Source: Methylomonas rivi
GTDB lineage: Bacteria; Pseudomonadota; Gammaproteobacteria; Methylococcales; Methylomonadaceae
Reading direction: 5' to 3'
DNA: 64,000 nt
NCBI RefSeq assembly: GCF_024505165.1
Contig: NZ_JANIBK010000006.1
Span: forward strand, 1 to 64,000
Shown: positions 1 through 64,000 of the stretch, piece after piece
Layout of the letters: each line of letters begins with the position of its first letter
Position numbering within the stretch: the first letter of the stretch is position 1
Translations under genes and position numbers: made by a program
Notes under the pieces: model-generated
The model's database searches: none
What the model saw: the letters and a program-made list of their open reading frames with translations, nothing else
What the model was told of the DNA's origin: nothing

Positions 1-622
1 CCGTCCGGCAGTGTTGGCGGCAAAGCGCGCCCCGAAATCCCAGGTAATCGGCCTCCAGGGCCAGCAGCGGCGGCACGTCGGCTTCGGTCAGCGACCCCGC
101 CAAACCGGTTAATAAACCCGCGGCTTTGGCAATGCCGGTAAATCTGCTCAATTCGGACAGTGTCGTCAATTGCGTCAACGACCCCAGGCTTTTATCCATG
201 GTGTCCAGCATGACGCCGGCGAATCCCGCCGCCCGCAAGGCGCTAATCGTAGCCATATCGGGCCGGGTATCGGCAAACAGCACCGCGATCAAGCGCCGCT
301 CTTGAGCTATCGCGGCCATCCCGGCTATGCAGGCCCGCCAATCGCCGCCCGGGAAAAAACCGATTTTGACATAGTCGACACCGGTGCCGGCCATGTCTTG
401 CACGGCGGCGGCCAACAAATCGGCCTGCATGGGTAAATCGCCCACCGTGGCGCTAATGACGCAGCGCCCCCTCAACCTGGAAACGATTTCCGCTACTTCG
501 GAAACAGGCAATGCCCCCAGCGCTCCTTGGGCGGGTTGTTTCAAATCGATAATATCGACATTGAATGTCTGTATCAGCAAAGCCTCGTCCAGGCTGTTGA
601 CACTCGCCAGCATACCGCTCAT
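1..622 (-). CDS. mfnB: (5-formylfuran-3-yl)methyl phosphate synthase MfnB, 3' end outside window
   Basis: The minus frame opened by the ATG at 622 runs without a stop to the window edge (about 207 residues visible). The product is recognisable as MfnB (UPF0264/DUF556), which makes the furan precursor of methanofuran from glyceraldehyde 3-phosphate. In methylotrophic bacteria it belongs to the archaeal-type tetrahydromethanopterin/methanofuran route of formaldehyde oxidation. The early motif DIIDLKQPAQGALGA carries Lys28, matching the family's active-site lysine, and a second lysine lies in VDYVKIGFFPGG. The start overlaps the stop of the upstream DUF447 gene by 4 nt (ATGA), so the two are very likely co-transcribed and translationally coupled. 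The C-terminus is missing only because the window ends. Confidence 0.85.
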   Translation of the reverse strand, partial: MSGMLASVNSLDEALLIQTFNVDIIDLKQPAQGALGALPVSEVAEIVSRLRGRCVISATVGDLPMQADLLAAAVQDMAGTGVDYVKIGFFPGGDWRACIAGMAAIAQERRLIAVLFADTRPDMATISALRAAGFAGVMLDTMDKSLGSLTQLTTLSELSRFTGIAKAAGLLTGLAGSLTEADVPPLLALEADYLGFRGALCRQHCRT

Positions 623-1185
623 GGCGCCACCGTTGTTCGTTTATGTTCTTCCATGGCCCGCATCAACCACCCCCAGGCCTCGAGTTCGCGATCGCCGGCG
701 CACTTGTCCACCGCTATCCGCAGATAATCCAGTTCGGTTTGAATTTTTTGCCACGGCAATCTATCGAGGCGGCTAAGCAAAATCGCCGCTTCCAATACCG
801 CGAATTGCGCCCGGTTGAAGCCCGGAAACGGCTTGTGCATGCCGGTATGTACAGCCTTGCACGCCAGCCTTGGACGGATGGGATCGTCTTCCAGGCGCAG
901 CATGGACAATTCGATATGCGTCAGGGTATCGGCAAGATAATAGCCGGCTATGCTTTCGCAGGGTTTTAACGGCCAATCCCGCCGTCCGGTCAGGCAACCG
1001 GCAAATATCCGCACATCGTCGCAATGATTCATGACCGCGTGGCCGGTTTGCACTATATTATTTAAGGTCGTGGAGGGTTTGAAAGGCAAAATAACGAAGG
1101 AATCCCCCTCGACGTGAACGCCCATGGGCGCGATATGCACCGTACCCGATGCACTGATGCTGGTGACTATGGTTTCTTGTATCAT
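619..1185 (-). CDS. DUF447 family protein (C1-transfer/methanofuran gene neighbourhood)
   Basis: This 188-residue protein matches the DUF447 family: an N-terminal flavin-reductase-like beta region (MIQETIVTSIS, then IAPMGVHVEGDSFVILPFKP), a central part with paired cysteines and histidines, and a helical C-terminus. Its biochemical role is not established, but the family is found in methanogens and in methylotrophs that carry the H4MPT/methanofuran genes. That agrees with the directly overlapping mfnB. The start at 1185 faces the divergent receiver gene across about 58 bp, which must hold both promoters. Family assignment rests on sequence feel and on the mfnB linkage. Confidence 0.75.
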   Translation of the reverse strand: MIQETIVTSISASGTVHIAPMGVHVEGDSFVILPFKPSTTLNNIVQTGHAVMNHCDDVRIFAGCLTGRRDWPLKPCESIAGYYLADTLTHIELSMLRLEDDPIRPRLACKAVHTGMHKPFPGFNRAQFAVLEAAILLSRLDRLPWQKIQTELDYLRIAVDKCAGDRELEAWGWLMRAMEEHKRTTVAP

Positions 1186-1243
1186 CTAAAAAACGTTAAA
1201 CTCGAAAATATTTTTTAATTACAAACTACCAGAATACCACTAC

Positions 1244-2050
1244 ATGCACTCCGTCAACATCTGCGATTTGGCTATTTTGCTGATCGAACCTTCCAACACC
1301 CAACTTAAAGTCATTCTGCAACATTTGCGTGACGAGGGGGTTGCCAATATAGAGGGTGTAGTCAGCGGCAAGGATGCGATCAATAGTCTGCAAAACCACC
1401 GTCCGGATTTAATCATCAGCAGTCTTTACCTGCCCGACATGACCGCCATCGAATTGATCGAGCAAATCAAACACGATGAAGTCTTGAGCCATATTCCGTT
1501 CATGCTGATCTCCAGCGAATCCAGCTTTCAGGTTTTGGATGCAATTCGCCAGGCCGGCGTGGTGGCCATTCTACCCAAGCCGTTCGCCCATCGGGACTTA
1601 AAAAACGCCTTGCGCTCGACCATCGAATTTATCGATCCGCAAGAAATCGATCTGCAACATTACGACATCAGGAATGTGCGGGTTTTGGTGGTCGACGACA
1701 GCAATTTGGCCCGCAAACATATATGCCGGGTATTGAACAATATGGGCATCCAGCAGATTACCCAGGCGGAGGACGGCCGGCAGGGCGCGGAGATATTCGC
1801 CGGCGGCCAAGATGCGTTCGATTTAATCGTCACCGACTTCAATATGCCGGTAATGGATGGTCAAGCCATGATCCAATACATTCGCAAGGATCTGGGCAAT
1901 GCGATCATTCCGATCCTGATGGTGACCAGCGAGGATAATGAAACCCGCTTGAGCAACGTTTACAAGGCGGGCGTTTCCGGGATTTGCGATAAACCGTTCG
2001 ACCCGCAGACGGTGAAGGAAATGCTGTTTCGGGTATTGGAGGCGGATTGA
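1244..2050 (+). CDS. tandem receiver-domain protein (degenerate REC + intact REC)
   Basis: The 268-residue protein is two CheY-like receivers and nothing else. The second (about residues 143-268) keeps VVDDSN, the phosphoacceptor Asp198 in VTDFNMPVMDG and the DKPF lysine, so it should be phosphorylatable. The first (about residues 5-130) has LLIEPS in place of the acidic pair and Ser60 where the phosphoacceptor Asp should be (IISSLYLPDM), although it keeps the PKPF lysine. It is therefore a pseudo-receiver, probably for protein-protein contact or dimerisation. No output domain is present, so it likely acts as a CheY-type or adaptor protein. No kinase gene is adjacent. Confidence 0.85.
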   Translation: MHSVNICDLAILLIEPSNTQLKVILQHLRDEGVANIEGVVSGKDAINSLQNHRPDLIISSLYLPDMTAIELIEQIKHDEVLSHIPFMLISSESSFQVLDAIRQAGVVAILPKPFAHRDLKNALRSTIEFIDPQEIDLQHYDIRNVRVLVVDDSNLARKHICRVLNNMGIQQITQAEDGRQGAEIFAGGQDAFDLIVTDFNMPVMDGQAMIQYIRKDLGNAIIPILMVTSEDNETRLSNVYKAGVSGICDKPFDPQTVKEMLFRVLEAD

Positions 2051-2100
2051 TGCGGACCGTAATTTTGACGATTGACGGCAAAATCAAACTTAAAATAAAA

Positions 2101-2128
2101 CGGCATATCGCTGCGTAGCGATATGCCT
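2101..2128 (-). terminator. Rho-independent terminator of the PEP-CTERM gene
   Basis: A perfect 11-bp stem (2102-2112 pairing with 2117-2127) closes a GCGT loop. Read on the minus strand it is followed by a T-rich run (the A-rich stretch just left of 2101). It lies 33 bp past the stop of the minus-strand gene at 2160, so it terminates that gene. On the plus strand no T-run follows, so it is less convincing as a terminator for the receiver gene ending at 2050. Confidence 0.85.
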
Positions 2129-2159
2129 GTTGCGAAAGTTTCGGTCCCGACGGAACGAA

Positions 2160-3053
2160 TTAGACAGCTTTTTTCTTTCTGCCAACCGAGAAAACTCCCA
2201 TCATGCCGGCCAAAAACATCCAAACCGCGCCAGGAAGCGGAACGGCTGTTAATTGCATTTGTCCATCCATTTCAAACAAGGTGTTGTTGGTAGCGCTTAA
2301 GCCGCCAACCGTATTATTTCCGTTTAAAACCTGGTTGATAATGGGCGTATTGGTCAAGGGGGTTTTTACCTTTACAAAAAACGACGCAACTCCGCCATCG
2401 ATGGTATCCGGCTCGAAAACATTTGGATTAAAACCGCCAAACACACCGGAAAAACTAAGCTCTACTTGTTCGAATCCAACCCCCAGAACCGACGGAGAAA
2501 AGATCGAGCCCACACCGTTAGTGATAGTCCCGGTTAAAATAGGGGCCCCGTCGGCAAAACCGAAGTCATCGGCAAAACTATAATTGGGCGCGCTATCGAA
2601 ATAAATAGCCGCGGTCCCTCCGGTAAACTCGACATCCAGTGCCGCCGAGGAAACCGTTGTGTATTTCCCGGTAAAAAAAGACCGGACCGTCAGTTCAAAT
2701 CCATCTCCCGTGCCGGTAAAATTATTGCCTCCCGACACATCAAGTTGCCCTACATTTATTGCCGTTCCTTCAAAAATATGACTGGTAACGACGGTTTGAA
2801 AATAACCCGAAAAAGTATTGCCTACCGCAACAGTAGTGTCGGGCTTGACCAAACCTATTCCGGGACCGAAATCGTAGGTGTCGAACGGACCCACGTTAGC
2901 CTCATCCCCGCTTGCACCGGGCGCCACCGTATAATCGGCCGTTCCCACCCAGTTACTTGCAAATGCCGCTGGCCCTGCTATCAACGACCCTGCCGCTAAT
3001 AACACGCACTTTGCAAGCGTGTTTTTTATCAAAAATCTGTTCATATCAAGCAT
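2160..3053 (-). CDS. PEP-CTERM sorted secreted protein, function unknown
   Basis: The 297-residue protein has an N-terminal signal peptide (hydrophobic stretch ending about residue 32, AAFASNW) and a long beta-rich, Thr/Gly/Asn-rich body. The C-terminus is a sorting signal: VPLPGAVWMFLAGMMG followed by VGRKKK. This is the PEP-CTERM pattern (VPxP, one hydrophobic helix, basic tail) processed by exosortase EpsH, so the mature protein is expected at the cell surface or in exopolymer. No exosortase gene lies in the window. A GGAA ribosome-binding site precedes the ATG at 3053, and a strong terminator follows the gene. The central part resembles no enzyme I recognise; it is compatible with a structural surface protein. 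Confidence 0.8.
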   Translation of the reverse strand: MLDMNRFLIKNTLAKCVLLAAGSLIAGPAAFASNWVGTADYTVAPGASGDEANVGPFDTYDFGPGIGLVKPDTTVAVGNTFSGYFQTVVTSHIFEGTAINVGQLDVSGGNNFTGTGDGFELTVRSFFTGKYTTVSSAALDVEFTGGTAAIYFDSAPNYSFADDFGFADGAPILTGTITNGVGSIFSPSVLGVGFEQVELSFSGVFGGFNPNVFEPDTIDGGVASFFVKVKTPLTNTPIINQVLNGNNTVGGLSATNNTLFEMDGQMQLTAVPLPGAVWMFLAGMMGVFSVGRKKKAV

Positions 3054-3220
3054 TCCTTTAAACTATAAAGAAGACACGCACCCAATAAAAGGCAACCCGG
3101 CGGGCCGCGAATTATTTCATAGCGATTATGCTCTAATGCCGTGACAGAACCATTAAGATTCGGTTATGGTTTTATTAAAATCCTCTCGACGCCATGACAA
3201 CAAAACCGCCCATCGCTTGC

Positions 3221-4090
3221 TTACAGGCCGACAAATGCCATTAATGCTTGCAATTCGGCCGCTTCCAACTCGTAAAACGAGTGCGACCTGACTTTTTCCG
3301 GCAACGTCACATCGCCATAGCGCACCCGAATCAAGCGGCTGACCTTGACTCCCTGCGATTCCCATAAGCGTCTGACCAGACGGTTGCGGCCTTGTTTGAC
3401 TGTGACATAAAACCATTTGTTGGCGCCTTCGCCGGCGTAAAAGCGTACTTCATCGAAACGGGCCGGACCGTCCTCTAGCTCCACGCCGCTACGTAACCGC
3501 TCCATCATGGCATCGTCCACTTCGCCCAAAATGCGCACGGCATATTCCCGCTCGACCTGCCGGGAAGGATGCATCAAGCGATTGGCCAGTTCGCCGTTGT
3601 TGGTCACCAATATCAAGCCGGAGGTATTGATGTCCAAACGGCCGACGGCAATCCAGCGCCCCACGGCCAAGCGCGGCAACTGGGTAAATATCACCGGCCG
3701 CCCTTCGGGATCCCGGCGGGTTACCAATTCGCCGACCGGCTTGTGATACACCAGTACCCGGGTCGGTTGTTCGGCGTATTTTTCCCACTTCACCACCCGG
3801 CCGTTGATTTGCAGAAAATCGCCGGGTTTTAAATGGTAACCGGGCTGGATGGGCTGGTTATTAACGGTGAGTTTACCGTCTTCTATCCAGCGTTCGATTT
3901 CCCTCCTCGAGCCTAGGCCGGCTCGCGCCAGCAATTTCTGAATCCGCTCGCCGCCGACGGCGGGTTTAATGGAGCGTTCTGATGTTGCCGTTACCGGCTT
4001 CGCTTGCGGCCTGCCGGCCGGGCTCGGTTTCCTGCTCTGCGGCTTGACGGGGGATTTGGGTTTCGGCGGGGTCGGTTTGCGATCTTTCAC
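3221..4090 (-). CDS. rluB: 23S rRNA pseudouridine(2605) synthase RluB
   Basis: The 289-residue RsuA/RluB-family enzyme converts U2605 of 23S rRNA to pseudouridine. An S4 RNA-binding domain covers about residues 49-95 (RIQKLLARAGLGSRREIE). The catalytic motif GRLDINTSGLILVTNNGE contains the essential Asp. The first 45 residues are a Pro/Lys/Arg-rich tail likely to touch RNA. The start is a GTG at 4090 preceded by AGGA at proper spacing. This makes the gene overlap the 3' end of scpB by 125 bp in another frame. scpA-scpB-rluB is a common bacterial order. Confidence 0.9.
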   Translation of the reverse strand: MKDRKPTPPKPKSPVKPQSRKPSPAGRPQAKPVTATSERSIKPAVGGERIQKLLARAGLGSRREIERWIEDGKLTVNNQPIQPGYHLKPGDFLQINGRVVKWEKYAEQPTRVLVYHKPVGELVTRRDPEGRPVIFTQLPRLAVGRWIAVGRLDINTSGLILVTNNGELANRLMHPSRQVEREYAVRILGEVDDAMMERLRSGVELEDGPARFDEVRFYAGEGANKWFYVTVKQGRNRLVRRLWESQGVKVSRLIRVRYGDVTLPEKVRSHSFYELEAAELQALMAFVGL

Positions 4091-5165
4091 GGGGTTCCTG
4101 CTGGGCTGTGTCGTTACTGAAATCCAGATGGGTAATTTCGTCCAAAGTCGGCAATTCGTTCAACGACGTTAAATTAAAATAATCCAGAAATTGTTTGGTG
4201 GTGCCGTATAACGCCGGCCGGCCGGGTACTTCCTTATGGGCAATGACGCGTATCCATTCCCGTTCCAACAAAGTATGGATAATACCGGAACTGACGCCCA
4301 CGCCGCGAATATCCTCGATTTCGCCGCGCGTCACCGGCTGGCGGTAAGCGATGATGGAGAGGGTTTCCAGTAGGGCTCGGGAATACCGCGGCGGTTTTTC
4401 CTCGAACAAACGCGTCACCCAAGGCGCCACCCCTTCCCTGATTTGAAACCGGTAGCCGCTGGCCAACTTTTTCAGACCAATCGGGCGAGTCAGATAATCC
4501 TGCGCAATCGCTTCCAGGGCGGTCTGAATTTCCAGGGTATCCGGCTGTTCCAGTTCGGGAAAGGTTTCTTGAATTTGTTTGACCGTCATGGGTTTATTGG
4601 CGGCAAACAAAATGGCTTCTACGATGCGTTTGGTATTCACGTCGAACTCTATCGATGGCTCGGATAACGGCGGTTGGTACTCGGCAATCAGCGCCCTGCC
4701 CCAGTTGGCGCAAGGCTTATCCGCCCGATTCGCGGGCAGGCGCGCAACAGGCTTTCGCAGCGGCGCGCGCTTGGGGCGATACGGTCTGCCCTGTAATTCC
4801 ACAGTCCACACTTCGGGAAATCGGACCGCGGTTTTTCGGGCTTGCACCACAGTAATAGCCGGCGCGGGTTTGCTTCTGGGTTTACGTGGCTTAGGTTTAA
4901 CTTCCGGAACGACATTTTCTGATTCTAATGCGACTTCGGTACGAATTTCTTCAATCGCCGGTGCCGCCGTTAGCACGGATTCTGATATAAATTCCGGCGT
5001 AGGGCTCGGACTGGATGATGTCGACGATTCGCTCCTTGGAGAGTTCAAGGATGGCAAGAAACGCGACAACCACCCCGTTTTTTCCTTCACTTCCGGTAAA
5101 ACACGCTGGGAAAGGGAGCTGATTTGCTCCGTTAAGTTTTTCCAAAATGGTTGCCATTCGTTCAC
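3966..5165 (-). CDS. scpB: segregation and condensation protein ScpB with long N-terminal extension
   Basis: ScpB is the winged-helix kleisin partner of ScpA in the SMC condensin complex. The conserved fold begins near residue 178 (KRIVEAILFAANKPMTV) and includes ALLETLSIIAYRQPVTRGEI and GRPALYGTT. That leaves about 175 unusual residues in front: Ser/Pro-rich, then a strongly basic stretch. The start is uncertain because no ATG exists before the conserved core. The frame can open at GTG 5165 (which overlaps scpA by 215 bp), GTG 4976, or GTG 4640 immediately before the core. None has an obvious Shine-Dalgarno. The Gln/Glu/Thr-rich C-terminal tail overlaps rluB by 125 bp. The function is secure; the N-terminus is not. 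Confidence 0.8.
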   Translation of the reverse strand: MNEWQPFWKNLTEQISSLSQRVLPEVKEKTGWLSRFLPSLNSPRSESSTSSSPSPTPEFISESVLTAAPAIEEIRTEVALESENVVPEVKPKPRKPRSKPAPAITVVQARKTAVRFPEVWTVELQGRPYRPKRAPLRKPVARLPANRADKPCANWGRALIAEYQPPLSEPSIEFDVNTKRIVEAILFAANKPMTVKQIQETFPELEQPDTLEIQTALEAIAQDYLTRPIGLKKLASGYRFQIREGVAPWVTRLFEEKPPRYSRALLETLSIIAYRQPVTRGEIEDIRGVGVSSGIIHTLLEREWIRVIAHKEVPGRPALYGTTKQFLDYFNLTSLNELPTLDEITHLDFSNDTAQQEPRERSQTDPAETQIPRQAAEQETEPGRQAASEAGNGNIRTLH

Positions 5166-5787
5166 GGACTGATAAGGGCTCTTTGGTTATTTGATGATGA
5201 CTAAGTTGCTCGACACGTTTTAACACATCCTGAAACGCCAGCAGCAATTCCTTGAGTTGTATATCGGGCAACGCTTGTTGAATAGTCACGGTAGACACGT
5301 CGACGCTGACTTCGAAAGTATCCCGTTCGTTTCTCGGCAGCAAGTCGATTTCCTCGGCGACTTTCTTGATGGCTTCGTATTCCTGCAGTTTGCGAATCAA
5401 AAACGCCCGAGGGTCCTCTTCTTCCTCTTCGCTTTCCGGTTGCCTCGGCAACAGCATGCGGGATTTGATTTCCGCCAGCAGCGCCGCCATCACCAGATAT
5501 TCCGCTGCCAATTCCAGGCGCAGTTTATCCATCATGTCGATGTAGGCAATATATTGCCGGGTAATCTGGGCTATGGGGATATTCAGAATATCCAGATTCT
5601 GCCGCCTGATCAAATACAGCAACAAATCCAGCGGCCCTTCGAAGGCGTCCAGAACCACTTCCAGCGCATCGGGAGGAATATATAAATCGTCCGGCAGGTC
5701 CTGATAAGGCTGGCCCTGCACCATGGCCAGCGGCAAAACCGGTCTTTCCGCTAGGGGTTCTACGGCATTCATGTTCAAGGCCGGCAA
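4951..5787 (-). CDS. scpA: segregation and condensation protein ScpA (kleisin)
   Basis: The 278-residue ScpA bridges the SMC head domains together with ScpB and acts in chromosome compaction. Diagnostic stretches are FEGPLDLLLYLIRRQNLDIL and YLVMAALLAEIKSRMLLP near the N-terminus, an acidic ESEEEEEDPRAFLIRKL hinge, and the winged-helix C-terminus VVAFLAILELSKERIVDI. Length is normal for the family. It lies 31 bp downstream of the M50 protease gene on the same strand and upstream of scpB, so the three are probably co-transcribed. Confidence 0.92.
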   Translation of the reverse strand: MPALNMNAVEPLAERPVLPLAMVQGQPYQDLPDDLYIPPDALEVVLDAFEGPLDLLLYLIRRQNLDILNIPIAQITRQYIAYIDMMDKLRLELAAEYLVMAALLAEIKSRMLLPRQPESEEEEEDPRAFLIRKLQEYEAIKKVAEEIDLLPRNERDTFEVSVDVSTVTIQQALPDIQLKELLLAFQDVLKRVEQLSHHQITKEPLSVRERMATILEKLNGANQLPFPACFTGSEGKNGVVVAFLAILELSKERIVDIIQSEPYAGIYIRIRANGGTGD

Positions 5788-5818
5788 CCGGATGCGGGCC
5801 CATGCTTATCGAACGAAC

Positions 5819-6478
5819 TCACAATCCGGCCAAACTGAAAAACAGTTGTTGCGCGTAATACAGCGGATACCCCAAAATCATGCCCAAGGTATTCGTCGCC
5901 AATAACACCAATAGAATCAAAAAGCCCCAGCGTTCCAGCTGGTTATAGCGCCAGGCCCAATAGTCCGGTAACAAGCCGGACAAAATGCGGCTGCCATCCA
6001 GCGGCGGAATAGGCAACATGTTGATCAAGGCCAGCACCAGATTGATGGTGATGCCGGCCACCCCGCTGTATATCAACGGCATGGAAACAAATTCCATATT
6101 GAGGGCAACCCCGATACGCGCCAACAAAGCCCAGGCGATGGCCATCAACAGATTGGACAAAGGACCCGCCAACGCCACCATCATCATGGCCTTCTTGGGG
6201 TTTTTAAAATTACGCCCATCCACCGGCACCGGTTTGGCCCAACCGAAAATAAACCCGGTAAAAGTAATTAACAATAAACCGGGCACGATAATGGTACCCA
6301 CCGGGTCAATATGCTTCAGCGGATTCAAGGTCAACCGCCCTTGCCGCTCGGCGGTTTTATCGCCGTATTGCCTGGCCACCCAGCCGTGCGCCACTTCATG
6401 CACGGTAATCGCAAAAACCACCGGCAACAGCCATACGACAATGCGCTGTATCAGCGTCAATTCGTCCATCATACTCAA
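5819..6478 (-). CDS. site-2-type membrane zinc protease (peptidase M50 family)
   Basis: The 219-residue polytopic protein has the zinc motif HEVAH (residues 27-31) in its first membrane segment and the second metal motif NMLPIPPLDGSRIL in a later one. This is the short M50B architecture without a PDZ domain (YwhC-like). It is expected to cleave membrane-embedded substrates, which are unknown here. Its start overlaps the yciO stop by 4 nt, so it is translationally coupled to it. This family commonly neighbours yciO and scpA in gammaproteobacteria, which supports the call but gives no substrate. Confidence 0.88.
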   Translation of the reverse strand: MSMMDELTLIQRIVVWLLPVVFAITVHEVAHGWVARQYGDKTAERQGRLTLNPLKHIDPVGTIIVPGLLLITFTGFIFGWAKPVPVDGRNFKNPKKAMMMVALAGPLSNLLMAIAWALLARIGVALNMEFVSMPLIYSGVAGITINLVLALINMLPIPPLDGSRILSGLLPDYWAWRYNQLERWGFLILLVLLATNTLGMILGYPLYYAQQLFFSLAGL

Positions 6479-7098
6479 TTCTCCAACATGGGCGCCTGAC
6501 CGATACCCTGCCTGACAATCTCGATGACGTTATCGGTGCAGGCAATCACGGTTGTCGGTTTGTAGTCGATAATACCGCCGTCGATGATCAAGTCGAGTTC
6601 GCGGTCCAGTTTTTGGCGGATGTCGTAGGGGTCGGCCATGGCCTCGTCCTGCCCCGGCAAAATCAGGGTCGTGGTCAGCAAGGGCTCGCCCAATTGTTCC
6701 AGCAAGGCACGGGCGATGTTGTTATCGGTAATCCGCACCCCTATGGTTTTCTTTTTGGGATGTTGCAATCTACGCGGCACTTCCCGAGTGGCATCCAATA
6801 AAAAGGTGAACGGGCCGGGCGTCAGTTTTTTGATCAAGCGGTGGGCGTCATTACCCATTTTGGTAAAGGTCGACACTTGCGACAGGTCGTTACACAGCAA
6901 CGTGAAATTGTGGTTGTCGTCCAAGCGGCGGATGCGCCGCATGGTATCCATGGCCTGCTTGTCGCCGATTTGCGCGCCCAGCGCATAGCAAGCATCGGTC
7001 GGATAGACGATAACCCCCCCGTTCCGGATGATACCGACCGCTTGTTGAATTAATCGCGGTTGCGGATTTTGCGGGTGGATTTCCAGAAACTCGGCCAT
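6475..7098 (-). CDS. yciO: YciO-type Sua5/YrdC family protein
   Basis: The 207-residue protein belongs to the Sua5/YrdC/YciO family of threonylcarbamoyl-AMP synthases. The fold signature GGVIVYPTDACYALGAQI is followed by the substrate-binding region KKLTPGPFTFLLDAT and KKKTIGVRITDN. It is closer to YciO than to TsaC (RIRRLDDNHNFTLLCNDLSQ). The physiological role of YciO is weakly defined, and TsaC is usually the main t6A enzyme. Its location beside tsaB is suggestive, but does not prove a part in t6A formation. Confidence 0.85.
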   Translation of the reverse strand: MAEFLEIHPQNPQPRLIQQAVGIIRNGGVIVYPTDACYALGAQIGDKQAMDTMRRIRRLDDNHNFTLLCNDLSQVSTFTKMGNDAHRLIKKLTPGPFTFLLDATREVPRRLQHPKKKTIGVRITDNNIARALLEQLGEPLLTTTLILPGQDEAMADPYDIRQKLDRELDLIIDGGIIDYKPTTVIACTDNVIEIVRQGIGQAPMLEN

Positions 7099-7133
7099 GT
7101 GCGGTTATAAGGCTTAAATGAAACCATTGTACC

Positions 7134-7817
7134 TTATCTTTCCGACTGCTTTTTGGCGACTTTGTCCCGCAGATAAACCGGCATGGCCTGTTCGACCGGC
7201 ACGGCCAGACCATTGGTAAAATCATAGGCGCCCAGCTGAACAATGCAGGCGGCGCGCGGCCAAACTTCGCTCTCAATACTTTGCACGCGCGAACCCAAAC
7301 GGGACATTAGAATTTCGCCATACACAGCCCAGCCGGAACCCACCCCCGCCCCCTTCAACTCCGGATAAAGCGCTTCTCCAGCCGGCGTGACCGCCTCGTC
7401 GCCCCGCAAAACCGCCAAACCCAGCGCATTGCGTTGATAAACGCCCCAAAAAATTTCATTCATGCGGGCGTCCATGGCGGTAAACGCCACATCCTCCGAC
7501 CGCCGATTGAAAAAATCCTGGGCGATGGCCGCCAGCGTGGATACCAGTACCACCGGAATATCGGCGCCGAAGGCAATCCCATGCGCCACGCCGGTTGCGA
7601 TACGCACGCCGGTAAACGAACCCGGCCCCCGGCTTAAAGCCACCGCATCGAGGTGTTGCGGCTTGAGTTGCGCATCCGCCATCAGGCTGTCTATCATCGG
7701 CAATATCAGCTTGGTATGCTCGCGCGGCGCCAGTTCGAATTTTTCCCTGATCTCGCCATCGATAAACAAAGCCGCCGAACAGGCATCGGTGGAGGTTTCT
7801 ACCGCCAATAATTTCAA
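7134..7817 (-). CDS. tsaB: tRNA threonylcarbamoyladenosine biosynthesis protein TsaB
   Basis: The 227-residue protein is TsaB (YeaZ), the non-catalytic ASKHA-fold partner of TsaD in transfer of the threonylcarbamoyl group to A37 of ANN-decoding tRNAs. Visible marks are the N-terminal LLAVETSTDACSAALFIDGE, the HTKLILPMIDSLM segment, and the conserved VALSRGPGSFTGVRIATGVA. Length is typical. Its start overlaps the yoaA stop by 4 nt, indicating translational coupling in the yoaA-tsaB-yciO run. Confidence 0.93.
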   Translation of the reverse strand: MKLLAVETSTDACSAALFIDGEIREKFELAPREHTKLILPMIDSLMADAQLKPQHLDAVALSRGPGSFTGVRIATGVAHGIAFGADIPVVLVSTLAAIAQDFFNRRSEDVAFTAMDARMNEIFWGVYQRNALGLAVLRGDEAVTPAGEALYPELKGAGVGSGWAVYGEILMSRLGSRVQSIESEVWPRAACIVQLGAYDFTNGLAVPVEQAMPVYLRDKVAKKQSER

Positions 7818-9736
7818 TGCTGTTCCTCGTCGGCGAAAAAACGCCGCACATCGTCGATATCCCGGCTGCGTTTCATGGCCGGCACGCTATCCAAAAACAT
7901 TTGCCCGTAGGACTTTTTCAACAGGCGCGGATCGCACACCATCAAAACCCCTCTATCGTTGACATCGCGAATCAACCGTCCCACGCCTTGCCGCAGCATG
8001 ATGATGGCGGCGGGCAATTGCTGTTCGAAAAACGGATTGCGGCCTTGCTTTTCCAGGGCATTCATCCGCGCCTTCAACACCGGATCGCCCGGGGAGGCGA
8101 ACGGCAGTTTATCGATAATCACGCAGGACAGGGCATCGCCGCGCACATCCACGCCTTCCCAAAAACTGGCGGTAGCCAGCAGCACCGCGTTACCCAATTC
8201 CTTGAACTGATCCAGCAACACGCCCTTGGAACGGCTGCCTTGTACCAGCAAGGGATGGTCGATTTTACCTTCCAGCAGTTGAGCCGCCCTTTGCAGGGCA
8301 CGGTGACTGGTGAACAGAAAAAACGCCCGGCCGCGGCTGGCTTCCAAAACCGGCAAGGCGAATTCGACTATTTTGTCGGTAAACGCCGGATCGCTGGGTT
8401 GCGGGAGCCCCCTGGGATGATAAAACAAGGCCTGATTGGCATAATCGAACGGACTCTCCCAGCTGCGGCCTAATTCGCTGCTTAAACCCAAGCTTTTGGA
8501 AAAATGCACGAAATTGTTCGCCACGCTTAAGGTGGCCGAGGTAAAGATCCAGCTGGCTTTGTGCCGGGCCATAAAGCCCCGGAATTCCTTGGCGATATCC
8601 AGCGGCGTACGGCTGAGGGTAAACGACTTGCTGTAGGTTTCGTACCATTTGATCCACTGGCCGTCCTTGTCGTTAATCAGGGTTTCCAGTTGCATATCCA
8701 ACGTTTCCGCCCTATCGAAGCAGGACTCCAAGCCTTTACTGCGCACCGAAGCACGTTCCAGTTGATTAGTAAGTCGGGCCAGTTGTTTTTGCAATGACTC
8801 CAAGGCGCCGGCAATTTTTGGGTTCGTTTCGATATCCTGCCAATCGCCGCGGCGCAATTCCAGGCCGAATGCCAAGCGCATGTCCTTGACCTCCAATTGC
8901 AGATCTTCGCATGCAGTCCGCAAGTCCGGCATATCCTTGGCGTCAGTAAAATATTCGGCCAGCGTATCGTCGGCCAGATCGGTCAATTGCTTGCCGCTGA
9001 GCGTTACGCCCAAGAAATTGGACGCGGTATCGGCCAATTGATGCGCTTCGTCGATGATGACCACTTCGGCATCCGGCAGTAATTCGCCGAAACCGATTTC
9101 GCGTATCGACCAGTCGGCGCATAACAGGTGATGGTTCACCACAACAATTTCGGCTTCCTGCGCCTGCTTGCGGGCCTTGGTTAAAAAGCAGTCGGCATAA
9201 TCCGGGCAGTTTTGGCCCAGACAATTATCGGCGGTCGAGGTAGCATGAAACCACACCGGATCGCCATCATGCACATCCACCACCTCCGAAACATCCCCGG
9301 CTTTGGTGCGTTTGGACCAGGCCTTGATTTGCGCCAAGGCGGCGGCATCTTCCTTGCTGTAACCGAAGGCGGCATTCAGGGCGTGTTCCAGCCGATACGT
9401 GCATAAGTAGTTGGCGCGACCCTTCAACAAGCTGGCCTTGAAAGGGATGCGGGGTAAGGCTTTGCGGATCAACGGCAGGTCTTTATTGAACAATTGGTCC
9501 TGCAAATTTTTGGTGCCGGTGGAAACGATGACTTTTTTGCGGGATAAAATAGCCGGAATCAGATAGGCAAAGGTTTTACCGGTACCCGTGCCGGCCTCGG
9601 CAATCAAATGTTGCTGGCTTTCGATCGCCTCGGCAATGGATTGTGCCATTTCCATCTGTCCGGCACGCGGCGAGTAGGCCGAAATGACATTTGCCAGCGC
9701 ACCACCGTTGCCGAATATTTCGGTAAGGTCAATCAC
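7814..9736 (-). CDS. yoaA: DinG-family ATP-dependent helicase YoaA
   Basis: The 640-residue superfamily 2 XPD/DinG helicase has Walker A AGTGTGKTFAYLIP, the DEAH-type box IIDEAHQLADTASN, and C-terminal motifs SFWEGVDVRG and RQGVGRLIRD. Four cysteines between motifs Ia and II (CTYRLEH, then CLGQNCPDYADC) fit the iron-sulphur cluster of this family. YoaA works on damaged or stalled replication forks, in E. coli together with the HolC subunit. The gene starts the tight yoaA-tsaB-yciO arrangement seen in other gammaproteobacteria. Confidence 0.92.
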   Translation of the reverse strand: MIDLTEIFGNGGALANVISAYSPRAGQMEMAQSIAEAIESQQHLIAEAGTGTGKTFAYLIPAILSRKKVIVSTGTKNLQDQLFNKDLPLIRKALPRIPFKASLLKGRANYLCTYRLEHALNAAFGYSKEDAAALAQIKAWSKRTKAGDVSEVVDVHDGDPVWFHATSTADNCLGQNCPDYADCFLTKARKQAQEAEIVVVNHHLLCADWSIREIGFGELLPDAEVVIIDEAHQLADTASNFLGVTLSGKQLTDLADDTLAEYFTDAKDMPDLRTACEDLQLEVKDMRLAFGLELRRGDWQDIETNPKIAGALESLQKQLARLTNQLERASVRSKGLESCFDRAETLDMQLETLINDKDGQWIKWYETYSKSFTLSRTPLDIAKEFRGFMARHKASWIFTSATLSVANNFVHFSKSLGLSSELGRSWESPFDYANQALFYHPRGLPQPSDPAFTDKIVEFALPVLEASRGRAFFLFTSHRALQRAAQLLEGKIDHPLLVQGSRSKGVLLDQFKELGNAVLLATASFWEGVDVRGDALSCVIIDKLPFASPGDPVLKARMNALEKQGRNPFFEQQLPAAIIMLRQGVGRLIRDVNDRGVLMVCDPRLLKKSYGQMFLDSVPAMKRSRDIDDVRRFFADEEQH

Positions 9737-9751
9737 GGTAAGCTTATGCGA

Positions 9752-10435
9752 TTAACGGCCGAAAAAACTTTCCGACTTGGCCTTGGCTTCTTTGGCGCCT
9801 TGATAATTTTGTTGCATGCGCCGGGCTTCGGCTATTAACAGCCAGCTTTTGCGTTTTAAATCCAGGTCGCTGCCTGCCAATAAAGCCGCCTTGCCCGCCA
9901 ATTCCTCGGCCAGCTGAGGTTTATTTTGCTTGATTCTGAGTTGCGCCAGTTTATAGGTAAGCGTGGGGTTGCGCGAATCGATGCGCAGCGCTCGCTCGGT
10001 TGATACCACCGCCGCATCCAAATTACCCGAGGCGCGATTACGATCGGCTTCGGTCAACAGAGCCACTACCGCGGGCGGCGTGCCCGTGGGAATGCGGGCT
10101 TCCTCGACGGCAAAAGCAGGCAACGCCGGGACCGCCGCCTCCGGTACAGGGACGGGATCGGCGGGAGGCATCAAAGGTTCCGCCCTAAAGGCTGGCAGAC
10201 TGGGCTCGACCTTAAAATTGTTTTTACCGTCGTCGATGGCATAGGTCGCCGTACCGCTAGCGGGCGCCGGCTTTTTGGCAGTATAGGGCTGCGGCTTTTG
10301 AACGGGTGCGCGCGGCGGCACCGGCTTGGGTTTAACGGCTTTAGCCACCTGCTTTGGCGGCGGTTCATTGACAGTGCTGCAACCCGCGCCGAAAAGCAAG
10401 GCGGGGAAAAGACATAACAGGACTTTGTTCTTCAT
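9752..10435 (-). CDS. putative lipoprotein with TPR-like repeats
   Basis: The 227-residue protein begins with a lipoprotein signal (LLFGAGC, Cys19 as the lipidation site). It continues with a Pro/Lys-rich linker of about 60 residues that could cross the periplasm or peptidoglycan. The C-terminal third (from about residue 128) is helical and TPR-like, with LTEADRNRASGNLDAAVVST then NPTLTYKLAQLRIKQNKPQ. It resembles small outer-membrane TPR lipoproteins of gammaproteobacteria, but I do not recognise a named family. It lies 16 bp upstream of yoaA and may share the transcript. Confidence 0.7.
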   Translation of the reverse strand: MKNKVLLCLFPALLFGAGCSTVNEPPPKQVAKAVKPKPVPPRAPVQKPQPYTAKKPAPASGTATYAIDDGKNNFKVEPSLPAFRAEPLMPPADPVPVPEAAVPALPAFAVEEARIPTGTPPAVVALLTEADRNRASGNLDAAVVSTERALRIDSRNPTLTYKLAQLRIKQNKPQLAEELAGKAALLAGSDLDLKRKSWLLIAEARRMQQNYQGAKEAKAKSESFFGR

Positions 10436-10461
10436 TTAAAACTTAAGATGCTTGATATCAA

Positions 10462-11001
10462 TTAAAAGAATTCGATTTCGTCTTCAGACGATTTGCCATC
10501 GATATGAGTTGCCAATGCCAAAGCTTCTTCTATGCTTTTACCCTGATGAATCGCATCGAACATAATTTTCTCGGTTTCCATGGTGTAGCGCCCGCGAATC
10601 TCTTCCTGAAAGCCTAGCCACTCGGCCGGGTTATACAGCCGGCTAGGGGTCTCGATAATGTCGGACAGCCCCTTCAACCCAACCGAAACATGTTGCAGGC
10701 ATTGCTGTAAACGATCGTAAAACTGAAACGCGACAATCGACGAATAGATTTTTTCCTGCGTCGCCGAGCAATGGATCAATACCGCATCCCGCTGTTCGCT
10801 AGGCTCTAATGTTGTCAAAAGGCTTTGAATGGCGTTCATGTCGGCCACCATATCGGTAAACGTTGCAGTCAGCACATTGACGGATTCATCGCCGATTCTC
10901 ATGCTGCCTTCAACCTGGGCCACCGAAACGGCCAACAGCTTGACCGTTTCCCGGATTTGGCTCCAATCCAAATCCGGCTGGTTTGATCCTGAACCTATCA
11001 T
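10462..11001 (-). CDS. helical protein with a CheZ-like DxxxQ motif (candidate CheY-P phosphatase)
   Basis: The 179-residue, all-helical soluble protein has no family name I can assign firmly. The segment SSIVAFQFYDRLQQCLQHV carries Asp96 and Gln100 in DxxxQ spacing, like the catalytic Asp143/Gln147 pair of E. coli CheZ (QDFQDLTGQ). The chain ends in an acidic-aromatic tail, DEIEFF, comparable in position to the CheY-binding tail of CheZ. The large che operon nearby has no cheZ, cheC or cheX. A CheZ-like role is inference from these two motifs. The gene could also be an accessory domain split from a chemoreceptor, since the MCP at 14147 has the same two features. Confidence 0.5.
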   Translation of the reverse strand: MIGSGSNQPDLDWSQIRETVKLLAVSVAQVEGSMRIGDESVNVLTATFTDMVADMNAIQSLLTTLEPSEQRDAVLIHCSATQEKIYSSIVAFQFYDRLQQCLQHVSVGLKGLSDIIETPSRLYNPAEWLGFQEEIRGRYTMETEKIMFDAIHQGKSIEEALALATHIDGKSSEDEIEFF

Positions 11002-11220
11002 TACTGGATACCGAAAACTGATTTAAAAAGACAAACCGCAAAATTTGCCAACGCGGCATTCTATTGTAATTGACCACGCAATACAAACCACGGTGTGAAT
11101 AGTGATAATCGCCGCCGAACATGCGGCCGCCCAGGTTGACGTCCGCTCGGCAGATAGAGTAGAAATACGCCAAGGCATGCGGTTAATAACAACAATTCGA
11201 CTCAAACTATCAAGGACGCC

Positions 11221-12633
11221 ATGAATATTCATTCCACTACCAAAAAACTGTTCGTACTGGATACCAACGTTTTAATGCACGACCCCGCCTCGATTTTTCG
11301 CTTCCAGGAACACAATCTTTTTATTCCGATGGTAGTGCTGGAAGAACTGGACCATGCCAAAAAAGGCATTTCGGACGTATCGCGCAATGTGCGCCAAGTA
11401 AGCCGGTTCATGGATGAACTGATACGCGACGCCGACCAACGCACCATCAATGAAGGATTGCCGCTATCGCGTATCGAGCACGGCCCCGGCGGCGGTAGCG
11501 AATCGCCCGGGCGGCTGTATTTTCAAACCCGGCAGCTCAAGCATCTGCTGCCGGACGATCTGCCGGGCCAGATCGCCGACAATTCGATTCTGAGCATCGT
11601 GCTGGCGCTCGGCAAGGAGTACCCGGACGTCAATGTCATTCTGGTCTCGAAAGACATCAATATGCGCATCAAGGCCGCCGCCTTGCAAATCAATGCGGAG
11701 GACTACCACAACGACCAGACCATTGAAGACATCGATTTGCTGTATAGCGGCTCTACCGCCTTGGAACCCGATTTTTGGGAAGAACACGGCAGCAAGATGG
11801 AATCCTGGCAGGAAAACAATAAAACGTTTTACCGCATCCACGGTCCGCAGGTTGCCGATTGGTACCCCAACCAGTTTTTGTATATCGACGATGAATCCGG
11901 CTTTGAGGCGGTCGTCAAAACCTGCGACGGGGAAAGCGCCGTGTTGCAGCTGGCCAGGGATTTTCGCACCAAGCATCACAGCGTTTGGGGGGTCGTCGCC
12001 AAAAACCGCGAACAAAACTTCGCCTTGAACGCCCTGCTCGATCCAGACGTCGACTTTGTAACCTTGCTTGGCACCGCCGGCACCGGCAAAACCTTGTTGG
12101 CGTTAGCCGCCGGGTTATCCTTAACGATGGAGCACAAGGCATTTCTGGAGATCATCATGACCCGGGAAACCGTACCGGTGGGCGAGGACATCGGCTTTCT
12201 GCCCGGCTCCGAGGAAGAAAAAATGGCGCCCTGGATGGGAGCGTTGATGGACAATCTGGAATTATTGGGCAGCCGCTCCGGCACCACCGACTGGGAACAA
12301 GGCGCATCGCAAAACATGATGATGAACCGGGTCAAAATCCGCTCGCTGAACTTCATGCGCGGGCGAACTTTTTTAAACCGGTATTTGATTATCGACGAAG
12401 CGCAAAACCTGACGCCCAAACAAATGAAAACCCTGATTACGCGGGCCGGTCCCGGCACTAAAATCATCTGCATCGGCAACCTGTCGCAAATCGACACCCC
12501 TTATCTGACCGCCACCAGCTCGGGCTTGACTTATGTGGTGGATCGCTTCAAAGGCTGGGAGAACAGCGCGCATATTACCTTGAAACGCGGCGAACGTTCG
12601 CGTCTGGCCGATTACGCTTCGGATAATTTATAA
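11221..12633 (+). CDS. PhoH-family ATPase with N-terminal PIN domain
   Basis: The 470-residue protein joins a PIN-type ribonuclease domain (residues 8-150; FVLDTNVLMHDPASIFRF, later NSILSIVLAL and VILVSKDINM with the acidic residues) to a PhoH ATPase/helicase domain. The latter shows Walker A GTAGTGKTLLALAAG and Walker B YLIIDEAQNLTPKQMKTLI. This PhoH2-like architecture is widespread (YlaK type) and is associated with RNA unwinding and cleavage. An AAGGA site precedes the ATG. It converges with the permease gene, leaving 4 bp between stop codons. Confidence 0.9.
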   Translation: MNIHSTTKKLFVLDTNVLMHDPASIFRFQEHNLFIPMVVLEELDHAKKGISDVSRNVRQVSRFMDELIRDADQRTINEGLPLSRIEHGPGGGSESPGRLYFQTRQLKHLLPDDLPGQIADNSILSIVLALGKEYPDVNVILVSKDINMRIKAAALQINAEDYHNDQTIEDIDLLYSGSTALEPDFWEEHGSKMESWQENNKTFYRIHGPQVADWYPNQFLYIDDESGFEAVVKTCDGESAVLQLARDFRTKHHSVWGVVAKNREQNFALNALLDPDVDFVTLLGTAGTGKTLLALAAGLSLTMEHKAFLEIIMTRETVPVGEDIGFLPGSEEEKMAPWMGALMDNLELLGSRSGTTDWEQGASQNMMMNRVKIRSLNFMRGRTFLNRYLIIDEAQNLTPKQMKTLITRAGPGTKIICIGNLSQIDTPYLTATSSGLTYVVDRFKGWENSAHITLKRGERSRLADYASDNL

Positions 12634-12637
12634 GCAG

Positions 12638-13735
12638 CTATTGAACGGCCGAGACCTGCCCCGCCCGCGGCCATGCGGTTAACACGGCTTTAACCAGCGT
12701 GGCCAGCGGGATGGCGAAGAATACCCCCCAAAATCCCCACAGGCCGCCAAAAAACAAAATCGCCACAATGATGGCAATGGGATGCAGATTGACGGCTTCC
12801 GAGAACAGCAAGGGGACGAGCACCACCCCATCGATGGCCTGAATAACGGAATAGGCGATCAACACATACATAAACTCGCCGCCCCCGCCCACACCCCATT
12901 GCACATAGGCGACGCCCAATACCGGAAAAGTCACCAGCGTCGCGCCCACATAGGGAATGACCACCGACAACCCCATCAAAACGGCCAGCAACATGGCATA
13001 GTTTAGGTTTAACATGGTGAAAGTCAGGTAACTGGCGACCCATAAAATAAATACTTCAAGAAACTTACCCCTGACATAATTGGCAATTTGCGAGTCGACT
13101 TCCTGCCAGACATGCATGGTCAACGACATATCGCGGGGGAAAAATTGTGCGAACCAATCTATCAATAGCGCTTTGTCTTTCAGGCAGAAAAACACCATCA
13201 TCGGCACCAGGAACAAATAAATGACGGCCGCCAGCAAACCCGCAAACGACTGCGCCGACCCGGAAATAACATCTTGTCCGTATCTCAACAAATCCTGTTG
13301 GATGGAAAACATAATTTCCCTGATCCGCGCTTGAGTGATAAATTCCGGATAAATTTCCGGCAAACGCATGATTTGGCTTTGCGCGCTGGCTACCATTTCG
13401 GGAATGCGTTGCACCAGTTGCACGGTTTGCTCGGACACAACGGGCACCAGCACAAATAAAATAAAACCCAATATGGTCAAAAATGCAAAAAATACTACAT
13501 GCACGGCAACAATTCTAGGCAGCGAGCGGCGTTCGGCTTTAGCGACCAGCCCTTCCAATAGGTAGGCCAGAACAACTGAAGCGAATACCGGCATCAATAA
13601 ACCGGATAGGCAGTAGATTAATATCGAGCCGACAAAAAGACTGATTGCCAATGAGACAACTTGCGAATTGGGTAAAAACCGGTGAAAAAAGTCCCTGACA
13701 AAATCGAGATTGGAAAAATTAGTTTGTTTACTCAT
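12638..13735 (-). CDS. AI-2E/PerM family permease
   Basis: The 365-residue polytopic membrane protein belongs to the AI-2 exporter/PerM family. It shows the N-terminal hydrophobic pairs (VVSLAISLFVGSILIYCLSG), a soluble middle segment (about residues 120-165), and the family signature AAVIYLFLVPMMVFFCLKDK. The C-terminal helices include YSVIQAIDGVVLVPLLF and FFGGLWGFWGVFFAIPLATL. Members have been linked to autoinducer export or Na+/H+ exchange; the substrate here cannot be read from sequence. Confidence 0.87.
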   Translation of the reverse strand: MSKQTNFSNLDFVRDFFHRFLPNSQVVSLAISLFVGSILIYCLSGLLMPVFASVVLAYLLEGLVAKAERRSLPRIVAVHVVFFAFLTILGFILFVLVPVVSEQTVQLVQRIPEMVASAQSQIMRLPEIYPEFITQARIREIMFSIQQDLLRYGQDVISGSAQSFAGLLAAVIYLFLVPMMVFFCLKDKALLIDWFAQFFPRDMSLTMHVWQEVDSQIANYVRGKFLEVFILWVASYLTFTMLNLNYAMLLAVLMGLSVVIPYVGATLVTFPVLGVAYVQWGVGGGGEFMYVLIAYSVIQAIDGVVLVPLLFSEAVNLHPIAIIVAILFFGGLWGFWGVFFAIPLATLVKAVLTAWPRAGQVSAVQ

Positions 13736-13802
13736 TTATACTTTTTGGCCTGGAAACAGGCTGATTAGCGATTTGTTGACGCACGGGAAGCGGGAAGACA
13801 CG

Positions 13803-14102
13803 TTAAGCAAGCGTGAAAAGCTTATCAAAGTTGGCAATTTGGAGAATTTTTTTTACATCGGCCGTTGCGCCTTTAATTACAACCGCATCCTTGCTGCCGG
13901 CCACCTTATCGCGCAAAATCAGCAGCATTCCCAATGCGGAACTATCCAAATAATTCGTCGTGGACAGGTCGACTTCTATCTTTTTAATATCCTGCATGAA
14001 TTGGTTGGAAGCCTCCCTAAACTCCTTATGCAAGCTAAAGTCGAATCGGCCGCTGATTTTGATATGCAAAATACCCGACTCAATTTTTGTCTCAAAACTC
14101 AT
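13803..14102 (-). CDS. STAS-domain protein (anti-sigma factor antagonist type)
   Basis: The 99-residue single STAS domain contains the motif TNYLDSSALGMLLIL, where the serine matches the site phosphorylated in SpoIIAA-type antagonists. It is the last gene of the chemotaxis operon, 44 bp after the MCP gene. No partner serine kinase or PP2C phosphatase is encoded in the window. Its place suggests a structural or partner-switching role at the chemotaxis array. Confidence 0.87.
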   Translation of the reverse strand: MSFETKIESGILHIKISGRFDFSLHKEFREASNQFMQDIKKIEVDLSTTNYLDSSALGMLLILRDKVAGSKDAVVIKGATADVKKILQIANFDKLFTLA

Positions 14103-14146
14103 TTTCTTCTCCCTTGAACTGATTGACGCGCCAATAAAATGCCCGT

Positions 14147-15352
14147 TTAGAATAACTCAACATCGCCTTCTTCAACCGTAGATTGCGAAACGGCTTTAGA
14201 GCCTTGCGCGCGCCACTGTTCTTGCATGGCCCTCAGGCGGCTTACCCCTTCAGCCAATTGGCTCTCCCACTGTGTGCTGTCCGCGGTTTTAAACACGCCC
14301 ATGCCGATAGCCACTTCATCGGCCAGCGCCTGGAAATGTTGCGTATTGGTTTGTAAAAACTCTATTAACTGCCGGCACATGTCCTCGAATTGCAGACCCC
14401 TAACCGCATCGTTGACCGTAATTCCAACGTTATCGGTAAGTTGGGATACTTCGACGATGCTTTTCGATACTTTATTATTAATCAAGGCAATACTGGTCAT
14501 CATGTCGTCGATTTTATCTTTTGAATTAAGGGCAATATTCATATCCTTGGATGCCATCATTTCAATCATGGATTGCGCCTGTTTAATATTATTCTTGGAG
14601 GCATTGACCACAACCTTAATTTCTTCGCTGAATTTATCGGAGTTTTTGGATAAATTCCGCACCTCGTCGGCAACCACCGCAAACCCCCTGCCTGCTTCCC
14701 CGGCGCGCGCGGCTTCTATTGCCGCATTCAGCGCCAATAAATTGGTTTGGTCGGCGATTTTTTGCACATCCACCAGCAATTTTTCCACGCGCGCCATGTT
14801 GGAGCCTACGTCATTAATGACACCCACCATTTCTATACTTTGCTTGCTGATTTGCAATATGTGGTCAATAAAAAACCGTAGCACCGTGTCGGTTTCTTCC
14901 GCAAACTGCTGAAAGCTCATGGCTCCTTCTTTTTTGGCGGTCGAACTGTCCAAGTCGTTGACCAGCGTTTGAACGATACTCGATTGGCTTGAAGCTAAAT
15001 AGTGCAAATTATTGAAACTATGGGACATGGTATTTACCGCATCCGCCACCATGGACTTAAGCTGCCGCAGGTCGTTATTGAAATGCAGCGTTTCCTCGGT
15101 TAAACAATTGTTTAAACCCGATACATACCGATCGATGCAGAGGTTCAACCTGTCTTCATCCGGCCGGCTTAAGTTTAATTCGGCGGCCTTTTGCAGTGCC
15201 GAATGCAAAACAAAGGCCTTTCTTATCCATAATAGCGCCATTATCGAAGCGGGAAGCCACCCCCCAAGCCCGGCGGGCAACAGCAGCGGCGAGAACGCCA
15301 GCAATAGCGTAAGTATCAACAACCCGCGGTTGGTTACCAGAAATTTAGTCAT
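14147..15352 (-). CDS. methyl-accepting chemotaxis protein without periplasmic sensor
   Basis: The 401-residue protein starts with two closely spaced membrane segments (residues about 8-26 and 30-46), so it has no periplasmic ligand domain. The signalling hairpin tip is intact ([20 protein letters not shown], then [16 protein letters not shown]). After the MCP domain comes [15 protein letters not shown] with Asp324 and Gln328 in the DxxxQ spacing of CheZ. The protein ends in GDVELF rather than a CheR-tethering pentapeptide of the xWxxF type. The gene sits between cheB and the STAS gene. Confidence 0.88.
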
Positions 15353-15359
15353 ATCGATA

Positions 15360-16403
15360 TCAATTGATTAGCGTCATGATTCGCGCGGCGATACTATCCA
15401 AAGGTAAAACCTGATGCGCGGCCCCCTGTTTAAACGCCTCGCCGGGCATCCCCCAAACCACCGATGAAGATTCATCCTGAACGATGTTGTAAGCGCCCGC
15501 TACGCGCATTTGCAGCATGGCATGGGCGCCGTCCGCCCCCATGCCGGTCAGCATAACCCCAATAGCGTTTTTACCGACATTTTCAGCCACGGACTCGAAT
15601 AAAACTTCCACCGAAGGTTTATGCCGGTTAACCAACGGGCCGTCGTCCAAGCGGCAAATATAGCGGGCACCGTCCCGCGCCACGCGCAAATGCCTATCGC
15701 CGGGAGCGATATAAATATTCCCCGGCAAGATCAATTGTCCGTCAGCGGCGATACAGGCATTCATCTGCCCGGCCTCATCGATATGCTTGGCAAAGGACAA
15801 GCTAAAAGCAACCGGCAAATGTTGAGTCACCACCATGGCCGGGGCATCGGCCGGCAGCATTTTTACGATGCGCTTAAAGGCCTCTGTCCCCCCTGTCGAG
15901 GAGCCGACCGCGACAATCTTATGCGTGGTTTGAAAGTGCCTGCTTGGTGGTTGGACGGCTGTACTGCTCGCCGCCGGCTTTACGATTTCCAAGGCCTTCA
16001 CTTTGGCTTTAGCGGCCATGCGCACTTTGCCTATAATTTCATCGGCGTATTCTTCCAGGGCATTCGGCACATCCGCTTTGGGTTTGGCAACGAAATCGAC
16101 CGCCCCCAGCGCCAATGCTTCAAGCGTTACCTCCGCCCCCTTGGCGGTCAGGGTAGAAATCATGACCACCGGCATGGGTCTTAGCCGCATTAAATTTCGC
16201 AAAAAAGTCAAACCGTCCATACGCGGCATTTCGACATCCAACGTCAACACATCCGGATTTAAGGCTTTAATCTTATCCCGGGCGATTAGCGGGTCGCTGG
16301 CGGTACCGACAACTTCGATATCGTCCGTTTCGCTGAAAATCTGCTTCAGCATTTGCCTGATTAAGGCCGAGTCGTCAACAATCAACAGCTTTACCTTTTC
16401 CAT
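15360..16403 (-). CDS. cheB: chemotaxis response regulator protein-glutamate methylesterase CheB
   Basis: The 347-residue protein has an N-terminal receiver ([11 protein letters not shown], phosphoacceptor Asp56 in [12 protein letters not shown], lysine in AKPKAD) and a C-terminal methylesterase domain. The esterase domain carries the serine motif [13 protein letters not shown], the histidine in [14 protein letters not shown] and the aspartate in [10 protein letters not shown]. It removes methyl groups from, and deamidates, chemoreceptors in opposition to CheR. It follows cheR and cheD in the same operon with only short gaps. Confidence 0.95.
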
Positions 16404-16410
16404 GGGCGCC

Positions 16411-17049
16411 CTAAAACAGTTCTATGCTGCTTTCAACGGAAATATTTTTGATTTGCGAACCGTATTGTTTTTCGCGTAACACGATCGTTTCGTTATGTAA
16501 ATCCTTGATTTTCTTCATCCTGACACGACCGGTTTGCGGATAAAAATTGATTTTGCGCGGATAATTATCGCCCAGATCATGCGAAACTAAATTCAGGGCT
16601 TCCATATCGACATAATCCAATACAAAAGTAATATTCCTGAGACCTACATCGCCCAAGGTCGGAATCACTTTACCGCCGCCGAACAATTTGACTTCCAGGT
16701 TTTTACGCTTGCCTCCAAATTGCAAGACGGTATTGATCAGATGTTCCATGGCGTAATTGCCGTAGCGTAGCGCGGTTCCCACCACAGCCTCTTCCCTGGA
16801 GTTCAAGCGCGACGAACTAGTCTCCGGCAACATAAAATGATTCATGCCGCCGATACCCAACACACTGTCCCGGATACACGCGGACACGCAAGACCCTAAA
16901 ACGGTGGTTATCATCTCATTATCCTTGGTCACGTAATACTCGCCCGGCAATAGCTTCGCAGCGATTATTTGGTTTTCTTTATCCCAATACCGATTGATAT
17001 TTTCGAAACCGGGAATTGAAGTTGGCCCCACCGAACCATCGTCTGTCAT
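16411..17049 (-). CDS. cheD: chemoreceptor glutamine deamidase CheD
   Basis: The 212-residue protein has the CheD catalytic signature [15 protein letters not shown] with the nucleophilic Cys, then [11 protein letters not shown] with the His. CheD deamidates specific glutamines in MCPs and can bind receptors or CheC. Its start overlaps the cheR stop by 4 nt. The protein ends in SSIELF, an acidic-hydrophobic tail resembling those of the neighbouring MCP (DVELF) and of the CheZ-like protein at 10462 (EIEFF). Confidence 0.93.
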
Positions 17050-17888
17050 AAGCGTGTTTTTTTATAAATGGTATTGCCGATTAGCGAAAAAGGCGTATCG
17101 AGTTGATGCAGCGACTCGGAGTGGCCAATGAATAAACACCCGCCTTCGGCTAACAAACCGGCGTAGCGGTTGGCTAGACGTTCTTTTGTCGCTCTGTCGA
17201 AATAAATCAATACATTGCGGCAAAAAATAAAATCGAACGTGCCCTTCAGCGGCCAATCTTGCATCAGATTTAATTGCTTAAAATAAATGATTTGGCGCAA
17301 CTCCGGTCTGATTTTGACTTTATGGAGTTGCGTACCCGCACCTTTTTGAAACCAATTACGTAAGCGCTCTTCGTTAATCGAAGCAATGCGGTCAACCGGA
17401 TACACGCCTTCGGCCGCCGAAGACAACACATTGGTATCCAGATCGGTGGCCAAAATTTTAATGTCCCAATCCCGAGGTACATTTTCCATCAGAGTCATTG
17501 CCAGAGAATACGGCTCTTCTCCCGTCGAACAGCCCGCGGACCAGACTCTGATCTGTTTTTGCGATTGATTTTTTTTTAGCAATTCCGGAAGCAGGGTTTG
17601 AGCTACAAACTCGAAATGGTGTTTTTCTCTAAAAAATGAAGTCAAGTTGGTAGTAACCGCGTTAATGAACTCGGTAAACTCCCGATCCGGATGCTCCTGC
17701 AAATACCGGCAATATTGTTTAAAGCAAGTAAAGCCCAACAGCCTAACCCGTTTCGATAATCTTGAATAAAACATATCGAATTTATCGTCCGGCACTAAAA
17801 TGCCCGAATGCTGATTCGAGAGCCTTCTTAAAAAATTGAAATCATCCTCGGTGTATTCAAATTCCCGCGCTTTATCTTTGTCAGCCAC
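17046..17888 (-). CDS. cheR: chemotaxis protein methyltransferase CheR
   Basis: The 280-residue SAM-dependent methyltransferase methylates glutamates of MCPs. It shows the all-helical N-domain (FNFLRRLSNQHSGILV), the SAM-binding motif RVWSAGCSTGEEPYSLAM, and later FDFIFCRNVLIYFDRATKE and GCLFIGHSES. The candidate tether site for CheR is the C-terminal EWLDF of the MCP encoded at 19750. Normal length, same operon. Confidence 0.95.
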   Translation of the reverse strand: MADKDKAREFEYTEDDFNFLRRLSNQHSGILVPDDKFDMFYSRLSKRVRLLGFTCFKQYCRYLQEHPDREFTEFINAVTTNLTSFFREKHHFEFVAQTLLPELLKKNQSQKQIRVWSAGCSTGEEPYSLAMTLMENVPRDWDIKILATDLDTNVLSSAAEGVYPVDRIASINEERLRNWFQKGAGTQLHKVKIRPELRQIIYFKQLNLMQDWPLKGTFDFIFCRNVLIYFDRATKERLANRYAGLLAEGGCLFIGHSESLHQLDTPFSLIGNTIYKKTRL

Positions 17889-17929
17889 TCTATCAACGCC
17901 TTTAAACGGTTATCGAATACCGGCCCGGA

Positions 17930-18442
17930 TTAGAAAAAACCGGAAACGGCCTGGTCTACACTCAGCATTTCCGATACCCCCAGCAAATCGGCGGCCTCCA
18001 TGAATTTTTCCGAAGGAAAATCGATGTTTACTTCTTTCCGCAGCTTAACAGCGGTCAACTTCAACACCAACAACAATTGCAGCGTCGCCGTATCGATTTG
18101 GCTGACGGCGGAGGCATCGATATCAATTTTGTTACAGCTATCCAGCATACACCGTAGTTGTTGGTGCAGTTGGGAGACCGTCTGAATATTTTGCAGCGGT
18201 TCCAATATAATCCGGCCCGTGGTTTCCGCATCGGCGGACGGCTGAAGGTCCGCGGCATTTAATGCCGCGCCGGGTTCGGTTTCAACTCCGGCGTCCGCCA
18301 TATCATCATCGAAAATAGCCGAATCATCCGGTAAAGCAGCGCTCAAGGGCGCCGAACGAGTGGGGGACTCCTCCTCTTCCGCCTCATGCATCCAGGCCAA
18401 GGGATCGTAACCGATCATGCTGTTTTCTTCTTGTTCCGCCAT
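17930..18442 (-). CDS. STAS-domain protein of the chemotaxis operon
   Basis: The chosen start is the ATG at 18442 (170 residues). It overlaps the parA stop by 1 nt and has an AGGATG ribosome-binding sequence, whereas a start 105 nt earlier would lie inside parA. The first 85 residues are acidic and probably disordered (MIGYDPLAWMHEAEEEE). The C-terminal part is a STAS fold with DASAVSQIDTATLQLLLVL, where Thr replaces the usual phosphorylatable Ser. Genes of this kind recur between parA and che genes in gammaproteobacteria. The exact role is unknown. Confidence 0.8.
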   Translation of the reverse strand: MAEQEENSMIGYDPLAWMHEAEEEESPTRSAPLSAALPDDSAIFDDDMADAGVETEPGAALNAADLQPSADAETTGRIILEPLQNIQTVSQLHQQLRCMLDSCNKIDIDASAVSQIDTATLQLLLVLKLTAVKLRKEVNIDFPSEKFMEAADLLGVSEMLSVDQAVSGFF

Positions 18443-19203
18443 TACATCATCCTGCCTGCTAAAAAGTCGCCAGCCAATGCTTCGAAGTCTTTCGCGGAAC
18501 GCCATCCCGGGCGGTATTCGAAAACGGTTTTGCCGAAGCTGGGGCATTCCGCCAAAGCCGCCGTTTCCCGAACAGGCGTTGCCAAAATCTGCTGTGGAAA
18601 ATATTTTTTCAGGGTACTCACCACATCCTTGGAGAGTCTGCGAGTGGGTATGTAACGCGACATCACGATTTGCAAACGGTACTTTTTATTTAAAACCGCC
18701 TCAAACTTTTTGATCGTACCCATTAAATGCGATAAGCCTTGCAACGCCAGATAATCGCTGGTCATCGGCACCAATAATTCTTCAGCGGCAAATAAGGCAT
18801 TCGCCACCAAAATACCGGAAGACGGCGGGCAGTCGATAAAGATCAAATCCCTGTCATCGGTTCCCGGCGCCAGGGCTTTACGCAATAAATCGCCCCTGTG
18901 GGAGCCACTCTCTCTCAACTGTTCGATTTCCTGCAAACGCGGCCCCGCCACTATTAAATTCAAATTTTCTCTGACTGGAATTTGCTGCTGTGTAAACGTC
19001 GCATGCCCCAACATGATCTCATCAATCCCAGTCTGCTGTTTGGACACAACACCCAGCGCCACGGCCAGATGACTTTGCGGATCGAAATCGATCACGGTGA
19101 TTTTTTTACCCATTCTGGCCAACGCATGGGCAAGATTGACTGTTGTCGTGGTTTTCCCCACCCCGCCTTTTTGGTTGAGTACGGCAACAATTCTGCTTGT
19201 CAT
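18442..19203 (-). CDS. ParA/MinD-type ATPase, probable positioning factor of the chemotaxis array
   Basis: The 253-residue protein has the deviant Walker A KGGVGKTTTTVNLA at residues 12-25, then VIDFDPQSHLAVALG and the Walker B-like DLIFIDCPPSSGILVANAL. It is a ParA/Soj-family ATPase. There is no parB or centromere-like repeat nearby, and the gene is embedded between cheW and a STAS gene. That argues for the ParC/PpfA type, which positions chemosensory arrays at the pole or midcell, rather than for chromosome partition. The start overlaps the cheW stop by 4 nt. Confidence 0.88.
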   Translation of the reverse strand: MTSRIVAVLNQKGGVGKTTTTVNLAHALARMGKKITVIDFDPQSHLAVALGVVSKQQTGIDEIMLGHATFTQQQIPVRENLNLIVAGPRLQEIEQLRESGSHRGDLLRKALAPGTDDRDLIFIDCPPSSGILVANALFAAEELLVPMTSDYLALQGLSHLMGTIKKFEAVLNKKYRLQIVMSRYIPTRRLSKDVVSTLKKYFPQQILATPVRETAALAECPSFGKTVFEYRPGWRSAKDFEALAGDFLAGRMM

Positions 19204-19709
19204 TTACTCTCTGCCGCCAAAGGCAAAACGGCGATATCCATGAACTCATCGGGGTTCAGCAACTTATCCACATCCAACAGCATGACCATATTTGTTTTAC
19301 CCACGTACATCCCCCTGATGTAGCGGGTATTAATTTTCGCACCCAGATTCGGCGAAGCTTTAATTTCATTTAAATCGATATCCAACACATCGGACACCGC
19401 ATCGGCCACGATACCCATCACCGTCGTACCGGTACTTTCGGTCTGAATACACATGACGATAACCACTGTCGTCGGCGTATATTCGATTTTTTCCATATTA
19501 AACCGCTCGCGCAGGTCGACGATAGGCACAATCGAACCGCGTAAATTTAAGGCGCCTTTCAAATATGCCGGTGTGTTCGGAATTTTTCTGATCGGCTCCC
19601 AGCCGCGGATTTCCTGTACTTTCAAAATTTCAATGCCATACGCTTCACCCGCCAGCTCAAAAGTCAGAAATTGTTCGCTCCGTGCGTCGGACTTCGCTTC
19701 GGCTGTCAT
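19200..19709 (-). CDS. cheW: chemotaxis coupling protein CheW (second copy)
   Basis: The 169-residue CheW links CheA to chemoreceptors. Marks: FLTFELAGEAYGIEILKVQE, WEPIRKIPNTPAYLKGALNL and RGSIVPIVDLRERF, all at the expected places. It differs clearly from the other CheW encoded at 22126, so the array may use two couplers. It is followed directly by parA with a 4-nt overlap. Confidence 0.93.
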   Translation of the reverse strand: MTAEAKSDARSEQFLTFELAGEAYGIEILKVQEIRGWEPIRKIPNTPAYLKGALNLRGSIVPIVDLRERFNMEKIEYTPTTVVIVMCIQTESTGTTVMGIVADAVSDVLDIDLNEIKASPNLGAKINTRYIRGMYVGKTNMVMLLDVDKLLNPDEFMDIAVLPLAAESK

Positions 19710-19749
19710 GTCGGCATTTCCATAGGGCGGTGTAATAAGTCAAGTATCA

Positions 19750-22083
19750 TCAAAAATCCAGCCATTCCTCGTCACTGGCCGGGCTTTTGTAGGCAGGCTG
19801 CCGGGGTGCCGGCGCCGCATTTGCCTTGGCCATTGTAACCGATGCCTTTTCGCGCGCCGGACGGCCCGCGGTATTTCGGTCATTGCCGTTTTCCAATTTA
19901 AAAAACGACAACAATTCAACCATGTTGGTGGACAAGTCGCTCATCGACACGCTGGCGGCGGACGCTTGTTCGGCCAAGGCGGCGTTCTGCTGGGTGATTT
20001 CGTCCATTTGCGCGACGGCCTGATTGACCTGGGCAATGCCGGCCGATTGTTCGACGCTGGCATTGGCAATTTCGGCCACGATATCGCCGACTTTTTTCAC
20101 GCCGGAGACAATTTCGGTCAACGACGCCCCGGTTTGGTTAACAAACTCGCTGCCCGCCCGCACTTTCTGCACGCTGCTTTGAATCAATTCCTTGCTTTCC
20201 TTGGCCGCCGTGGCACTGCGCTGGGCCAGATTTCTGACCTCGGTAGCCACCACGGAAAAGCCGCGGCCTTGCTCGCCGGCTCTCGCGGCCTCCACCGATG
20301 CGTTCAAGGCCAGCAAATTGGTCTGGAACGCAATTTCATCGATCACGCCGATAATGTCGGCAATTTTGTTGCTGCTTTCATTGATTTCCTGCATAGCGGC
20401 GACGGCGGCGGCCACAACGCTACCGCCCTTTTCCGCCAGTTCGCGCGCGTTACCGGCTACTAAATTGGCCTGCTGGGCATTGTCGGCGTTATTTTTGACC
20501 GTACTGGTCAGCTCTTCCATACTTGCGGCGGTTTGTTCCAGATTAGCCGCCTGCTGTTCGGCCCGCTGCGACAGGTTATTGTTGCCGCTGGCTATTTCTT
20601 GCGATGAATTGTTAATGAAGCGGGCGGACTCGTTGACCTGACCGAAAATTTCGCTCAATTTATCGATAGTGGAGTTGATATCGTTTTTGCAGTTGAGATA
20701 AACGCCTTGATAATCGCGGGTAATCCGGTTGGTCAAGTCGCCTTCGGACATGCTTTCCATGGTGCTGCCGATGTCCTGGAATACCCGTTCGATGACGTCG
20801 GTAAGCTCGTTGATGCCTTCGCTCAACTTGGCGAAAAAACCTTGTTTGCCGGCCAGGGACAAGCGTTTATCCAAGCGGCCGACTTTGACGCTTTCGACAA
20901 TTTCCTCGATTTCATGCTCGACTTTCACTTCACCTGTTCTATCCAGCCATTCGACTACGACACCGATCCGTTCGCCTTCGTCGTTTCTGACGGGGTTGGC
21001 GACAATATTCATGTGCCGGCCGCCAATCTCCAGCGCCGAACTAAAGGTTGTATTCAACGCGCCCAATAATCCGCGCTGATGCGCCGGATTTTTATGGAAC
21101 TGGTCGATATTGGCCCCCATCAACTTATTCGCGTCGAAATTGGGCAGTTGGGTGCGAATATCGGCTTCCGCGTTTTGGAACATTCCTAATACGGTGTTAT
21201 TCATATAAATGATGTCGAGATCGTTATTCGCCACCATCACGCAGGACTGCACATTATCCAGAGCCTGTTTAATCCGGGTGGCTTCGGCCGCCACCTGCTT
21301 GGTATAGGCCATATCCGCATTCAATTTGACTTGCATGCCGTATAAAGCCCGGTTGAAATCGCCTAATTCGTCGCCGCGATCAAGATCGATTTTGTTTCTG
21401 AACTCTTCATCGGCCAGACGGTAACAAGTTTTGGCGGAATCTTCCATGCTGCCGACAATACTGCTGATCAGCCCGAACCCCAACAAAGTCCCAAGAAGTA
21501 ATAATGCCGAACAGACAGACAACTCCAGCCATTGCTGCTGCTGATAATGCGAAAAAATAGCCCCCAGTATCGGCAATAGAAATAAAGCATACACGAGCCC
21601 GGCCTTTTTCCACAGCCCCATGCCTGTAAGCGTTTGCCACGAGGCCGCCAAGCCGGTCGGCCGCATGGCGGCTTTGTTGGCATTCAATTTTTCGTATAAA
21701 GCCTCGGCTTGCAATATCTGTTCGCGTGACGGCGCGTAGCGGACGGACAAATATTCATGCAACTTCCCACTTTTATAAACCGGGGTGACGTTGGCTTCCA
21801 CCCAATAATAATCGCCGGACTTAGTCCGATTTTTTACGAGAGCCGTCCAGGGTTTACCGTTTTTCAGGCATTGCCATAAATCGGCAAATGCGGCGGGCGG
21901 CATATCGGGATGGCGAACCACATTGTGATTGGCGCCAATCAACTCATCCTTGCTGAATCCGCTGATGTCGATAAAAGCATCATTGGCATAGGTAATGATG
22001 CCTTTTAAATTGGTGCGCGTAACCAGGATGGTGCCCGGCTTCATTATCACTTCATGATCAGTCACAGGGTGATTGATTTTCAT
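19750..22083 (-). CDS. PAS-containing methyl-accepting chemotaxis protein (Aer-like)
   Basis: The 777-residue chemoreceptor has an N-terminal PAS domain (residues about 15-115; [32 protein letters not shown]) of the Aer type. Two membrane segments (about 162-210) with almost no periplasmic loop follow, then a second PAS-like module ([15 protein letters not shown]), a HAMP-like segment and a complete signalling domain ([17 protein letters not shown]). The C-terminal EEWLDF fits the xWxxF pentapeptide that tethers CheR. An Aer-like redox or energy-taxis role is inferred from architecture; the cofactor is not proven. Confidence 0.92.
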
Positions 22084-22125
22084 TGCAAATTCTCCGTTAA
22101 TCCCCAGCCAAACAGTTCATTTTTT

Positions 22126-22659
22126 TTAAACTTCATCGTCATCGTTTATGCCCATGTGGGTATCCACGCCATCCAGTTTCAATAATTTGTCGACATCCAG
22201 CAACATCACCATGCGCTGATTGACGGAAACCAGACCATTTATAAATTCGGTGCTCACTTTCGCCCCAAAATTCGGCGAACTCTGGATGCTCTTTTTTTCC
22301 ACATCGATCACATCGGACACCGCATCCACCACCACGCCCATAACCCGGGTCTTTTCGCCGACTTTAGCCTGGAGTACCACGACGACGGTCAGCGGCGTAT
22401 ATTGGCTATGCCCCAGGTCGAAACGCTCTCTCAGGTCAATAATAGGCACAATGGCGCCCCGTAAATTAACCACGCCCTTTTCATAAGCCGGCACATTGGG
22501 AATGCGGGATACCGGCTCCCAACTGCGAATCTCCTGTACCCGCAGAATATCCACGCCGTATTCTTCCTTGCCCAAAGTAAAGCTCAAAAATTGAGCCAGC
22601 TCCGCTTGAGATTTTTTTTCCTGCCGCTCGGCCGGTTGGTTTGCGTCTGTTTGCGACAT
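22126..22659 (-). CDS. cheW: chemotaxis coupling protein CheW (first copy)
   Basis: The 177-residue CheW contains FLSFTLGKEEYGVDILRVQE, WEPVSRIPNVPAYEKGVVNL and RGAIVPIIDLRERFDLG. It lies 11 bp after cheA and before the PAS-MCP gene. A charged N-terminal leader of about 22 residues precedes the CheW fold, and the tail is acidic (GINDDDEV). Confidence 0.94.
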   Translation of the reverse strand: MSQTDANQPAERQEKKSQAELAQFLSFTLGKEEYGVDILRVQEIRSWEPVSRIPNVPAYEKGVVNLRGAIVPIIDLRERFDLGHSQYTPLTVVVVLQAKVGEKTRVMGVVVDAVSDVIDVEKKSIQSSPNFGAKVSTEFINGLVSVNQRMVMLLDVDKLLKLDGVDTHMGINDDDEV

Positions 22660-22670
22660 GTTACCCGTCT

Positions 22671-24719
22671 TTATTGGTTGGCCAAGCGCACCAGGCCTGG
22701 AATATCAAGAATTAACGCCACCGAACCGTCGCCCAAAATAGTGGCCCCCGACACGCCTTCCACGCGGCGATAATTGGCTTCCAACGATTTAATCACCACT
22801 TGCTGCTGGCCGAGCAGGTCGTCCACGAATAAACCGCACCTCACGCCCTGCCCTTCCACGACCACCAACAAACCTTCCGTCAGTTTAGTGTGCTTGGCGG
22901 AAACCACGTTAAAAATTTCATGCATCCGGATGATCGGCAAATATTGGCCGCGCAACAGGAAGGTTTCGCCCTTGCCCACGACCCGGTTGAGTCTGTCTTC
23001 CTTGATGTTCAGCGATTCGATGATGCTGCCCAAGGGCACGATATAGGTTTCATCGCCCACCGCAATCGACTGACCGTCCAAAATAGCCAGCGTCAGAGGC
23101 AAATGGATGGAAATGGTAGAACCTTTGCCCAGGGTAGAAATTATTTCAATATTACCGCCCAGTGCCTGAATATTCCGCCGCACCACATCCATGCCGACAC
23201 CGCGTCCGGAAATATCGGTGAGTTTTTCGGCCGTGGAAAAGCCCGGCATAAAAATCAATTCGTAGGTCTGTTTGTCGGTTAAAACGGCATCCGGCTCTAT
23301 CAAACCCTTTTCGACGGCTTTGGCCCGCAGCTTGTCTTTATCCAAGCCTTTACCGTCGTCGCTGACTTCAATGACAATGTTGCCGCCGCGGTGGTACGCT
23401 TCCAGCGTCACCGTGCCGGTTTCCGTCTTCCCGGCCGCCAGCCGCACATCCGGCATTTCGATGCCGTGATCCAGACTATTTCTGACCAAGTGCACCAAGG
23501 GATCGCTGAGCAATTCCACCACGGTTTTATCGACCTCGGTATGCTCGCCCACCAGTTTTAACTCGATTTTTTTACCCAACTTGCTGCTGATATCGTGCGC
23601 CAACCTGGGAAAACGGCTGAACACAAAGCTGATAGGCAGCATGCGAATATTCATCACGCTTTCTTGCAGTTCGCGCGTATGCCGCTCGAGTTGGGACAAG
23701 CCGTTTTTCAATTGGTCCAGTTTACCGAGTTCGAAATGCTCGCCGATTAAACTCAGCATGGATTGGGTAATCACCAACTCCCCCACCATATTGATCAACG
23801 TGTCGATTTTGCCGGTATCCACCCGAATGGAACTGGAACCTTTCGCCGCCGCTTTCGGCTCATCGCCTTTAGGTTCTTTCGATCTCGCGGCGGTTTGTTC
23901 CGGCTTGACCGGCACGGCGGGGACGGCATCGGGAACGATATGCTCCGATACGCCAAACGCCGCCTGCCTATCGAAAGCAGACGCCGAACTAAACACCGCC
24001 TGCTTGGCCAAGTCGCAATCGTCTTCGACCCAATCGAAAATTTCATCGATTTCGCTAACCGGCACATTGCCGTCCAGTTCCAGCTTCCAGGAAAGATGGC
24101 ACTCTTCCGGATCCAAATCGTAAAGATCGGGCACGCCTTGCAAATCCGCCGTGACGCGCAAATGACCCAAGGTCAACAATTCTCTAAACATCCGCACCGG
24201 TTCATTGCCTGTTTTCAGCAGATGCGGATGCGGACTGAACGCAATCGCCCAGCCGGAAATTTGCTCTTCCGCGCCAGCGGCTGCGGAGGCCTTTTGCGGC
24301 TGGCTTAATCCAACGCCATCCGCGGGGGAATGATTGTTCAATTCGCTATCTAAAGACCGTTTATGCGCACCGACACTTTCCCCGTCGATTTCCGCGCCAT
24401 CCCGAATAGCCCGCAACATCTCGCGTAAACAATCCACCGAACCCAACAGTACGTTAACGGCAGGCTGGGTTACCCGTCTGCGGCCATCCCGCATTTCGTC
24501 CAGCAAGGTTTCCATGACGTGGGTAAAATCGGACACGGCCGTAAAGCCGAATGTGCCGCTACCGCCCTTAATCGAATGAGCGGCGCGGAAGATAGTGTTA
24601 ATCTCATCGACATTCACGTCACCCATGTCAAGATTAAGCAATCCTGATTCCATGGCATCCAGGCCCTCGAAGCTTTCCTCGAAGAACACCTGATGAAATT
24701 GCGCCATATCGATAGACAT
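22671..24719 (-). CDS. cheA: chemotaxis histidine kinase CheA
   Basis: The 682-residue CheA has an HPt (P1) domain with phosphorylated His48 (RAAHSIKGGSGTFGF). A second globular domain around residues 155-250 (WAIAFSPHPHLLKTGNEP) is followed by the dimerisation helices (DTLINMVGELVITQSML). The ATP domain has N-box HLVRNSLDHGIE, then SDDGKGLD and GRGVGMDVVRRNI, and a CheW-like P5 domain ends the protein. It phosphorylates CheY and CheB. It is the second gene of the operon, 30 bp after cheY. No receiver is fused to it. Confidence 0.95.
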   Translation of the reverse strand: MSIDMAQFHQVFFEESFEGLDAMESGLLNLDMGDVNVDEINTIFRAAHSIKGGSGTFGFTAVSDFTHVMETLLDEMRDGRRRVTQPAVNVLLGSVDCLREMLRAIRDGAEIDGESVGAHKRSLDSELNNHSPADGVGLSQPQKASAAAGAEEQISGWAIAFSPHPHLLKTGNEPVRMFRELLTLGHLRVTADLQGVPDLYDLDPEECHLSWKLELDGNVPVSEIDEIFDWVEDDCDLAKQAVFSSASAFDRQAAFGVSEHIVPDAVPAVPVKPEQTAARSKEPKGDEPKAAAKGSSSIRVDTGKIDTLINMVGELVITQSMLSLIGEHFELGKLDQLKNGLSQLERHTRELQESVMNIRMLPISFVFSRFPRLAHDISSKLGKKIELKLVGEHTEVDKTVVELLSDPLVHLVRNSLDHGIEMPDVRLAAGKTETGTVTLEAYHRGGNIVIEVSDDGKGLDKDKLRAKAVEKGLIEPDAVLTDKQTYELIFMPGFSTAEKLTDISGRGVGMDVVRRNIQALGGNIEIISTLGKGSTISIHLPLTLAILDGQSIAVGDETYIVPLGSIIESLNIKEDRLNRVVGKGETFLLRGQYLPIIRMHEIFNVVSAKHTKLTEGLLVVVEGQGVRCGLFVDDLLGQQQVVIKSLEANYRRVEGVSGATILGDGSVALILDIPGLVRLANQ

Positions 24720-24749
24720 AATTTTATCCGCTCGGAGATTGCCGGGCTG

Positions 24750-25112
24750 TTAACCCAACACTTTTTTGATGGTTTTAAGCAATTGATCGGGATTAAACGG
24801 TTTTACGATCCAACCCGTCGCTCCCGCCTCTTTGCCCTGCTGCTTCTTGTCCATGCCGGACTCGGTGGTCAGCATCAGCATCGGCGTAAATTTATAGTTC
24901 GGTAAAGCCCTTAAATCCTTAATCAAACTAATGCCGTCCTTATTGGGCATATTGACGTCTGTCACAACGCAATCGAACGCTTGCGATTTGGCTTTATTCA
25001 AAGCATCCAGACCGTCGACCGCTTCCACAACCGTGTAACCCGCCCCTTTCAGGGTAAAGGAAACCATTTGTCGCATGGATGCGGAATCATCGACTGCAAG
25101 TATTGTCGCCAC
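24750..25112 (-). CDS. cheY: chemotaxis response regulator CheY
   Basis: The 120-residue single receiver has ILAVDDSASMRQMV, the phosphoacceptor in VVTDVNMPNKDG, Thr in MLTTES and Lys in IVKPFNPDQL. The start codon is GTG at 25112 with AGGAG seven bases upstream. It is the first gene of the minus-strand che operon, so the operon promoter should lie in 25113-25577. I could not pick out a convincing flagellar sigma-28 promoter there. Confidence 0.95.
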   Translation of the reverse strand: MATILAVDDSASMRQMVSFTLKGAGYTVVEAVDGLDALNKAKSQAFDCVVTDVNMPNKDGISLIKDLRALPNYKFTPMLMLTTESGMDKKQQGKEAGATGWIVKPFNPDQLLKTIKKVLG

Positions 25113-25577
25113 TGTTTAACTCCTAGAACTGTTGAAAAGTAAGCATATCTAAACCCAAAAAAACCCAATTAACAATCACTGCGTCAAAAAACCGAAGCAA
25201 ACCTTGAAAGGCGGCAACCGTAACCGGCACTGTATTCGGACATTCTAATGGGAATTAAAACCGAAACAACGGCTAAGCCTGTTTATGCGAACTGTTTAAC
25301 AGACACAACAAACGAATACAGACTACCGGCAATCCACCCAAAATCAACAAATTTTAAAATTTCAGGTTCCTACAAATGCAGCATAATCAACCGATAATTA
25401 AATCTTGATCTATTATTAGCGGAACAAAATTTAGCCGGAATGCCGCGTTTCACATATCCGATCGGCCCGAACCTAACAAACAAAATATTGTGATTCGTTT
25501 AACAGATAAAACAATGCTTTATGATAGCCTTCCTAACCATAGGCAATATCCTCCGAACACCTTAAACAGAGGCAACC
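25113..25577. other. divergent intergenic region between che and pil operons
   Basis: This AT-rich 465-bp gap separates the leftward che operon from the rightward pilus operon. It should hold both promoters. I see no gene, RNA or strong hairpin in it. The only fair promoter candidate is a sigma-70-like pair on the plus strand near 25499-25525. The sequence ACCGATAA near 25392 resembles a sigma-28 -10 box, but no TAAA box lies at the required distance. Confidence 0.6.
25499..25525 (+). promoter_or_regulatory. possible sigma-70 promoter of the minor pilin operon
   Basis: TTAACA at 25499-25504 and TATGAT at 25520-25525 each differ from consensus at one base. The spacing of 15 bp is shorter than the preferred 17, so this is a weak call. 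It lies about 50 bp upstream of the fimT start. Confidence 0.3.
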
Positions 25578-26153
25578 ATGTGCAGTAAACCTGTCGAAAG
25601 TTTAGGTTTCACCCTGATCGAACTCATGGTAACGATAGCGATTGCGGCTATTTTGCTGGGCGTTGCTATACCTAGTTTTACTTCGGTCATCATCGGAAGC
25701 CGTTTGACAGCCAATACCAACGAATTCATAACTTCGCTGAATTTAGCCAGAAGCGAGGCCATCAAGCGCGGCCAGCATGTGGTGGTAAAAAAAACCGCTA
25801 CGAATTGGGAAGACGGCTGGCAAGTGTTTGTAGACATAGACCGCTCCACGAACGCCAAGGAAAACGTACTCGATGCCGGCACGGATATCGAGTTGAGAGT
25901 GTATCCGGCATTACCCACCAATATTACCCTGCGCGGTAACAACAACGTCGTTAATTTCATCCGTTACCAGCCCAACGGCACCAGCAATCAGCCGGGCAGT
26001 TTTGCCATGTGCAATGCCGGCTCGGTAACTGGGGCCAAGCTAATGATAGTCAACGCTGTCGGCCGGGTTCGCATGGCATCGGATGCCGACGATGACGGAA
26101 TCCCCGAAAAGGAAGATGGCAATGAAATTACCTCTTGCACCTCAGGTTTTTGA
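25578..26153 (+). CDS. fimT: minor pseudopilin FimT/GspH type
   Basis: The 191-residue pseudopilin has a short leader MCSKPVESLG and the class III cleavage site G/FTLIELMVTIAIAAILLG. The mature protein would begin with Phe and have Glu at position 5. The GspH/FimT-like C-domain (about residues 45-185) includes the N-terminal helix motif SLNLARSEAIKRGQHVVVKK, typical for FimT/FimU. It primes type IV pilus assembly together with PilV, PilW, PilX and PilE. It opens the operon and is followed by pilV after 3 bp. Confidence 0.92.
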   Translation: MCSKPVESLGFTLIELMVTIAIAAILLGVAIPSFTSVIIGSRLTANTNEFITSLNLARSEAIKRGQHVVVKKTATNWEDGWQVFVDIDRSTNAKENVLDAGTDIELRVYPALPTNITLRGNNNVVNFIRYQPNGTSNQPGSFAMCNAGSVTGAKLMIVNAVGRVRMASDADDDGIPEKEDGNEITSCTSGF

Positions 26154-26156
26154 TAT

Positions 26157-26603
26157 ATGAAAACGCATAAAGGCTTTACGCTAATCGAAGTGTTGGTTGC
26201 CGTAATCATATTGGCGATCGGCCTGTTGGGTTTGGCGGGCATTCAGACTGTCGGCCTAAAAAATAATCAAAGCGCTTATACGCGCAGCCAGGCAACTCAG
26301 TTAGCTTACGATATTGCCGACAGAATGCGGGCCAACGTCGCTGGCGTTACCACCTACACGACAACCGATCCTCCGGACGCCGCCGAAACGGCTGCGTGCT
26401 CAACCGCCACCGGCTGCACACCCGCCCAAATGGCGGAAACAGACCTATTTCAATGGAACGCCACTTTAACGGATGTTTTACCTGGCGGTTCCGGCACCAT
26501 CGCAGTTGCCGGAAACGTCTTTACTATAACTATTACCTGGGATGACGACCATGACGGCGATAATTCCAACAATCCCAGTTTTCAAACCAGCTTTCGACTA
26601 TGA
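26157..26603 (+). CDS. pilV: type IV pilus minor pilin PilV
   Basis: The 148-residue prepilin has leader MKTHKG and the site G/FTLIEVLVAVIILAIGLLG, then GIQTVGLKNNQSAYTRSQAT and YDIADRMRAN. The last two are characteristic of PilV. Its stop overlaps the start of the HEPN gene by 4 nt (ATGA), so the foreign-looking HEPN gene is coupled to pilV translation. Confidence 0.92.
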   Translation: MKTHKGFTLIEVLVAVIILAIGLLGLAGIQTVGLKNNQSAYTRSQATQLAYDIADRMRANVAGVTTYTTTDPPDAAETAACSTATGCTPAQMAETDLFQWNATLTDVLPGGSGTIAVAGNVFTITITWDDDHDGDNSNNPSFQTSFRL

Positions 26604-27034
26604 ATACGCCGGCCTTGCATAACATTGCGACCACGCCCGGTAACCAATATGCTTGGTTGCGCCAAAGTCTCAATGTTCAGGAAATGGCCCTGATTTTATT
26701 TGGCGCCAAAAAATGGGATGGCGCTTGTTACCACACTCAGCAAGCCTGCGAAAAAGCTTTGAAGTTCGTACTCAGCTCGGCGGGTGTTGCCTTTAGACAT
26801 ACCCATTCCGTGCATGAATTGGCAAAAGATTGTAATAAGACATTAACGCAGAAGTTGTTTGACGATGAACTAATCGACCATTTCAAAGAGCTGAGCCAAT
26901 ACACAACCATTGCTCGCTATCCGTCCTCATCGAGCGCACCTGTCGATCTCATTACGGAAAGACAGGCGCTGACCGCCATGCACACTGTCAATGAAACTTT
27001 GCTAATTTTGGAAAAACTCTATGCAACTCAATAG
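26600..27034 (+). CDS. HEPN-domain protein inserted in the pilus operon
   Basis: The 144-residue all-helical protein is of the HEPN family (PF05168-like): ILFGAKKWDGACYHTQQACE then KALKFVLSSAGV and RHTHSVHELAKDC. The C-terminal half has YTTIARYPS, the ARYP variant of the family. The RX4-6H RNase motif of HepT-type toxins is not visible. HEPN proteins are usually paired with a minimal nucleotidyltransferase (MNT), and here an MNT domain follows with a 14-nt overlap. The pair lies between pilV and pilW, where no such genes normally sit. Whether it is a toxin-antitoxin pair or a nucleotide-transfer module cannot be decided by eye. Confidence 0.82.
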   Translation: MNTPALHNIATTPGNQYAWLRQSLNVQEMALILFGAKKWDGACYHTQQACEKALKFVLSSAGVAFRHTHSVHELAKDCNKTLTQKLFDDELIDHFKELSQYTTIARYPSSSSAPVDLITERQALTAMHTVNETLLILEKLYATQ

Positions 27035-28409
27035 GCTTATACAGAGCGCAAGAGCTAAAAGACAGGCTGAGGTAATCAGCAATCTCCAGCAACGGTTTGC
27101 GGTTTTTCCCTATCCCGTCTATTTGTTCGGCTCCTTCGCCTCGGGCCAGTTTCATGGTTATTCCGATATAGACATCATGATTCTGGCCCCCAAAGAACGG
27201 ACAAAAGAAGTCTATGCCCAGGCCTGCGACAAATTGAGCGACTGGAAAACCCCCTATGACATACTCGTTTGTCAATCGGTGGCAGAGCTCGACGACACCA
27301 TCAAATCATCCCTATATCCCCTGCATCGCCCTCGGCAAACAGCCAGCGATGGCCTGCACCAGCAAGGCATGACGTTGATAGAAATTTTAATCGCCATGCT
27401 ACTGGGCATTTTTTTGCTGGCGGGCGTTTTACAAATTTTCTTAAATACCAAACAAACCTACCGCATGCAGGAGGGTTTATCCAGATTGCAGGAAAACGGC
27501 CGTTTTGCCATGGAATTTATCAGCCAGGACGTGCGGATGGCCGGTTTTTTCGGCTGTTTGAGCAATAATTTCAGCATGGCCAATGTCGAAAACGAACTCG
27601 ATGACCAAACCGATTTTGCCTGGGATATATCCAATCCTCTGATGGGTTACAACGATGTCACCAATGCTTTCACCGTGATTTCCAATGTCGTGGTCGGCAC
27701 GGATGTCATCGCCATGCGCGGCTTATTCGGCGACAACATACCGTTGATAGCGCCCTATTCGGACTCCGCCCAAATGTTTGTAGACCCCGCGTTCAATGCC
27801 GATTGCCCGGCCGCCAGCGCGAGCACCTGCCACGAAGGCGAAATTTTGATGGTAACCGACTGCACGCAAGGCACTATTTTTCAGGCCACCAACACGACGG
27901 ATATAGGCGGCGGCAGCGGCGTGAATGTGGTGCATTCCGTAAATAATACTTTTACGCCCGGCAATACCGCACCCGCAACATTTACCAAAAGTTACGGTCC
28001 CGGCGCTCAAATTGCCAGACTGAAAACCTACGCTTATTACATCAGGCTCAATCCCGGCAACCAACCGGCCTTATACCGTTCGGAATTAACCACTTCCGGC
28101 AATGCCACCAATGCCATGTCGGCGCAGGAATTGATTGAAGGCATAGAAGACATGCAAATTACTTACGGCGTGGATACCGATGCGGACGGCACGCCGAATT
28201 CCTATCTGACCGCAAACAGTATAATCGCTGCTAACTGGCCCCTGGTAGTCAGCGTCCGCATCAGTCTGCTAACCAGAACGATTGCCGACAATTTATCCGC
28301 CAACGCGGTACCTTATGACTACAACGGCGCCGATGATATAACGCCTGCGGACCGCCGCTTGCGCCGGGCCTTCACCACTACGATCGCCTTGCGAAACCGT
28401 CTGCGTTAA
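27021..28409 (+). CDS. pilW: fusion of minimal nucleotidyltransferase (MNT) and minor pilin PilW
   Basis: One uninterrupted 462-codon frame encodes two unrelated domains. Residues 1-98 are an MNT-type nucleotidyltransferase: VYLFGSFASGQ and YSDIDIMIL give an exact GSx10DxD pattern (Gly37-Ser38, Asp49, Asp51), with a third acidic Asp80 in YDILVC. From residue 112 a complete PilW follows: QQG/MTLIEILIAMLLGIFLL with the cleavage site after Gly116 and Glu at mature position 5, then QENGRFAMEFISQDVRMAGF, typical of PilW. Between them no ATG or TTG exists in frame. Possible internal starts are GTG at 27279 and CTG at 27321, neither with a clear ribosome-binding site. If translated whole, PilD cleavage would free the MNT. 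Confidence 0.85.
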   Translation: MQLNRLIQSARAKRQAEVISNLQQRFAVFPYPVYLFGSFASGQFHGYSDIDIMILAPKERTKEVYAQACDKLSDWKTPYDILVCQSVAELDDTIKSSLYPLHRPRQTASDGLHQQGMTLIEILIAMLLGIFLLAGVLQIFLNTKQTYRMQEGLSRLQENGRFAMEFISQDVRMAGFFGCLSNNFSMANVENELDDQTDFAWDISNPLMGYNDVTNAFTVISNVVVGTDVIAMRGLFGDNIPLIAPYSDSAQMFVDPAFNADCPAASASTCHEGEILMVTDCTQGTIFQATNTTDIGGGSGVNVVHSVNNTFTPGNTAPATFTKSYGPGAQIARLKTYAYYIRLNPGNQPALYRSELTTSGNATNAMSAQELIEGIEDMQITYGVDTDADGTPNSYLTANSIIAANWPLVVSVRISLLTRTIADNLSANAVPYDYNGADDITPADRRLRRAFTTTIALRNRLR

Positions 28410-28423
28410 AGGAGGAGACCGAC

Positions 28424-28954
28424 ATGCCAAACATCTCAAATAATCAAGCCGGAGCGGTACTGGTCGTGAGCTTGATCATGTTGCTGCTGCTGACCATCAT
28501 CGGCGTGTCCGGCGTACAGAGCACCTCATTGGAAGAAAAAATGGCCGGCAACAACCGGGATAGGAATTTGGCCTTTCAATCCGCAGAAGCGGCGCTGCGA
28601 GCCGGCGAGGCCAGAATCGAAACCTTGTGGAACGGCGGCACCGGCTCGATTCAGGCTTTTTGCACCGGCACGGCCGGCCAATTTTCCACCGTTGCGGGTT
28701 GCAATAACGCCCCACCCGACCCGGAAACCGCCACCACCTGGACAGACGACAACAAATCCGTTACGCATAATACGGGTAGCAGCGAAGTCGGCACGCAACC
28801 GCGCTATTTCATTACCTATGTGACCGCTTATAACCCCGGCCCACCGGTCACGCCGATCAGTTTCATCGTGACGGCCAGAGGCACCGGCGGTCAGGATGCC
28901 ACGGAAGTTATTTTGCAAAGCCATTTTGGCGGCGACTCTACGTTTCTACCTTAA
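28424..28954 (+). CDS. pilX: type IV pilus assembly protein PilX
   Basis: The 176-residue protein has the PilX N-terminal segment: a leader with Gln-Ala-Gly before AVLVVSLIMLLLLTIIGV, then GVQSTSLEEKMAGNNRDRNL and AFQSAEAALRAGE. These are highly typical of PilX. A strong AAAGGAGGAG ribosome-binding site precedes the ATG at 28424. PilX works with the other minor pilins and PilY1 to prime pilus assembly. The C-domain is short. Confidence 0.92.
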   Translation: MPNISNNQAGAVLVVSLIMLLLLTIIGVSGVQSTSLEEKMAGNNRDRNLAFQSAEAALRAGEARIETLWNGGTGSIQAFCTGTAGQFSTVAGCNNAPPDPETATTWTDDNKSVTHNTGSSEVGTQPRYFITYVTAYNPGPPVTPISFIVTARGTGGQDATEVILQSHFGGDSTFLP

Positions 28955-29004
28955 AGTATGCATCGCTCATTTACCCGCTCAGGCCGATTGGCCCGGAGTT
29001 AAAC

Positions 29005-32000
29005 ATGAATACCAAGCTATCCAAATTCATTTTCTGGTCTATCGGCTTTTTAATGCCCGCTCTGGTAGCAATACCGGCGCAAGCGGCACCGGGTATACTG
29101 GCCAATTCTCCATTGTTCACCATGAGCAACGTACCCCCCAATGTCTTCTTCGAACTGGACGATTCGGGTTCGATGGATTGGGAGATCCTGACTAAAAACT
29201 ATTGGCACGCCTGCGCATACGATAGGGATAGCCCGGGTAACACTGGCAGTACCGATTGCGGCGGCGTATTAAACGACGGCTTGATAAGAATTTATTCCGG
29301 TACCGCCTTTCGCAGCTATGCCTACATATTCGACAATGACGACAATCTCTACAACAACGGTTGTAATGCGGATGACTATCCGAAATTGGAAAATTGCGTT
29401 TCCGATGTGCGTAATTATGAGTGGCGGGTTCGTTCATCCGACCTAAATGTGCTGTATTACAACCCAAACATCACTTATTTACCATGGCAGAACGGCGACG
29501 GCACCGCCATGCCGGACGCCAGCTTCACGTCGGTCAGAAGCAACCCCAAAAGCGGCGAATCCGGCTACGACGACACCAAAAACCTGACCGGTTTTATATT
29601 TGAAGTCTGGTCTGACACTCACGGCTACAACGGTACCCGCCCCAATCGCGGCACCAACATCGATAGAACCGTCGGCGCCAATGGCCTAATGGATTATTGG
29701 GACGAACATACCCGCTATACCGTCAATGCCACCTCAATCACCAGGGATGTCATCACGTATTCCCCAACCGCCAACGGCACCAATAAAGGCCGGCTGAATG
29801 CGTCGGCGGCCTCCACTACCCTGACAACCGGCCTGAACGGCCGCACCCTGGCCGAGGAAAAACAAAACATTGCCAACTGGTATCAATATTCCCGCCGCCG
29901 CTCGTTCGTCGCTAAAGGCTCCATTGCCAAGGTCATATCGGAAAAACCCAGCTTTCGCTACGGTTTGAACACGATCAACAGCAGTACGTTTTTTACCGAA
30001 GTACCGGATTTAGACGCTAATTTTGCCTCTCACAACTCAACCCTTATTAGCGATTTATTTAGCTTCAACTGGCCCGAGTCGAGCACTCCGCTGCGGCGCG
30101 GACTGGAACGGGTCGGTAAATACTTCGACAACACAGACGATAGGACCGATCCTATTGTTCAAGAATGCCAGCAAAACTTTGCCCTGTTACTGACCGATGG
30201 CTATTGGAACGGCAGCAATCCCGCCACGGCCATAGGCGATGCGGACGACGACGGCCACAGCCGAACCCTGGCGGACGTTGCAAGATACTATTACACCCGC
30301 GATTTAAGCCCCTTGGCCGATAACGTACCCAACAGCGTGTTCGATACCGTCAATCATCAACACATGGTTACTTTTGGAGTTGCCTTCGGTTTAAGCGGGT
30401 TATTAACCGACGCCGATGGCGACGGCTGGCCGGGCACGGCACCGGGCTTGGCCGAAGATGATGACTGGGGAGACCCATTCGATAGCGATCCGGAAAAAAT
30501 AGACGATCTCTGGCACGCCGCTTACAACGGCCGCGGCGCTTTCGTCTCGGCTTCGTCGCCGGAAGCTGTTAACTCGGCATTGACCACGGCGCTGGCCAGT
30601 ATTGGCGACCGCTCGGGAAGTGCCGCCTCGGTTTCTTTCAACACCACCACTTTAACCGGCTCCAGCGCGGTTTTTTTGGCCCAATTCAACAATCTGAACA
30701 ACAAATGGAGCGGCGACCTGCTGGCTTTTGCCCTCAACACCACAAACGGGGATGTGGCCACAACCCAAAGTTGGTCTGTCAATGGCAATCCCGCGGGGGC
30801 CGCGGATATTTTGGACAACCGCGCCAATCCGGTAACGACACGTACCATCCTGACCCACGACGGCGGCGATGGCATTCCTTTTCAATGGGCTAATCTGACA
30901 ACCGCGCAGAGGAACGATCTATTAACCGATCCCAACGGCACCCTTGGCACCGATGATGCCAAAGGGCAGGCGCGCCTAAATTATCTGCGTGGCGATAGAA
31001 GCAACGAACAAAGCCTAAACGGTACTTATAGCTTTAGGGACCGTAGCAAATTGCTCGGCGATATTGTCAATTCCGATCCTGTTTTCGTGGGCTCGCCGCG
31101 TTCCGCATGGCCGGATAGTGCGCCATTTCCAATCACAACCGGAAACAAATATAGCGATTTTGCCGCCAACAATATAAACCGCGCCGAAATGGTCTATCTA
31201 GGCGCCAACGATGGCATGCTGCACGGGTTTTCGGCCGCCGACGGCAGCGAAACCCTTGCATACATACCGGGTAATTTATTCAGTTCGGGCGACCCTCTCA
31301 ACGGATTGCATTATTTAACCGACCCTGCCTACACGCATCGTTTCTACGTTGACTTGGCTTCGGCCGTTGAAGATGTGTATATCAATACCGGTACGGGCAC
31401 GTATTGGCATACCGTTTTAGTCGGCGGAGAACGCGCCGGCGGCAAAGGCGTATTCGCGCTGGATATCACTAACCCAGCAACGTTTTCCGAAGCCAATGCC
31501 AGCCAAATTGCGTTATGGGAATTCACCAACAACAATGATGCCGACTTGGGCTTTTCCTTCAGCAAACCCAGTATCGGCCTGATGCCGAACGGCCGCTGGG
31601 CCGCCATTATAGGCAACGGTTATAACAATACCGGGGACGGACAAGCCAAGTTATTTATTTTGTTTCTAGACGGCGGCTTGGATGGCGTCTGGACTCCAGG
31701 TACGGACTATATCGAAATAAGCACAGGCATAGGCAGCATCGTCAACAACGACTGTATCGACCCGACCAGCGATTGCAATGGTTTGTCCACTCCGCTTGCC
31801 GCCGACATAACCGGCGATCACGTTATCGACAGGATTTATGCGGGCGATTTAAAAGGCAATATGTGGGCGTTCGATGTATCTAACTCATCTGCCGCTAATT
31901 GGACCGTGGCTTATTCCGGGCAACCATTGTTCATCGCCGGCAAGCCAATTACTAGTAAACCGGCATTGGTAACCCATCCCTCGCAACCAAATGGCATAGC

Positions 32001-32679
32001 ACCTAACGTACTGGTATTTTTCGGCACTGGACAATATTTGGTCGACACCGACGTGACTAACACCGACGTTCAAGCCTTTTATGGCGTTTGGGATCATGGC
32101 ACGGCCGCTATCACCTCGGCGCAGTTGGTCGAACAAACGTTTCTATCCAATACGTTCACCAATAACGGCGTCAACGTTTCCAACCGGTTTACCGTATTGA
32201 CCAACAACACGGTCGACTATGCTACTAAACACGGTTGGTTTATCAGATTGACGCAAAATACCGGCGAACGAGTGATTGTCGATCCCGATGTCTTCGGAGA
32301 TTTTCTGTTCTTCAATACCTGGATCCCGGAAAACACGGTTTGCAGCGCGGGCGGCTCCGGGGTGTTAATGTCTATCGATCTTGTAACCGGAGGCAGACCT
32401 GAAATTGCCCCATTCGACCTGAATGGCGATAATACAATCGACAGTACCGACCTGTTGCTCTCGGGGAGTTCAACTTACGCCGCAACCGGTCAAATATTTA
32501 CGCGCGGCTTGCCCGCCTCTTCAAGTTTCTTAACGGATTACCAATACACCCCGGGAACAAGCGGCGGTTCAACTATAGAGAAGCGTAGGGTCAGGCCACC
32601 TGCCCCACCACCAACTCCAACGCCTCCTACACCTTTATCGAACATGAAAAGAAACTCATGGCAAGAAATACGCCATTAA
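29005..32679 (+). CDS. pilY1: type IV pilus tip adhesin/assembly protein PilY1
   Basis: The 1224-residue secreted protein has a signal peptide (cleavage near ALVAIPAQA/A). A vWA-like region follows with MIDAS motif LDDSGSMDW (Asp52, Ser54, Ser56) and further LLTDGYWNG. The C-terminal PilY1 beta-propeller begins near residue 690 (VYLGANDGMLHGFSAADG) and includes GRWAAIIGNGYNNTGDGQAK. A calcium-binding-type loop DITGDHVIDRIYAGDLKGN lies in the propeller, as in PilY1 proteins that control pilus retraction. A second Asp-rich loop, DLNGDNTIDSTDLL, lies near the C-terminus. The last 30 residues are Pro/Thr-rich. It follows pilX in the operon. Confidence 0.93.
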   Translation: MNTKLSKFIFWSIGFLMPALVAIPAQAAPGILANSPLFTMSNVPPNVFFELDDSGSMDWEILTKNYWHACAYDRDSPGNTGSTDCGGVLNDGLIRIYSGTAFRSYAYIFDNDDNLYNNGCNADDYPKLENCVSDVRNYEWRVRSSDLNVLYYNPNITYLPWQNGDGTAMPDASFTSVRSNPKSGESGYDDTKNLTGFIFEVWSDTHGYNGTRPNRGTNIDRTVGANGLMDYWDEHTRYTVNATSITRDVITYSPTANGTNKGRLNASAASTTLTTGLNGRTLAEEKQNIANWYQYSRRRSFVAKGSIAKVISEKPSFRYGLNTINSSTFFTEVPDLDANFASHNSTLISDLFSFNWPESSTPLRRGLERVGKYFDNTDDRTDPIVQECQQNFALLLTDGYWNGSNPATAIGDADDDGHSRTLADVARYYYTRDLSPLADNVPNSVFDTVNHQHMVTFGVAFGLSGLLTDADGDGWPGTAPGLAEDDDWGDPFDSDPEKIDDLWHAAYNGRGAFVSASSPEAVNSALTTALASIGDRSGSAASVSFNTTTLTGSSAVFLAQFNNLNNKWSGDLLAFALNTTNGDVATTQSWSVNGNPAGAADILDNRANPVTTRTILTHDGGDGIPFQWANLTTAQRNDLLTDPNGTLGTDDAKGQARLNYLRGDRSNEQSLNGTYSFRDRSKLLGDIVNSDPVFVGSPRSAWPDSAPFPITTGNKYSDFAANNINRAEMVYLGANDGMLHGFSAADGSETLAYIPGNLFSSGDPLNGLHYLTDPAYTHRFYVDLASAVEDVYINTGTGTYWHTVLVGGERAGGKGVFALDITNPATFSEANASQIALWEFTNNNDADLGFSFSKPSIGLMPNGRWAAIIGNGYNNTGDGQAKLFILFLDGGLDGVWTPGTDYIEISTGIGSIVNNDCIDPTSDCNGLSTPLAADITGDHVIDRIYAGDLKGNMWAFDVSNSSAANWTVAYSGQPLFIAGKPITSKPALVTHPSQPNGIAPNVLVFFGTGQYLVDTDVTNTDVQAFYGVWDHGTAAITSAQLVEQTFLSNTFTNNGVNVSNRFTVLTNNTVDYATKHGWFIRLTQNTGERVIVDPDVFGDFLFFNTWIPENTVCSAGGSGVLMSIDLVTGGRPEIAPFDLNGDNTIDSTDLLLSGSSTYAATGQIFTRGLPASSSFLTDYQYTPGTSGGSTIEKRRVRPPAPPPTPTPPTPLSNMKRNSWQEIRH

Positions 32680-32690
32680 GGGGCGCACTC

Positions 32691-32951
32691 ATGAAAAATA
32701 TATTACTATCGCTAATGATTTTGGCCCTGGTGTCTTCACCCCTATCGGTAACCGCGACCGATAGGGATTCCAACACCGCGCAGCAGGACAATCGCAAGTC
32801 GAGTGCTTCTTACCCTTTGCAACCAAGCGATCGCGAAATTGGGCATGACAATCACGACACTGATAAGGGTCCTAAGGATGAATACCCAGCACCGGACGGT
32901 AACATCCCCGAGACACAACCTATAGACAAATCGAGCCTTCCGCCAAGTTAA
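32691..32951 (+). CDS. small secreted hydrophilic protein, unknown
   Basis: The 86-residue protein starts at ATG 32691, which has AAGGGG upstream; an earlier ATG at 32658 would overlap pilY1. A clear signal peptide (NILLSLMILALVSSPLSVTA) is followed by a very hydrophilic, Asp/Ser/Pro-rich mature part with no cysteine. It resembles no family I know. Small proteins between pilY1 and pilE in this position are common and variable; a role in pilus biogenesis is only suggested by place. Confidence 0.6.
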   Translation: MKNILLSLMILALVSSPLSVTATDRDSNTAQQDNRKSSASYPLQPSDREIGHDNHDTDKGPKDEYPAPDGNIPETQPIDKSSLPPS

Positions 32952-32969
32952 TTTTTTTTCATCGACATT

Positions 32970-33413
32970 ATGCAAAAACAAAAAGCTTTTACTCTTATCG
33001 AGTTAATGGTTGCCGTGGCAATTATCGGCATCCTGGCTGGTATCGCACTCCCCAGTTATCAAGACAGCGTACGCAAATCGCGCCGAGCGGACGCGAAAGC
33101 AGCATTGCTGGGATTAGCTAACGCCATGGAACGACGTTTTACCGAGCGAAACAGTTATTGCGATGCGGCGGATGCGTCCGGAACCGACACCGGTTGCGGT
33201 ACAAACCTTGAAGATACCGGCGCGCCTGCAATTTACACCGTTGCGGCGGAAACCCAAACCTATTACACAATAACGATCAGCGCCGCCACCGCCAGCAGTT
33301 ATACATTAAGCGCGGCGCCTACCGGTCCGCAAAGCGGCGATGATTGCGGCACATTTACCCTTACGCAGACGGGAGCAAGAGCGGTAGATGGAACAGCTAC
33401 CAATTGCTGGTAA
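32970..33413 (+). CDS. pilE: type IV pilin PilE-like, with Ala at the -1 cleavage position
   Basis: The 147-residue pilin-like protein has the segment FTLIELMVAVAIIGILAGIA, then LPSYQDSVRKSRRADAKAAL, typical of PilE minor pilins. Two cysteine pairs in the C-domain could form disulphides. The leader is MQKQKA, so the residue before the cleavage site is Ala (codon GCT) rather than the near-invariant Gly. Prepilin peptidases tolerate Ala there to some extent. It ends the operon. Confidence 0.9.
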   Translation: MQKQKAFTLIELMVAVAIIGILAGIALPSYQDSVRKSRRADAKAALLGLANAMERRFTERNSYCDAADASGTDTGCGTNLEDTGAPAIYTVAAETQTYYTITISAATASSYTLSAAPTGPQSGDDCGTFTLTQTGARAVDGTATNCW

Positions 33414-33711
33414 CAAATCCGCCTCGTTTATGAATACCTTCTATCTTCTTTAAGTTATGTAGGTGAAATCTCTAAGAGAGGCCAAACCCATCCAGCAATA
33501 CCATCACAAAGCCAAGTATATGGTCATAAACAATTTCCAGGAATTGCTATCGCACCAAATCATACGATTACCCCCTTTGAAAAAGAAAGGCTGGAGAAGA
33601 TTTTTTACCCCCATTACACAAAAGACGGGTTAAATGCAATGAAGCCCAACATTTTGATTTTGTTGGGTTACGGCCACACTAACCTACATTTTGGCTTTTA
33701 CCTTACATACA
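33414..33711. other. intergenic region after pilE
   Basis: This AT-rich stretch separates pilE from the convergent LOG gene. The pilE frame stays open past its stop for about 100 codons, and parts look protein-like, but there is no start or recognisable family, so I do not call a gene. An imperfect 7-8 bp inverted repeat (GCCCAAC...GTTGGG) lies at about 33642-33668 without a T-run. It resembles fragments of dispersed intergenic repeats. Confidence 0.4.
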
Positions 33712-34302
33712 TCAAATTTCATCCCTGCCGATCCAATGCTTCGCGACGGGCGGTTGATAGTTGGCATAGCGGTCCAATAATACCTCCGGGTCGGTTTCCA
33801 CCATCAACATGCGATGATGCTGGGTTCTTACAAACTGCTCGGCCAGAACATGATCCAAAAAGCCGATCAATGCATCGTAATACCCGTCTACATTCAATAG
33901 ACCGCAGGGTTTTTGATGAAAACCCAATTGCGCCCACGTCCAAATCTCGAACAACTCCTCCAGCGTGCCGATTCCGCCCGGCAGCGCGATAAAGCCGTCG
34001 GACAATTCGGCCATCCGCATTTTGCGTTCATGCATGGAGGCAGTAACATGCAGCTCCGTCAACCGCGGATGCGCAACTTCCTTATGCGACAGCGCCTTGG
34101 GGATAACGCCAACAACCTCGCCGCCAAGCCGCAACACCTGATCGGCCAACGTTCCCATGATACCTATGCCGGCCCCGCCGTAGACCAAAACAATATTTCT
34201 GCTGACCAGCGACTTGGCAAGCGCGGCCGCCGCATCGGCATAGACTTCGCGCCGGCCGGGGCTGGAGCCGCAGTACACGCATATACTTTTAATAATTGCC
34301 AT
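33712..34302 (-). CDS. LOG family nucleotide phosphoribohydrolase
   Basis: The 196-residue protein belongs to the LOG (lonely guy)/TIGR00730 family, enzymes that release free base from cytokinin riboside 5'-monophosphate or from AMP. The catalytic motif is LPGGIGTLEELFEIWTWAQL (PGGxGTxxE), with the nucleotide-binding VYGGAGIGIMGTLAD. The N-terminal ICVYCGSSPG is characteristic. Bacterial members may act mainly on purine nucleotides; the substrate here is not known. Its start is about 220 bp from the divergent small cysteine protein. Confidence 0.92.
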   Translation of the reverse strand: MAIIKSICVYCGSSPGRREVYADAAAALAKSLVSRNIVLVYGGAGIGIMGTLADQVLRLGGEVVGVIPKALSHKEVAHPRLTELHVTASMHERKMRMAELSDGFIALPGGIGTLEELFEIWTWAQLGFHQKPCGLLNVDGYYDALIGFLDHVLAEQFVRTQHHRMLMVETDPEVLLDRYANYQPPVAKHWIGRDEI

Positions 34303-34524
34303 TGTTGTGCCGCCGGTAAGTTGTTAACTGAATAATGATTACAAAATTGTACTTCAGGATGGCATCGCTACCCACCCGCCAAGCGATAAAACTGCATTCG
34401 CCGCGAAATACCGGCCAGGCGCGCGAAATGGCTAAAAATGCAAAAACCTAACTTTTGCCGAACCTTAAGCCCTCGACATACAATAGCAAGATACCATCCA
34501 CGCTTCGTAACCAAGGAAACCCGC

Positions 34525-34746
34525 ATGAAATTCAATCCCTGTATCGACCAATGCACCAAAGAAGGCAGCCACTGCGAAGGTTGCGGACGTTCGCATGCCG
34601 AGATCGCCGGCACCAAACAAATCGTGCAAGCCGCGGTAGCCTTTATTCAGGCGCAAGACTACGAGAATCCGGACGAATTCGTCGCCGCCATCGGTAAAAG
34701 CATTTTGAAAAAGCTGCAAAAAGCCAGAGAAGCCGGCCAGGCTTAA
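34525..34746 (+). CDS. small cysteine-rich protein (DUF1289-like)
   Basis: The chosen ATG at 34525 has AAGGAA upstream, giving 73 residues. The N-terminal half holds CIDQCTKEGSHCEGCGRSHA, four cysteines in a pattern close to the DUF1289 family, which is predicted to bind Zn or an Fe-S cluster. The second half is helical. No function is known. It precedes the Nramp-like gene by 40 bp on the same strand, so a link with metal handling is possible but unproven. Confidence 0.65.
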   Translation: MKFNPCIDQCTKEGSHCEGCGRSHAEIAGTKQIVQAAVAFIQAQDYENPDEFVAAIGKSILKKLQKAREAGQA

Positions 34747-34786
34747 TCGACAATTCCGCCATCATTTTCCCCAGCCGCGCCTAACC

Positions 34787-36208
34787 ATGAATATCGCCGA
34801 TTTACAGCACCTCCCCCGCCGCTCGGTACCGGCATTTCCCGGCTGGTGGGCCGCCTTGGGCCCGGGCGTGGTGTGGATGGCGCTGGCGCAGGGTAGCGGG
34901 GAGTTGATTTGGTGGCCCTACATGGTGGCCAAATACGGTTTGACCTTTATCTGGCTGCTAGCCCCCGCCTGCCTGCTGCAATACCCATTGAATCTGGAAA
35001 TCGGCCGTTATACCTTGCTGACCGGCGAAAGTATTTTTCATGGCTTCATTCGCCTGCACCGCGGCTTCGGCATATTTTTGTGGCTGCTGATGAGCGTTTC
35101 TTTTTTGTGGTTCGGCGCGTTCGCCTCGGCGGGCGGCACCGCCATGGCGGAACTCACCCACTGGCCGGCGGGCTGGAGCCAGCGCGGCCAAAGCCTGTTT
35201 TGGGGCTATGCGTCGATTGCAGTGTTCGTAAGCGCCATTCTGGCCAGCGGTGTGGTGTATACCTTGATCGAGCGATTCATGAAACTGGTGGCGCTGGTGA
35301 CCGTCATCGGCCTGCTATCGGCCTGCATGCAAGCGGAAGTTGTCGCCAGTTTACCCGGTTTTATGCGCGGTCTGCTCGGGCCTACCGAGGCCAGCCCGCG
35401 CCCATGGGAGGCGGCGGACGCCAGCAAACTGCTGACCGCCATTACCTTTGCCGGCCTGGGCGGTTTCTGGATTTTGTTTTATTCCTATTGGCTGCGCGAC
35501 AAAGGCGCCGGCATGGCCGGTCTGGTGGGACGCATCACCGGACTGGGCGGCGCCGAGGAAGCCGTGCTCAGCGACGGCTATCTACCGAGCGACGACAGGC
35601 CAAGCGCCGAAAACTGGTCGCTTTGGCGGCGGTTTTTGAGCACGGACATCATGGTCGGCATTCTGGGTAATTTGTTCACCACCCTAATGACTTGCCTGTT
35701 GGCGTATGCGTTATTGTTTCCCAAAGGCTTGCTACCGCAGGAATACGAACTGGCCGTAGTGCAAAGCCAATTTTTTGCGGTGAGTTGGGGCGAAATCGGC
35801 CGCCTGCTGTTTTTAGTGATTGCCGCCGCCTTTTTGACCGACACCTGGCTGGCCACCGCCGACGCCGTTAGCCGTATCCAAACCGACATTGTCATGACGC
35901 TGTTTCCCGCCAGCCGCCGCCTGCCGGCCAGACGTTGGTATTACATTTTTCTGGCGTTGCTGACCGCGATCACCTCGCTTACCATGCAACTGGATGCGCC
36001 GGGGCCCTTGATTTTAACCAGCGCCTTGATCGGCTTCATCGGCACTATTATTTTTCCGCTGGCCCTGTACCGGCTGAATCATAAGCTTCTGCCGCCGCAC
36101 TTGCCCGAATGGGCCCGTCCCCGCGGCCGACCTTGGTTGCTGGGCCTCAGTTTCCTGGTCTATGTAACACTGGCTGTTTTATACCTTAAATCCAGCCTGG
36201 GCTATTGA
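34787..36208 (+). CDS. Nramp-related transporter lacking the canonical metal-site motifs
   Basis: The 473-residue protein has 11 or so membrane segments and clear similarity to Nramp divalent-metal transporters (GPGVVWMALAQGSGELIWWP at the N-terminus). The classical DPGN of TM1, whose Asp and Asn bind Mn2+/Fe2+, is replaced by GSGE. The TM6 MPH motif is also absent (GGFWILFYSYWLRDKGAG). It is therefore a non-canonical Nramp relative of unknown substrate; calling it MntH would be wrong. The patatin gene begins right after its stop, so the two are probably co-transcribed. Confidence 0.75.
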   Translation: MNIADLQHLPRRSVPAFPGWWAALGPGVVWMALAQGSGELIWWPYMVAKYGLTFIWLLAPACLLQYPLNLEIGRYTLLTGESIFHGFIRLHRGFGIFLWLLMSVSFLWFGAFASAGGTAMAELTHWPAGWSQRGQSLFWGYASIAVFVSAILASGVVYTLIERFMKLVALVTVIGLLSACMQAEVVASLPGFMRGLLGPTEASPRPWEAADASKLLTAITFAGLGGFWILFYSYWLRDKGAGMAGLVGRITGLGGAEEAVLSDGYLPSDDRPSAENWSLWRRFLSTDIMVGILGNLFTTLMTCLLAYALLFPKGLLPQEYELAVVQSQFFAVSWGEIGRLLFLVIAAAFLTDTWLATADAVSRIQTDIVMTLFPASRRLPARRWYYIFLALLTAITSLTMQLDAPGPLILTSALIGFIGTIIFPLALYRLNHKLLPPHLPEWARPRGRPWLLGLSFLVYVTLAVLYLKSSLGY

Positions 36209-36213
36209 AGCAC

Positions 36214-38538
36214 ATGGCAATGCGCTCTACCCCACCCTCTCGCTCGCAATTAATCGAGCTGATCGGACAAAACATTTTAGTGGCCGGCTCCCGCCAGGAT
36301 TTATTGGCCACCATTGCGGACTGTCTGCAATTCATGGCCGTGGCTCAAAACACGCTGATTTTCAGACAAGGCGAGGAAGCCGACGGCTTATATCTGGTCG
36401 TGCAAGGCACAGTGCAAATTTTCAGCGAGCACGACAATAACCGGCTGATCATGTCTCATTCCAGTAAAAGCCATTTGTTCGGCGAGTTTCTGTTATGCGG
36501 CAACAGCATACGCTCGACCAGCGCCTTGGCTTTGACCGATTGCCGGTTATTATTCTGGCCCATGAAAACCTTCGGCGCCTTGCTGCTGCAACAACCCGAG
36601 GATTTCACACCCATCACCACCCGTTTGGTCAGACGGCTGGGCTGGAATCAGACCATGCTGGCCTTGCGCCTGTCCAGCCTGTTCATCGGCCTGAACGAAC
36701 AGATAGCCCGCGATTTGATTAACGCATTAACCATTAAATCCATCCCCGCCAATACCCTATTATTAAAACAGTCCGACCCGGCCGAATATATGTGCATCGT
36801 CATCAACGGCCAATTTCAAGTTTGCCGGGAAAACGAAAACCGCCAACCCGAAATGCTCGCCGTGATCGGCCGCGGGGAAACAGTGGGCGAGGTGGGCTTG
36901 ATCTCGGGCAGTAAACGCGCGGCCAATGTGTTTGCCATTCGCGACTCGACGGTAGCCTACTTGAACCGGAATGCCTTCGAGCGCCTGTTAAAACAGCACC
37001 CTTTGGAAATCAACCAAACCTTTGTCAGAAGTCTCATCAATCGCCTGGAAAAAAACTCGCAAGTAAAAACCAATACCGCCAATACCTTTGCCTTAATCAA
37101 TTTATCGCCGCATTTGGACCCATTCGAGTTTTGCCGATGCTTGCTCAAAGGTTTACAAAACCACGGTCTTGCCCGGGTATTGACCAGCACTATCGTCGAT
37201 CAGGCGTTCATGCGCCCGGACGCCGCCCAGTGCGATTTCAACAACCTGGATAACGCCAGCCTGGTACAGTGGCTTTCCGAACAGGAACTGGCGCACGAAC
37301 ACATCGTCTACTTGGCCGATGCCCGCCTCAACCCCTGGACGCGCCGCTGTCTGCGCCAGGCCGACCATGTCTTGTTCCTGGCCGACGCCGAAGACCGCCC
37401 CGATATCGCGGCGCTTGAAGCGCAATTGCTGGCGGAACTCAACGCTAACGCCGTCAAAAAGACCCTGGTACTACAGCACCCCAAGAACGCTCAAACCCCT
37501 ATCGGTACATCCCGCTGGTTAAAACCCAGGCAATTGGACTCGCACTACCATGTCAGGCAACAGCTGCAAAGCGACTTCGACCGTTTGGCGCGCTTCATGA
37601 CCGGCAACGCACTGGGTTTGGTTTTAGGCGGCGGCGCGGCGCGGGGCTTTGCCCATATCGGCGTACTCAAAGCTCTAAAAGAGCGGGGAATCGCGGTGGA
37701 CATGGTGGGCGGAAACAGCATGGGCGCCGTATTGGCCGCCGAATTCGCATTGCAGTGGGATGAAAATCGCATGCTGGAAAAAACCCGGCAACTTTGCGTG
37801 CGGGGCGATCGCATGACATTACCGTTGGTCTCGCTGTTTTCCGGCAAGACCATGACCGACGCCCTGGAAAACCTATTCGGCGACATCTACATAGAAGACT
37901 TATGGATGCCTTTTTTTTGCGTATCCTGCAATATCAGCCGCGCCACGCTGATGATCCACCGCCAGGGAACGTTACTGGCCGCCTTGCTCAGCAGCAACGC
38001 CCCGCCCGGCCTGTTCCCGCCGCAAGTCAGTAACGGCGACTTGCTGGTCGATGGCGCCTTATTGAACAACCTGCCGGTGGATGTGATGCGGGAGTTGAAC
38101 CCGGGCGGCCGCATTATTGCGGTGGATGTTAACGAGCGGGAAGACTTGCTCGACAATACGGACAACCTGGGAGGCGTCAGCGGCTGGCAACTATTATGGA
38201 GCCGCTTGAACCCTTGGGCGCCGCGCATCAATATGCCGGGCATGGTGCAAATACTGACTCGCGCCAGCATGATAGGCGGGTTGGCCCAACAAAAAAAGAT
38301 GCGCGCAGGTCTGGCGGACCTGTATCTGCAACCGCCCGTCAAACATTTTCCGCTAACCGGCTACAACCGGGCGCGGGCCATAGCCTACGCCGGCTATCAA
38401 TATACCCGCGAGCGATTGAAAGGCTGGCAAACTCAACCGGGCAATAACCCGGCCCTTCCGTTACGGCATGCGCAAACCGCGCTTGATAGCCCGACTGAGG
38501 GCGGGCAAATACCGGCTGCTAAACATGGCGCCATGTAA
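36214..38538 (+). CDS. patatin-like phospholipase with two cyclic-nucleotide-binding domains (NTE family)
   Basis: The protein of about 774 residues has two cNMP-binding-fold domains (about residues 20-135 and 155-275; RQGEEADGLYLVVQGTVQIF, then GRGETVGEVGLISGSKRAAN) and a linker. The C-terminal patatin domain has oxyanion loop LVLGGGAARGFAHIGVL, nucleophile elbow GGNSMGAVLAAE and the catalytic Asp in LLVDGALLNNLP. This is the architecture of neuropathy-target-esterase-like lysophospholipases. The start may be ATG 36214 or 36220; a TTG at 36205 is less likely. The 3' end overlaps the convergent NRPS gene by 78 bp. Confidence 0.9.
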   Translation: MAMRSTPPSRSQLIELIGQNILVAGSRQDLLATIADCLQFMAVAQNTLIFRQGEEADGLYLVVQGTVQIFSEHDNNRLIMSHSSKSHLFGEFLLCGNSIRSTSALALTDCRLLFWPMKTFGALLLQQPEDFTPITTRLVRRLGWNQTMLALRLSSLFIGLNEQIARDLINALTIKSIPANTLLLKQSDPAEYMCIVINGQFQVCRENENRQPEMLAVIGRGETVGEVGLISGSKRAANVFAIRDSTVAYLNRNAFERLLKQHPLEINQTFVRSLINRLEKNSQVKTNTANTFALINLSPHLDPFEFCRCLLKGLQNHGLARVLTSTIVDQAFMRPDAAQCDFNNLDNASLVQWLSEQELAHEHIVYLADARLNPWTRRCLRQADHVLFLADAEDRPDIAALEAQLLAELNANAVKKTLVLQHPKNAQTPIGTSRWLKPRQLDSHYHVRQQLQSDFDRLARFMTGNALGLVLGGGAARGFAHIGVLKALKERGIAVDMVGGNSMGAVLAAEFALQWDENRMLEKTRQLCVRGDRMTLPLVSLFSGKTMTDALENLFGDIYIEDLWMPFFCVSCNISRATLMIHRQGTLLAALLSSNAPPGLFPPQVSNGDLLVDGALLNNLPVDVMRELNPGGRIIAVDVNEREDLLDNTDNLGGVSGWQLLWSRLNPWAPRINMPGMVQILTRASMIGGLAQQKKMRAGLADLYLQPPVKHFPLTGYNRARAIAYAGYQYTRERLKGWQTQPGNNPALPLRHAQTALDSPTEGGQIPAAKHGAM

Positions 38539-41500
38539 GCCCGGCACATAGTCGACGCTTAATTGGCCGCCGAATAACTTGATCCAGCCGGAAAATAGCC
38601 AATGCTTCAAACACTTCATCCGTCTGGACATGACCAATAATGTCAGCCCGGAATAAGGCCGAATGCTATGCCGGCTCAACCCGGCCAGTTGCTGAATGAT
38701 GCCCGGGTCGGTCAGCATGGCCCGCAATTTACGGCCGTTGACGGAGATCGCATTGAATCCCCATAGACCGGACAAGCCTTGCAAGGTTTTGAACAGCCAA
38801 GCCGATTGCAAAGGCCAGCGCGGATAAACGGAATCGAGCAAAATCAGTTTCCGCGGCGGAAACCCTTGCAACTCGAGTTGGCGGGCCGTTTCAAGCGCGG
38901 TCACGCCGCCTATCGAAAAGCCGCCCAAATAAAAAGCTTGCGGCGACTGTTCCCTGATTAAACGCGCATAGTGGCCGGCGATAACCTCTATACCCGCGGG
39001 CTCTTTCCCGGCGGCGGGCGGATATAGCACGTGCAGCGTGCAATAGTCCGACAAGGCATCGGCCAAGGCCTGGAAACGCATCTGATCGCCGTAGCCCGAC
39101 GCCGCCAAATAAAAACTGACGTGCGGATTTTCAGCGGTGAGCGTCGCGCAGCACGGTTGCATGGCTACAGGGTTTTGTTTTAGCCGCTCGGCTTGCGCCG
39201 CTACTGTCGGATAAGCCATTAAAAATGCCATGGATTGCCGAAAACCGGTCAATTTTTCGATGGCGGCGATTAAACCGATGGCCGCGATGGAGTCGGTATC
39301 CTGTTCGAAAAAATTATCTTCAACACCCAAAGCCGGATTTTTCAGCGTTTGCCGCCAGATAAGCAACAATTGCGTTTCCAGCTCCGACATGGGTGCGGGT
39401 TGCCCGCGCGGGCGATTGATAGGCTGCGGTTTCGGCAAGCGCTCATAGGCGATCTTACCGTTATTTCCGACCGGCATGCTGTCCAGCACGCTGATCGCCC
39501 GCGGTTGCATATAATCCGGCAGGCGTCCGCGCAGGAAAGCCGATAGTTCGGCCCGCAGCAGGTCGGGCGCATCCGTCACGGCCGCAACGTATGCCACCAA
39601 CCGTTTCGATCCATGCCGCTCTTCAACCGCAACCACCGCCGCGGCATCCACGGCGGCATGCCGCAACAACAGATTCTCGATTTCGGCGGGCTCGATACGG
39701 TAACCGCTTATTTTGACCTGCCGATCCAGGCGTTCGGCGAAATATAATTGTCCGTCGGTACCGATATAGCCTTGGTCGCCGCTTCTGTAGAGGCGCGCGT
39801 TTGCCTCCTCCTCGTCGTAAATATCGGCAACGAAAACCCGCCGGCTTAGCGCCTCCTGCCGCAAGTAGCCCAGGCCCACGCCGGCGCCGCCTATGACGAT
39901 TTCCCCGGGCACGGCCAACGGCAATAATTTCAACCGCCTGTCCACAACCAGAATCCGCGTATTGCTCACCGGCCAGCCGATCGGCAACACCTCGCCGTCA
40001 TCCATGCCGCAGGGCCAGGCGCTGGCCAAAATCGCGGTTTCCGTGGGGCCGTATACATTCCACAATTTCGCACCGGTGCGGGCTATAAATGCCTTGGCTA
40101 GAGCGGGCGGTAAAGTTTCCCCGCCGCAGCAAGCCACTCTTAACGGCACATCGCCGGATTCGGGCAAACCTTGCATGAGCAGACGCAAACTACTGGGTAC
40201 CAATGCCAGAGCGTTAATCTTTTCGGACAAAACGAAATCGGCGAATTCATCCGCGGTTAACCGTTGCCCGGGCGCCAAAACCAACTGCGCGCCCTGGGTC
40301 AACGCCAGAAATATTTCGATTAGGGACGGATCGAAATGGGTCTGAATACTCTGACCAACTCTTTCATGCCGCTGAATGGCGAAGGCCTCTTGCAACCAGT
40401 CCAGGCGCAGGGAAAGCGCTTGGTGATGGATTTGGACGCCCTTGGGTTGTCCGCTGCTGCCGGAGGTATAAATCACATACGCCGCTTCGTCCGCCCGCGG
40501 CTCGGCCCATGCCGTTCCGCCGGACGAAGCGGCCGCATCAAGCCGGTCGACAAACAAACAATACCGATGCAGCGCGCCTATCCACGCCGCCGTTGAAACG
40601 GCCAATACGGCAACCGCCTCGCTGTGGCGCAAAATCGTTTCGATGCGTTCCGGCGGGCTATCGGCATCGATCGGCAGATAAACCGCGCGAATTTTGAAAA
40701 TGGCCAATAAAGCGACCACCGCTTCGATACAACGCGGCATGCAGACTGCCACCACGGCGCCGTTCGGTATCCGCCGCCGCAGCAATTCCCCGGCCAGTCG
40801 ATCGCTAAGCCTGTCCAGCAGGCCATAGCTCACGCTTCGGTTTTGCTGACTGACCGCTATTGCATTCGGGGTCTGTTCAACCCAAGCCGAAAACCGGCCG
40901 ATGACGCTGTTGAAGCCGGCGGCGGGTTTTGCGGAATTGAAGCGTTGGAAGATAAATTGTTTTTCGGCCGCCGGCACCAAGTCGACATCTTGCAAAAGCA
41001 GGTCGGGCGCTTCGATAAACTGCCGTAGGAGCCATTGAAAACGCTGGGCTAAAAACGCCAGTTCAATTGGGTTGAAACAGGTTTCGGCAGCCTCGAAAAT
41101 CACTTCGATGTCGTCCGCCGCATTAAACTCGCACACAGTCACCGCCAACGGGTAAAGCGCAAAACCACTGAATAATTGCCGGGCATGCACATCGGCTTCG
41201 CCAAACCGCGCCGAATAATCCTGTTTTTCGAAAGACAGCACCAAATCGAATAAACTCTCGCGTTGATTTTTCAACAGCTGTAGGCGCTGGTGCAAAGCAC
41301 TCAAAGGATAACGCTGATGCTTGTGGACTTGCCGAACCGCTAAGGATATCCGCCTTATAAATTGCCGCACCGACATCTCCGGATCGATGTCGATCGCCAA
41401 TGGCGATAAACTGGCGAACATGCCCACCACTTTTTTGAAGCGGGCCCCGCCGCGATTCAAGGCCGGCAAGCCCACGGTAATGCGTTGCTGCTGGTGGGCG

Positions 41501-42318
41501 CGGGCAAAATACACGCTCAGCGCGCTCAGCAATACATGATAGATGCTGGATTGCCGTTCGCCGGCCCAGCTTTGCAGGCTGTCGTAAAATGTCCGGTTCA
41601 GGCTAAACCGGTGCACATGGGCCCGGGCCGCTTGCAAGCGGCCGTTGCCGGGATATTTCCGCCGTATCAAGGGTTCCGGCAGCTCCGGCAGGGCATGCCG
41701 CCAAAATGCGGCATCGTTAAGGAATGACTTGGAATTCAAATAGCGGGCTTCTTGAGCCACATAATCCAGATAACCGCTTGTTTCCGGCAGCGGCGGCGGC
41801 ATTCCGCATAGCAGGGCGTTATATAATTCGGCCAGCCTATCGATGACAATTTTAGTCGACCAGCCATCGGCGATCAGATGATGGTATTTTGTCAATAAGG
41901 CATATTGCCGGTTACTGATTTTAAGCAGGGCAAATTGCCAATAAATACTTGCGTCCCCGATGGGAAAAGCTTGCTTAAACCGCTCTTGCAACCACGCCTC
42001 GGCCAAGCTTTCCGGGTTGGCTTCATTCGAGAAATCGATAAACGGCAGTTCAACCGGCAGATGCGGGCGCACGCTCTGCATTATGCGTCCGCCGCTTGGG
42101 CTTATTGCCAGTCTGAATGCGGCATTTTGGGCAACCAATAGCTCCAAGGCCCGTTTCAGCAAGGCAACATTCAGCTCGCCATAAATAGCCAAGCGGCCGC
42201 CGATGTTATATACCGGACTGCTTGAGCGGGCGATTTGGTCGTACCAGACAGCCAATTGATTGTCAGCCAAGGCTGACAAAATAGCGTCATCAACGCAGTC
42301 CGAGGAAGATAAAGTCAT
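38461..42318 (-). CDS. single-module non-ribosomal peptide synthetase (C-A-T-TE)
   Basis: The 1285-residue protein has four domains. Condensation: residues about 15-450, active site HHLIADG with His147. Adenylation: about 470-960, YVIYTSGSSGQPKG, NVYGPTETAIL, ARLYRSGDQGYIG and Lys955 in NGKIAYERLP. Carrier: DNFFEQDTDSIAAI, with Ser1010 for phosphopantetheine and Asp-Thr in place of the usual Gly-Gly. Thioesterase: GGFSIGGVTA, Ser1135. An approximate eye-read specificity code (Asp-Pro-Ile-Leu-Ala-Cys-Val-Ile-Leu-Lys) matches nothing I know. There is no PPTase, MbtH, transporter or tailoring gene beside it. It could condense one amino acid with an acyl donor made elsewhere. The convergent 3' end overlaps the patatin gene. 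Confidence 0.92.
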   Translation of the reverse strand: MTLSSSDCVDDAILSALADNQLAVWYDQIARSSSPVYNIGGRLAIYGELNVALLKRALELLVAQNAAFRLAISPSGGRIMQSVRPHLPVELPFIDFSNEANPESLAEAWLQERFKQAFPIGDASIYWQFALLKISNRQYALLTKYHHLIADGWSTKIVIDRLAELYNALLCGMPPPLPETSGYLDYVAQEARYLNSKSFLNDAAFWRHALPELPEPLIRRKYPGNGRLQAARAHVHRFSLNRTFYDSLQSWAGERQSSIYHVLLSALSVYFARAHQQQRITVGLPALNRGGARFKKVVGMFASLSPLAIDIDPEMSVRQFIRRISLAVRQVHKHQRYPLSALHQRLQLLKNQRESLFDLVLSFEKQDYSARFGEADVHARQLFSGFALYPLAVTVCEFNAADDIEVIFEAAETCFNPIELAFLAQRFQWLLRQFIEAPDLLLQDVDLVPAAEKQFIFQRFNSAKPAAGFNSVIGRFSAWVEQTPNAIAVSQQNRSVSYGLLDRLSDRLAGELLRRRIPNGAVVAVCMPRCIEAVVALLAIFKIRAVYLPIDADSPPERIETILRHSEAVAVLAVSTAAWIGALHRYCLFVDRLDAAASSGGTAWAEPRADEAAYVIYTSGSSGQPKGVQIHHQALSLRLDWLQEAFAIQRHERVGQSIQTHFDPSLIEIFLALTQGAQLVLAPGQRLTADEFADFVLSEKINALALVPSSLRLLMQGLPESGDVPLRVACCGGETLPPALAKAFIARTGAKLWNVYGPTETAILASAWPCGMDDGEVLPIGWPVSNTRILVVDRRLKLLPLAVPGEIVIGGAGVGLGYLRQEALSRRVFVADIYDEEEANARLYRSGDQGYIGTDGQLYFAERLDRQVKISGYRIEPAEIENLLLRHAAVDAAAVVAVEERHGSKRLVAYVAAVTDAPDLLRAELSAFLRGRLPDYMQPRAISVLDSMPVGNNGKIAYERLPKPQPINRPRGQPAPMSELETQLLLIWRQTLKNPALGVEDNFFEQDTDSIAAIGLIAAIEKLTGFRQSMAFLMAYPTVAAQAERLKQNPVAMQPCCATLTAENPHVSFYLAASGYGDQMRFQALADALSDYCTLHVLYPPAAGKEPAGIEVIAGHYARLIREQSPQAFYLGGFSIGGVTALETARQLELQGFPPRKLILLDSVYPRWPLQSAWLFKTLQGLSGLWGFNAISVNGRKLRAMLTDPGIIQQLAGLSRHSIRPYSGLTLLVMSRRMKCLKHWLFSGWIKLFGGQLSVDYVPGLHGAMFSSRYLPALSRAIKRGLRMP

Positions 42319-42482
42319 AACGGCTCATTAAAATAAATCAGTGTTTTAGGACTATTTTAAGCCGTTATGCCGTTGCCACGCTGTTTAATTATCTTGTAAG
42401 CGTTAGGAACTGGTCAGTCATAATTTCCCGAAGCCGAAACTTATCGCTCGGAGCGTATGAGCCATTATTTTTGGCGAGATCC

Positions 42483-43382
42483 TTAGCGGTGTTTTAATTG
42501 CGCTTGTTCCAACAACTGATCGATGAAGTAACGGCAATAGGAGGGTAAATACAATTGCTTTAAATAGGCGATTTTAGTCACCGATGCCGGAATCAACCGG
42601 CTTAAATCCAACGCCACCAAATCGCTGTCCTTATTGGGTTCGTAAGACGTTTCCGCAATAATGCCTACCCCCAAACCGAGCCTGACATAGGTTTTGATAA
42701 CATCCGAATCCGCCGCCGCCAAAATAATATCCGGCTGCAACTCGGCATCGTTAAAGGCTTTTTCAATGGCCGACCGCCCGGTAAAGCCGGGGCTGTAAGT
42801 CAAAATGGGTTCCGCGGCCAGGCGCTGCAAGGTCAATTCGCCGCTAGTCAACGGATGATTTTTAGGGACAACGGCAACGTGGTGCCATTGATAACATGGC
42901 CTGAGAATCAACCTGTCGTCGTCGGCCAGTTTTTCGGTGCAAATGGCTATGTCCGCCTGATGCCGGTGCAGCAAATCGATCAGATTATCCGGCGACGACT
43001 GCACCATATAAATTTTGATACCCGGATAGTGTTGGCGGAATTTTTTCACCGGCACCGGTAATAAATACTTGGCCTGGGTATGCGTGGTGGCGATATGCAG
43101 GGTAGCGTTCCGGTTGGCGCGAAAATCGTCGGCCATGCTTTGGATGTTCTTCTTGGCCTGATGAATCTGCTCCACTTCACACATGATGCGCTCTCCCAAC
43201 GGCGTCAACCCCAGTAACCGTTTGCCGTGGCGTTCGAACAACGGCGATCCCAACTCCGTTTCCAATAATTGCAATTGCCGGCTGACCGCCGATTGCACCA
43301 CATGCATTTTTTCCGCCGCCTTGCTGAGGTTAAAATCCGTCTCTTGCAAAATGCGCAATAATTCCAGCTGATTAAGATTCAT
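42483..43382 (-). CDS. cysB: CysB-family LysR-type transcriptional regulator
   Basis: The chosen ATG at 43382 gives 299 residues. The N-terminal helix-turn-helix reads FNLSKAAEKMHVVQSAVSRQ, and the CysB-type pattern continues (LLETELGSPLFERHGKRLLG, then LHIATTHTQAKYLLP). In CysB these residues bind sulphate or acetylserine. It probably controls sulphur assimilation, but could be a Cbl-like paralogue; no cys gene lies in the window. Its 5' end overlaps the hybrid kinase stop by about 11 nt. Confidence 0.85.
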   Translation of the reverse strand: MNLNQLELLRILQETDFNLSKAAEKMHVVQSAVSRQLQLLETELGSPLFERHGKRLLGLTPLGERIMCEVEQIHQAKKNIQSMADDFRANRNATLHIATTHTQAKYLLPVPVKKFRQHYPGIKIYMVQSSPDNLIDLLHRHQADIAICTEKLADDDRLILRPCYQWHHVAVVPKNHPLTSGELTLQRLAAEPILTYSPGFTGRSAIEKAFNDAELQPDIILAAADSDVIKTYVRLGLGVGIIAETSYEPNKDSDLVALDLSRLIPASVTKIAYLKQLYLPSYCRYFIDQLLEQAQLKHR

Positions 43383-46300
43383 CGCCCGCACCAATCTCCC
43401 GGTAATGCTGTAATTCCGTTAACAAAAGTTCCAAACAGTCCGCTAATTTCAAGGACAGTTCCAGACACTGCGGTTCTTGCACCTTGGCGGCCTTTTCGGC
43501 CGCTTGCGCCAACTCCATTAAGGCGGCCGCCTGAAACACGCCGGCAAAACCTTTTAAAGCATGCGCTACAAACTTAACGCCGGCAAAATCCTCGTCATGG
43601 GAGGCTTGCCGTAATTTTTGCGCGTTAGCCTGTTGGGAACCATCCAGCGCACTATCGATGAGCCGTAGAATAAAATCCTGCCGCCCGTCGAAACGCTGCC
43701 GGACCGCCGCCCAGTCGATCGCCCCGGTTTGGGCGGTTTCCGGTTGCGGACTTTCCGGCCCGGCTTGTTCGATAACCGGCGCTTCATTCAACCGGTCCCG
43801 CGGCTTAACGGGCAAATGCTGCAGTATTACTTTAACCAAATGGTCGTTGTCGATCGGTTTGGTAACGCGCTCCCGCATTCCGGCCGCCAGACAGCGTTGC
43901 CGCTCTTCGGGCATGGCATGCGCCGTCAAGCCGATAACCGGCAGGTCGGGGGCTAATTCAAGGATCTTGCGGGTTGCCTGATAACCGTCCATGATCGGCA
44001 TTTGTATATCCATCAATACCGCATCGATTTGCGTATAACCTATTTCTTCCAGCCTTTCCAAGGCTTGCCGGCCGTTTTCGGCGAAAATCACATCAGCGCC
44101 TTCGTAAACCAGCAAATCCTCCAAAACCAACCGGTTCAGCTCTACATCGTCCGCCGCCAATATTCTCAGGCCCGATAGGCGGGGACCGTTTTTCACCCTT
44201 GCCGCCGGCTCTTCGGCTCGCGGATGCGTTGCCGGTAACGGAATGCTCAAGCAAAACTGGCTTCCCACCCCCGGCTGGCTTCTAACGAAAATATCGCCGC
44301 CCATGATCCGCGCCAAATTACGGCTGATGGCCAACCCCAAGCCGCTGCCGCCGAATCTGCGCGTTGTAGAGCCGTCGGCCTGTTCGAACGCGGCAAACAA
44401 ACGTTGCCTCTGTTCCGCGGAGATGCCGATACCGCTGTCGCTGACGGTAATTAACGTTTGCCGACGTTCCTGCCTGACGGACAGGCTGACATAGCCGTGT
44501 TCGGTAAATTTGACCGCATTGGATAACAAATTGACCAGTATTTGCCGTACCCGAAAGGCATCGCCCACCACCCATTCCGGCAGATGTTTCGACTTTTCCA
44601 CCACCAATTGCAAATGCTTTTCCTTGGCCCGCAGTTCGATCAAACCGAGGGCATCTTCGATGATCGAAGCAAGGTTAAAAGGCTGGGTTTCAACGGTCAT
44701 TTTACCGGCTTCGATTTTGGAAAAATCCAGAATATCGTTGACCACGTTCAGTAAATGCATACCGGCATCGTATATCCGCCGGCTATTGGCCTGTTCCGCC
44801 GTCGAACCGGTACGGTCGCGTAATGCTATCTTGGCCAAACCGATAATGGCATTCAGCGGCGTACGGATTTCATGGCTCATATTGGCTAAAAATTCGCTTT
44901 TAACATGGGCCAAATGTTCGGCTTCCCGGCGCGCGCTCTCCTGGGTAAACTCGGCGGCTTTGCGTTTTCTAATATCCTGAATCACGCCGATATAGGTATG
45001 TCCCTCGTCGTCCATCAATTCATTCACCGATAATTCGATAGGAATCAAATCGCCGTTCTTGTGTTTGGCTTCAAATTCCACCCGCCTGCCGATGATGACG
45101 CGGCCGCGGGTTTCGCGATGCCGCTTAAGGTATTCGTCATGCCGGCTACCATGCGGCTCCGGCATCAATAGCTTGATATTGTTGCCCATCAGCTCTTCTT
45201 CGTGGTAACCGAATAATTCCAGGGTGGCGTCGTTCACCAATAAAATATGGCCGAACGCATCGATTTGCACGACCGCATCGGCCATGGTGCGCAATATGCC
45301 CCGGAATCGGGATTCGCTGGCCAGCAGTTCCGTTTTAGCCTGTTTGCGTTCGGTAATGTCGCGGACGGTGGCCTGCAAAATAGTCCCCTGGCCGATGGCA
45401 ATCGGGCTCAGCTGTACTTCGGCAATAAAGGTTTCGCCGTTCAACCGCCGATGCACCCATTCGAATTCATTAAATCCTTCCGCCATGGCCCGTTGAATTT
45501 TTGAGGCGGCGGCCTCGGCGGACGGTAAACCATCGTTCTGAAATGGCGGCGACAGGCTAACCGGATCCTGCCGGATCAATTCCGCTTCATCCCGGCAGGC
45601 GAACAAGCTAATGGCGGCGGGGTTGCCCGACAGAATACCGCGAGCGGGGCACAGGGTGATGATGGCGTCGCGCGAGGATTCGAATAACAACCGATAGCGC
45701 AACTCGCTGTCTTGCAAGGTTTTTAAGGCCTGTTTTTGGCTGGAAATATCGCGAATGAAAGCGCTGAACTCAATACCGTCGTGCAACTGATTCGGCGTAA
45801 TGGTCAATTCGATCGGAAACTCATGCCCTTGCCTATGCAACCCCACAATCTCGATGCGTTGATTAACCAGCTTGGCGTTTCCGGACGACAGGTATCGTTT
45901 TAGGCCCTTCCCATGGGCTTCCCGAAAGCGTTCCGGAATGATCAGCGTGTGCAATTCGGCCCCTGTTGCTTCATCGGCCCGCCAGCCGAAAACGATTTCC
46001 GCCTGCCGATTCCAACCGCATATCAAACCCGCCGCATCCATTTGTACGACGGCATCCAAGGCGCTGTTGACGATACTGATCAGCCGTTTTTCATTTTGTT
46101 GCTGGCTTTTCAATAAAAGCGCGAAACCGGCCGCCATTTGGTTAAAGCTGTCGGCCATCTGGCCCAGTTCGTCCCGGCTGGCAATCCGTAGCGATTGATC
46201 GAGATCGCCGCGCGCGAATGCCTTGGTCGAACGCACCAAGGCAGCCATGCCGCCGGATACGGAAACATGCGCGCCGATAGCCAAATAGGCCAACGCACCG

Positions 46301-47352
46301 AACAACAGCATGGGTATGCCGATGCCGAGCCGGAGCACGTCATAGGCATTTTCGATACGGTCTTGAAGCAGTTTGTCGGCAGCGGGAAATAAATTTTCAA
46401 GGATCTGCCGGTAATTCGTATCCACCACGAACAGCGCGCTCGATACGAAATATTCCGAATCGTGGGAAAATTCGCCCCGTAAAATATCGGGTAAAGCGAC
46501 CTGAGTAAATAGATGAACCGCGTTATGCAGACTGTCCCGAATGGCCGAGAGAGGCACTTCTAAAGCCGGATTATATTGAACGGTTTTGAGCAAAATATTT
46601 TCAATTTTAGCCATGTGCAATTCGATGTTGTTCTTGGCGAACAACATCGCCATGCGCTGGTCGTCCGTCAAATTTTTTTGGGCCATCGCGGCAATGCTGC
46701 GCCCACGCAATTGACAGATTTTTTCCAATACGTCCGGCAGTTCTTCGCTTAACAGGCGAATCAACTGCCGAGTGTCCGGCTCGTTATCGATCAGCAGCTT
46801 CGTTTGATCCGCCAGATTGGCCTGTAATTGCAAGACGCTGTCCACCAAGCGGCCATGATCGGCAAAAATGTCTTCGATATCGGCGCCATCATCCCTTGAC
46901 TGCTTGATACGCTGCCAGTTTTCCCGCATGGCCGCGTAACCGAACCGTTGTTGCATGCCAGCCGGCAAAACTCGCGTTAATACCATGAAAGCCCGGTCGA
47001 CTTCGCCTTCCACTTCGGATTGGCGATCCTGCATCGACCGCATGCCGCCAGCCACGGCCATGGATAGGCCGCGGTATTTTTGCAGTTCATTTAATAGTTG
47101 CGCAGTCGCGTTTAAATGGCGCAAGCCCTCCAATTCCAACTGCGATCTTTGGATCACCCGATTCAGACTTTGATACAGGCTGGCGATGACCACCAAAACG
47201 GCCAGCAGCGATAAAATCGACAACAACAGATTTTTTTTGCCGTAACTCAACCGATTCATCACGGCAATAGCTGGAGATAATAAGCCTTGCATCCGGGGAC
47301 CCCGTTTCCGGAAAAAACGCCGCATCGTCAAAACGACTGCCAACCGCGCCAA
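43372..47352 (-). CDS. membrane hybrid sensor histidine kinase (NIT-like sensor, PAS, REC, HPt)
   Basis: The 1326-residue kinase contains, in order: TM1 (about 40-60); a helical periplasmic sensor with nitrate/nitrite-sensor-like features (LQKYRGLSMAVAGGMRSMQD); TM2 (about 350) and HAMP; three PAS domains (about 430-800); HisKA with the phospho-His in ANMSHEIRTPLNAIIG; HATPase (LVNLLSNAVKFTEHG, SGLGLAISRNLARIMGG); a receiver (VLMDIQMPIMDG); and an HPt domain (HALKGFAG). A full phosphorelay is thus in one chain. The start could instead be a later in-frame ATG (RMQGLLSP). The response-regulator gene upstream ends 13 bp before, so they form a pair. The signal is not known. Confidence 0.9.
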   Translation of the reverse strand: MARLAVVLTMRRFFRKRGPRMQGLLSPAIAVMNRLSYGKKNLLLSILSLLAVLVVIASLYQSLNRVIQRSQLELEGLRHLNATAQLLNELQKYRGLSMAVAGGMRSMQDRQSEVEGEVDRAFMVLTRVLPAGMQQRFGYAAMRENWQRIKQSRDDGADIEDIFADHGRLVDSVLQLQANLADQTKLLIDNEPDTRQLIRLLSEELPDVLEKICQLRGRSIAAMAQKNLTDDQRMAMLFAKNNIELHMAKIENILLKTVQYNPALEVPLSAIRDSLHNAVHLFTQVALPDILRGEFSHDSEYFVSSALFVVDTNYRQILENLFPAADKLLQDRIENAYDVLRLGIGIPMLLFGALAYLAIGAHVSVSGGMAALVRSTKAFARGDLDQSLRIASRDELGQMADSFNQMAAGFALLLKSQQQNEKRLISIVNSALDAVVQMDAAGLICGWNRQAEIVFGWRADEATGAELHTLIIPERFREAHGKGLKRYLSSGNAKLVNQRIEIVGLHRQGHEFPIELTITPNQLHDGIEFSAFIRDISSQKQALKTLQDSELRYRLLFESSRDAIITLCPARGILSGNPAAISLFACRDEAELIRQDPVSLSPPFQNDGLPSAEAAASKIQRAMAEGFNEFEWVHRRLNGETFIAEVQLSPIAIGQGTILQATVRDITERKQAKTELLASESRFRGILRTMADAVVQIDAFGHILLVNDATLELFGYHEEELMGNNIKLLMPEPHGSRHDEYLKRHRETRGRVIIGRRVEFEAKHKNGDLIPIELSVNELMDDEGHTYIGVIQDIRKRKAAEFTQESARREAEHLAHVKSEFLANMSHEIRTPLNAIIGLAKIALRDRTGSTAEQANSRRIYDAGMHLLNVVNDILDFSKIEAGKMTVETQPFNLASIIEDALGLIELRAKEKHLQLVVEKSKHLPEWVVGDAFRVRQILVNLLSNAVKFTEHGYVSLSVRQERRQTLITVSDSGIGISAEQRQRLFAAFEQADGSTTRRFGGSGLGLAISRNLARIMGGDIFVRSQPGVGSQFCLSIPLPATHPRAEEPAARVKNGPRLSGLRILAADDVELNRLVLEDLLVYEGADVIFAENGRQALERLEEIGYTQIDAVLMDIQMPIMDGYQATRKILELAPDLPVIGLTAHAMPEERQRCLAAGMRERVTKPIDNDHLVKVILQHLPVKPRDRLNEAPVIEQAGPESPQPETAQTGAIDWAAVRQRFDGRQDFILRLIDSALDGSQQANAQKLRQASHDEDFAGVKFVAHALKGFAGVFQAAALMELAQAAEKAAKVQEPQCLELSLKLADCLELLLTELQHYREIGAGDES

Positions 47353-47365
47353 ACAAAAGGCCTAT

Positions 47366-48496
47366 TCATTCGGACTTTAACAGCTGCTGTTGTTTGTCCA
47401 CGATGCCGCTCAACCGTAAAGCTAACAAATTGTCCTTGACAAAAAGCGCCTCTACTTGCGTGACCAGCTCATCCACGATGCCGTGCAATTGCAATTCCTG
47501 GCTATCGGTCAAAGCCAAGAACACAAAAGCCTCCTCCATTTGCAGCCGATGCAGCTCGATCAATTTTTCCAATTGGCTGTGGTTGCTGGCTTGGTGCGTC
47601 TCGATTTCAGCAATCAAATCCACCAGTTCCTTAATTCCCGCCATGCGTGCATTGGCTTGCCGCAAACGCTCCTGTTCCCTGGCCATGGCATCGATCCGCA
47701 CCCCGACCCCTTCGGCAATGGTGGCCAAATGATCGCGTAAGCGGCCTATCAATTCCGGATCTTCGGTATCCAGACCGGTCGCCAACAAGGTAATGTTGGG
47801 ATAATTCATGGCCAGCCGGTCACCGGTCTGACTGATGCGCCCCAATTTGGCGGCATAACCCAAAATGGATTTTTCCAGTTCGGTGCACGTTGTATCGGAA
47901 CGGAAAAAGTGCTCCTCGCCGGCGTCGCTCAATTTAACCAAGACATGCAGGCCAAATTGGTCCATCGTCTCTATAAGCAAATCCCCCAGTGCCCGCAGAT
48001 TTAAACACTGAAACGATGAGCGGAGAAACTGCAACACCAACCCGGTTTCGCCCAGGCTGGACATGGCCGTAAAGGCCGTTTTTTGCGCATACGACAATTG
48101 TTGCTGCAACTGGTGTTTTTGCTCTTCGGCCTCGATGGCTATTTCGACCTTGCGCAGCAGTACATCCTTAGCGGCATTTTTGGGGATAAAATCGTTACCG
48201 CCCGCTTCGAAAGCCGCCATCAATGTTTCCAGGTCGTCATGCGCGGAGACAAAAACCACTTGTACCTCGTCGTAACCCTCGGCGCGTAACGCACGGCAGG
48301 TTTCAAGCCCGCTTTGCCCCGGCATTTCGATATCCAACAAGATCAGATTGGGTTGCAGGTCCATTGCCGCCAGACATTCGGCGCCGCCGCCGAATTCATG
48401 AATTCGATAATCATGGCCTTGCAAATGGTCGGTTACGATCATGCGCTGCAAATTATCGTCATCCACTACAAAAATACGGAAGGGGTTGTCGGACAT
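47366..48496 (-). CDS. response regulator with helical output region, partner of the hybrid kinase
   Basis: The start at ATG 48496 is preferred because GGAG precedes it and the receiver begins at once (376 residues). The receiver has IFVVDDDNLQRM, Asp55 in ILLDIEMPGQSG, and a lysine in IPKNAA. After it comes a coiled segment (AEEQKHQLQQQLSYAQKTAF) and a region of about 200 residues with no DNA-binding, GGDEF, EAL or HD motif. The end is a helical segment (LQLHGIVDELVTQVEALFVK). I cannot name the output domain; protein interaction is likely. It is encoded 13 bp before the hybrid kinase. Confidence 0.8.
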   Translation of the reverse strand: MSDNPFRIFVVDDDNLQRMIVTDHLQGHDYRIHEFGGGAECLAAMDLQPNLILLDIEMPGQSGLETCRALRAEGYDEVQVVFVSAHDDLETLMAAFEAGGNDFIPKNAAKDVLLRKVEIAIEAEEQKHQLQQQLSYAQKTAFTAMSSLGETGLVLQFLRSSFQCLNLRALGDLLIETMDQFGLHVLVKLSDAGEEHFFRSDTTCTELEKSILGYAAKLGRISQTGDRLAMNYPNITLLATGLDTEDPELIGRLRDHLATIAEGVGVRIDAMAREQERLRQANARMAGIKELVDLIAEIETHQASNHSQLEKLIELHRLQMEEAFVFLALTDSQELQLHGIVDELVTQVEALFVKDNLLALRLSGIVDKQQQLLKSE

Positions 48497-48693
48497 CAAG
48501 TTCTCCAGGGGCATAAGGCAAACGCGGGGCAAACGGCCGCCGATCCCGGCCATCATATCAATTAACCGGCGGCCGCTTTGTAGATGAAGCACTCGAAAAT
48601 ACCGGACATATCGATTTTTGCAACCCGGATAACAGTAAGTATTTTAAAAATGCGAAACCGGTTGTGCCGAAAGCGCTGCCAGGGCCTCGCCAA

Positions 48694-49797
48694 CTACGCG
48701 GGATAGGCCTTGTATCGATCGGCCAACGCTAACGCGTCCGCCACGGGTTGGCAGGTAATAAAACCTTGATGCGTATTTAACGCTTTAGCGAAACCGGGGT
48801 CTTGAGACAGCGCCGCCAGCCCCTGGTCGGCCAATTTCAACACATAAGGCAAGGTTGCGTCGGTTAGCGCCATGGTGGCGGTACGGGGATAGGCGCCGGG
48901 CATATTGCTGACGCAATAATGTATGACCCCGTATTGTTCGTAAACCGGGGCAAGATGGGTAGTGGCATTCGCGGTTTCGATACAACCGCCCTGGTCGATG
49001 CTGACATCCACAACCACCGAGCCGGGCTGCATGGTTTGCACCATTTTTTCGGTGACCACATGCGCCGCCCGCGCGCCGTGTATCAGTACCGCGCCCACTA
49101 CCAAATCGGCATTTTTCACATGTTCGGCAATAGTCGCCGGGTCGGAAATAATGAAGCCGATGTCCGGGGATATCTCGCGTTGCAAGCGGGCCGCGTTTTC
49201 CGGAAATAAGCCCGCCACCGTTACATTGGCGCCCAAACCGGCCGCCGTGCGCGCCGCATGACTGCCGACCACGCCGTCGCCGACGATCAGGACATTGCCG
49301 TGGCGCTTACCCAACACCGAACCCAGCATCACGCCTTTGCCGCCGTTACAGCGCGCCAGATAATGACAGCCCATTTGCACCGCCATATTGCCGGCGACCG
49401 CGCTCATGGGCGCCAGCAAAGGCAAGCGGCCTTGCCGGTCTTCCAGCGTTTCGTAGGCCACCGCGGTGGTTTTACCGCTCAATAACGCTTCGGTGAGCGC
49501 TTTGGGCACACCCGCCAAGTGAAAGTAAGTAAACACAATTTGCTGTTTCAGGTACCCGTACTCGGCTTCGACGGGCTCCTTGACCTTGATGACCAACTCC
49601 CTGTCCCATGCCTGCTCGACGCCGACGATGTCCGCGCCGGCGCGTTGATAATCCGAATCGCTAAATCCGGAGCCCACCCCCGCCGACGTCTCGACCGAGA
49701 CCCGATGGCCGCGGGCAACCAACGCCGCGACGCCCTCCGGCGTTAATCCCACCCGGTATTCCTCGCTTTTGATCTCTTTTATCAGACCTATTTTCAT
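48694..49797 (-). CDS. ald: alanine dehydrogenase
   Basis: The 367-residue NAD-dependent enzyme interconverts alanine and pyruvate plus ammonia. Marks are MKIGLIKEIKSEEYRVGLTP, then LVIKVKEPVEAEYGYLK, FTYFHLAGVP with the catalytic His, and the Rossmann motif VLIVGDGVVGSHAARTAAGL. The final part has VVVDVSIDQGGCIETANATT. In methanotrophs this enzyme can serve ammonium assimilation. The Rossmann motif reads GxGxxG, as expected. It stands alone, with the divergent hemerythrin kinase upstream. Confidence 0.93.
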   Translation of the reverse strand: MKIGLIKEIKSEEYRVGLTPEGVAALVARGHRVSVETSAGVGSGFSDSDYQRAGADIVGVEQAWDRELVIKVKEPVEAEYGYLKQQIVFTYFHLAGVPKALTEALLSGKTTAVAYETLEDRQGRLPLLAPMSAVAGNMAVQMGCHYLARCNGGKGVMLGSVLGKRHGNVLIVGDGVVGSHAARTAAGLGANVTVAGLFPENAARLQREISPDIGFIISDPATIAEHVKNADLVVGAVLIHGARAAHVVTEKMVQTMQPGSVVVDVSIDQGGCIETANATTHLAPVYEQYGVIHYCVSNMPGAYPRTATMALTDATLPYVLKLADQGLAALSQDPGFAKALNTHQGFITCQPVADALALADRYKAYPA

Positions 49798-50012
49798 GAA
49801 TTGACACTCCTAATGAGTCAGTAAGCGGCACAAGCCGTTTCCGCAGTATTGCCAAGCCACTTTGGGCTGTCAATTGCCGTATGGCGAAACAGTTTGATTC
49901 ATCCTGGTTTATAAGTTGGGCCGGTTGCGTGTATGATCCGGCTCTAACGGCAATATCGCATGGGCACCCTCCGCTTTGCCGCCGAATTCCGTATTTTTCT
50001 CAAGTTAGCACT

Positions 50013-51758
50013 ATGACCATTATCACTTGGAATGACCAACTCAATGTTGGAATAACGAACGTAGATAAACAACATCAAAAGTTGGTCGACATCCTGAATC
50101 AGCTGGATGAAGCCGTGGCCTTGGGTTACAAATACAAAAAAATCCTGCAGCTGGTCGACGAGTTGATCGATTACACGCAATACCACTTTCAGGAAGAAGA
50201 ACAGCTGATGCAACAAAGCGGCTACGATGCGGCCCAGTATAAAAAACATAAACTCGAACACGACGAATTCATCGAAAAGGTCACTCAAGAGCGGACGATG
50301 GCCATCGACAATCCGGATACGGTTTCGAGCGTGTTGTTGGAGTTTCTGGTCGCCTGGCTGATGGACCATATCTTGTATTCGGACAAACAAATGGCGCTGG
50401 CGCTGAGCCGAGCCCCGGCGATTAACGATATCGAGCTGCGCAAACAGCAAGCCGACATCATGCACAGCAACCTTTATTTGGCCTTGCGGGAAAGCGAAAA
50501 CCGTTTCAAGGAACTGGCCGACCAGTTGCCGGCCCTGATCTGGATCACCAACACCCAACATATCCCCATTTTTTGCAACCGGTTCTGGGTGGAAATTTTC
50601 GGCCTGCCCAAGCAAAAAATCACCATGGACAACTGGCATAGCGCCATCGACCCCGACGATATCGAGCTGGTTAAACAGGCATACCAAAAAGCCAGCACTG
50701 AACTTTGCGAACAACAAATAGAATACCGTCTGAACCGGGGCGAGAAAGGCACCTTCTGGATGCTGGAAAAAATCGTCCCGCGCATCAGGGCAAACGGGCA
50801 TGTGGCCGGGTTGATGGGCTTCGGCATGGACATCAGCCTGCAGAAACAGGCGGAAGCCCATCTGGAAATCCTGGTCGATCAACGCACAGAACAATTGCGG
50901 GAAGTGAACCAGCACCTTGAAGACGAGAAAAATCAACAAGTTGAATTGAACCAGCAATTAAAAGAAGTACAAAGCCATCTTGTGCAATCCGAAAAAATGG
51001 CTTCCTTGGGCCAGTTGGCCGCCGGGGTGGCGCACGAAATTAACAATCCTCTCGGTTACATCTATTCCAATCTGAATACCTTAAAACAATACATTCAGGA
51101 TTTGCTAAACATTGTAGAATCGGGCCAACGCTTGGCAGCGCATCTGCCCGCCGATGACCCGGCCGTCGTGGAGTTTCTGCGGCTGCAACAATCGGCCGAC
51201 CTGGATTTCATGAAGGACGATATTCCCGACCTGGTCCAGGAAGCCTTGGAAGGCGCGACCCGGGCCAAAAAAATCGTCCAGGATTTACGCGATTTTTCCC
51301 GAATCGATAAGCAGGACAAAAGTCCGTTCGATCTGGAGGCCGGTATCGACGCCACGTTGAATATCGTTAGCAACGAAATCAAATACAAAGCGGAAGTCGT
51401 CAAAGAATATGCCGGCGTTAAACCGTTTGTCTGCGTCGGCAGCCAAATCAATCAGGTGATTTTAAATCTATTGGTCAATGCCGCCCAGGCCATCGAGGAA
51501 TTCGGCAAAATTTACATCCGTACCGGTTACGAACCGAACTGGGTTTGGTTTGAGGTGGAAGACACCGGCAAAGGCATACCGGTAGCCATTCAGTCCAAAA
51601 TATTCGACCCCTTTTTTACCACCAAACCGGTCGGTAAGGGCACCGGACTGGGTTTGTCGCTATCGTATAAAATCATTCAGGACCATCAAGGCAAGGTTGA
51701 TTTGCAATCCGCCGAGGGTAAAGGGACTAAATTCAGAGTCTCCTTACCTATCCCATAA
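50013..51758 (+). CDS. bacteriohemerythrin-PAS histidine kinase
   Basis: The chosen start is ATG 50013, where the hemerythrin domain begins (581 residues). It keeps the diiron ligands: His21 (DKQHQKL), His58 and Glu62 (YHFQEEE), His79 and His83 (KHKLEH), His119 and Asp124 (DHILYSD). A PAS domain (about 150-275), a coiled coil, HisKA (GVAHEINNPLGYIYSNL) and HATPase (LNLLVNAAQAI, GTGLGLSLSYKII) follow. No transmembrane segment is present. The diiron site suggests sensing of O2 or redox state, sensible in an oxygen-dependent methane oxidiser. The receiver gene 24 bp downstream is the likely phosphoacceptor. Confidence 0.92.
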   Translation: MTIITWNDQLNVGITNVDKQHQKLVDILNQLDEAVALGYKYKKILQLVDELIDYTQYHFQEEEQLMQQSGYDAAQYKKHKLEHDEFIEKVTQERTMAIDNPDTVSSVLLEFLVAWLMDHILYSDKQMALALSRAPAINDIELRKQQADIMHSNLYLALRESENRFKELADQLPALIWITNTQHIPIFCNRFWVEIFGLPKQKITMDNWHSAIDPDDIELVKQAYQKASTELCEQQIEYRLNRGEKGTFWMLEKIVPRIRANGHVAGLMGFGMDISLQKQAEAHLEILVDQRTEQLREVNQHLEDEKNQQVELNQQLKEVQSHLVQSEKMASLGQLAAGVAHEINNPLGYIYSNLNTLKQYIQDLLNIVESGQRLAAHLPADDPAVVEFLRLQQSADLDFMKDDIPDLVQEALEGATRAKKIVQDLRDFSRIDKQDKSPFDLEAGIDATLNIVSNEIKYKAEVVKEYAGVKPFVCVGSQINQVILNLLVNAAQAIEEFGKIYIRTGYEPNWVWFEVEDTGKGIPVAIQSKIFDPFFTTKPVGKGTGLGLSLSYKIIQDHQGKVDLQSAEGKGTKFRVSLPIP

Positions 51759-51781
51759 ATTAGCACAGGGACCCGACCGCC

Positions 51782-53074
51782 ATGAGCGCAACCATTCAGA
51801 TACAGCCGCCTACCCTGCTGTTTGTAGACGACGAACCCAACATACTCAAATCCCTGAAACGGCTGTTTCGGGGCGCGGAATACACTATTTTGTTGGCGGA
51901 AAACGGCGAGGAAGGCTTAAGGATCCTGGCCGAAACGCCGGTCGATTTGATCATATCCGACATGCGCATGCCGCAAATGGACGGCGCGGAATTTTTATCC
52001 CGGGCCGCCGAACACTGGCCCGAGACTATCCGGATTTTATTGACCGGTTATGCGGACATGGAATCCACCATCAACGCGGTCAATAAAGGCAAAATTTACA
52101 GTTATTGCAGCAAGCCGTGGGAAGACAACGAGCTGAAAATCCTGGTCAATAACGCCCTGGAACAAAAACGCCTGCTGGACGAACGCCGGCAGCTGTTTGC
52201 GATTATCGAACAGCAAAATCAGGAACTGAAAACCTTAAACGACCAACTGGAAACCAAGGTCCAGCTGCGTACCGAGCAGGTCAGACTCTCGCTGCAAAAA
52301 ATCGATAACGCCCATAATGCGTTAAAGAAACAATTCAACAACACCATTAAAACCTTTGCCCGCATCATTGAAATGCGCCCCGGCATCAAAAGCGGCCATT
52401 CCAAATACATAGCCGAAAACGCCAAAGAGTTGGCCCAACGCCTGAATATGGCCGACGACGACGTCAAGGATATTCTGTATGCCGGCCTGCTGCTGCAAAT
52501 CGGCAAAATCAGCTTGCCGGACGATTTACTCAGACAACCGTTGACCGACATGACGCTGGCCGGCAGGAAGCGTTTCCTGCATCACGGCCAGGAAGGCAGC
52601 AATTTATTGAGCGGCATCGACCAGCTCAAAAATGCGGCCGAGCTGATCCTTTACCAGCACGAAAATTTCGACGGTTCCGGCGAACCGCATGGCTTATCGG
52701 GCAGCCAGATCCCCTTGGGATCAAGAATTTTAGCCGTGGTGCGCGACTATATCAGCAGCCTGGACGGCTTTATCACCGGCGCATCGTTAAGCACGGACAA
52801 CGCCAAGAAGCGCTTGTCGCGGAAAAAAGGCAGCCTCTACGATCCCGCCGTTGTCGATCTGTTTCTGGCCTTGCTGTCGGAATCGCAAAGCGAGGACGAG
52901 CGCCCGGTGATCGACATTTCCTGGACCCAATTGCAACCGGGCATGGAAGCGGTTGAAATCATCCACAACGGCATGCTGTATTTAAAGGACCAGATCTTAA
53001 GCCACAGCCAAATCGAGAAAATCCTGGAAATGCGCAGGCATAGTAAAGACTTGGTTTTGCGGGTGCGCGTTTAA
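51782..53074 (+). CDS. response regulator with degenerate HD-GYP domain
   Basis: The 430-residue protein has an intact receiver (FVDDEPNILKSL, Asp60 in LIISDMRMPQMDG, Lys in SKPW), a coiled coil (about 125-175) and an HD-GYP-like domain. In that domain the metal-binding His-Asp pair of LLHDIGK is replaced by Leu238-Gln239 (LLLQIGK). The GYP motif reads GEP (YQHENFDGSGEPHGL). It is therefore unlikely to hydrolyse c-di-GMP and may be a binding or regulatory relic. It lies 24 bp after the hemerythrin kinase. Confidence 0.88.
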   Translation: MSATIQIQPPTLLFVDDEPNILKSLKRLFRGAEYTILLAENGEEGLRILAETPVDLIISDMRMPQMDGAEFLSRAAEHWPETIRILLTGYADMESTINAVNKGKIYSYCSKPWEDNELKILVNNALEQKRLLDERRQLFAIIEQQNQELKTLNDQLETKVQLRTEQVRLSLQKIDNAHNALKKQFNNTIKTFARIIEMRPGIKSGHSKYIAENAKELAQRLNMADDDVKDILYAGLLLQIGKISLPDDLLRQPLTDMTLAGRKRFLHHGQEGSNLLSGIDQLKNAAELILYQHENFDGSGEPHGLSGSQIPLGSRILAVVRDYISSLDGFITGASLSTDNAKKRLSRKKGSLYDPAVVDLFLALLSESQSEDERPVIDISWTQLQPGMEAVEIIHNGMLYLKDQILSHSQIEKILEMRRHSKDLVLRVRV

Positions 53075-53086
53075 ACCTTGGCCGGC

Positions 53087-53809
53087 TTATTCAACCCCGT
53101 AGCGCTTGAATAGGTAGCGAATTCCTTCCAAGCCTTCCTCGATGGACCAGGCAACCGATTGCGTCAATAAATCCAGCAGGATGATGCCATTGACGGCCGC
53201 ATCCTCGCTAATCGCCGCTTTCAAACGGCGCGCCAGAGCCCGGTTGATGATTTGCAATTCCTTGTATATCTGCGTGAGCTGCTCCAGTTCCAGAGTGTAG
53301 GGTTTGCCGTCCCGGTATAAAAAATACTGCGCCAACAAAAACGTGGACGTGGTGCGGTAGATGGTTTCCTCATCGCTGGCAAGCGGCAAATGAAACCGCG
53401 CCATCGGTTTAAAATACTCGGTATGCGGGCAGGCGCTGGTGGCGATGATCAGACCCAGTATCGAACTGATCACCCGCTGTACGGTCGTCTCTCCGCTAAT
53501 GGTGCGCTCCGGCGTCGCAACCTCCAGACTCACGGTTTGATAGGACTTCATCGAGCCGCACAATTCGATCAGCGGCACCAAATTGGCCGCCACCGGGCAA
53601 AGCGGCACCTCGCTTTTCGACAGCGGGCAATTGCCGCACTGCTGGTAATCCAATGCAGCCCAAGCGGGAGCGGGATTTTGCGCGGACGGGATAAAGCTGT
53701 TGCTGGCTTTATCGATATGTATCGGAAATTCCAGGCGGTTACCGTCAACAAACGATAATTTGTATAAAAACACCCAGCTTGATTGGTCGGAATGTTCCAT
53801 GGCCATCAT
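53087..53809 (-). CDS. unknown protein with N-terminal cysteine cluster
   Basis: The 240-residue soluble protein has YQQCGNCPLSKSEVPLCPVA at residues 55-74, three cysteines of possible metal-binding or redox type, and a further Cys at about 84. The rest is helical with no recognised fold. The start could be Met1, Met2 or Met4. It sits convergent to the HD-GYP-like gene and divergent from the receiver gene at 53855 (45 bp apart). That place among signalling genes suggests a shared pathway. I do not recognise a named family. Confidence 0.65.
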   Translation of the reverse strand: MMAMEHSDQSSWVFLYKLSFVDGNRLEFPIHIDKASNSFIPSAQNPAPAWAALDYQQCGNCPLSKSEVPLCPVAANLVPLIELCGSMKSYQTVSLEVATPERTISGETTVQRVISSILGLIIATSACPHTEYFKPMARFHLPLASDEETIYRTTSTFLLAQYFLYRDGKPYTLELEQLTQIYKELQIINRALARRLKAAISEDAAVNGIILLDLLTQSVAWSIEEGLEGIRYLFKRYGVE

Positions 53810-53854
53810 TTTAATTTATGCTATAAGTTATAGAAAAATAAACTCGTCACTACC

Positions 53855-54409
53855 ATGAACAATGAACCCGCCCACGTTTTGCTCGTCGATGACGAACCCA
53901 ATATACTCAAGGCGCTCGGCCGTGTATTGAAAAATTATACCGTTACCGCCGCCAACAGCGGCTCCGAAGGTCTGGCGCATGCCCTGGGAACCCAATTCGA
54001 TATTGTCATTTCCGATTACCGCATGCCTGAAATGGACGGCATCGCATTTCTGGAAAAATTCATGGCGATTCAACCGGACGCCATTCGGATCATCGTCACC
54101 GGTTATGCCGACCTTGAAGCCGCGCAAAATGCCATCAACACGCTGGGTGTGTTCCGCTTTATCAACAAACCCTGGAATAACCTGGAAATTATCAATGCCG
54201 TGGAAAAAGGCCTTGAATTAAAACGGATATTACAGGAAAACAAGGCGCTTGCCGACCAAGTCAGGCAACAACAAGCCAAGTTGAACGAACAGGATGCCAT
54301 TTTAAAAGCCTTGGAAGCAGAGGAACCCGGTATTACCAAAGTCAATTGGGCGCCGGACGGCTCCATCATTCTGGATGAATCGGAACTGGATGACGATTTT
54401 AAGCTTTAA
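53855..54409 (+). CDS. single-receiver response regulator with coiled-coil tail
   Basis: The 184-residue protein has an N-terminal receiver (LLVDDEPNILKALGRVL, phosphoacceptor in IVISDYRMPEMDG, VTGYADLEAA, NKPW), close in style to the receiver at 51782. A helical tail follows (LADQVRQQQAKLNEQDAIL), then a short acidic end (DESELDDDFKL). There is no enzymatic or DNA-binding output domain. It lies 70 bp upstream of the GspE-like ATPase on the same strand, so the ATPase may be its target. Confidence 0.87.
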   Translation: MNNEPAHVLLVDDEPNILKALGRVLKNYTVTAANSGSEGLAHALGTQFDIVISDYRMPEMDGIAFLEKFMAIQPDAIRIIVTGYADLEAAQNAINTLGVFRFINKPWNNLEIINAVEKGLELKRILQENKALADQVRQQQAKLNEQDAILKALEAEEPGITKVNWAPDGSIILDESELDDDFKL

Positions 54410-54479
54410 CAGCCGATTTTCCGCTTCGCTTTAAAATACGCCCCTAGCTAAAAGCCTACTTATAAAACTATTCCGCCCG

Positions 54480-56261
54480 ATGCCTGAAGAAAGCACGACC
54501 GAAGACCAAAAACTGGATATAGCGCAAATCATCGCCTGGTTGGAGGCCGACGGCATGTTATCCGCGGCGGATCTTAAAAAATGCCGCCAATACGCGCAAG
54601 CCGGCATCAACAAACATAAACATCCGCTGAAAATCCTGGCCGAGTGCGAATTGGCCGATCGTTCGGCCTTGGGCAAACTGCTGACCCAGGAAGACCTGAC
54701 GCAATGGCTGGCTAAAAAACTCAAGACGCCCTATTACTACTTCGACCCGTTACGTATAGACGTATCCAAGGTTACGACGGTATTCAGCAAAGCGTACGCG
54801 GGCAATTACAACATTTTGCCGATCAAAATCACCGACGACGAAGTGGTCGTCGCCACGGCCGAACCGTTTGTGCAATCCTGGCAACAGGATTTAGCCAAAA
54901 TGCATAACGGAAAAATCCGCTGCGTGTTTGCCAATCCGGATGAAATCAAGCGCTACGTGGATGAGTTTTATAATTTTTCCCGTTCGTTAAAAGGCGCTAG
55001 CCATCAAACCGGCCAACCGGACGGCAGCTCGGTACAAAATTTCGAACAGCTGATCGAACTCAGCAAAAATGCCGATCTGGACGCCAACAATCAGCACGTG
55101 GTGAATCTGGTCAACTGGCTGCTGCAATACGCCTTCGACCAGCGCGCCAGCGACATCCACATCGAGCCGCGCCGCCTGCAAAGCAATGTCCGCTTCCGTA
55201 TCGACGGCGTACTGCACCAAGTGTATCAATTACCCAAGAACATCATGAACGCCGTCTTGAGCCGGCTAAAGATTTTGGGCCGCATGAATATCGCCGAAAA
55301 ACGCCTGCCGCAAGACGGCCGCATCAAGACTCAAAGCTCGGCCGGCAAGGAAATCGAACTGCGCATGTCCACCATGCCGACCGCCTTCGGCGAAAAGCTG
55401 GTGATGCGGATTTTCGATCCGGACGTGCTGTTGCGCGATTACGAGCAACTGGGATTCAACAAGCAGGAATTGCAGATTTGGAACCACATGACCAGCCAGA
55501 GTCATGGCATCATCCTGGTGACCGGTCCCACCGGTTCCGGCAAAACCACTACGCTGTACTCCACCTTGAAACGGCTGGCCACGCCGGAAATCAACCTGTG
55601 TACCGTCGAAGACCCCATCGAGCAAATCGAACCCGCATTCAATCAAATGCAGGTGCAAGCCAATATCGGCCTGGACTTTGCCAGCGGCATCCGCACGTTG
55701 ATGCGGCAAGACCCGGACATCATCATGGTGGGCGAGATCCGCGACATGGAAACCGCCGAAATGGCCGTCCAGGCGTCGTTAACCGGCCATCTGGTGTTCT
55801 CCACCCTGCATACCAACAATGCACCGGCGGCGGTGACCCGTTTGCTCAATATCGGCGTACCGTCGTATTTGATCCAGCAAACCGTGCTGGGCATCATGGC
55901 GCAACGCTTGATCCGGGTGCTGTGCCATTGTAAAACCGCCGTTGTGCCGGACCCGCAGCAGTGGCAAGCCTTGACGGCACCGTTTAAAGTGGCCGCCCCC
56001 AAGAAAATTTACCGGGCCGTCGGCTGCAAGGAATGCCGCAACACCGGGTTTGCCGGCCGTATCGGTATTTATGAAATTTTCGAAAACAGCGCCACTTTGC
56101 AAAAAATCATCGTAGAGGGTTGCGATGTCAACCAATTACAAAGACAGGCCATCAAGGAAGGCATGCGGCCGCTGCGTTTGAGCGGCGCCGAAAAAGTCGC
56201 CGCCGGCATCACCACTATCGAGGAAGTCATGCGCGTGGCCCCGGAACGGATAGATTTATAA
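54480..56261 (+). CDS. GspE/PilB-family secretion or pilus extension ATPase
   Basis: The 593-residue hexameric ATPase has an N-terminal region (about 1-160; LTQEDLTQWLAKKLKTPYYY). The catalytic core has GPTGSGKTTTLYSTL (Walker A, about residue 347), Asp boxes, Walker B DPDIIMVGEIRDMETAEMAV, and the His box. The C-terminal metal-binding segment has cysteines CHC then CKECRNTG, with a CxC rather than the usual CxxC first pair. It drives either type IV pilus extension or type II-like secretion. It is far from pilM-Q genes and lies among two-component genes, so it may be a dedicated ATPase under signalling control. Confidence 0.88.
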   Translation: MPEESTTEDQKLDIAQIIAWLEADGMLSAADLKKCRQYAQAGINKHKHPLKILAECELADRSALGKLLTQEDLTQWLAKKLKTPYYYFDPLRIDVSKVTTVFSKAYAGNYNILPIKITDDEVVVATAEPFVQSWQQDLAKMHNGKIRCVFANPDEIKRYVDEFYNFSRSLKGASHQTGQPDGSSVQNFEQLIELSKNADLDANNQHVVNLVNWLLQYAFDQRASDIHIEPRRLQSNVRFRIDGVLHQVYQLPKNIMNAVLSRLKILGRMNIAEKRLPQDGRIKTQSSAGKEIELRMSTMPTAFGEKLVMRIFDPDVLLRDYEQLGFNKQELQIWNHMTSQSHGIILVTGPTGSGKTTTLYSTLKRLATPEINLCTVEDPIEQIEPAFNQMQVQANIGLDFASGIRTLMRQDPDIIMVGEIRDMETAEMAVQASLTGHLVFSTLHTNNAPAAVTRLLNIGVPSYLIQQTVLGIMAQRLIRVLCHCKTAVVPDPQQWQALTAPFKVAAPKKIYRAVGCKECRNTGFAGRIGIYEIFENSATLQKIIVEGCDVNQLQRQAIKEGMRPLRLSGAEKVAAGITTIEEVMRVAPERIDL

Positions 56262-56280
56262 TCCCGTCAATAACGCAATT

Positions 56281-56337
56281 CTCGGCCTCCCCCAAAACCC
56301 AGCATGCTGCCATGACGGTTCCCCGGGAGAGGCCGAG
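56281..56337. repeat. 9-bp perfect inverted repeat between convergent genes
   Basis: CTCGGCCTC at 56281-56289 pairs with GAGGCCGAG at 56329-56337 around a 39-nt middle. It lies just after the GspE-like gene and before the end of the cytochrome gene. There is no T-run on either strand, so a terminator role is only a possibility. Confidence 0.4.
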
Positions 56338-56368
56338 CCTTACGAACGTTACTTGGGCACCGGCGGCA

Positions 56369-58615
56369 CTAGCCCGGCGCCTTGCCGAATGCCGCGCGCA
56401 TAATCGCCGCATCGCGTTGATCGACCCGGCCGTCGCCGTTGAAGTCGGCATCCGCGTTGGTCGAACCAAAAGCCGAGCGGAACAGGCCAGTATCGGCTTG
56501 GTTGACGATGCCGTCGTTGTTCAGATCGGCGTCGCAAGCGTTACCGAAGCCGTCGCCGTTGCTATCGCGCTGGTTGGCATTGGCCACCTGACTGCAATTG
56601 TCTTCGTCGTCGTTGACGCCGTCGCCGTCGCTGTCCTGGACCACAAATAAGACCACGCCGCCGGAATTGGTTTTCAGCTTGAACTGGCCTTGGGTCAAAG
56701 CAGGCAGTTGCACGCCGGCGAATTGGCCGTTGACGCCTTGGCCCGCCTTGACGATTTCGAAGCTGTCGCCCGGTTGCGGCAGATAACCCTGCGCCAGTTC
56801 GACCTGTAAATCGCCGCTCAAGGTTACGGTGCCGCCGGCGCAGACGCGGTTGAACTTGCCGGTTTCCTTGCCGGCCAGTACCACCCTGTGCGCTGCGTTC
56901 AGCTGATGAAAATCCACGTCGCCGCCATAATTGCACAGCGCCCGGGCCGCCGCTTGCCAATCCAGCACGATATTCCACTCGTGCTGTTTTTCCGGCGGCA
57001 ATGTCGGCGAGGTATCGTTATCCACCGATTCCAGCACCCGTTCCGGCGGCGTGACGGAGGCGTCGCGGCCGAAGATAAAGTCCTGCTCCTCGACGATGGC
57101 TTTGTACGCTTTATTCAGCAGCAAGGCGCGTTCGGGCGACGGCGCCGCCAACTCGTAAAAGTCGCTGGCGCTGGCCAGCGCCACGGTATTGAGGCTGCCG
57201 TCGGCATGGTAAAAGCGCGATTCCAGCTCCGGATTGCTGCGGAATTCGGTGCCGCCGCCGACCCGTTGCAAATACGTCGCCACCTCGCCCAGGGTTTCGC
57301 CGAGATTCGGCGCGTCCGGCATGCCGCGCAGATTGATATAACCCCAGCCGGCGGCGCCGTCTACTTTGCGGGGGAAACTGAAGGTCTTGTCTATCGTCGA
57401 GCCGATCGTGGAATGGCAACCCATGCAGAACGCGTTTTCCTCGAAGGTATTCCAGCGCAGTTTACCTTCCTTGTTTTCCAGAAAACCGGTGATGTTCCAG
57501 CCGAAATTGGTGCTCAAGCCCTCATGGCCGAAATTCTTGTAACTGGGCAAGGACCCCTGCTCTTTTTCCAGGTTTTCTTCTTCGTAATAATGATTGAGCT
57601 GAAAATGGCGGCTCTGGATGCGGCGCTTCATATAGCGCACTTCCTTCATGTGGCGGGCGTTATAAATCGAACCGTCCGGCTTGACGCCGACATAACGCAC
57701 GGTATGCAAAAACTCGGTATTCAGCGGGTAGACATGCGGGATCAAATCGGTTTGATGGGCGGCGCCGACATAATGCGGACGATTGGCGGAGACTTCGTTG
57801 ACCACGCTCAGTTGGCCGTCATCGTTCAAATCTTCCCCGACAGCCTGCTCATCGATCGGCCAGGAGCCGATTTTGGCATAGCCTTTGATATTGGCTTCCA
57901 GAATCGCCAGATTGGCTTTATAGACATCGCGCGACACGCTGCCGTCGGCTTTTTTATAAAATTCCGCCGGCAGGCGGATCATCACATCGTCGGTGGAACC
58001 CTGGGTCGGCCAAAAGGTGCTGGGCAACGGTTTGTAGCTGAAGGCCACCCACCAGCTGCCGTCTTTGGCAAAACCTTCTTCGTCGAACGCGGCCGCGCCT
58101 TCGGCCAGATTGGCCAGATCGGGTTTCCAGCCGGTAAACCCGGCGGCGGTCAAGCGCGCCGCCAAGTCGGAATAATTGTCTTGATCGATGTAATCCAGAA
58201 TCTCGGCATCGCTGATCTGGCCGACGCGCTCGCTGCGGGCCTCGAACAGGTTGCTCCAGTGATTGGTCAGACCGGCGTCGCTAAAACTGTACGCTTCTTG
58301 CAGGTCGTGGTCGTTCATGGTGTTTTCGCGGCCGGGTATGGCATTTTGATGGCAGGCATAGCAGGGATTATGCTCGCCGCCGGTATCGGTATAACACTGC
58401 GGCGGAATCGGCGCTTCGCGGTTGTACATGGTTTCGGTATCCTGGGCTGCGGGCAGCCACGGCAATACCACGTCGGGGTCGGTTTTCAATCGGTTCAGAA
58501 TTTGCTGGTACAGCGGTAACTCTTCGGCGAAAGCCGGCACCAATATCCACACATCCGCCATCAACAAGCCGGCAATGACCGCCAGCGTTCCGAGATTTTT
58601 CTTTAGCCCGTTCAT
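56369..58615 (-). CDS. secreted dihaem c-type cytochrome with C-terminal thrombospondin-3/dockerin module
   Basis: The start at ATG 58615 (AAGG upstream) gives 748 residues with a signal peptide (VWILVPAFA/E). Two haem motifs are visible: CYACH (Cys85) and CMGCH (about residue 400). The protein between them is large and otherwise unlike small cytochromes. The C-terminus is a calcium module: DSDGDGVNDDEDNC and RDSNGDGFGNACD (thrombospondin type 3), then two dockerin-type F-hand repeats, DLNNDGIVNQADTGLFRSAF and DFNGDGRVDQRDAAIMRAAF. Function is probably surface redox chemistry. The gene lies downstream of the cohesin-like gene, with a terminator between. Confidence 0.85.
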   Translation of the reverse strand: MNGLKKNLGTLAVIAGLLMADVWILVPAFAEELPLYQQILNRLKTDPDVVLPWLPAAQDTETMYNREAPIPPQCYTDTGGEHNPCYACHQNAIPGRENTMNDHDLQEAYSFSDAGLTNHWSNLFEARSERVGQISDAEILDYIDQDNYSDLAARLTAAGFTGWKPDLANLAEGAAAFDEEGFAKDGSWWVAFSYKPLPSTFWPTQGSTDDVMIRLPAEFYKKADGSVSRDVYKANLAILEANIKGYAKIGSWPIDEQAVGEDLNDDGQLSVVNEVSANRPHYVGAAHQTDLIPHVYPLNTEFLHTVRYVGVKPDGSIYNARHMKEVRYMKRRIQSRHFQLNHYYEEENLEKEQGSLPSYKNFGHEGLSTNFGWNITGFLENKEGKLRWNTFEENAFCMGCHSTIGSTIDKTFSFPRKVDGAAGWGYINLRGMPDAPNLGETLGEVATYLQRVGGGTEFRSNPELESRFYHADGSLNTVALASASDFYELAAPSPERALLLNKAYKAIVEEQDFIFGRDASVTPPERVLESVDNDTSPTLPPEKQHEWNIVLDWQAAARALCNYGGDVDFHQLNAAHRVVLAGKETGKFNRVCAGGTVTLSGDLQVELAQGYLPQPGDSFEIVKAGQGVNGQFAGVQLPALTQGQFKLKTNSGGVVLFVVQDSDGDGVNDDEDNCSQVANANQRDSNGDGFGNACDADLNNDGIVNQADTGLFRSAFGSTNADADFNGDGRVDQRDAAIMRAAFGKAPG
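56393..56640 (-). repeat. copy A of the thrombospondin-3/dockerin cassette
   Basis: This approximate segment encodes the calcium module of the dihaem cytochrome. It is closely similar at DNA and protein level to 59420-59660 in the PhoX-like gene, for example the shared protein block CDADLNNDGIVNQAD and FGSTNADADFNGDG. The two are direct repeats about 3 kb apart, so the module was probably duplicated or homogenised between the genes. Boundaries are by eye. Confidence 0.75.
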
Positions 58616-58649
58616 CACGACACCTTCGAACATAATTTGAATATCAACA

Positions 58650-58686
58650 ACAAAAAAGCAGTTCCACGGCATTGCACCGTGGAACC
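58650..58686 (-). terminator. Rho-independent terminator after the cohesin-like gene
   Basis: GTTCCACGG at 58661-58669 and CCGTGGAAC at 58677-58685 form a perfect 9-bp stem with a 7-nt loop. On the minus strand a TGCTTTTTTG run follows at once. It is 32 bp past the stop of the cohesin-like gene and upstream of the cytochrome start at 58615. The cytochrome must therefore have its own promoter or rely on readthrough. Confidence 0.88.
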
Positions 58687-58716
58687 GCCGGTTTGGCTAA
58701 GCCGAAACGCTTGCGA

Positions 58717-59313
58717 TTACGCGCGTTGGCGGCGAACCGCGCCCAGGCCGCCCAGCAATACGCTGCCGAACAACCAGGCCGCGCCTGGCACAGGAACCGC
58801 GGTGACGTTCAGGCTGGAAGGCGCGAACTGCAGGCTGATAACGTCGTTGTTGTAGTCGGTCCAGACGTTGTCGAAACCGCTGGTGAATTGACCCAAGGAT
58901 GCTTGCAAGGCCGAAGTACCGGCCGCCAGACCTTTGAAGGTCAACACCGCGATGTCGAATGAAGCATTTGGCGCGCCGTCGAAGAAGCTGGCAACGCTCA
59001 GGTTGCTCAGGGTACCGGCATTGTTATCGACCACGGTATTGACGCCGACATCGGCCAAACCCAAGTCGCCAGGGAAGACGCTGGTGTCGTAGCTTTGCAA
59101 CGACAACAGGCTGGCATCCCAGGAAACGCTCAAGCCGCCGCCGTAAGTACCGTTGCTGAAGTCGCTGCCCACCAGTTTGATCTGGATGGTGTCGCCTGCG
59201 GCAACGGAAGCGTTATCGGGGGTAAAGGAGATGATTGCGGCTTGCGACGCTGACGAAGAAGCCATCAAGCCGGCAAATGCCAACGCAGACAACAATTTTG
59301 CTACAAATTTCAT
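58717..59313 (-). CDS. cohesin-like domain protein with PEP-CTERM sorting signal
   Basis: The 198-residue protein has a signal peptide (ALAFAGLMASSSASQA/A). One beta-sandwich follows that looks like a cohesin: IISFTPDNASVAAGDTIQIK, then YGGGLSVSWDASLLSLQSYD and FDIAVLTFKGLAAGTSAL. The C-terminal VPVPGAAWLFGSVLLGG and VRRQRA form a PEP-CTERM exosortase signal, so the protein should be fixed at the surface. Its two neighbours on the same strand end in dockerin modules. A cohesin-dockerin interaction is inferred from this pairing. The cohesin call is by fold pattern and would need profile search. Confidence 0.75.
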   Translation of the reverse strand: MKFVAKLLSALAFAGLMASSSASQAAIISFTPDNASVAAGDTIQIKLVGSDFSNGTYGGGLSVSWDASLLSLQSYDTSVFPGDLGLADVGVNTVVDNNAGTLSNLSVASFFDGAPNASFDIAVLTFKGLAAGTSALQASLGQFTSGFDNVWTDYNNDVISLQFAPSSLNVTAVPVPGAAWLFGSVLLGGLGAVRRQRA

Positions 59314-59361
59314 TTAAAAGTCCTCGTGTTTAAATCGTTAATAATCGACTTGAATCCAGTC

Positions 59362-60999
59362 TTACTGAGCAGTACCGGAAGGGCCGGGCTCGGCGCCGAA
59401 CAGACTACGGAAAATGCCGTTATCCACTTGGTTAACGATACCGTCGCCGTTAAAATCGGCATCGGCATTGGTCGAGCCGAACGCGCCGCGGAAAATGCCG
59501 GCGTCGGCCTGGTTGACGATACCGTCGTTGTTCAAGTCGGCGTCGCAGATATTGCCGTAACCGTCGTTGTTGGTATCGCGTTGATTAGCGTTGGCTACCG
59601 CGCTGCAGTTGTCCTGGCTGTCGGCAAGATTGTCGCCGTCGGTGTCGGCTTGAATCGACCACAAGGCATCGTTATTGGAAGACGGATGTTGAACCATAGT
59701 CAGGAAGCCGCCGCGCGGATCGGCCATGAAACCGGTCGGTTCGGAACCGAAGGGCCCCAAGCTGGCGAACATGTCCATTTTCTCGGCCACGCCGTCTTTG
59801 TCGGCGTCGGTCGCCATCCAGATGTCGCCCGGATTTTGGTCTTCGATGATGTAGACCTTGCCGTCTGCATCGACGTAGAGGTTATCGGGCGATCCCAATC
59901 CGTAAGTAGACTGGCTACCGGCGGGCACGATCGCGCCGTTGGAGTTCGGCGTTACGCCGCCCTTGGCGAACAAACGTACGTGAGCATCGCTGCTATCGCT
60001 GTCGCCGTTGGGGTTCAACTCGATCGAATAGACAGCTGCTTCACTGGTGGTAGCGACATACAGCACTTCATGGTCGTTGCCCAATTTGCCGAAATGCAAA
60101 TCTTCCGGACGGCCATAAGGCGTACCGGTCACTTCGTCCGCCGCCGCGCGGCCGCCGCGGGTGGTAAAGCTGAACGGGTCGGCATTGGTGGTTTTATTGC
60201 CGTCGGCGTCGGTGATGGCAACCCAGGTCGCTTCGCCGGTGCGCGGTTGACCGGCATTAGCAGCGTTATTCCAGGTTGTTGATGGATTACCGGCATAAGC
60301 GGTCACTTTCAAGACGAACGTTTGGCCAACGCTCAGATCGCCGGCGACTTTAGGCACGAATTTGTAGATGGAACCGGAGTTGTCTTCGTCGACAAAATAC
60401 AGATTGCCGGCGGCATCGAATTTCAAGCCTTCATGCGACACGGATGGAATGCTGCTCAACCAGCGCCAGTTGGCATCCGCCAGGCCGGTTGCGGTTTCCG
60501 GATTCAGCATTTCGAACAAGCGGCCGTTGCCCGCCCACTCTTCGCCGGTCAACAAGGTGTTCCAAGGCGTCAGCACGGCAGGATCCAAAGCGCCGAAATC
60601 GTCGCTCGTTGCGCTCCAGGACGCTGGATTGGATTGAAAGATACCGGTATTGTTGCCTTGCAGCAAAATCGCGGCGGTACCGTTATCGCGGTTGTAGCGG
60701 GTAACGCCGGCACCCTGTTGTACTTCGTGAGGAATGTAGATAAATTCGTGGTTGGCGCCGCCGATGTCCAGCATGTCCCACGCTCTAAAAGTGCTGGGGT
60801 AACTGCCGCCGAAAAAGGCGTTCATGGCATTTACATCGGTCACTTCGGTTTGCATCCAACCGGCCGGCAATTTGAACGGGTTGGTGTTTTCGTTGGTGTT
60901 GCCGGATGTGGCGGAAGCCGTCAACGGCGTAAACGGATCGATGGCGTAAGCATTTGCGCACACCATGCCAATCACGGCGGCTAGTAAGGTTTTGTTCAT
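59362..60999 (-). CDS. secreted PhoX-like (DUF839) protein with C-terminal thrombospondin-3/dockerin module
   Basis: The start at ATG 60999 has a GGAGGG site (545 residues) and a signal peptide (LLAAVIGMVCANAYA). The body resembles PhoX-type phosphatases (PF05787): LLTGEEWAGNGRLFE, VSHEGLKFDAAGNLYFVDED and PYGRPEDLHFG. PhoX is a Ca/Fe-dependent alkaline phosphatase, but activity here is unproven. The tail has DTDGDNLADSQDNC, RDTNNDGYGNICD and two dockerin-type repeats ending in FRSLFG. It is the first gene of the three-gene surface cluster. There is no twin-Arg motif in the signal, whereas typical PhoX is Tat-exported. Confidence 0.8.
   Translation of the reverse strand: MNKTLLAAVIGMVCANAYAIDPFTPLTASATSGNTNENTNPFKLPAGWMQTEVTDVNAMNAFFGGSYPSTFRAWDMLDIGGANHEFIYIPHEVQQGAGVTRYNRDNGTAAILLQGNNTGIFQSNPASWSATSDDFGALDPAVLTPWNTLLTGEEWAGNGRLFEMLNPETATGLADANWRWLSSIPSVSHEGLKFDAAGNLYFVDEDNSGSIYKFVPKVAGDLSVGQTFVLKVTAYAGNPSTTWNNAANAGQPRTGEATWVAITDADGNKTTNADPFSFTTRGGRAAADEVTGTPYGRPEDLHFGKLGNDHEVLYVATTSEAAVYSIELNPNGDSDSSDAHVRLFAKGGVTPNSNGAIVPAGSQSTYGLGSPDNLYVDADGKVYIIEDQNPGDIWMATDADKDGVAEKMDMFASLGPFGSEPTGFMADPRGGFLTMVQHPSSNNDALWSIQADTDGDNLADSQDNCSAVANANQRDTNNDGYGNICDADLNNDGIVNQADAGIFRGAFGSTNADADFNGDGIVNQVDNGIFRSLFGAEPGPSGTAQ
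59420..59660 (-). repeat. copy B of the thrombospondin-3/dockerin cassette
   Basis: This approximate segment encodes the calcium module of the PhoX-like protein and pairs as a direct repeat with 56393-56640. Differences are scattered and mostly synonymous or conservative, which suggests selection on the protein after duplication. Boundaries are by eye. Confidence 0.75.
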
Positions 61000-61244
61000 T
61001 AATCCCTCCTGAAGGATCGCATAAATGAGTCGGGTTACGGTCTTTAGCCCAGCACCGATTCTCGGAACCGGCGTCGATAATGCTATCCGGCTCACATAAA
61101 CAAAACGTTACCGCAGTGTTAAATTTGTATGAAATGTCCTACAAGCTCTTTCGGTTAACGGAACAGTTCATTCGGAACATCAATGCCAGTCTTTCGTTCG
61201 CGGCATTGACACTATTACTTGTCTATTTCGGGTTTGAAACAGAG
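61000..61244. other. intergenic region upstream of the PhoX-like gene
   Basis: About 245 bp between the PhoX-like start and the left end of the insertion element. It should contain the promoter of the surface cluster. I see no gene or clear promoter pair. A plus-strand frame that crosses into the element is not supported. Confidence 0.5.
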
Positions 61245-61271
61245 GTATACCTACCGCACCTCAAATTTCGG
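61245..61271 (+). repeat. left terminal inverted repeat of the IS630-type element
   Basis: Starts GTATACC and ends CAAATTTCGG; it matches the reverse complement of 62099-62125 with about six mismatches. Confidence 0.7.
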
Positions 61272-61274
61272 CAG

Positions 61275-62054
61275 TCATCCCTGACCGATGATCTGGAAGC
61301 GATCGGTCAATAGTGAGCGCAGGGAGTCGTGGTATTGATCCAAGCCGGTGAAAAATTGGTCGCAGGCGGCTTTAAATTCAGGAAACGTTTCGTAGTAGTG
61401 CCCGTACAGCACGGTTTTCTCGAAGAACTTCCAAAATCGCTCGATCAAGTTGAGATTGGGCGCATAAGGTGGCAGAAAAACCAGTTCGATTTTGGCGTGT
61501 TCCAGATAGTCCGGCATGAGCTGAGACCGGTAATAACGGGCATTGTCGCAAATGATTTGAATCCGGCCAGCTTCGGGGTTTTGGGCCTCGATTTGTTGAA
61601 ACAACTTGATCGTCGATTGGGCATTGATGGTGTCGTCATAGCGGACGATGGCACTGAGATCATTGCAGTCGATGACGCCATTGATATTGAGCCGTTACCG
61701 GCCCGTGTTGCTGCGAATCTCGTGCGCTTGATCCAGCCGTAGGCGGCGATCGGATTGTGGTGCTGATGGGTGGCATCCATGAAGTAGAGCCCGTCTTCCG
61801 CCTGCTGGGCGGCCTTGAGTTGGCTGTACGTTTCAATGAAGGCGCGCTGCTTCTCGGCGTCGGCTTTGCCGGGTGTGATGGTTGCGCACACTTTCCCGGT
61901 CTATCATCAGCGCCAGGGCCATTTGGCTGACTTGCCAGCCACTACCGAGCAAGTACACAGCGAGCCGATCCGCATAGCGCTTGTCGCTGGTATGGCGATG
62001 CTCATATTCCAGCTCGTCGAGTTCCGCTTGGCTTAGATAGCAACGATTTGACAT
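61275..62054 (-). pseudogene. IS630-family transposase, frameshifted and internally deleted
   Basis: Three overlapping minus frames together give a damaged transposase. The N-terminal helix-turn-helix piece (62054 leftwards) includes RYADRLAVYLLGSGWQVSQM. The middle piece has LYFMDATHQHHNPIAAYGW with the first Asp. The C-terminal piece has IQIICDNARYYRSQLMPDYL and LPPYAPNLNLIERFWKFFEK with the second Asp and the Glu. At about 61880 the N-terminal part jumps directly to the catalytic part, so roughly 80-90 residues of the DNA-binding region are missing as well as the frame. A second frameshift lies near 61690. The element cannot make its own transposase. Confidence 0.85.
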
Positions 62055-62098
62055 GATCAGATTATATATAAATCAATTACTTAACCAATACTTCTAAA

Positions 62099-62125
62099 CC
62101 AAAATTTGATTTGCGAGGGGTATAC
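62099..62125 (-). repeat. right terminal inverted repeat of the IS630-type element
   Basis: Partner of 61245-61271; reads CCAAAATTTG at its inner side and GGGGTATAC at its outer side. Confidence 0.7.
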
Positions 62126-62220
62126 TTATAAATACCATAATTTTTAATGTGATTTTAACTTGACTCCGCGCACCGTCATGCCCAACAATTAGAATACACT
62201 AAAAATCTGTTGGAGAATGC

Positions 62221-64000
62221 TATGGATCGGTCGCTTCAAATCTCTCGTTCCTTCTGGCTTTTCTGCTTATTTTTTACCGTCGGTCTTACTTATGCCGATG
62301 AAAAATCCCAAAAGACTTCCATTCCGCATCTATCATCGTTATCCCCCTCCAGCGGTTTACAAGGGCAGAAAATCACGCTCACCGGCACCCATTTCGGCCC
62401 CCGGAAAGGCAAAGTTTATTTCGGCAAAACCGAACTGACTGAGAAAAAAATCGCCTCTTGGAGCGACACTCGGATAGTCACTACCGCCCCCAAGGGCAGT
62501 GGAGAAGCGGTCGTGCAGCTGATGACCAGCAAAGAAAAACGCAGCAACCAACTAACCTTCAAATACGTGCAAACAACGCCCGGAGACTCAGGATCGGGAT
62601 CCGGTACGACTTTTCTGAGCAATTTTAAAATATTGGCCAATAACGACTTAGGCATGCATTGCGTGGACGACGATTTTTCAGTGTTTTCCATCCTGCCTCC
62701 TTATAACGTCATCAACGCTCAAGTGCTGGGCCAGGATGCTTCCGGCAAACCGCAACTGCTGGATAAAAATACCGTCATTCTGCGCTATGCCCCCGTCCAA
62801 GATAGCAACAAATCGATTAACTCTACCTCACTCAACAAAACCAACTTCTGGGATTTGGACCCCACCAAAAACCTTAGTTATGCCGAACTGTTATTTGGGG
62901 TTAACTTGGGCAAGGGACAAGGTATCAAAAATCTGTATATGCCTGCCGATGCACCCGCTCCCGGCAATACCGTGTTCGGTTGGAGCGATCATTTGGGTAT
63001 GTTTACCGCCGAAGGCATCCCGATTTTCCCCATTGACGACGTGAACCATTACAACCCTTACCCCATGTTGAGAATAACGGCTTATGACGCCCGTAATCCC
63101 AGCTTGGAATTGGCGCATACCGACATCGTGGTACCGGTATCGGATGAAACGACTTGCAGCAATTGCCATGCAACCGGAAAAATCGCCGCCAATAACCCTA
63201 ATATTGTTTGGTCCAACCACCTCAACCTGGAAGTGCAATCCAGAAATAATGTCTTACTGGCGCACGACTATCATGAAAACACCAATCTAACCAACCAAAA
63301 GCCGGTGTTATGCGCCAGTTGCCATTATTCGCCCGCACTCGACTTAGCGGGTAACGGCCAACCCACCGGGGACCAAATCGGCCATAAATGGATGTCTCAG
63401 GTCATGCACGATTACCATGCCGACAAGATGGCCGAAGTGGACGGCAAAGCGATTTTCGACAGCCCCGCGCCGGTTGCAGGTCTTGACACCAAATTAAATG
63501 GCGTCCCGGCTCCAGACCAACAAGCCTGCTACCAATGCCACCCAGGTTCGGAAACTAAATGCCTGCGCGGCGCCATGACGGAAACCGTTACCTGCCAAAA
63601 CTGCCACGGGGGCATGGCCGCGGTTGGCGGCGCGCATGCATTACGCGCTAACGGTCCAATCGATCAAACCAGTCCGGCCGCCAACCAAATCCGTAAAGCC
63701 TGGACCGATGAACCGCGTTGCCAATCCTGCCACACAGGCGACGCCGTCAAGCACATGACGCCTGCCGGGGCCACTCTGGCCAGCGACGGTATCCGTTTGA
63801 TTCATGCTTACGATCTCAACGATCCAGCCGCATCCCCATTCCTGGCCGGCAATAAACGCTTCGCGGAAAATGACCATAAATTATTCCGATACAGCAATGG
63901 GCACGGCGGTATAGCTTGCGAAGGCTGCCATGGCAGCACTCACGCCATATGGCCCAGCGACAGCGGGCATCCGAATGACGATATAGCCGCAAAAGACCTG
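62221..64000 (+). CDS. secreted multihaem c-type cytochrome with IPT/TIG domain, 3' end outside window
   Basis: The frame from ATG 62221 stays open to the window edge (593 codons). A signal peptide (FWLFCLFFTVGLTYA/D) is followed by an IPT/TIG-like domain (LSPSSGLQGQKITLTGTHFG, about residues 40-120). A middle region (ILANNDLGMHCVDDDFSVFS) leads to at least six CxxCH haem sites: CSNCH, CASCH, CYQCH, CQNCH, CQSCH and CEGCH. This is an extracellular cytochrome of the kind found on methanotroph surfaces. More haem sites may lie beyond the edge. Electron partners are not known; the dihaem cytochrome across the IS is a candidate. Confidence 0.88.

Follow-up and report, generated by a model that had tools for sequence, protein, structure and literature searches.

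The window, the whole 64,000-nucleotide stretch of Methylomonas rivi DNA that we analyzed, carries a minor-pilin operon in which a HEPN gene and a minimal nucleotidyltransferase (MNT) domain lie ahead of PilW. The features are as follows.

25578 to 26153, forward strand: minor prepilin gene of the gspH/fimU type, upstream in the same operon (Pfam GspH and N_methyl; synteny in relatives).
26157 to 26603, forward strand: pilV, a minor prepilin gene whose stop codon overlaps the HEPN start codon as ATGA (NCBIfam TIGR02523, 101.2 bits against a cut-off of 52.2).
26600 to 27034, forward strand: HEPN gene of the PF05168 type, 144 aa, overlapping the fused gene by 14 nt (Pfam HEPN, 70.8 bits against a cut-off of 22; full-length relatives).
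27021 to 27326, forward strand: MNT domain, residues 1 to 102 of the fused gene, with GSx10DxD at 37 to 51 and D80 (Pfam NTP_transf_2; alignment with stand-alone MNTs; structure model).
27327 to 27368, forward strand: linker of 14 residues (103 to 116), ending in Gly-1 of the prepilin site (alignment; structure model).
27369 to 28409, forward strand: mature PilW, 346 aa, with the stop codon (Pfam N_methyl and PilW; sole PilW match in the genome).
28424 to 28954, forward strand: pilX, downstream (Pfam PilX_N and PilX).
29005 to 32679, forward strand: pilY1, downstream (Pfam T4P_PilY1).

The two overlaps, between pilV and the HEPN gene and between the HEPN gene and the fused gene, suggest translational coupling. 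Together, the HEPN gene and the MNT make up a class II HEPN/MNT module that sits inside the minor-pilin operon. The HEPN gene precedes the MNT in this window, the reverse of the order described as usual.

One reading frame for MNT and PilW

Reading the sequence for open frames gave a single frame of 462 codons, from ATG to stop, at 27021 to 28409. It occupies the place of pilW between pilV and pilX, with the HEPN gene intervening after pilV, and a search of its own genome found it once, without stops. The encoded protein matches Pfam NTP_transf_2 over residues 20 to 87 (36.5 bits; cut-off 21), N_methyl over residues 113 to 137 (21.2 bits, exactly the cut-off), and the PilW domain, PF16074, over residues 338 to 459 (112.6 bits; cut-off 26). 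In the MNT part, GS at 37 and 38 is followed exactly 10 residues on by D49 and D51, with D80 as the third aspartate. The prepilin site reads QQG/MTLIE, with the cut between G116 and M117 and Glu+5 at E121. The original prediction placed a complete MNT and a complete PilW in one frame with a cleavage site at this position; sequence, Pfam, and alignment all confirm it. A structure model of the fused protein has an MNT domain (pLDDT 72 to 87 at residues 11 to 100), a disordered linker (below 50 at 105 to 119), and then the pilin helix; the model was built on five sequences, has a mean pLDDT of 63.4, and is poor in the PilW part. A fold search with it returned nothing at E 0.001 or better, the best value being 1.1e-3, with HI0073 and HEPN-MNT structures leading. 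The genome also contains a PilD family match.

The fusion in related genomes

The same in-frame MNT-PilW arrangement occurs in 5 of the 237 family genomes that we searched across 29 genera. These five, from three genera, are the genome of the window (G000), a Methylomonas MAG (G022), Methylomonas sp. SURF-2 (G036, an independent isolate record), a Methylococcaceae MAG (G047), and a Methylovulum MAG (G173). The last four are separate records with 44 to 65% protein identity. At the genus level, three of 37 genomes have the full frame (G000, G022, and G036) and one, G010, has a remnant. A Methylobacter MAG, G065, has its MNT fused to PilV, not PilW, and Gly-1 and Glu+5 are kept in this fusion as well as in all five PilW fusions. 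The fused gene or its counterpart is the only PilW match in each of the seven genomes checked for this, five of which carry the fusion. Another genome, G016, has two PilW matches of equal score and identity (G016:C1:1445607-1446635 and 2765387-2766415).

The PilV fusion of G065 (locus L085, 3285 to 4169 in reverse strand coordinates) is in frame and follows a truncated gspH. Its linker starts with ISAT, like the linkers of G047 and G173, which hints at recombination between prepilin genes.

With a threshold of E 1e-8, the order-level search of 311 genomes gave 13 with this MNT clade, all except one of them in the same family as the window. Nine of the 13 have the MNT in the minor-pilin operon: five as PilW fusions, one as the PilV fusion, and three near the operon head (G130, G170, and G176), where unfused HEPN/MNT pairs or remains of pairs lie upstream of gspH. 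No minor-pilin operon was found around the MNT of the other four (G103, G158, G159, and G273); near those of G158 and G159 there is just a weak PilV-like match, at 30% identity, in an opposite-strand frame. One single clean insertion is unsupported as such, given modules both at the operon head and elsewhere. In G170 (locus L090, 2560 to 2790 in reverse strand coordinates), the MNT upstream of gspH is followed by an apparent frameshifted remnant of the PilW N terminus.

At the class level (369 genomes), we found, besides G000 and G159, three weak matches only (E 1e-7 to 6e-7), in long frames. The family search gave five more weak MNT matches, in G069, G144, G147, G179, and G190 (E 1.5e-4 to 8.7e-4). 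Three loci in viral contigs, at 29 to 36% identity, fall outside this MNT clade, and PADLOC returned weak candidate-system matches only.

In a PilV tree of 111 rows, a single 86-row group, whose support of 90/87 is not firm, contains 17 of the 18 labelled operons, and G065 stands outside on a long branch; the order of the module sites was not resolved in this tree. The MNT tree has two groups, with only the Methylomonas trio well supported, and the MNT-PilW fusion occurs in two MNT clades.

State of the HEPN and MNT genes

HEPN matches were found in 9 of the 237 family genomes. Seven are intact, the one in G173 has an internal deletion, and the one in G170 has a stop and a frameshift. Adding G273, from another family, brings the intact HEPNs to eight, and each adjoins an MNT with GSx10DxD, the third Asp being Asp in seven and Glu in G273. 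Of the 12 aligned MNTs, all have GSx10DxD and 11 have the third Asp; G173, which lacks it, has a broken HEPN. In an alignment of eight HEPN sequences, read by eye, Y101, Y107, and the R66-x5-H72 pair are each present in seven.

Pairwise comparison of MNTs gave dN and dS of 0.29 and 1.88 (G000-G022), 0.27 and 1.17 (G000-G036), and 0.18 and 0.73 (G047-G065); for PilW, the G000-G022 values were 0.25 and 2.03. Where dS is finite and above 0.5, MNT dN/dS is about 0.15 to 0.3, a rough ratio since dS is high to saturated. Judged by these substitution rates, the MNT is under purifying selection. The MNT is complete in G022, G065, and G158, though an HEPN match is absent, and the MNTs of G022 and G065, with full GSx10DxD, diverge no faster than their relatives. 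An intact MNT in these three genomes is not required by a plain decay story.

Remnants of the module in PilW leaders

The PilW leader is 19 aa or shorter in 100 of 121 survey rows, among the matches listed and not every PilW of the family, versus 116 to 171 aa in the five fusions. The survey returned 121 rows for 122 loci asked, with locus G189 counted twice. HEPN and MNT profiles were then run over three frames of the 18 pilV-pilW intervals of at least 113 nt outside the five fusions. As a control, each interval was shuffled 200 times within 30-base blocks, a shuffle that is not dinucleotide-preserving. For 11 of the 18 intervals, no more than one shuffle in 200 attained the observed score: none for G010, G189, G177, G080, G043, G127, G056, and G079, and one for G130, G070, and G160. 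The statistics of G130 and G070 are therefore weak. The remaining seven intervals gave no HEPN/MNT signal. We set G160 aside as likely chance, its HEPN score being 4.6 bits, out of frame, and absent in the sister genome G162. This leaves 10 further genomes with traces of the module between pilV and pilW.

The scoring stretch lies in the PilW frame in G010, G189, G177, G080, G043, G127, G130, and G070. In G079, the significant stretch is an HEPN tail in another frame, and an in-frame MNT head, very like the one in the sister genome G080, reaches just 10/200. In G056, PilW begins at a different ATG, out of frame with the remnant. By inspection, the PilW frame holds 9 of the 10 remnants, G079 among them (a probability of 0.0004 if one in three is expected by chance), and a strict count of 8 of 11 gives about 0.009 by hand calculation. 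The in-frame leaders were first noticed by inspection, before the remnant statistics. A single ancestral event may also underlie both fusions and remnants, which would make them less than fully independent and the independent cases fewer. On a plain reading of these sequences, translation of PilW in the remnant genomes would begin at the start codon of HEPN or of MNT.

Two of these loci have further features. In G177 (locus L094, 2651 to 2902), the PilW leader consists of an HEPN head and a stretch resembling a short palindromic repeat in multiple copies (SHAPAWE and its other frames), in the PilW frame. G130 (locus L087) keeps an intact HEPN-MNT pair, not fused, at the head of the operon (4199 to 4525 and 5879 to 6004 are the coordinates at this locus), and the PilW leader of the same operon resembles an MNT tail.

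The claim that the prepilin leader in the window is a complete MNT domain is supported by the four other fusions, the sole PilW match in the genome, and the module remnants that other genomes have in the PilW frame. The fusion is thus a genuine one: several genera conserve it, and it is of sufficient age that it has decayed elsewhere. It is an unusual arrangement, common to several species, with traces in others.

Discussion

We consider it probable that, in methanotrophs of the Methylomonadaceae type, a class II HEPN/MNT gene pair entered the minor-pilin operon between pilV and pilW and that PilW is made as an MNT-linker-prepilin precursor, from which prepilin peptidase would free the MNT. 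The MNT frame would have run on into pilW, leaving pilW without a start of its own. The open frame, its conservation, and the in-frame remnant leaders are observed, and they point to translation of the precursor from the MNT start codon. The hydrophobic N_methyl helix would keep the MNT domain on the cytoplasmic side, where prepilin peptidase should cut after G116 and give a free MNT of about 116 residues. The freed MNT could then have the product of the adjacent upstream HEPN gene as its target. PilD cleavage of the precursor, release of active MNT, and modification of HEPN are inferences from what is generally known of prepilins and of class I HEPN/MNT pairs. Once HEPN decays, the MNT would no longer be needed and could shrink, while the start codon and the frame would be kept because PilW depends on them. 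This dependence of PilW on the module start is well supported by the sequence comparisons.

Could the fusion instead have been selected for its function? Pilus biogenesis would then be coupled to MNT supply: the MNT would be tethered to the membrane as the PilW leader and freed only when PilD processes the pilin, HEPN activity would report on pilus assembly, and loss of pilW or PilD would cost the cell its MNT. We regard this as rather unlikely. It fits with the operon location in 9 of the 13 genomes that have this MNT clade, with MNT fusions to PilV (G065) as well as to PilW, the latter in two MNT clades, and with the full MNTs that G022 and G065 keep without HEPN and that diverge no faster than their relatives. 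Against this, nine remnant genomes tolerate decayed leaders, three genomes have an unfused pair or its remains at the operon head and four have it elsewhere, and shared descent may account for the association. Since lineages with wholly or partly decayed leaders keep PilW, the enzyme is not needed for PilW. That pilus assembly might regulate nucleotidyl transfer is an attractive possibility.

Less likely still is that internal initiation, at the GTG at 27279 or at a non-standard codon, makes most of the PilW, the MNT then being a by-product that either ends in PilW or undergoes degradation. According to the original prediction, no ATG or TTG lies between the MNT and PilW. M117 itself is an ATG, however, and the GTG (27279, V87) lies in frame 30 codons before the prepilin site. 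In G000, this GTG at codon 87 and a TTG at codon 72 are the standard starts nearest to the site on its upstream side in this frame, neither of them with good Shine-Dalgarno pairing. As M117 is residue +1, a start there would drop Gly-1. Estimated Shine-Dalgarno duplexes (kcal/mol) were -2.5 for TTG 72, +1.2 for GTG 87, and -3.3 for the MNT start. GTG is also present at codon 87 in G036, with a similarly poor pairing of +0.7. Since the values for known starts of the operon vary from +0.4 to -11.6, pairing alone is not decisive. G022 alone among the five fusions has a good local start candidate, an ATG seven codons ahead of the site; within 25 codons of the site, no start codon is common to all five PilW fusions. 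It had also been suggested that the CTG at 27321 is the lost pilW ATG. We reject this, because the codon (L101) aligns with the natural C-terminal tail of stand-alone MNTs (SLQAIHEP-stop in G130). The in-frame remnants elsewhere, the fusion in four other genomes, and the sole PilW match argue instead that PilW is most likely translated from the start codon of the module, with the MNT as its leader.

The suspicion that a sequencing or assembly error hides a stop, or that the frame is open by chance, has next to nothing left in its favor beyond an own genome in 382 contigs: the frame has no stops there, and its presence in the separate records of G022, G036, G047, and G173 rules out assembly error and already refutes this explanation.

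If a folded enzyme does serve as a prepilin leader, this would widen the substrate range of prepilin peptidase and link pilus biogenesis to a toxin-antitoxin-like module. The remnants grade from the intact module down to a shortened leader, a series in which one can see how a mobile gene pair can make a host gene dependent on its start codon.

Comparison with known systems

Class II HEPN/MNT modules are defined by PF05168 and PF01909 (PMC7641770), and the available text of that paper describes them as biochemically untested. The module in the window is like them in having a PF05168 HEPN beside a GSx10DxD MNT. It differs in gene order, the HEPN gene being first here whereas the MNT gene is first almost always in such pairs according to the text available from PMC3710099. 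It also differs in the fusion of MNT to a prepilin, which goes unmentioned in the available portions of PMC3710099 and PMC7641770. Among open-licence papers, our search found none that describes a pilin fusion of MNT or HEPN.

In class I pairs, MntA adenylylates HepT, as given in the available text of PMC7641770. The MNT of the window shares the MNT fold and GSx10DxD with this type VII toxin-antitoxin system, and MntA is its best PDB sequence match (5yep, E 1.4e-7). However, the HEPN here is PF05168, not DUF86/PF01934, and appears to lack the RX4HXY motif, and the match to type VII MntA (NCBIfam NF047752) is below threshold, at 27 bits against a cut-off of 60.

Modular type IV pilins, such as PilB and PilC of Streptococcus sanguinis, likewise join a non-pilin domain to a minor pilin (PMC10191384, available text). 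Their extra domain is in the exported part, whereas here it is predicted to be on the cytoplasmic, cleaved side; prepilin leaders remain in the cytoplasm and are cut there by prepilin peptidase, according to the same text. Pilin leaders of S. sanguinis are 8 to 18 aa long in the available text of PMC6497953, compared with 116 aa here.
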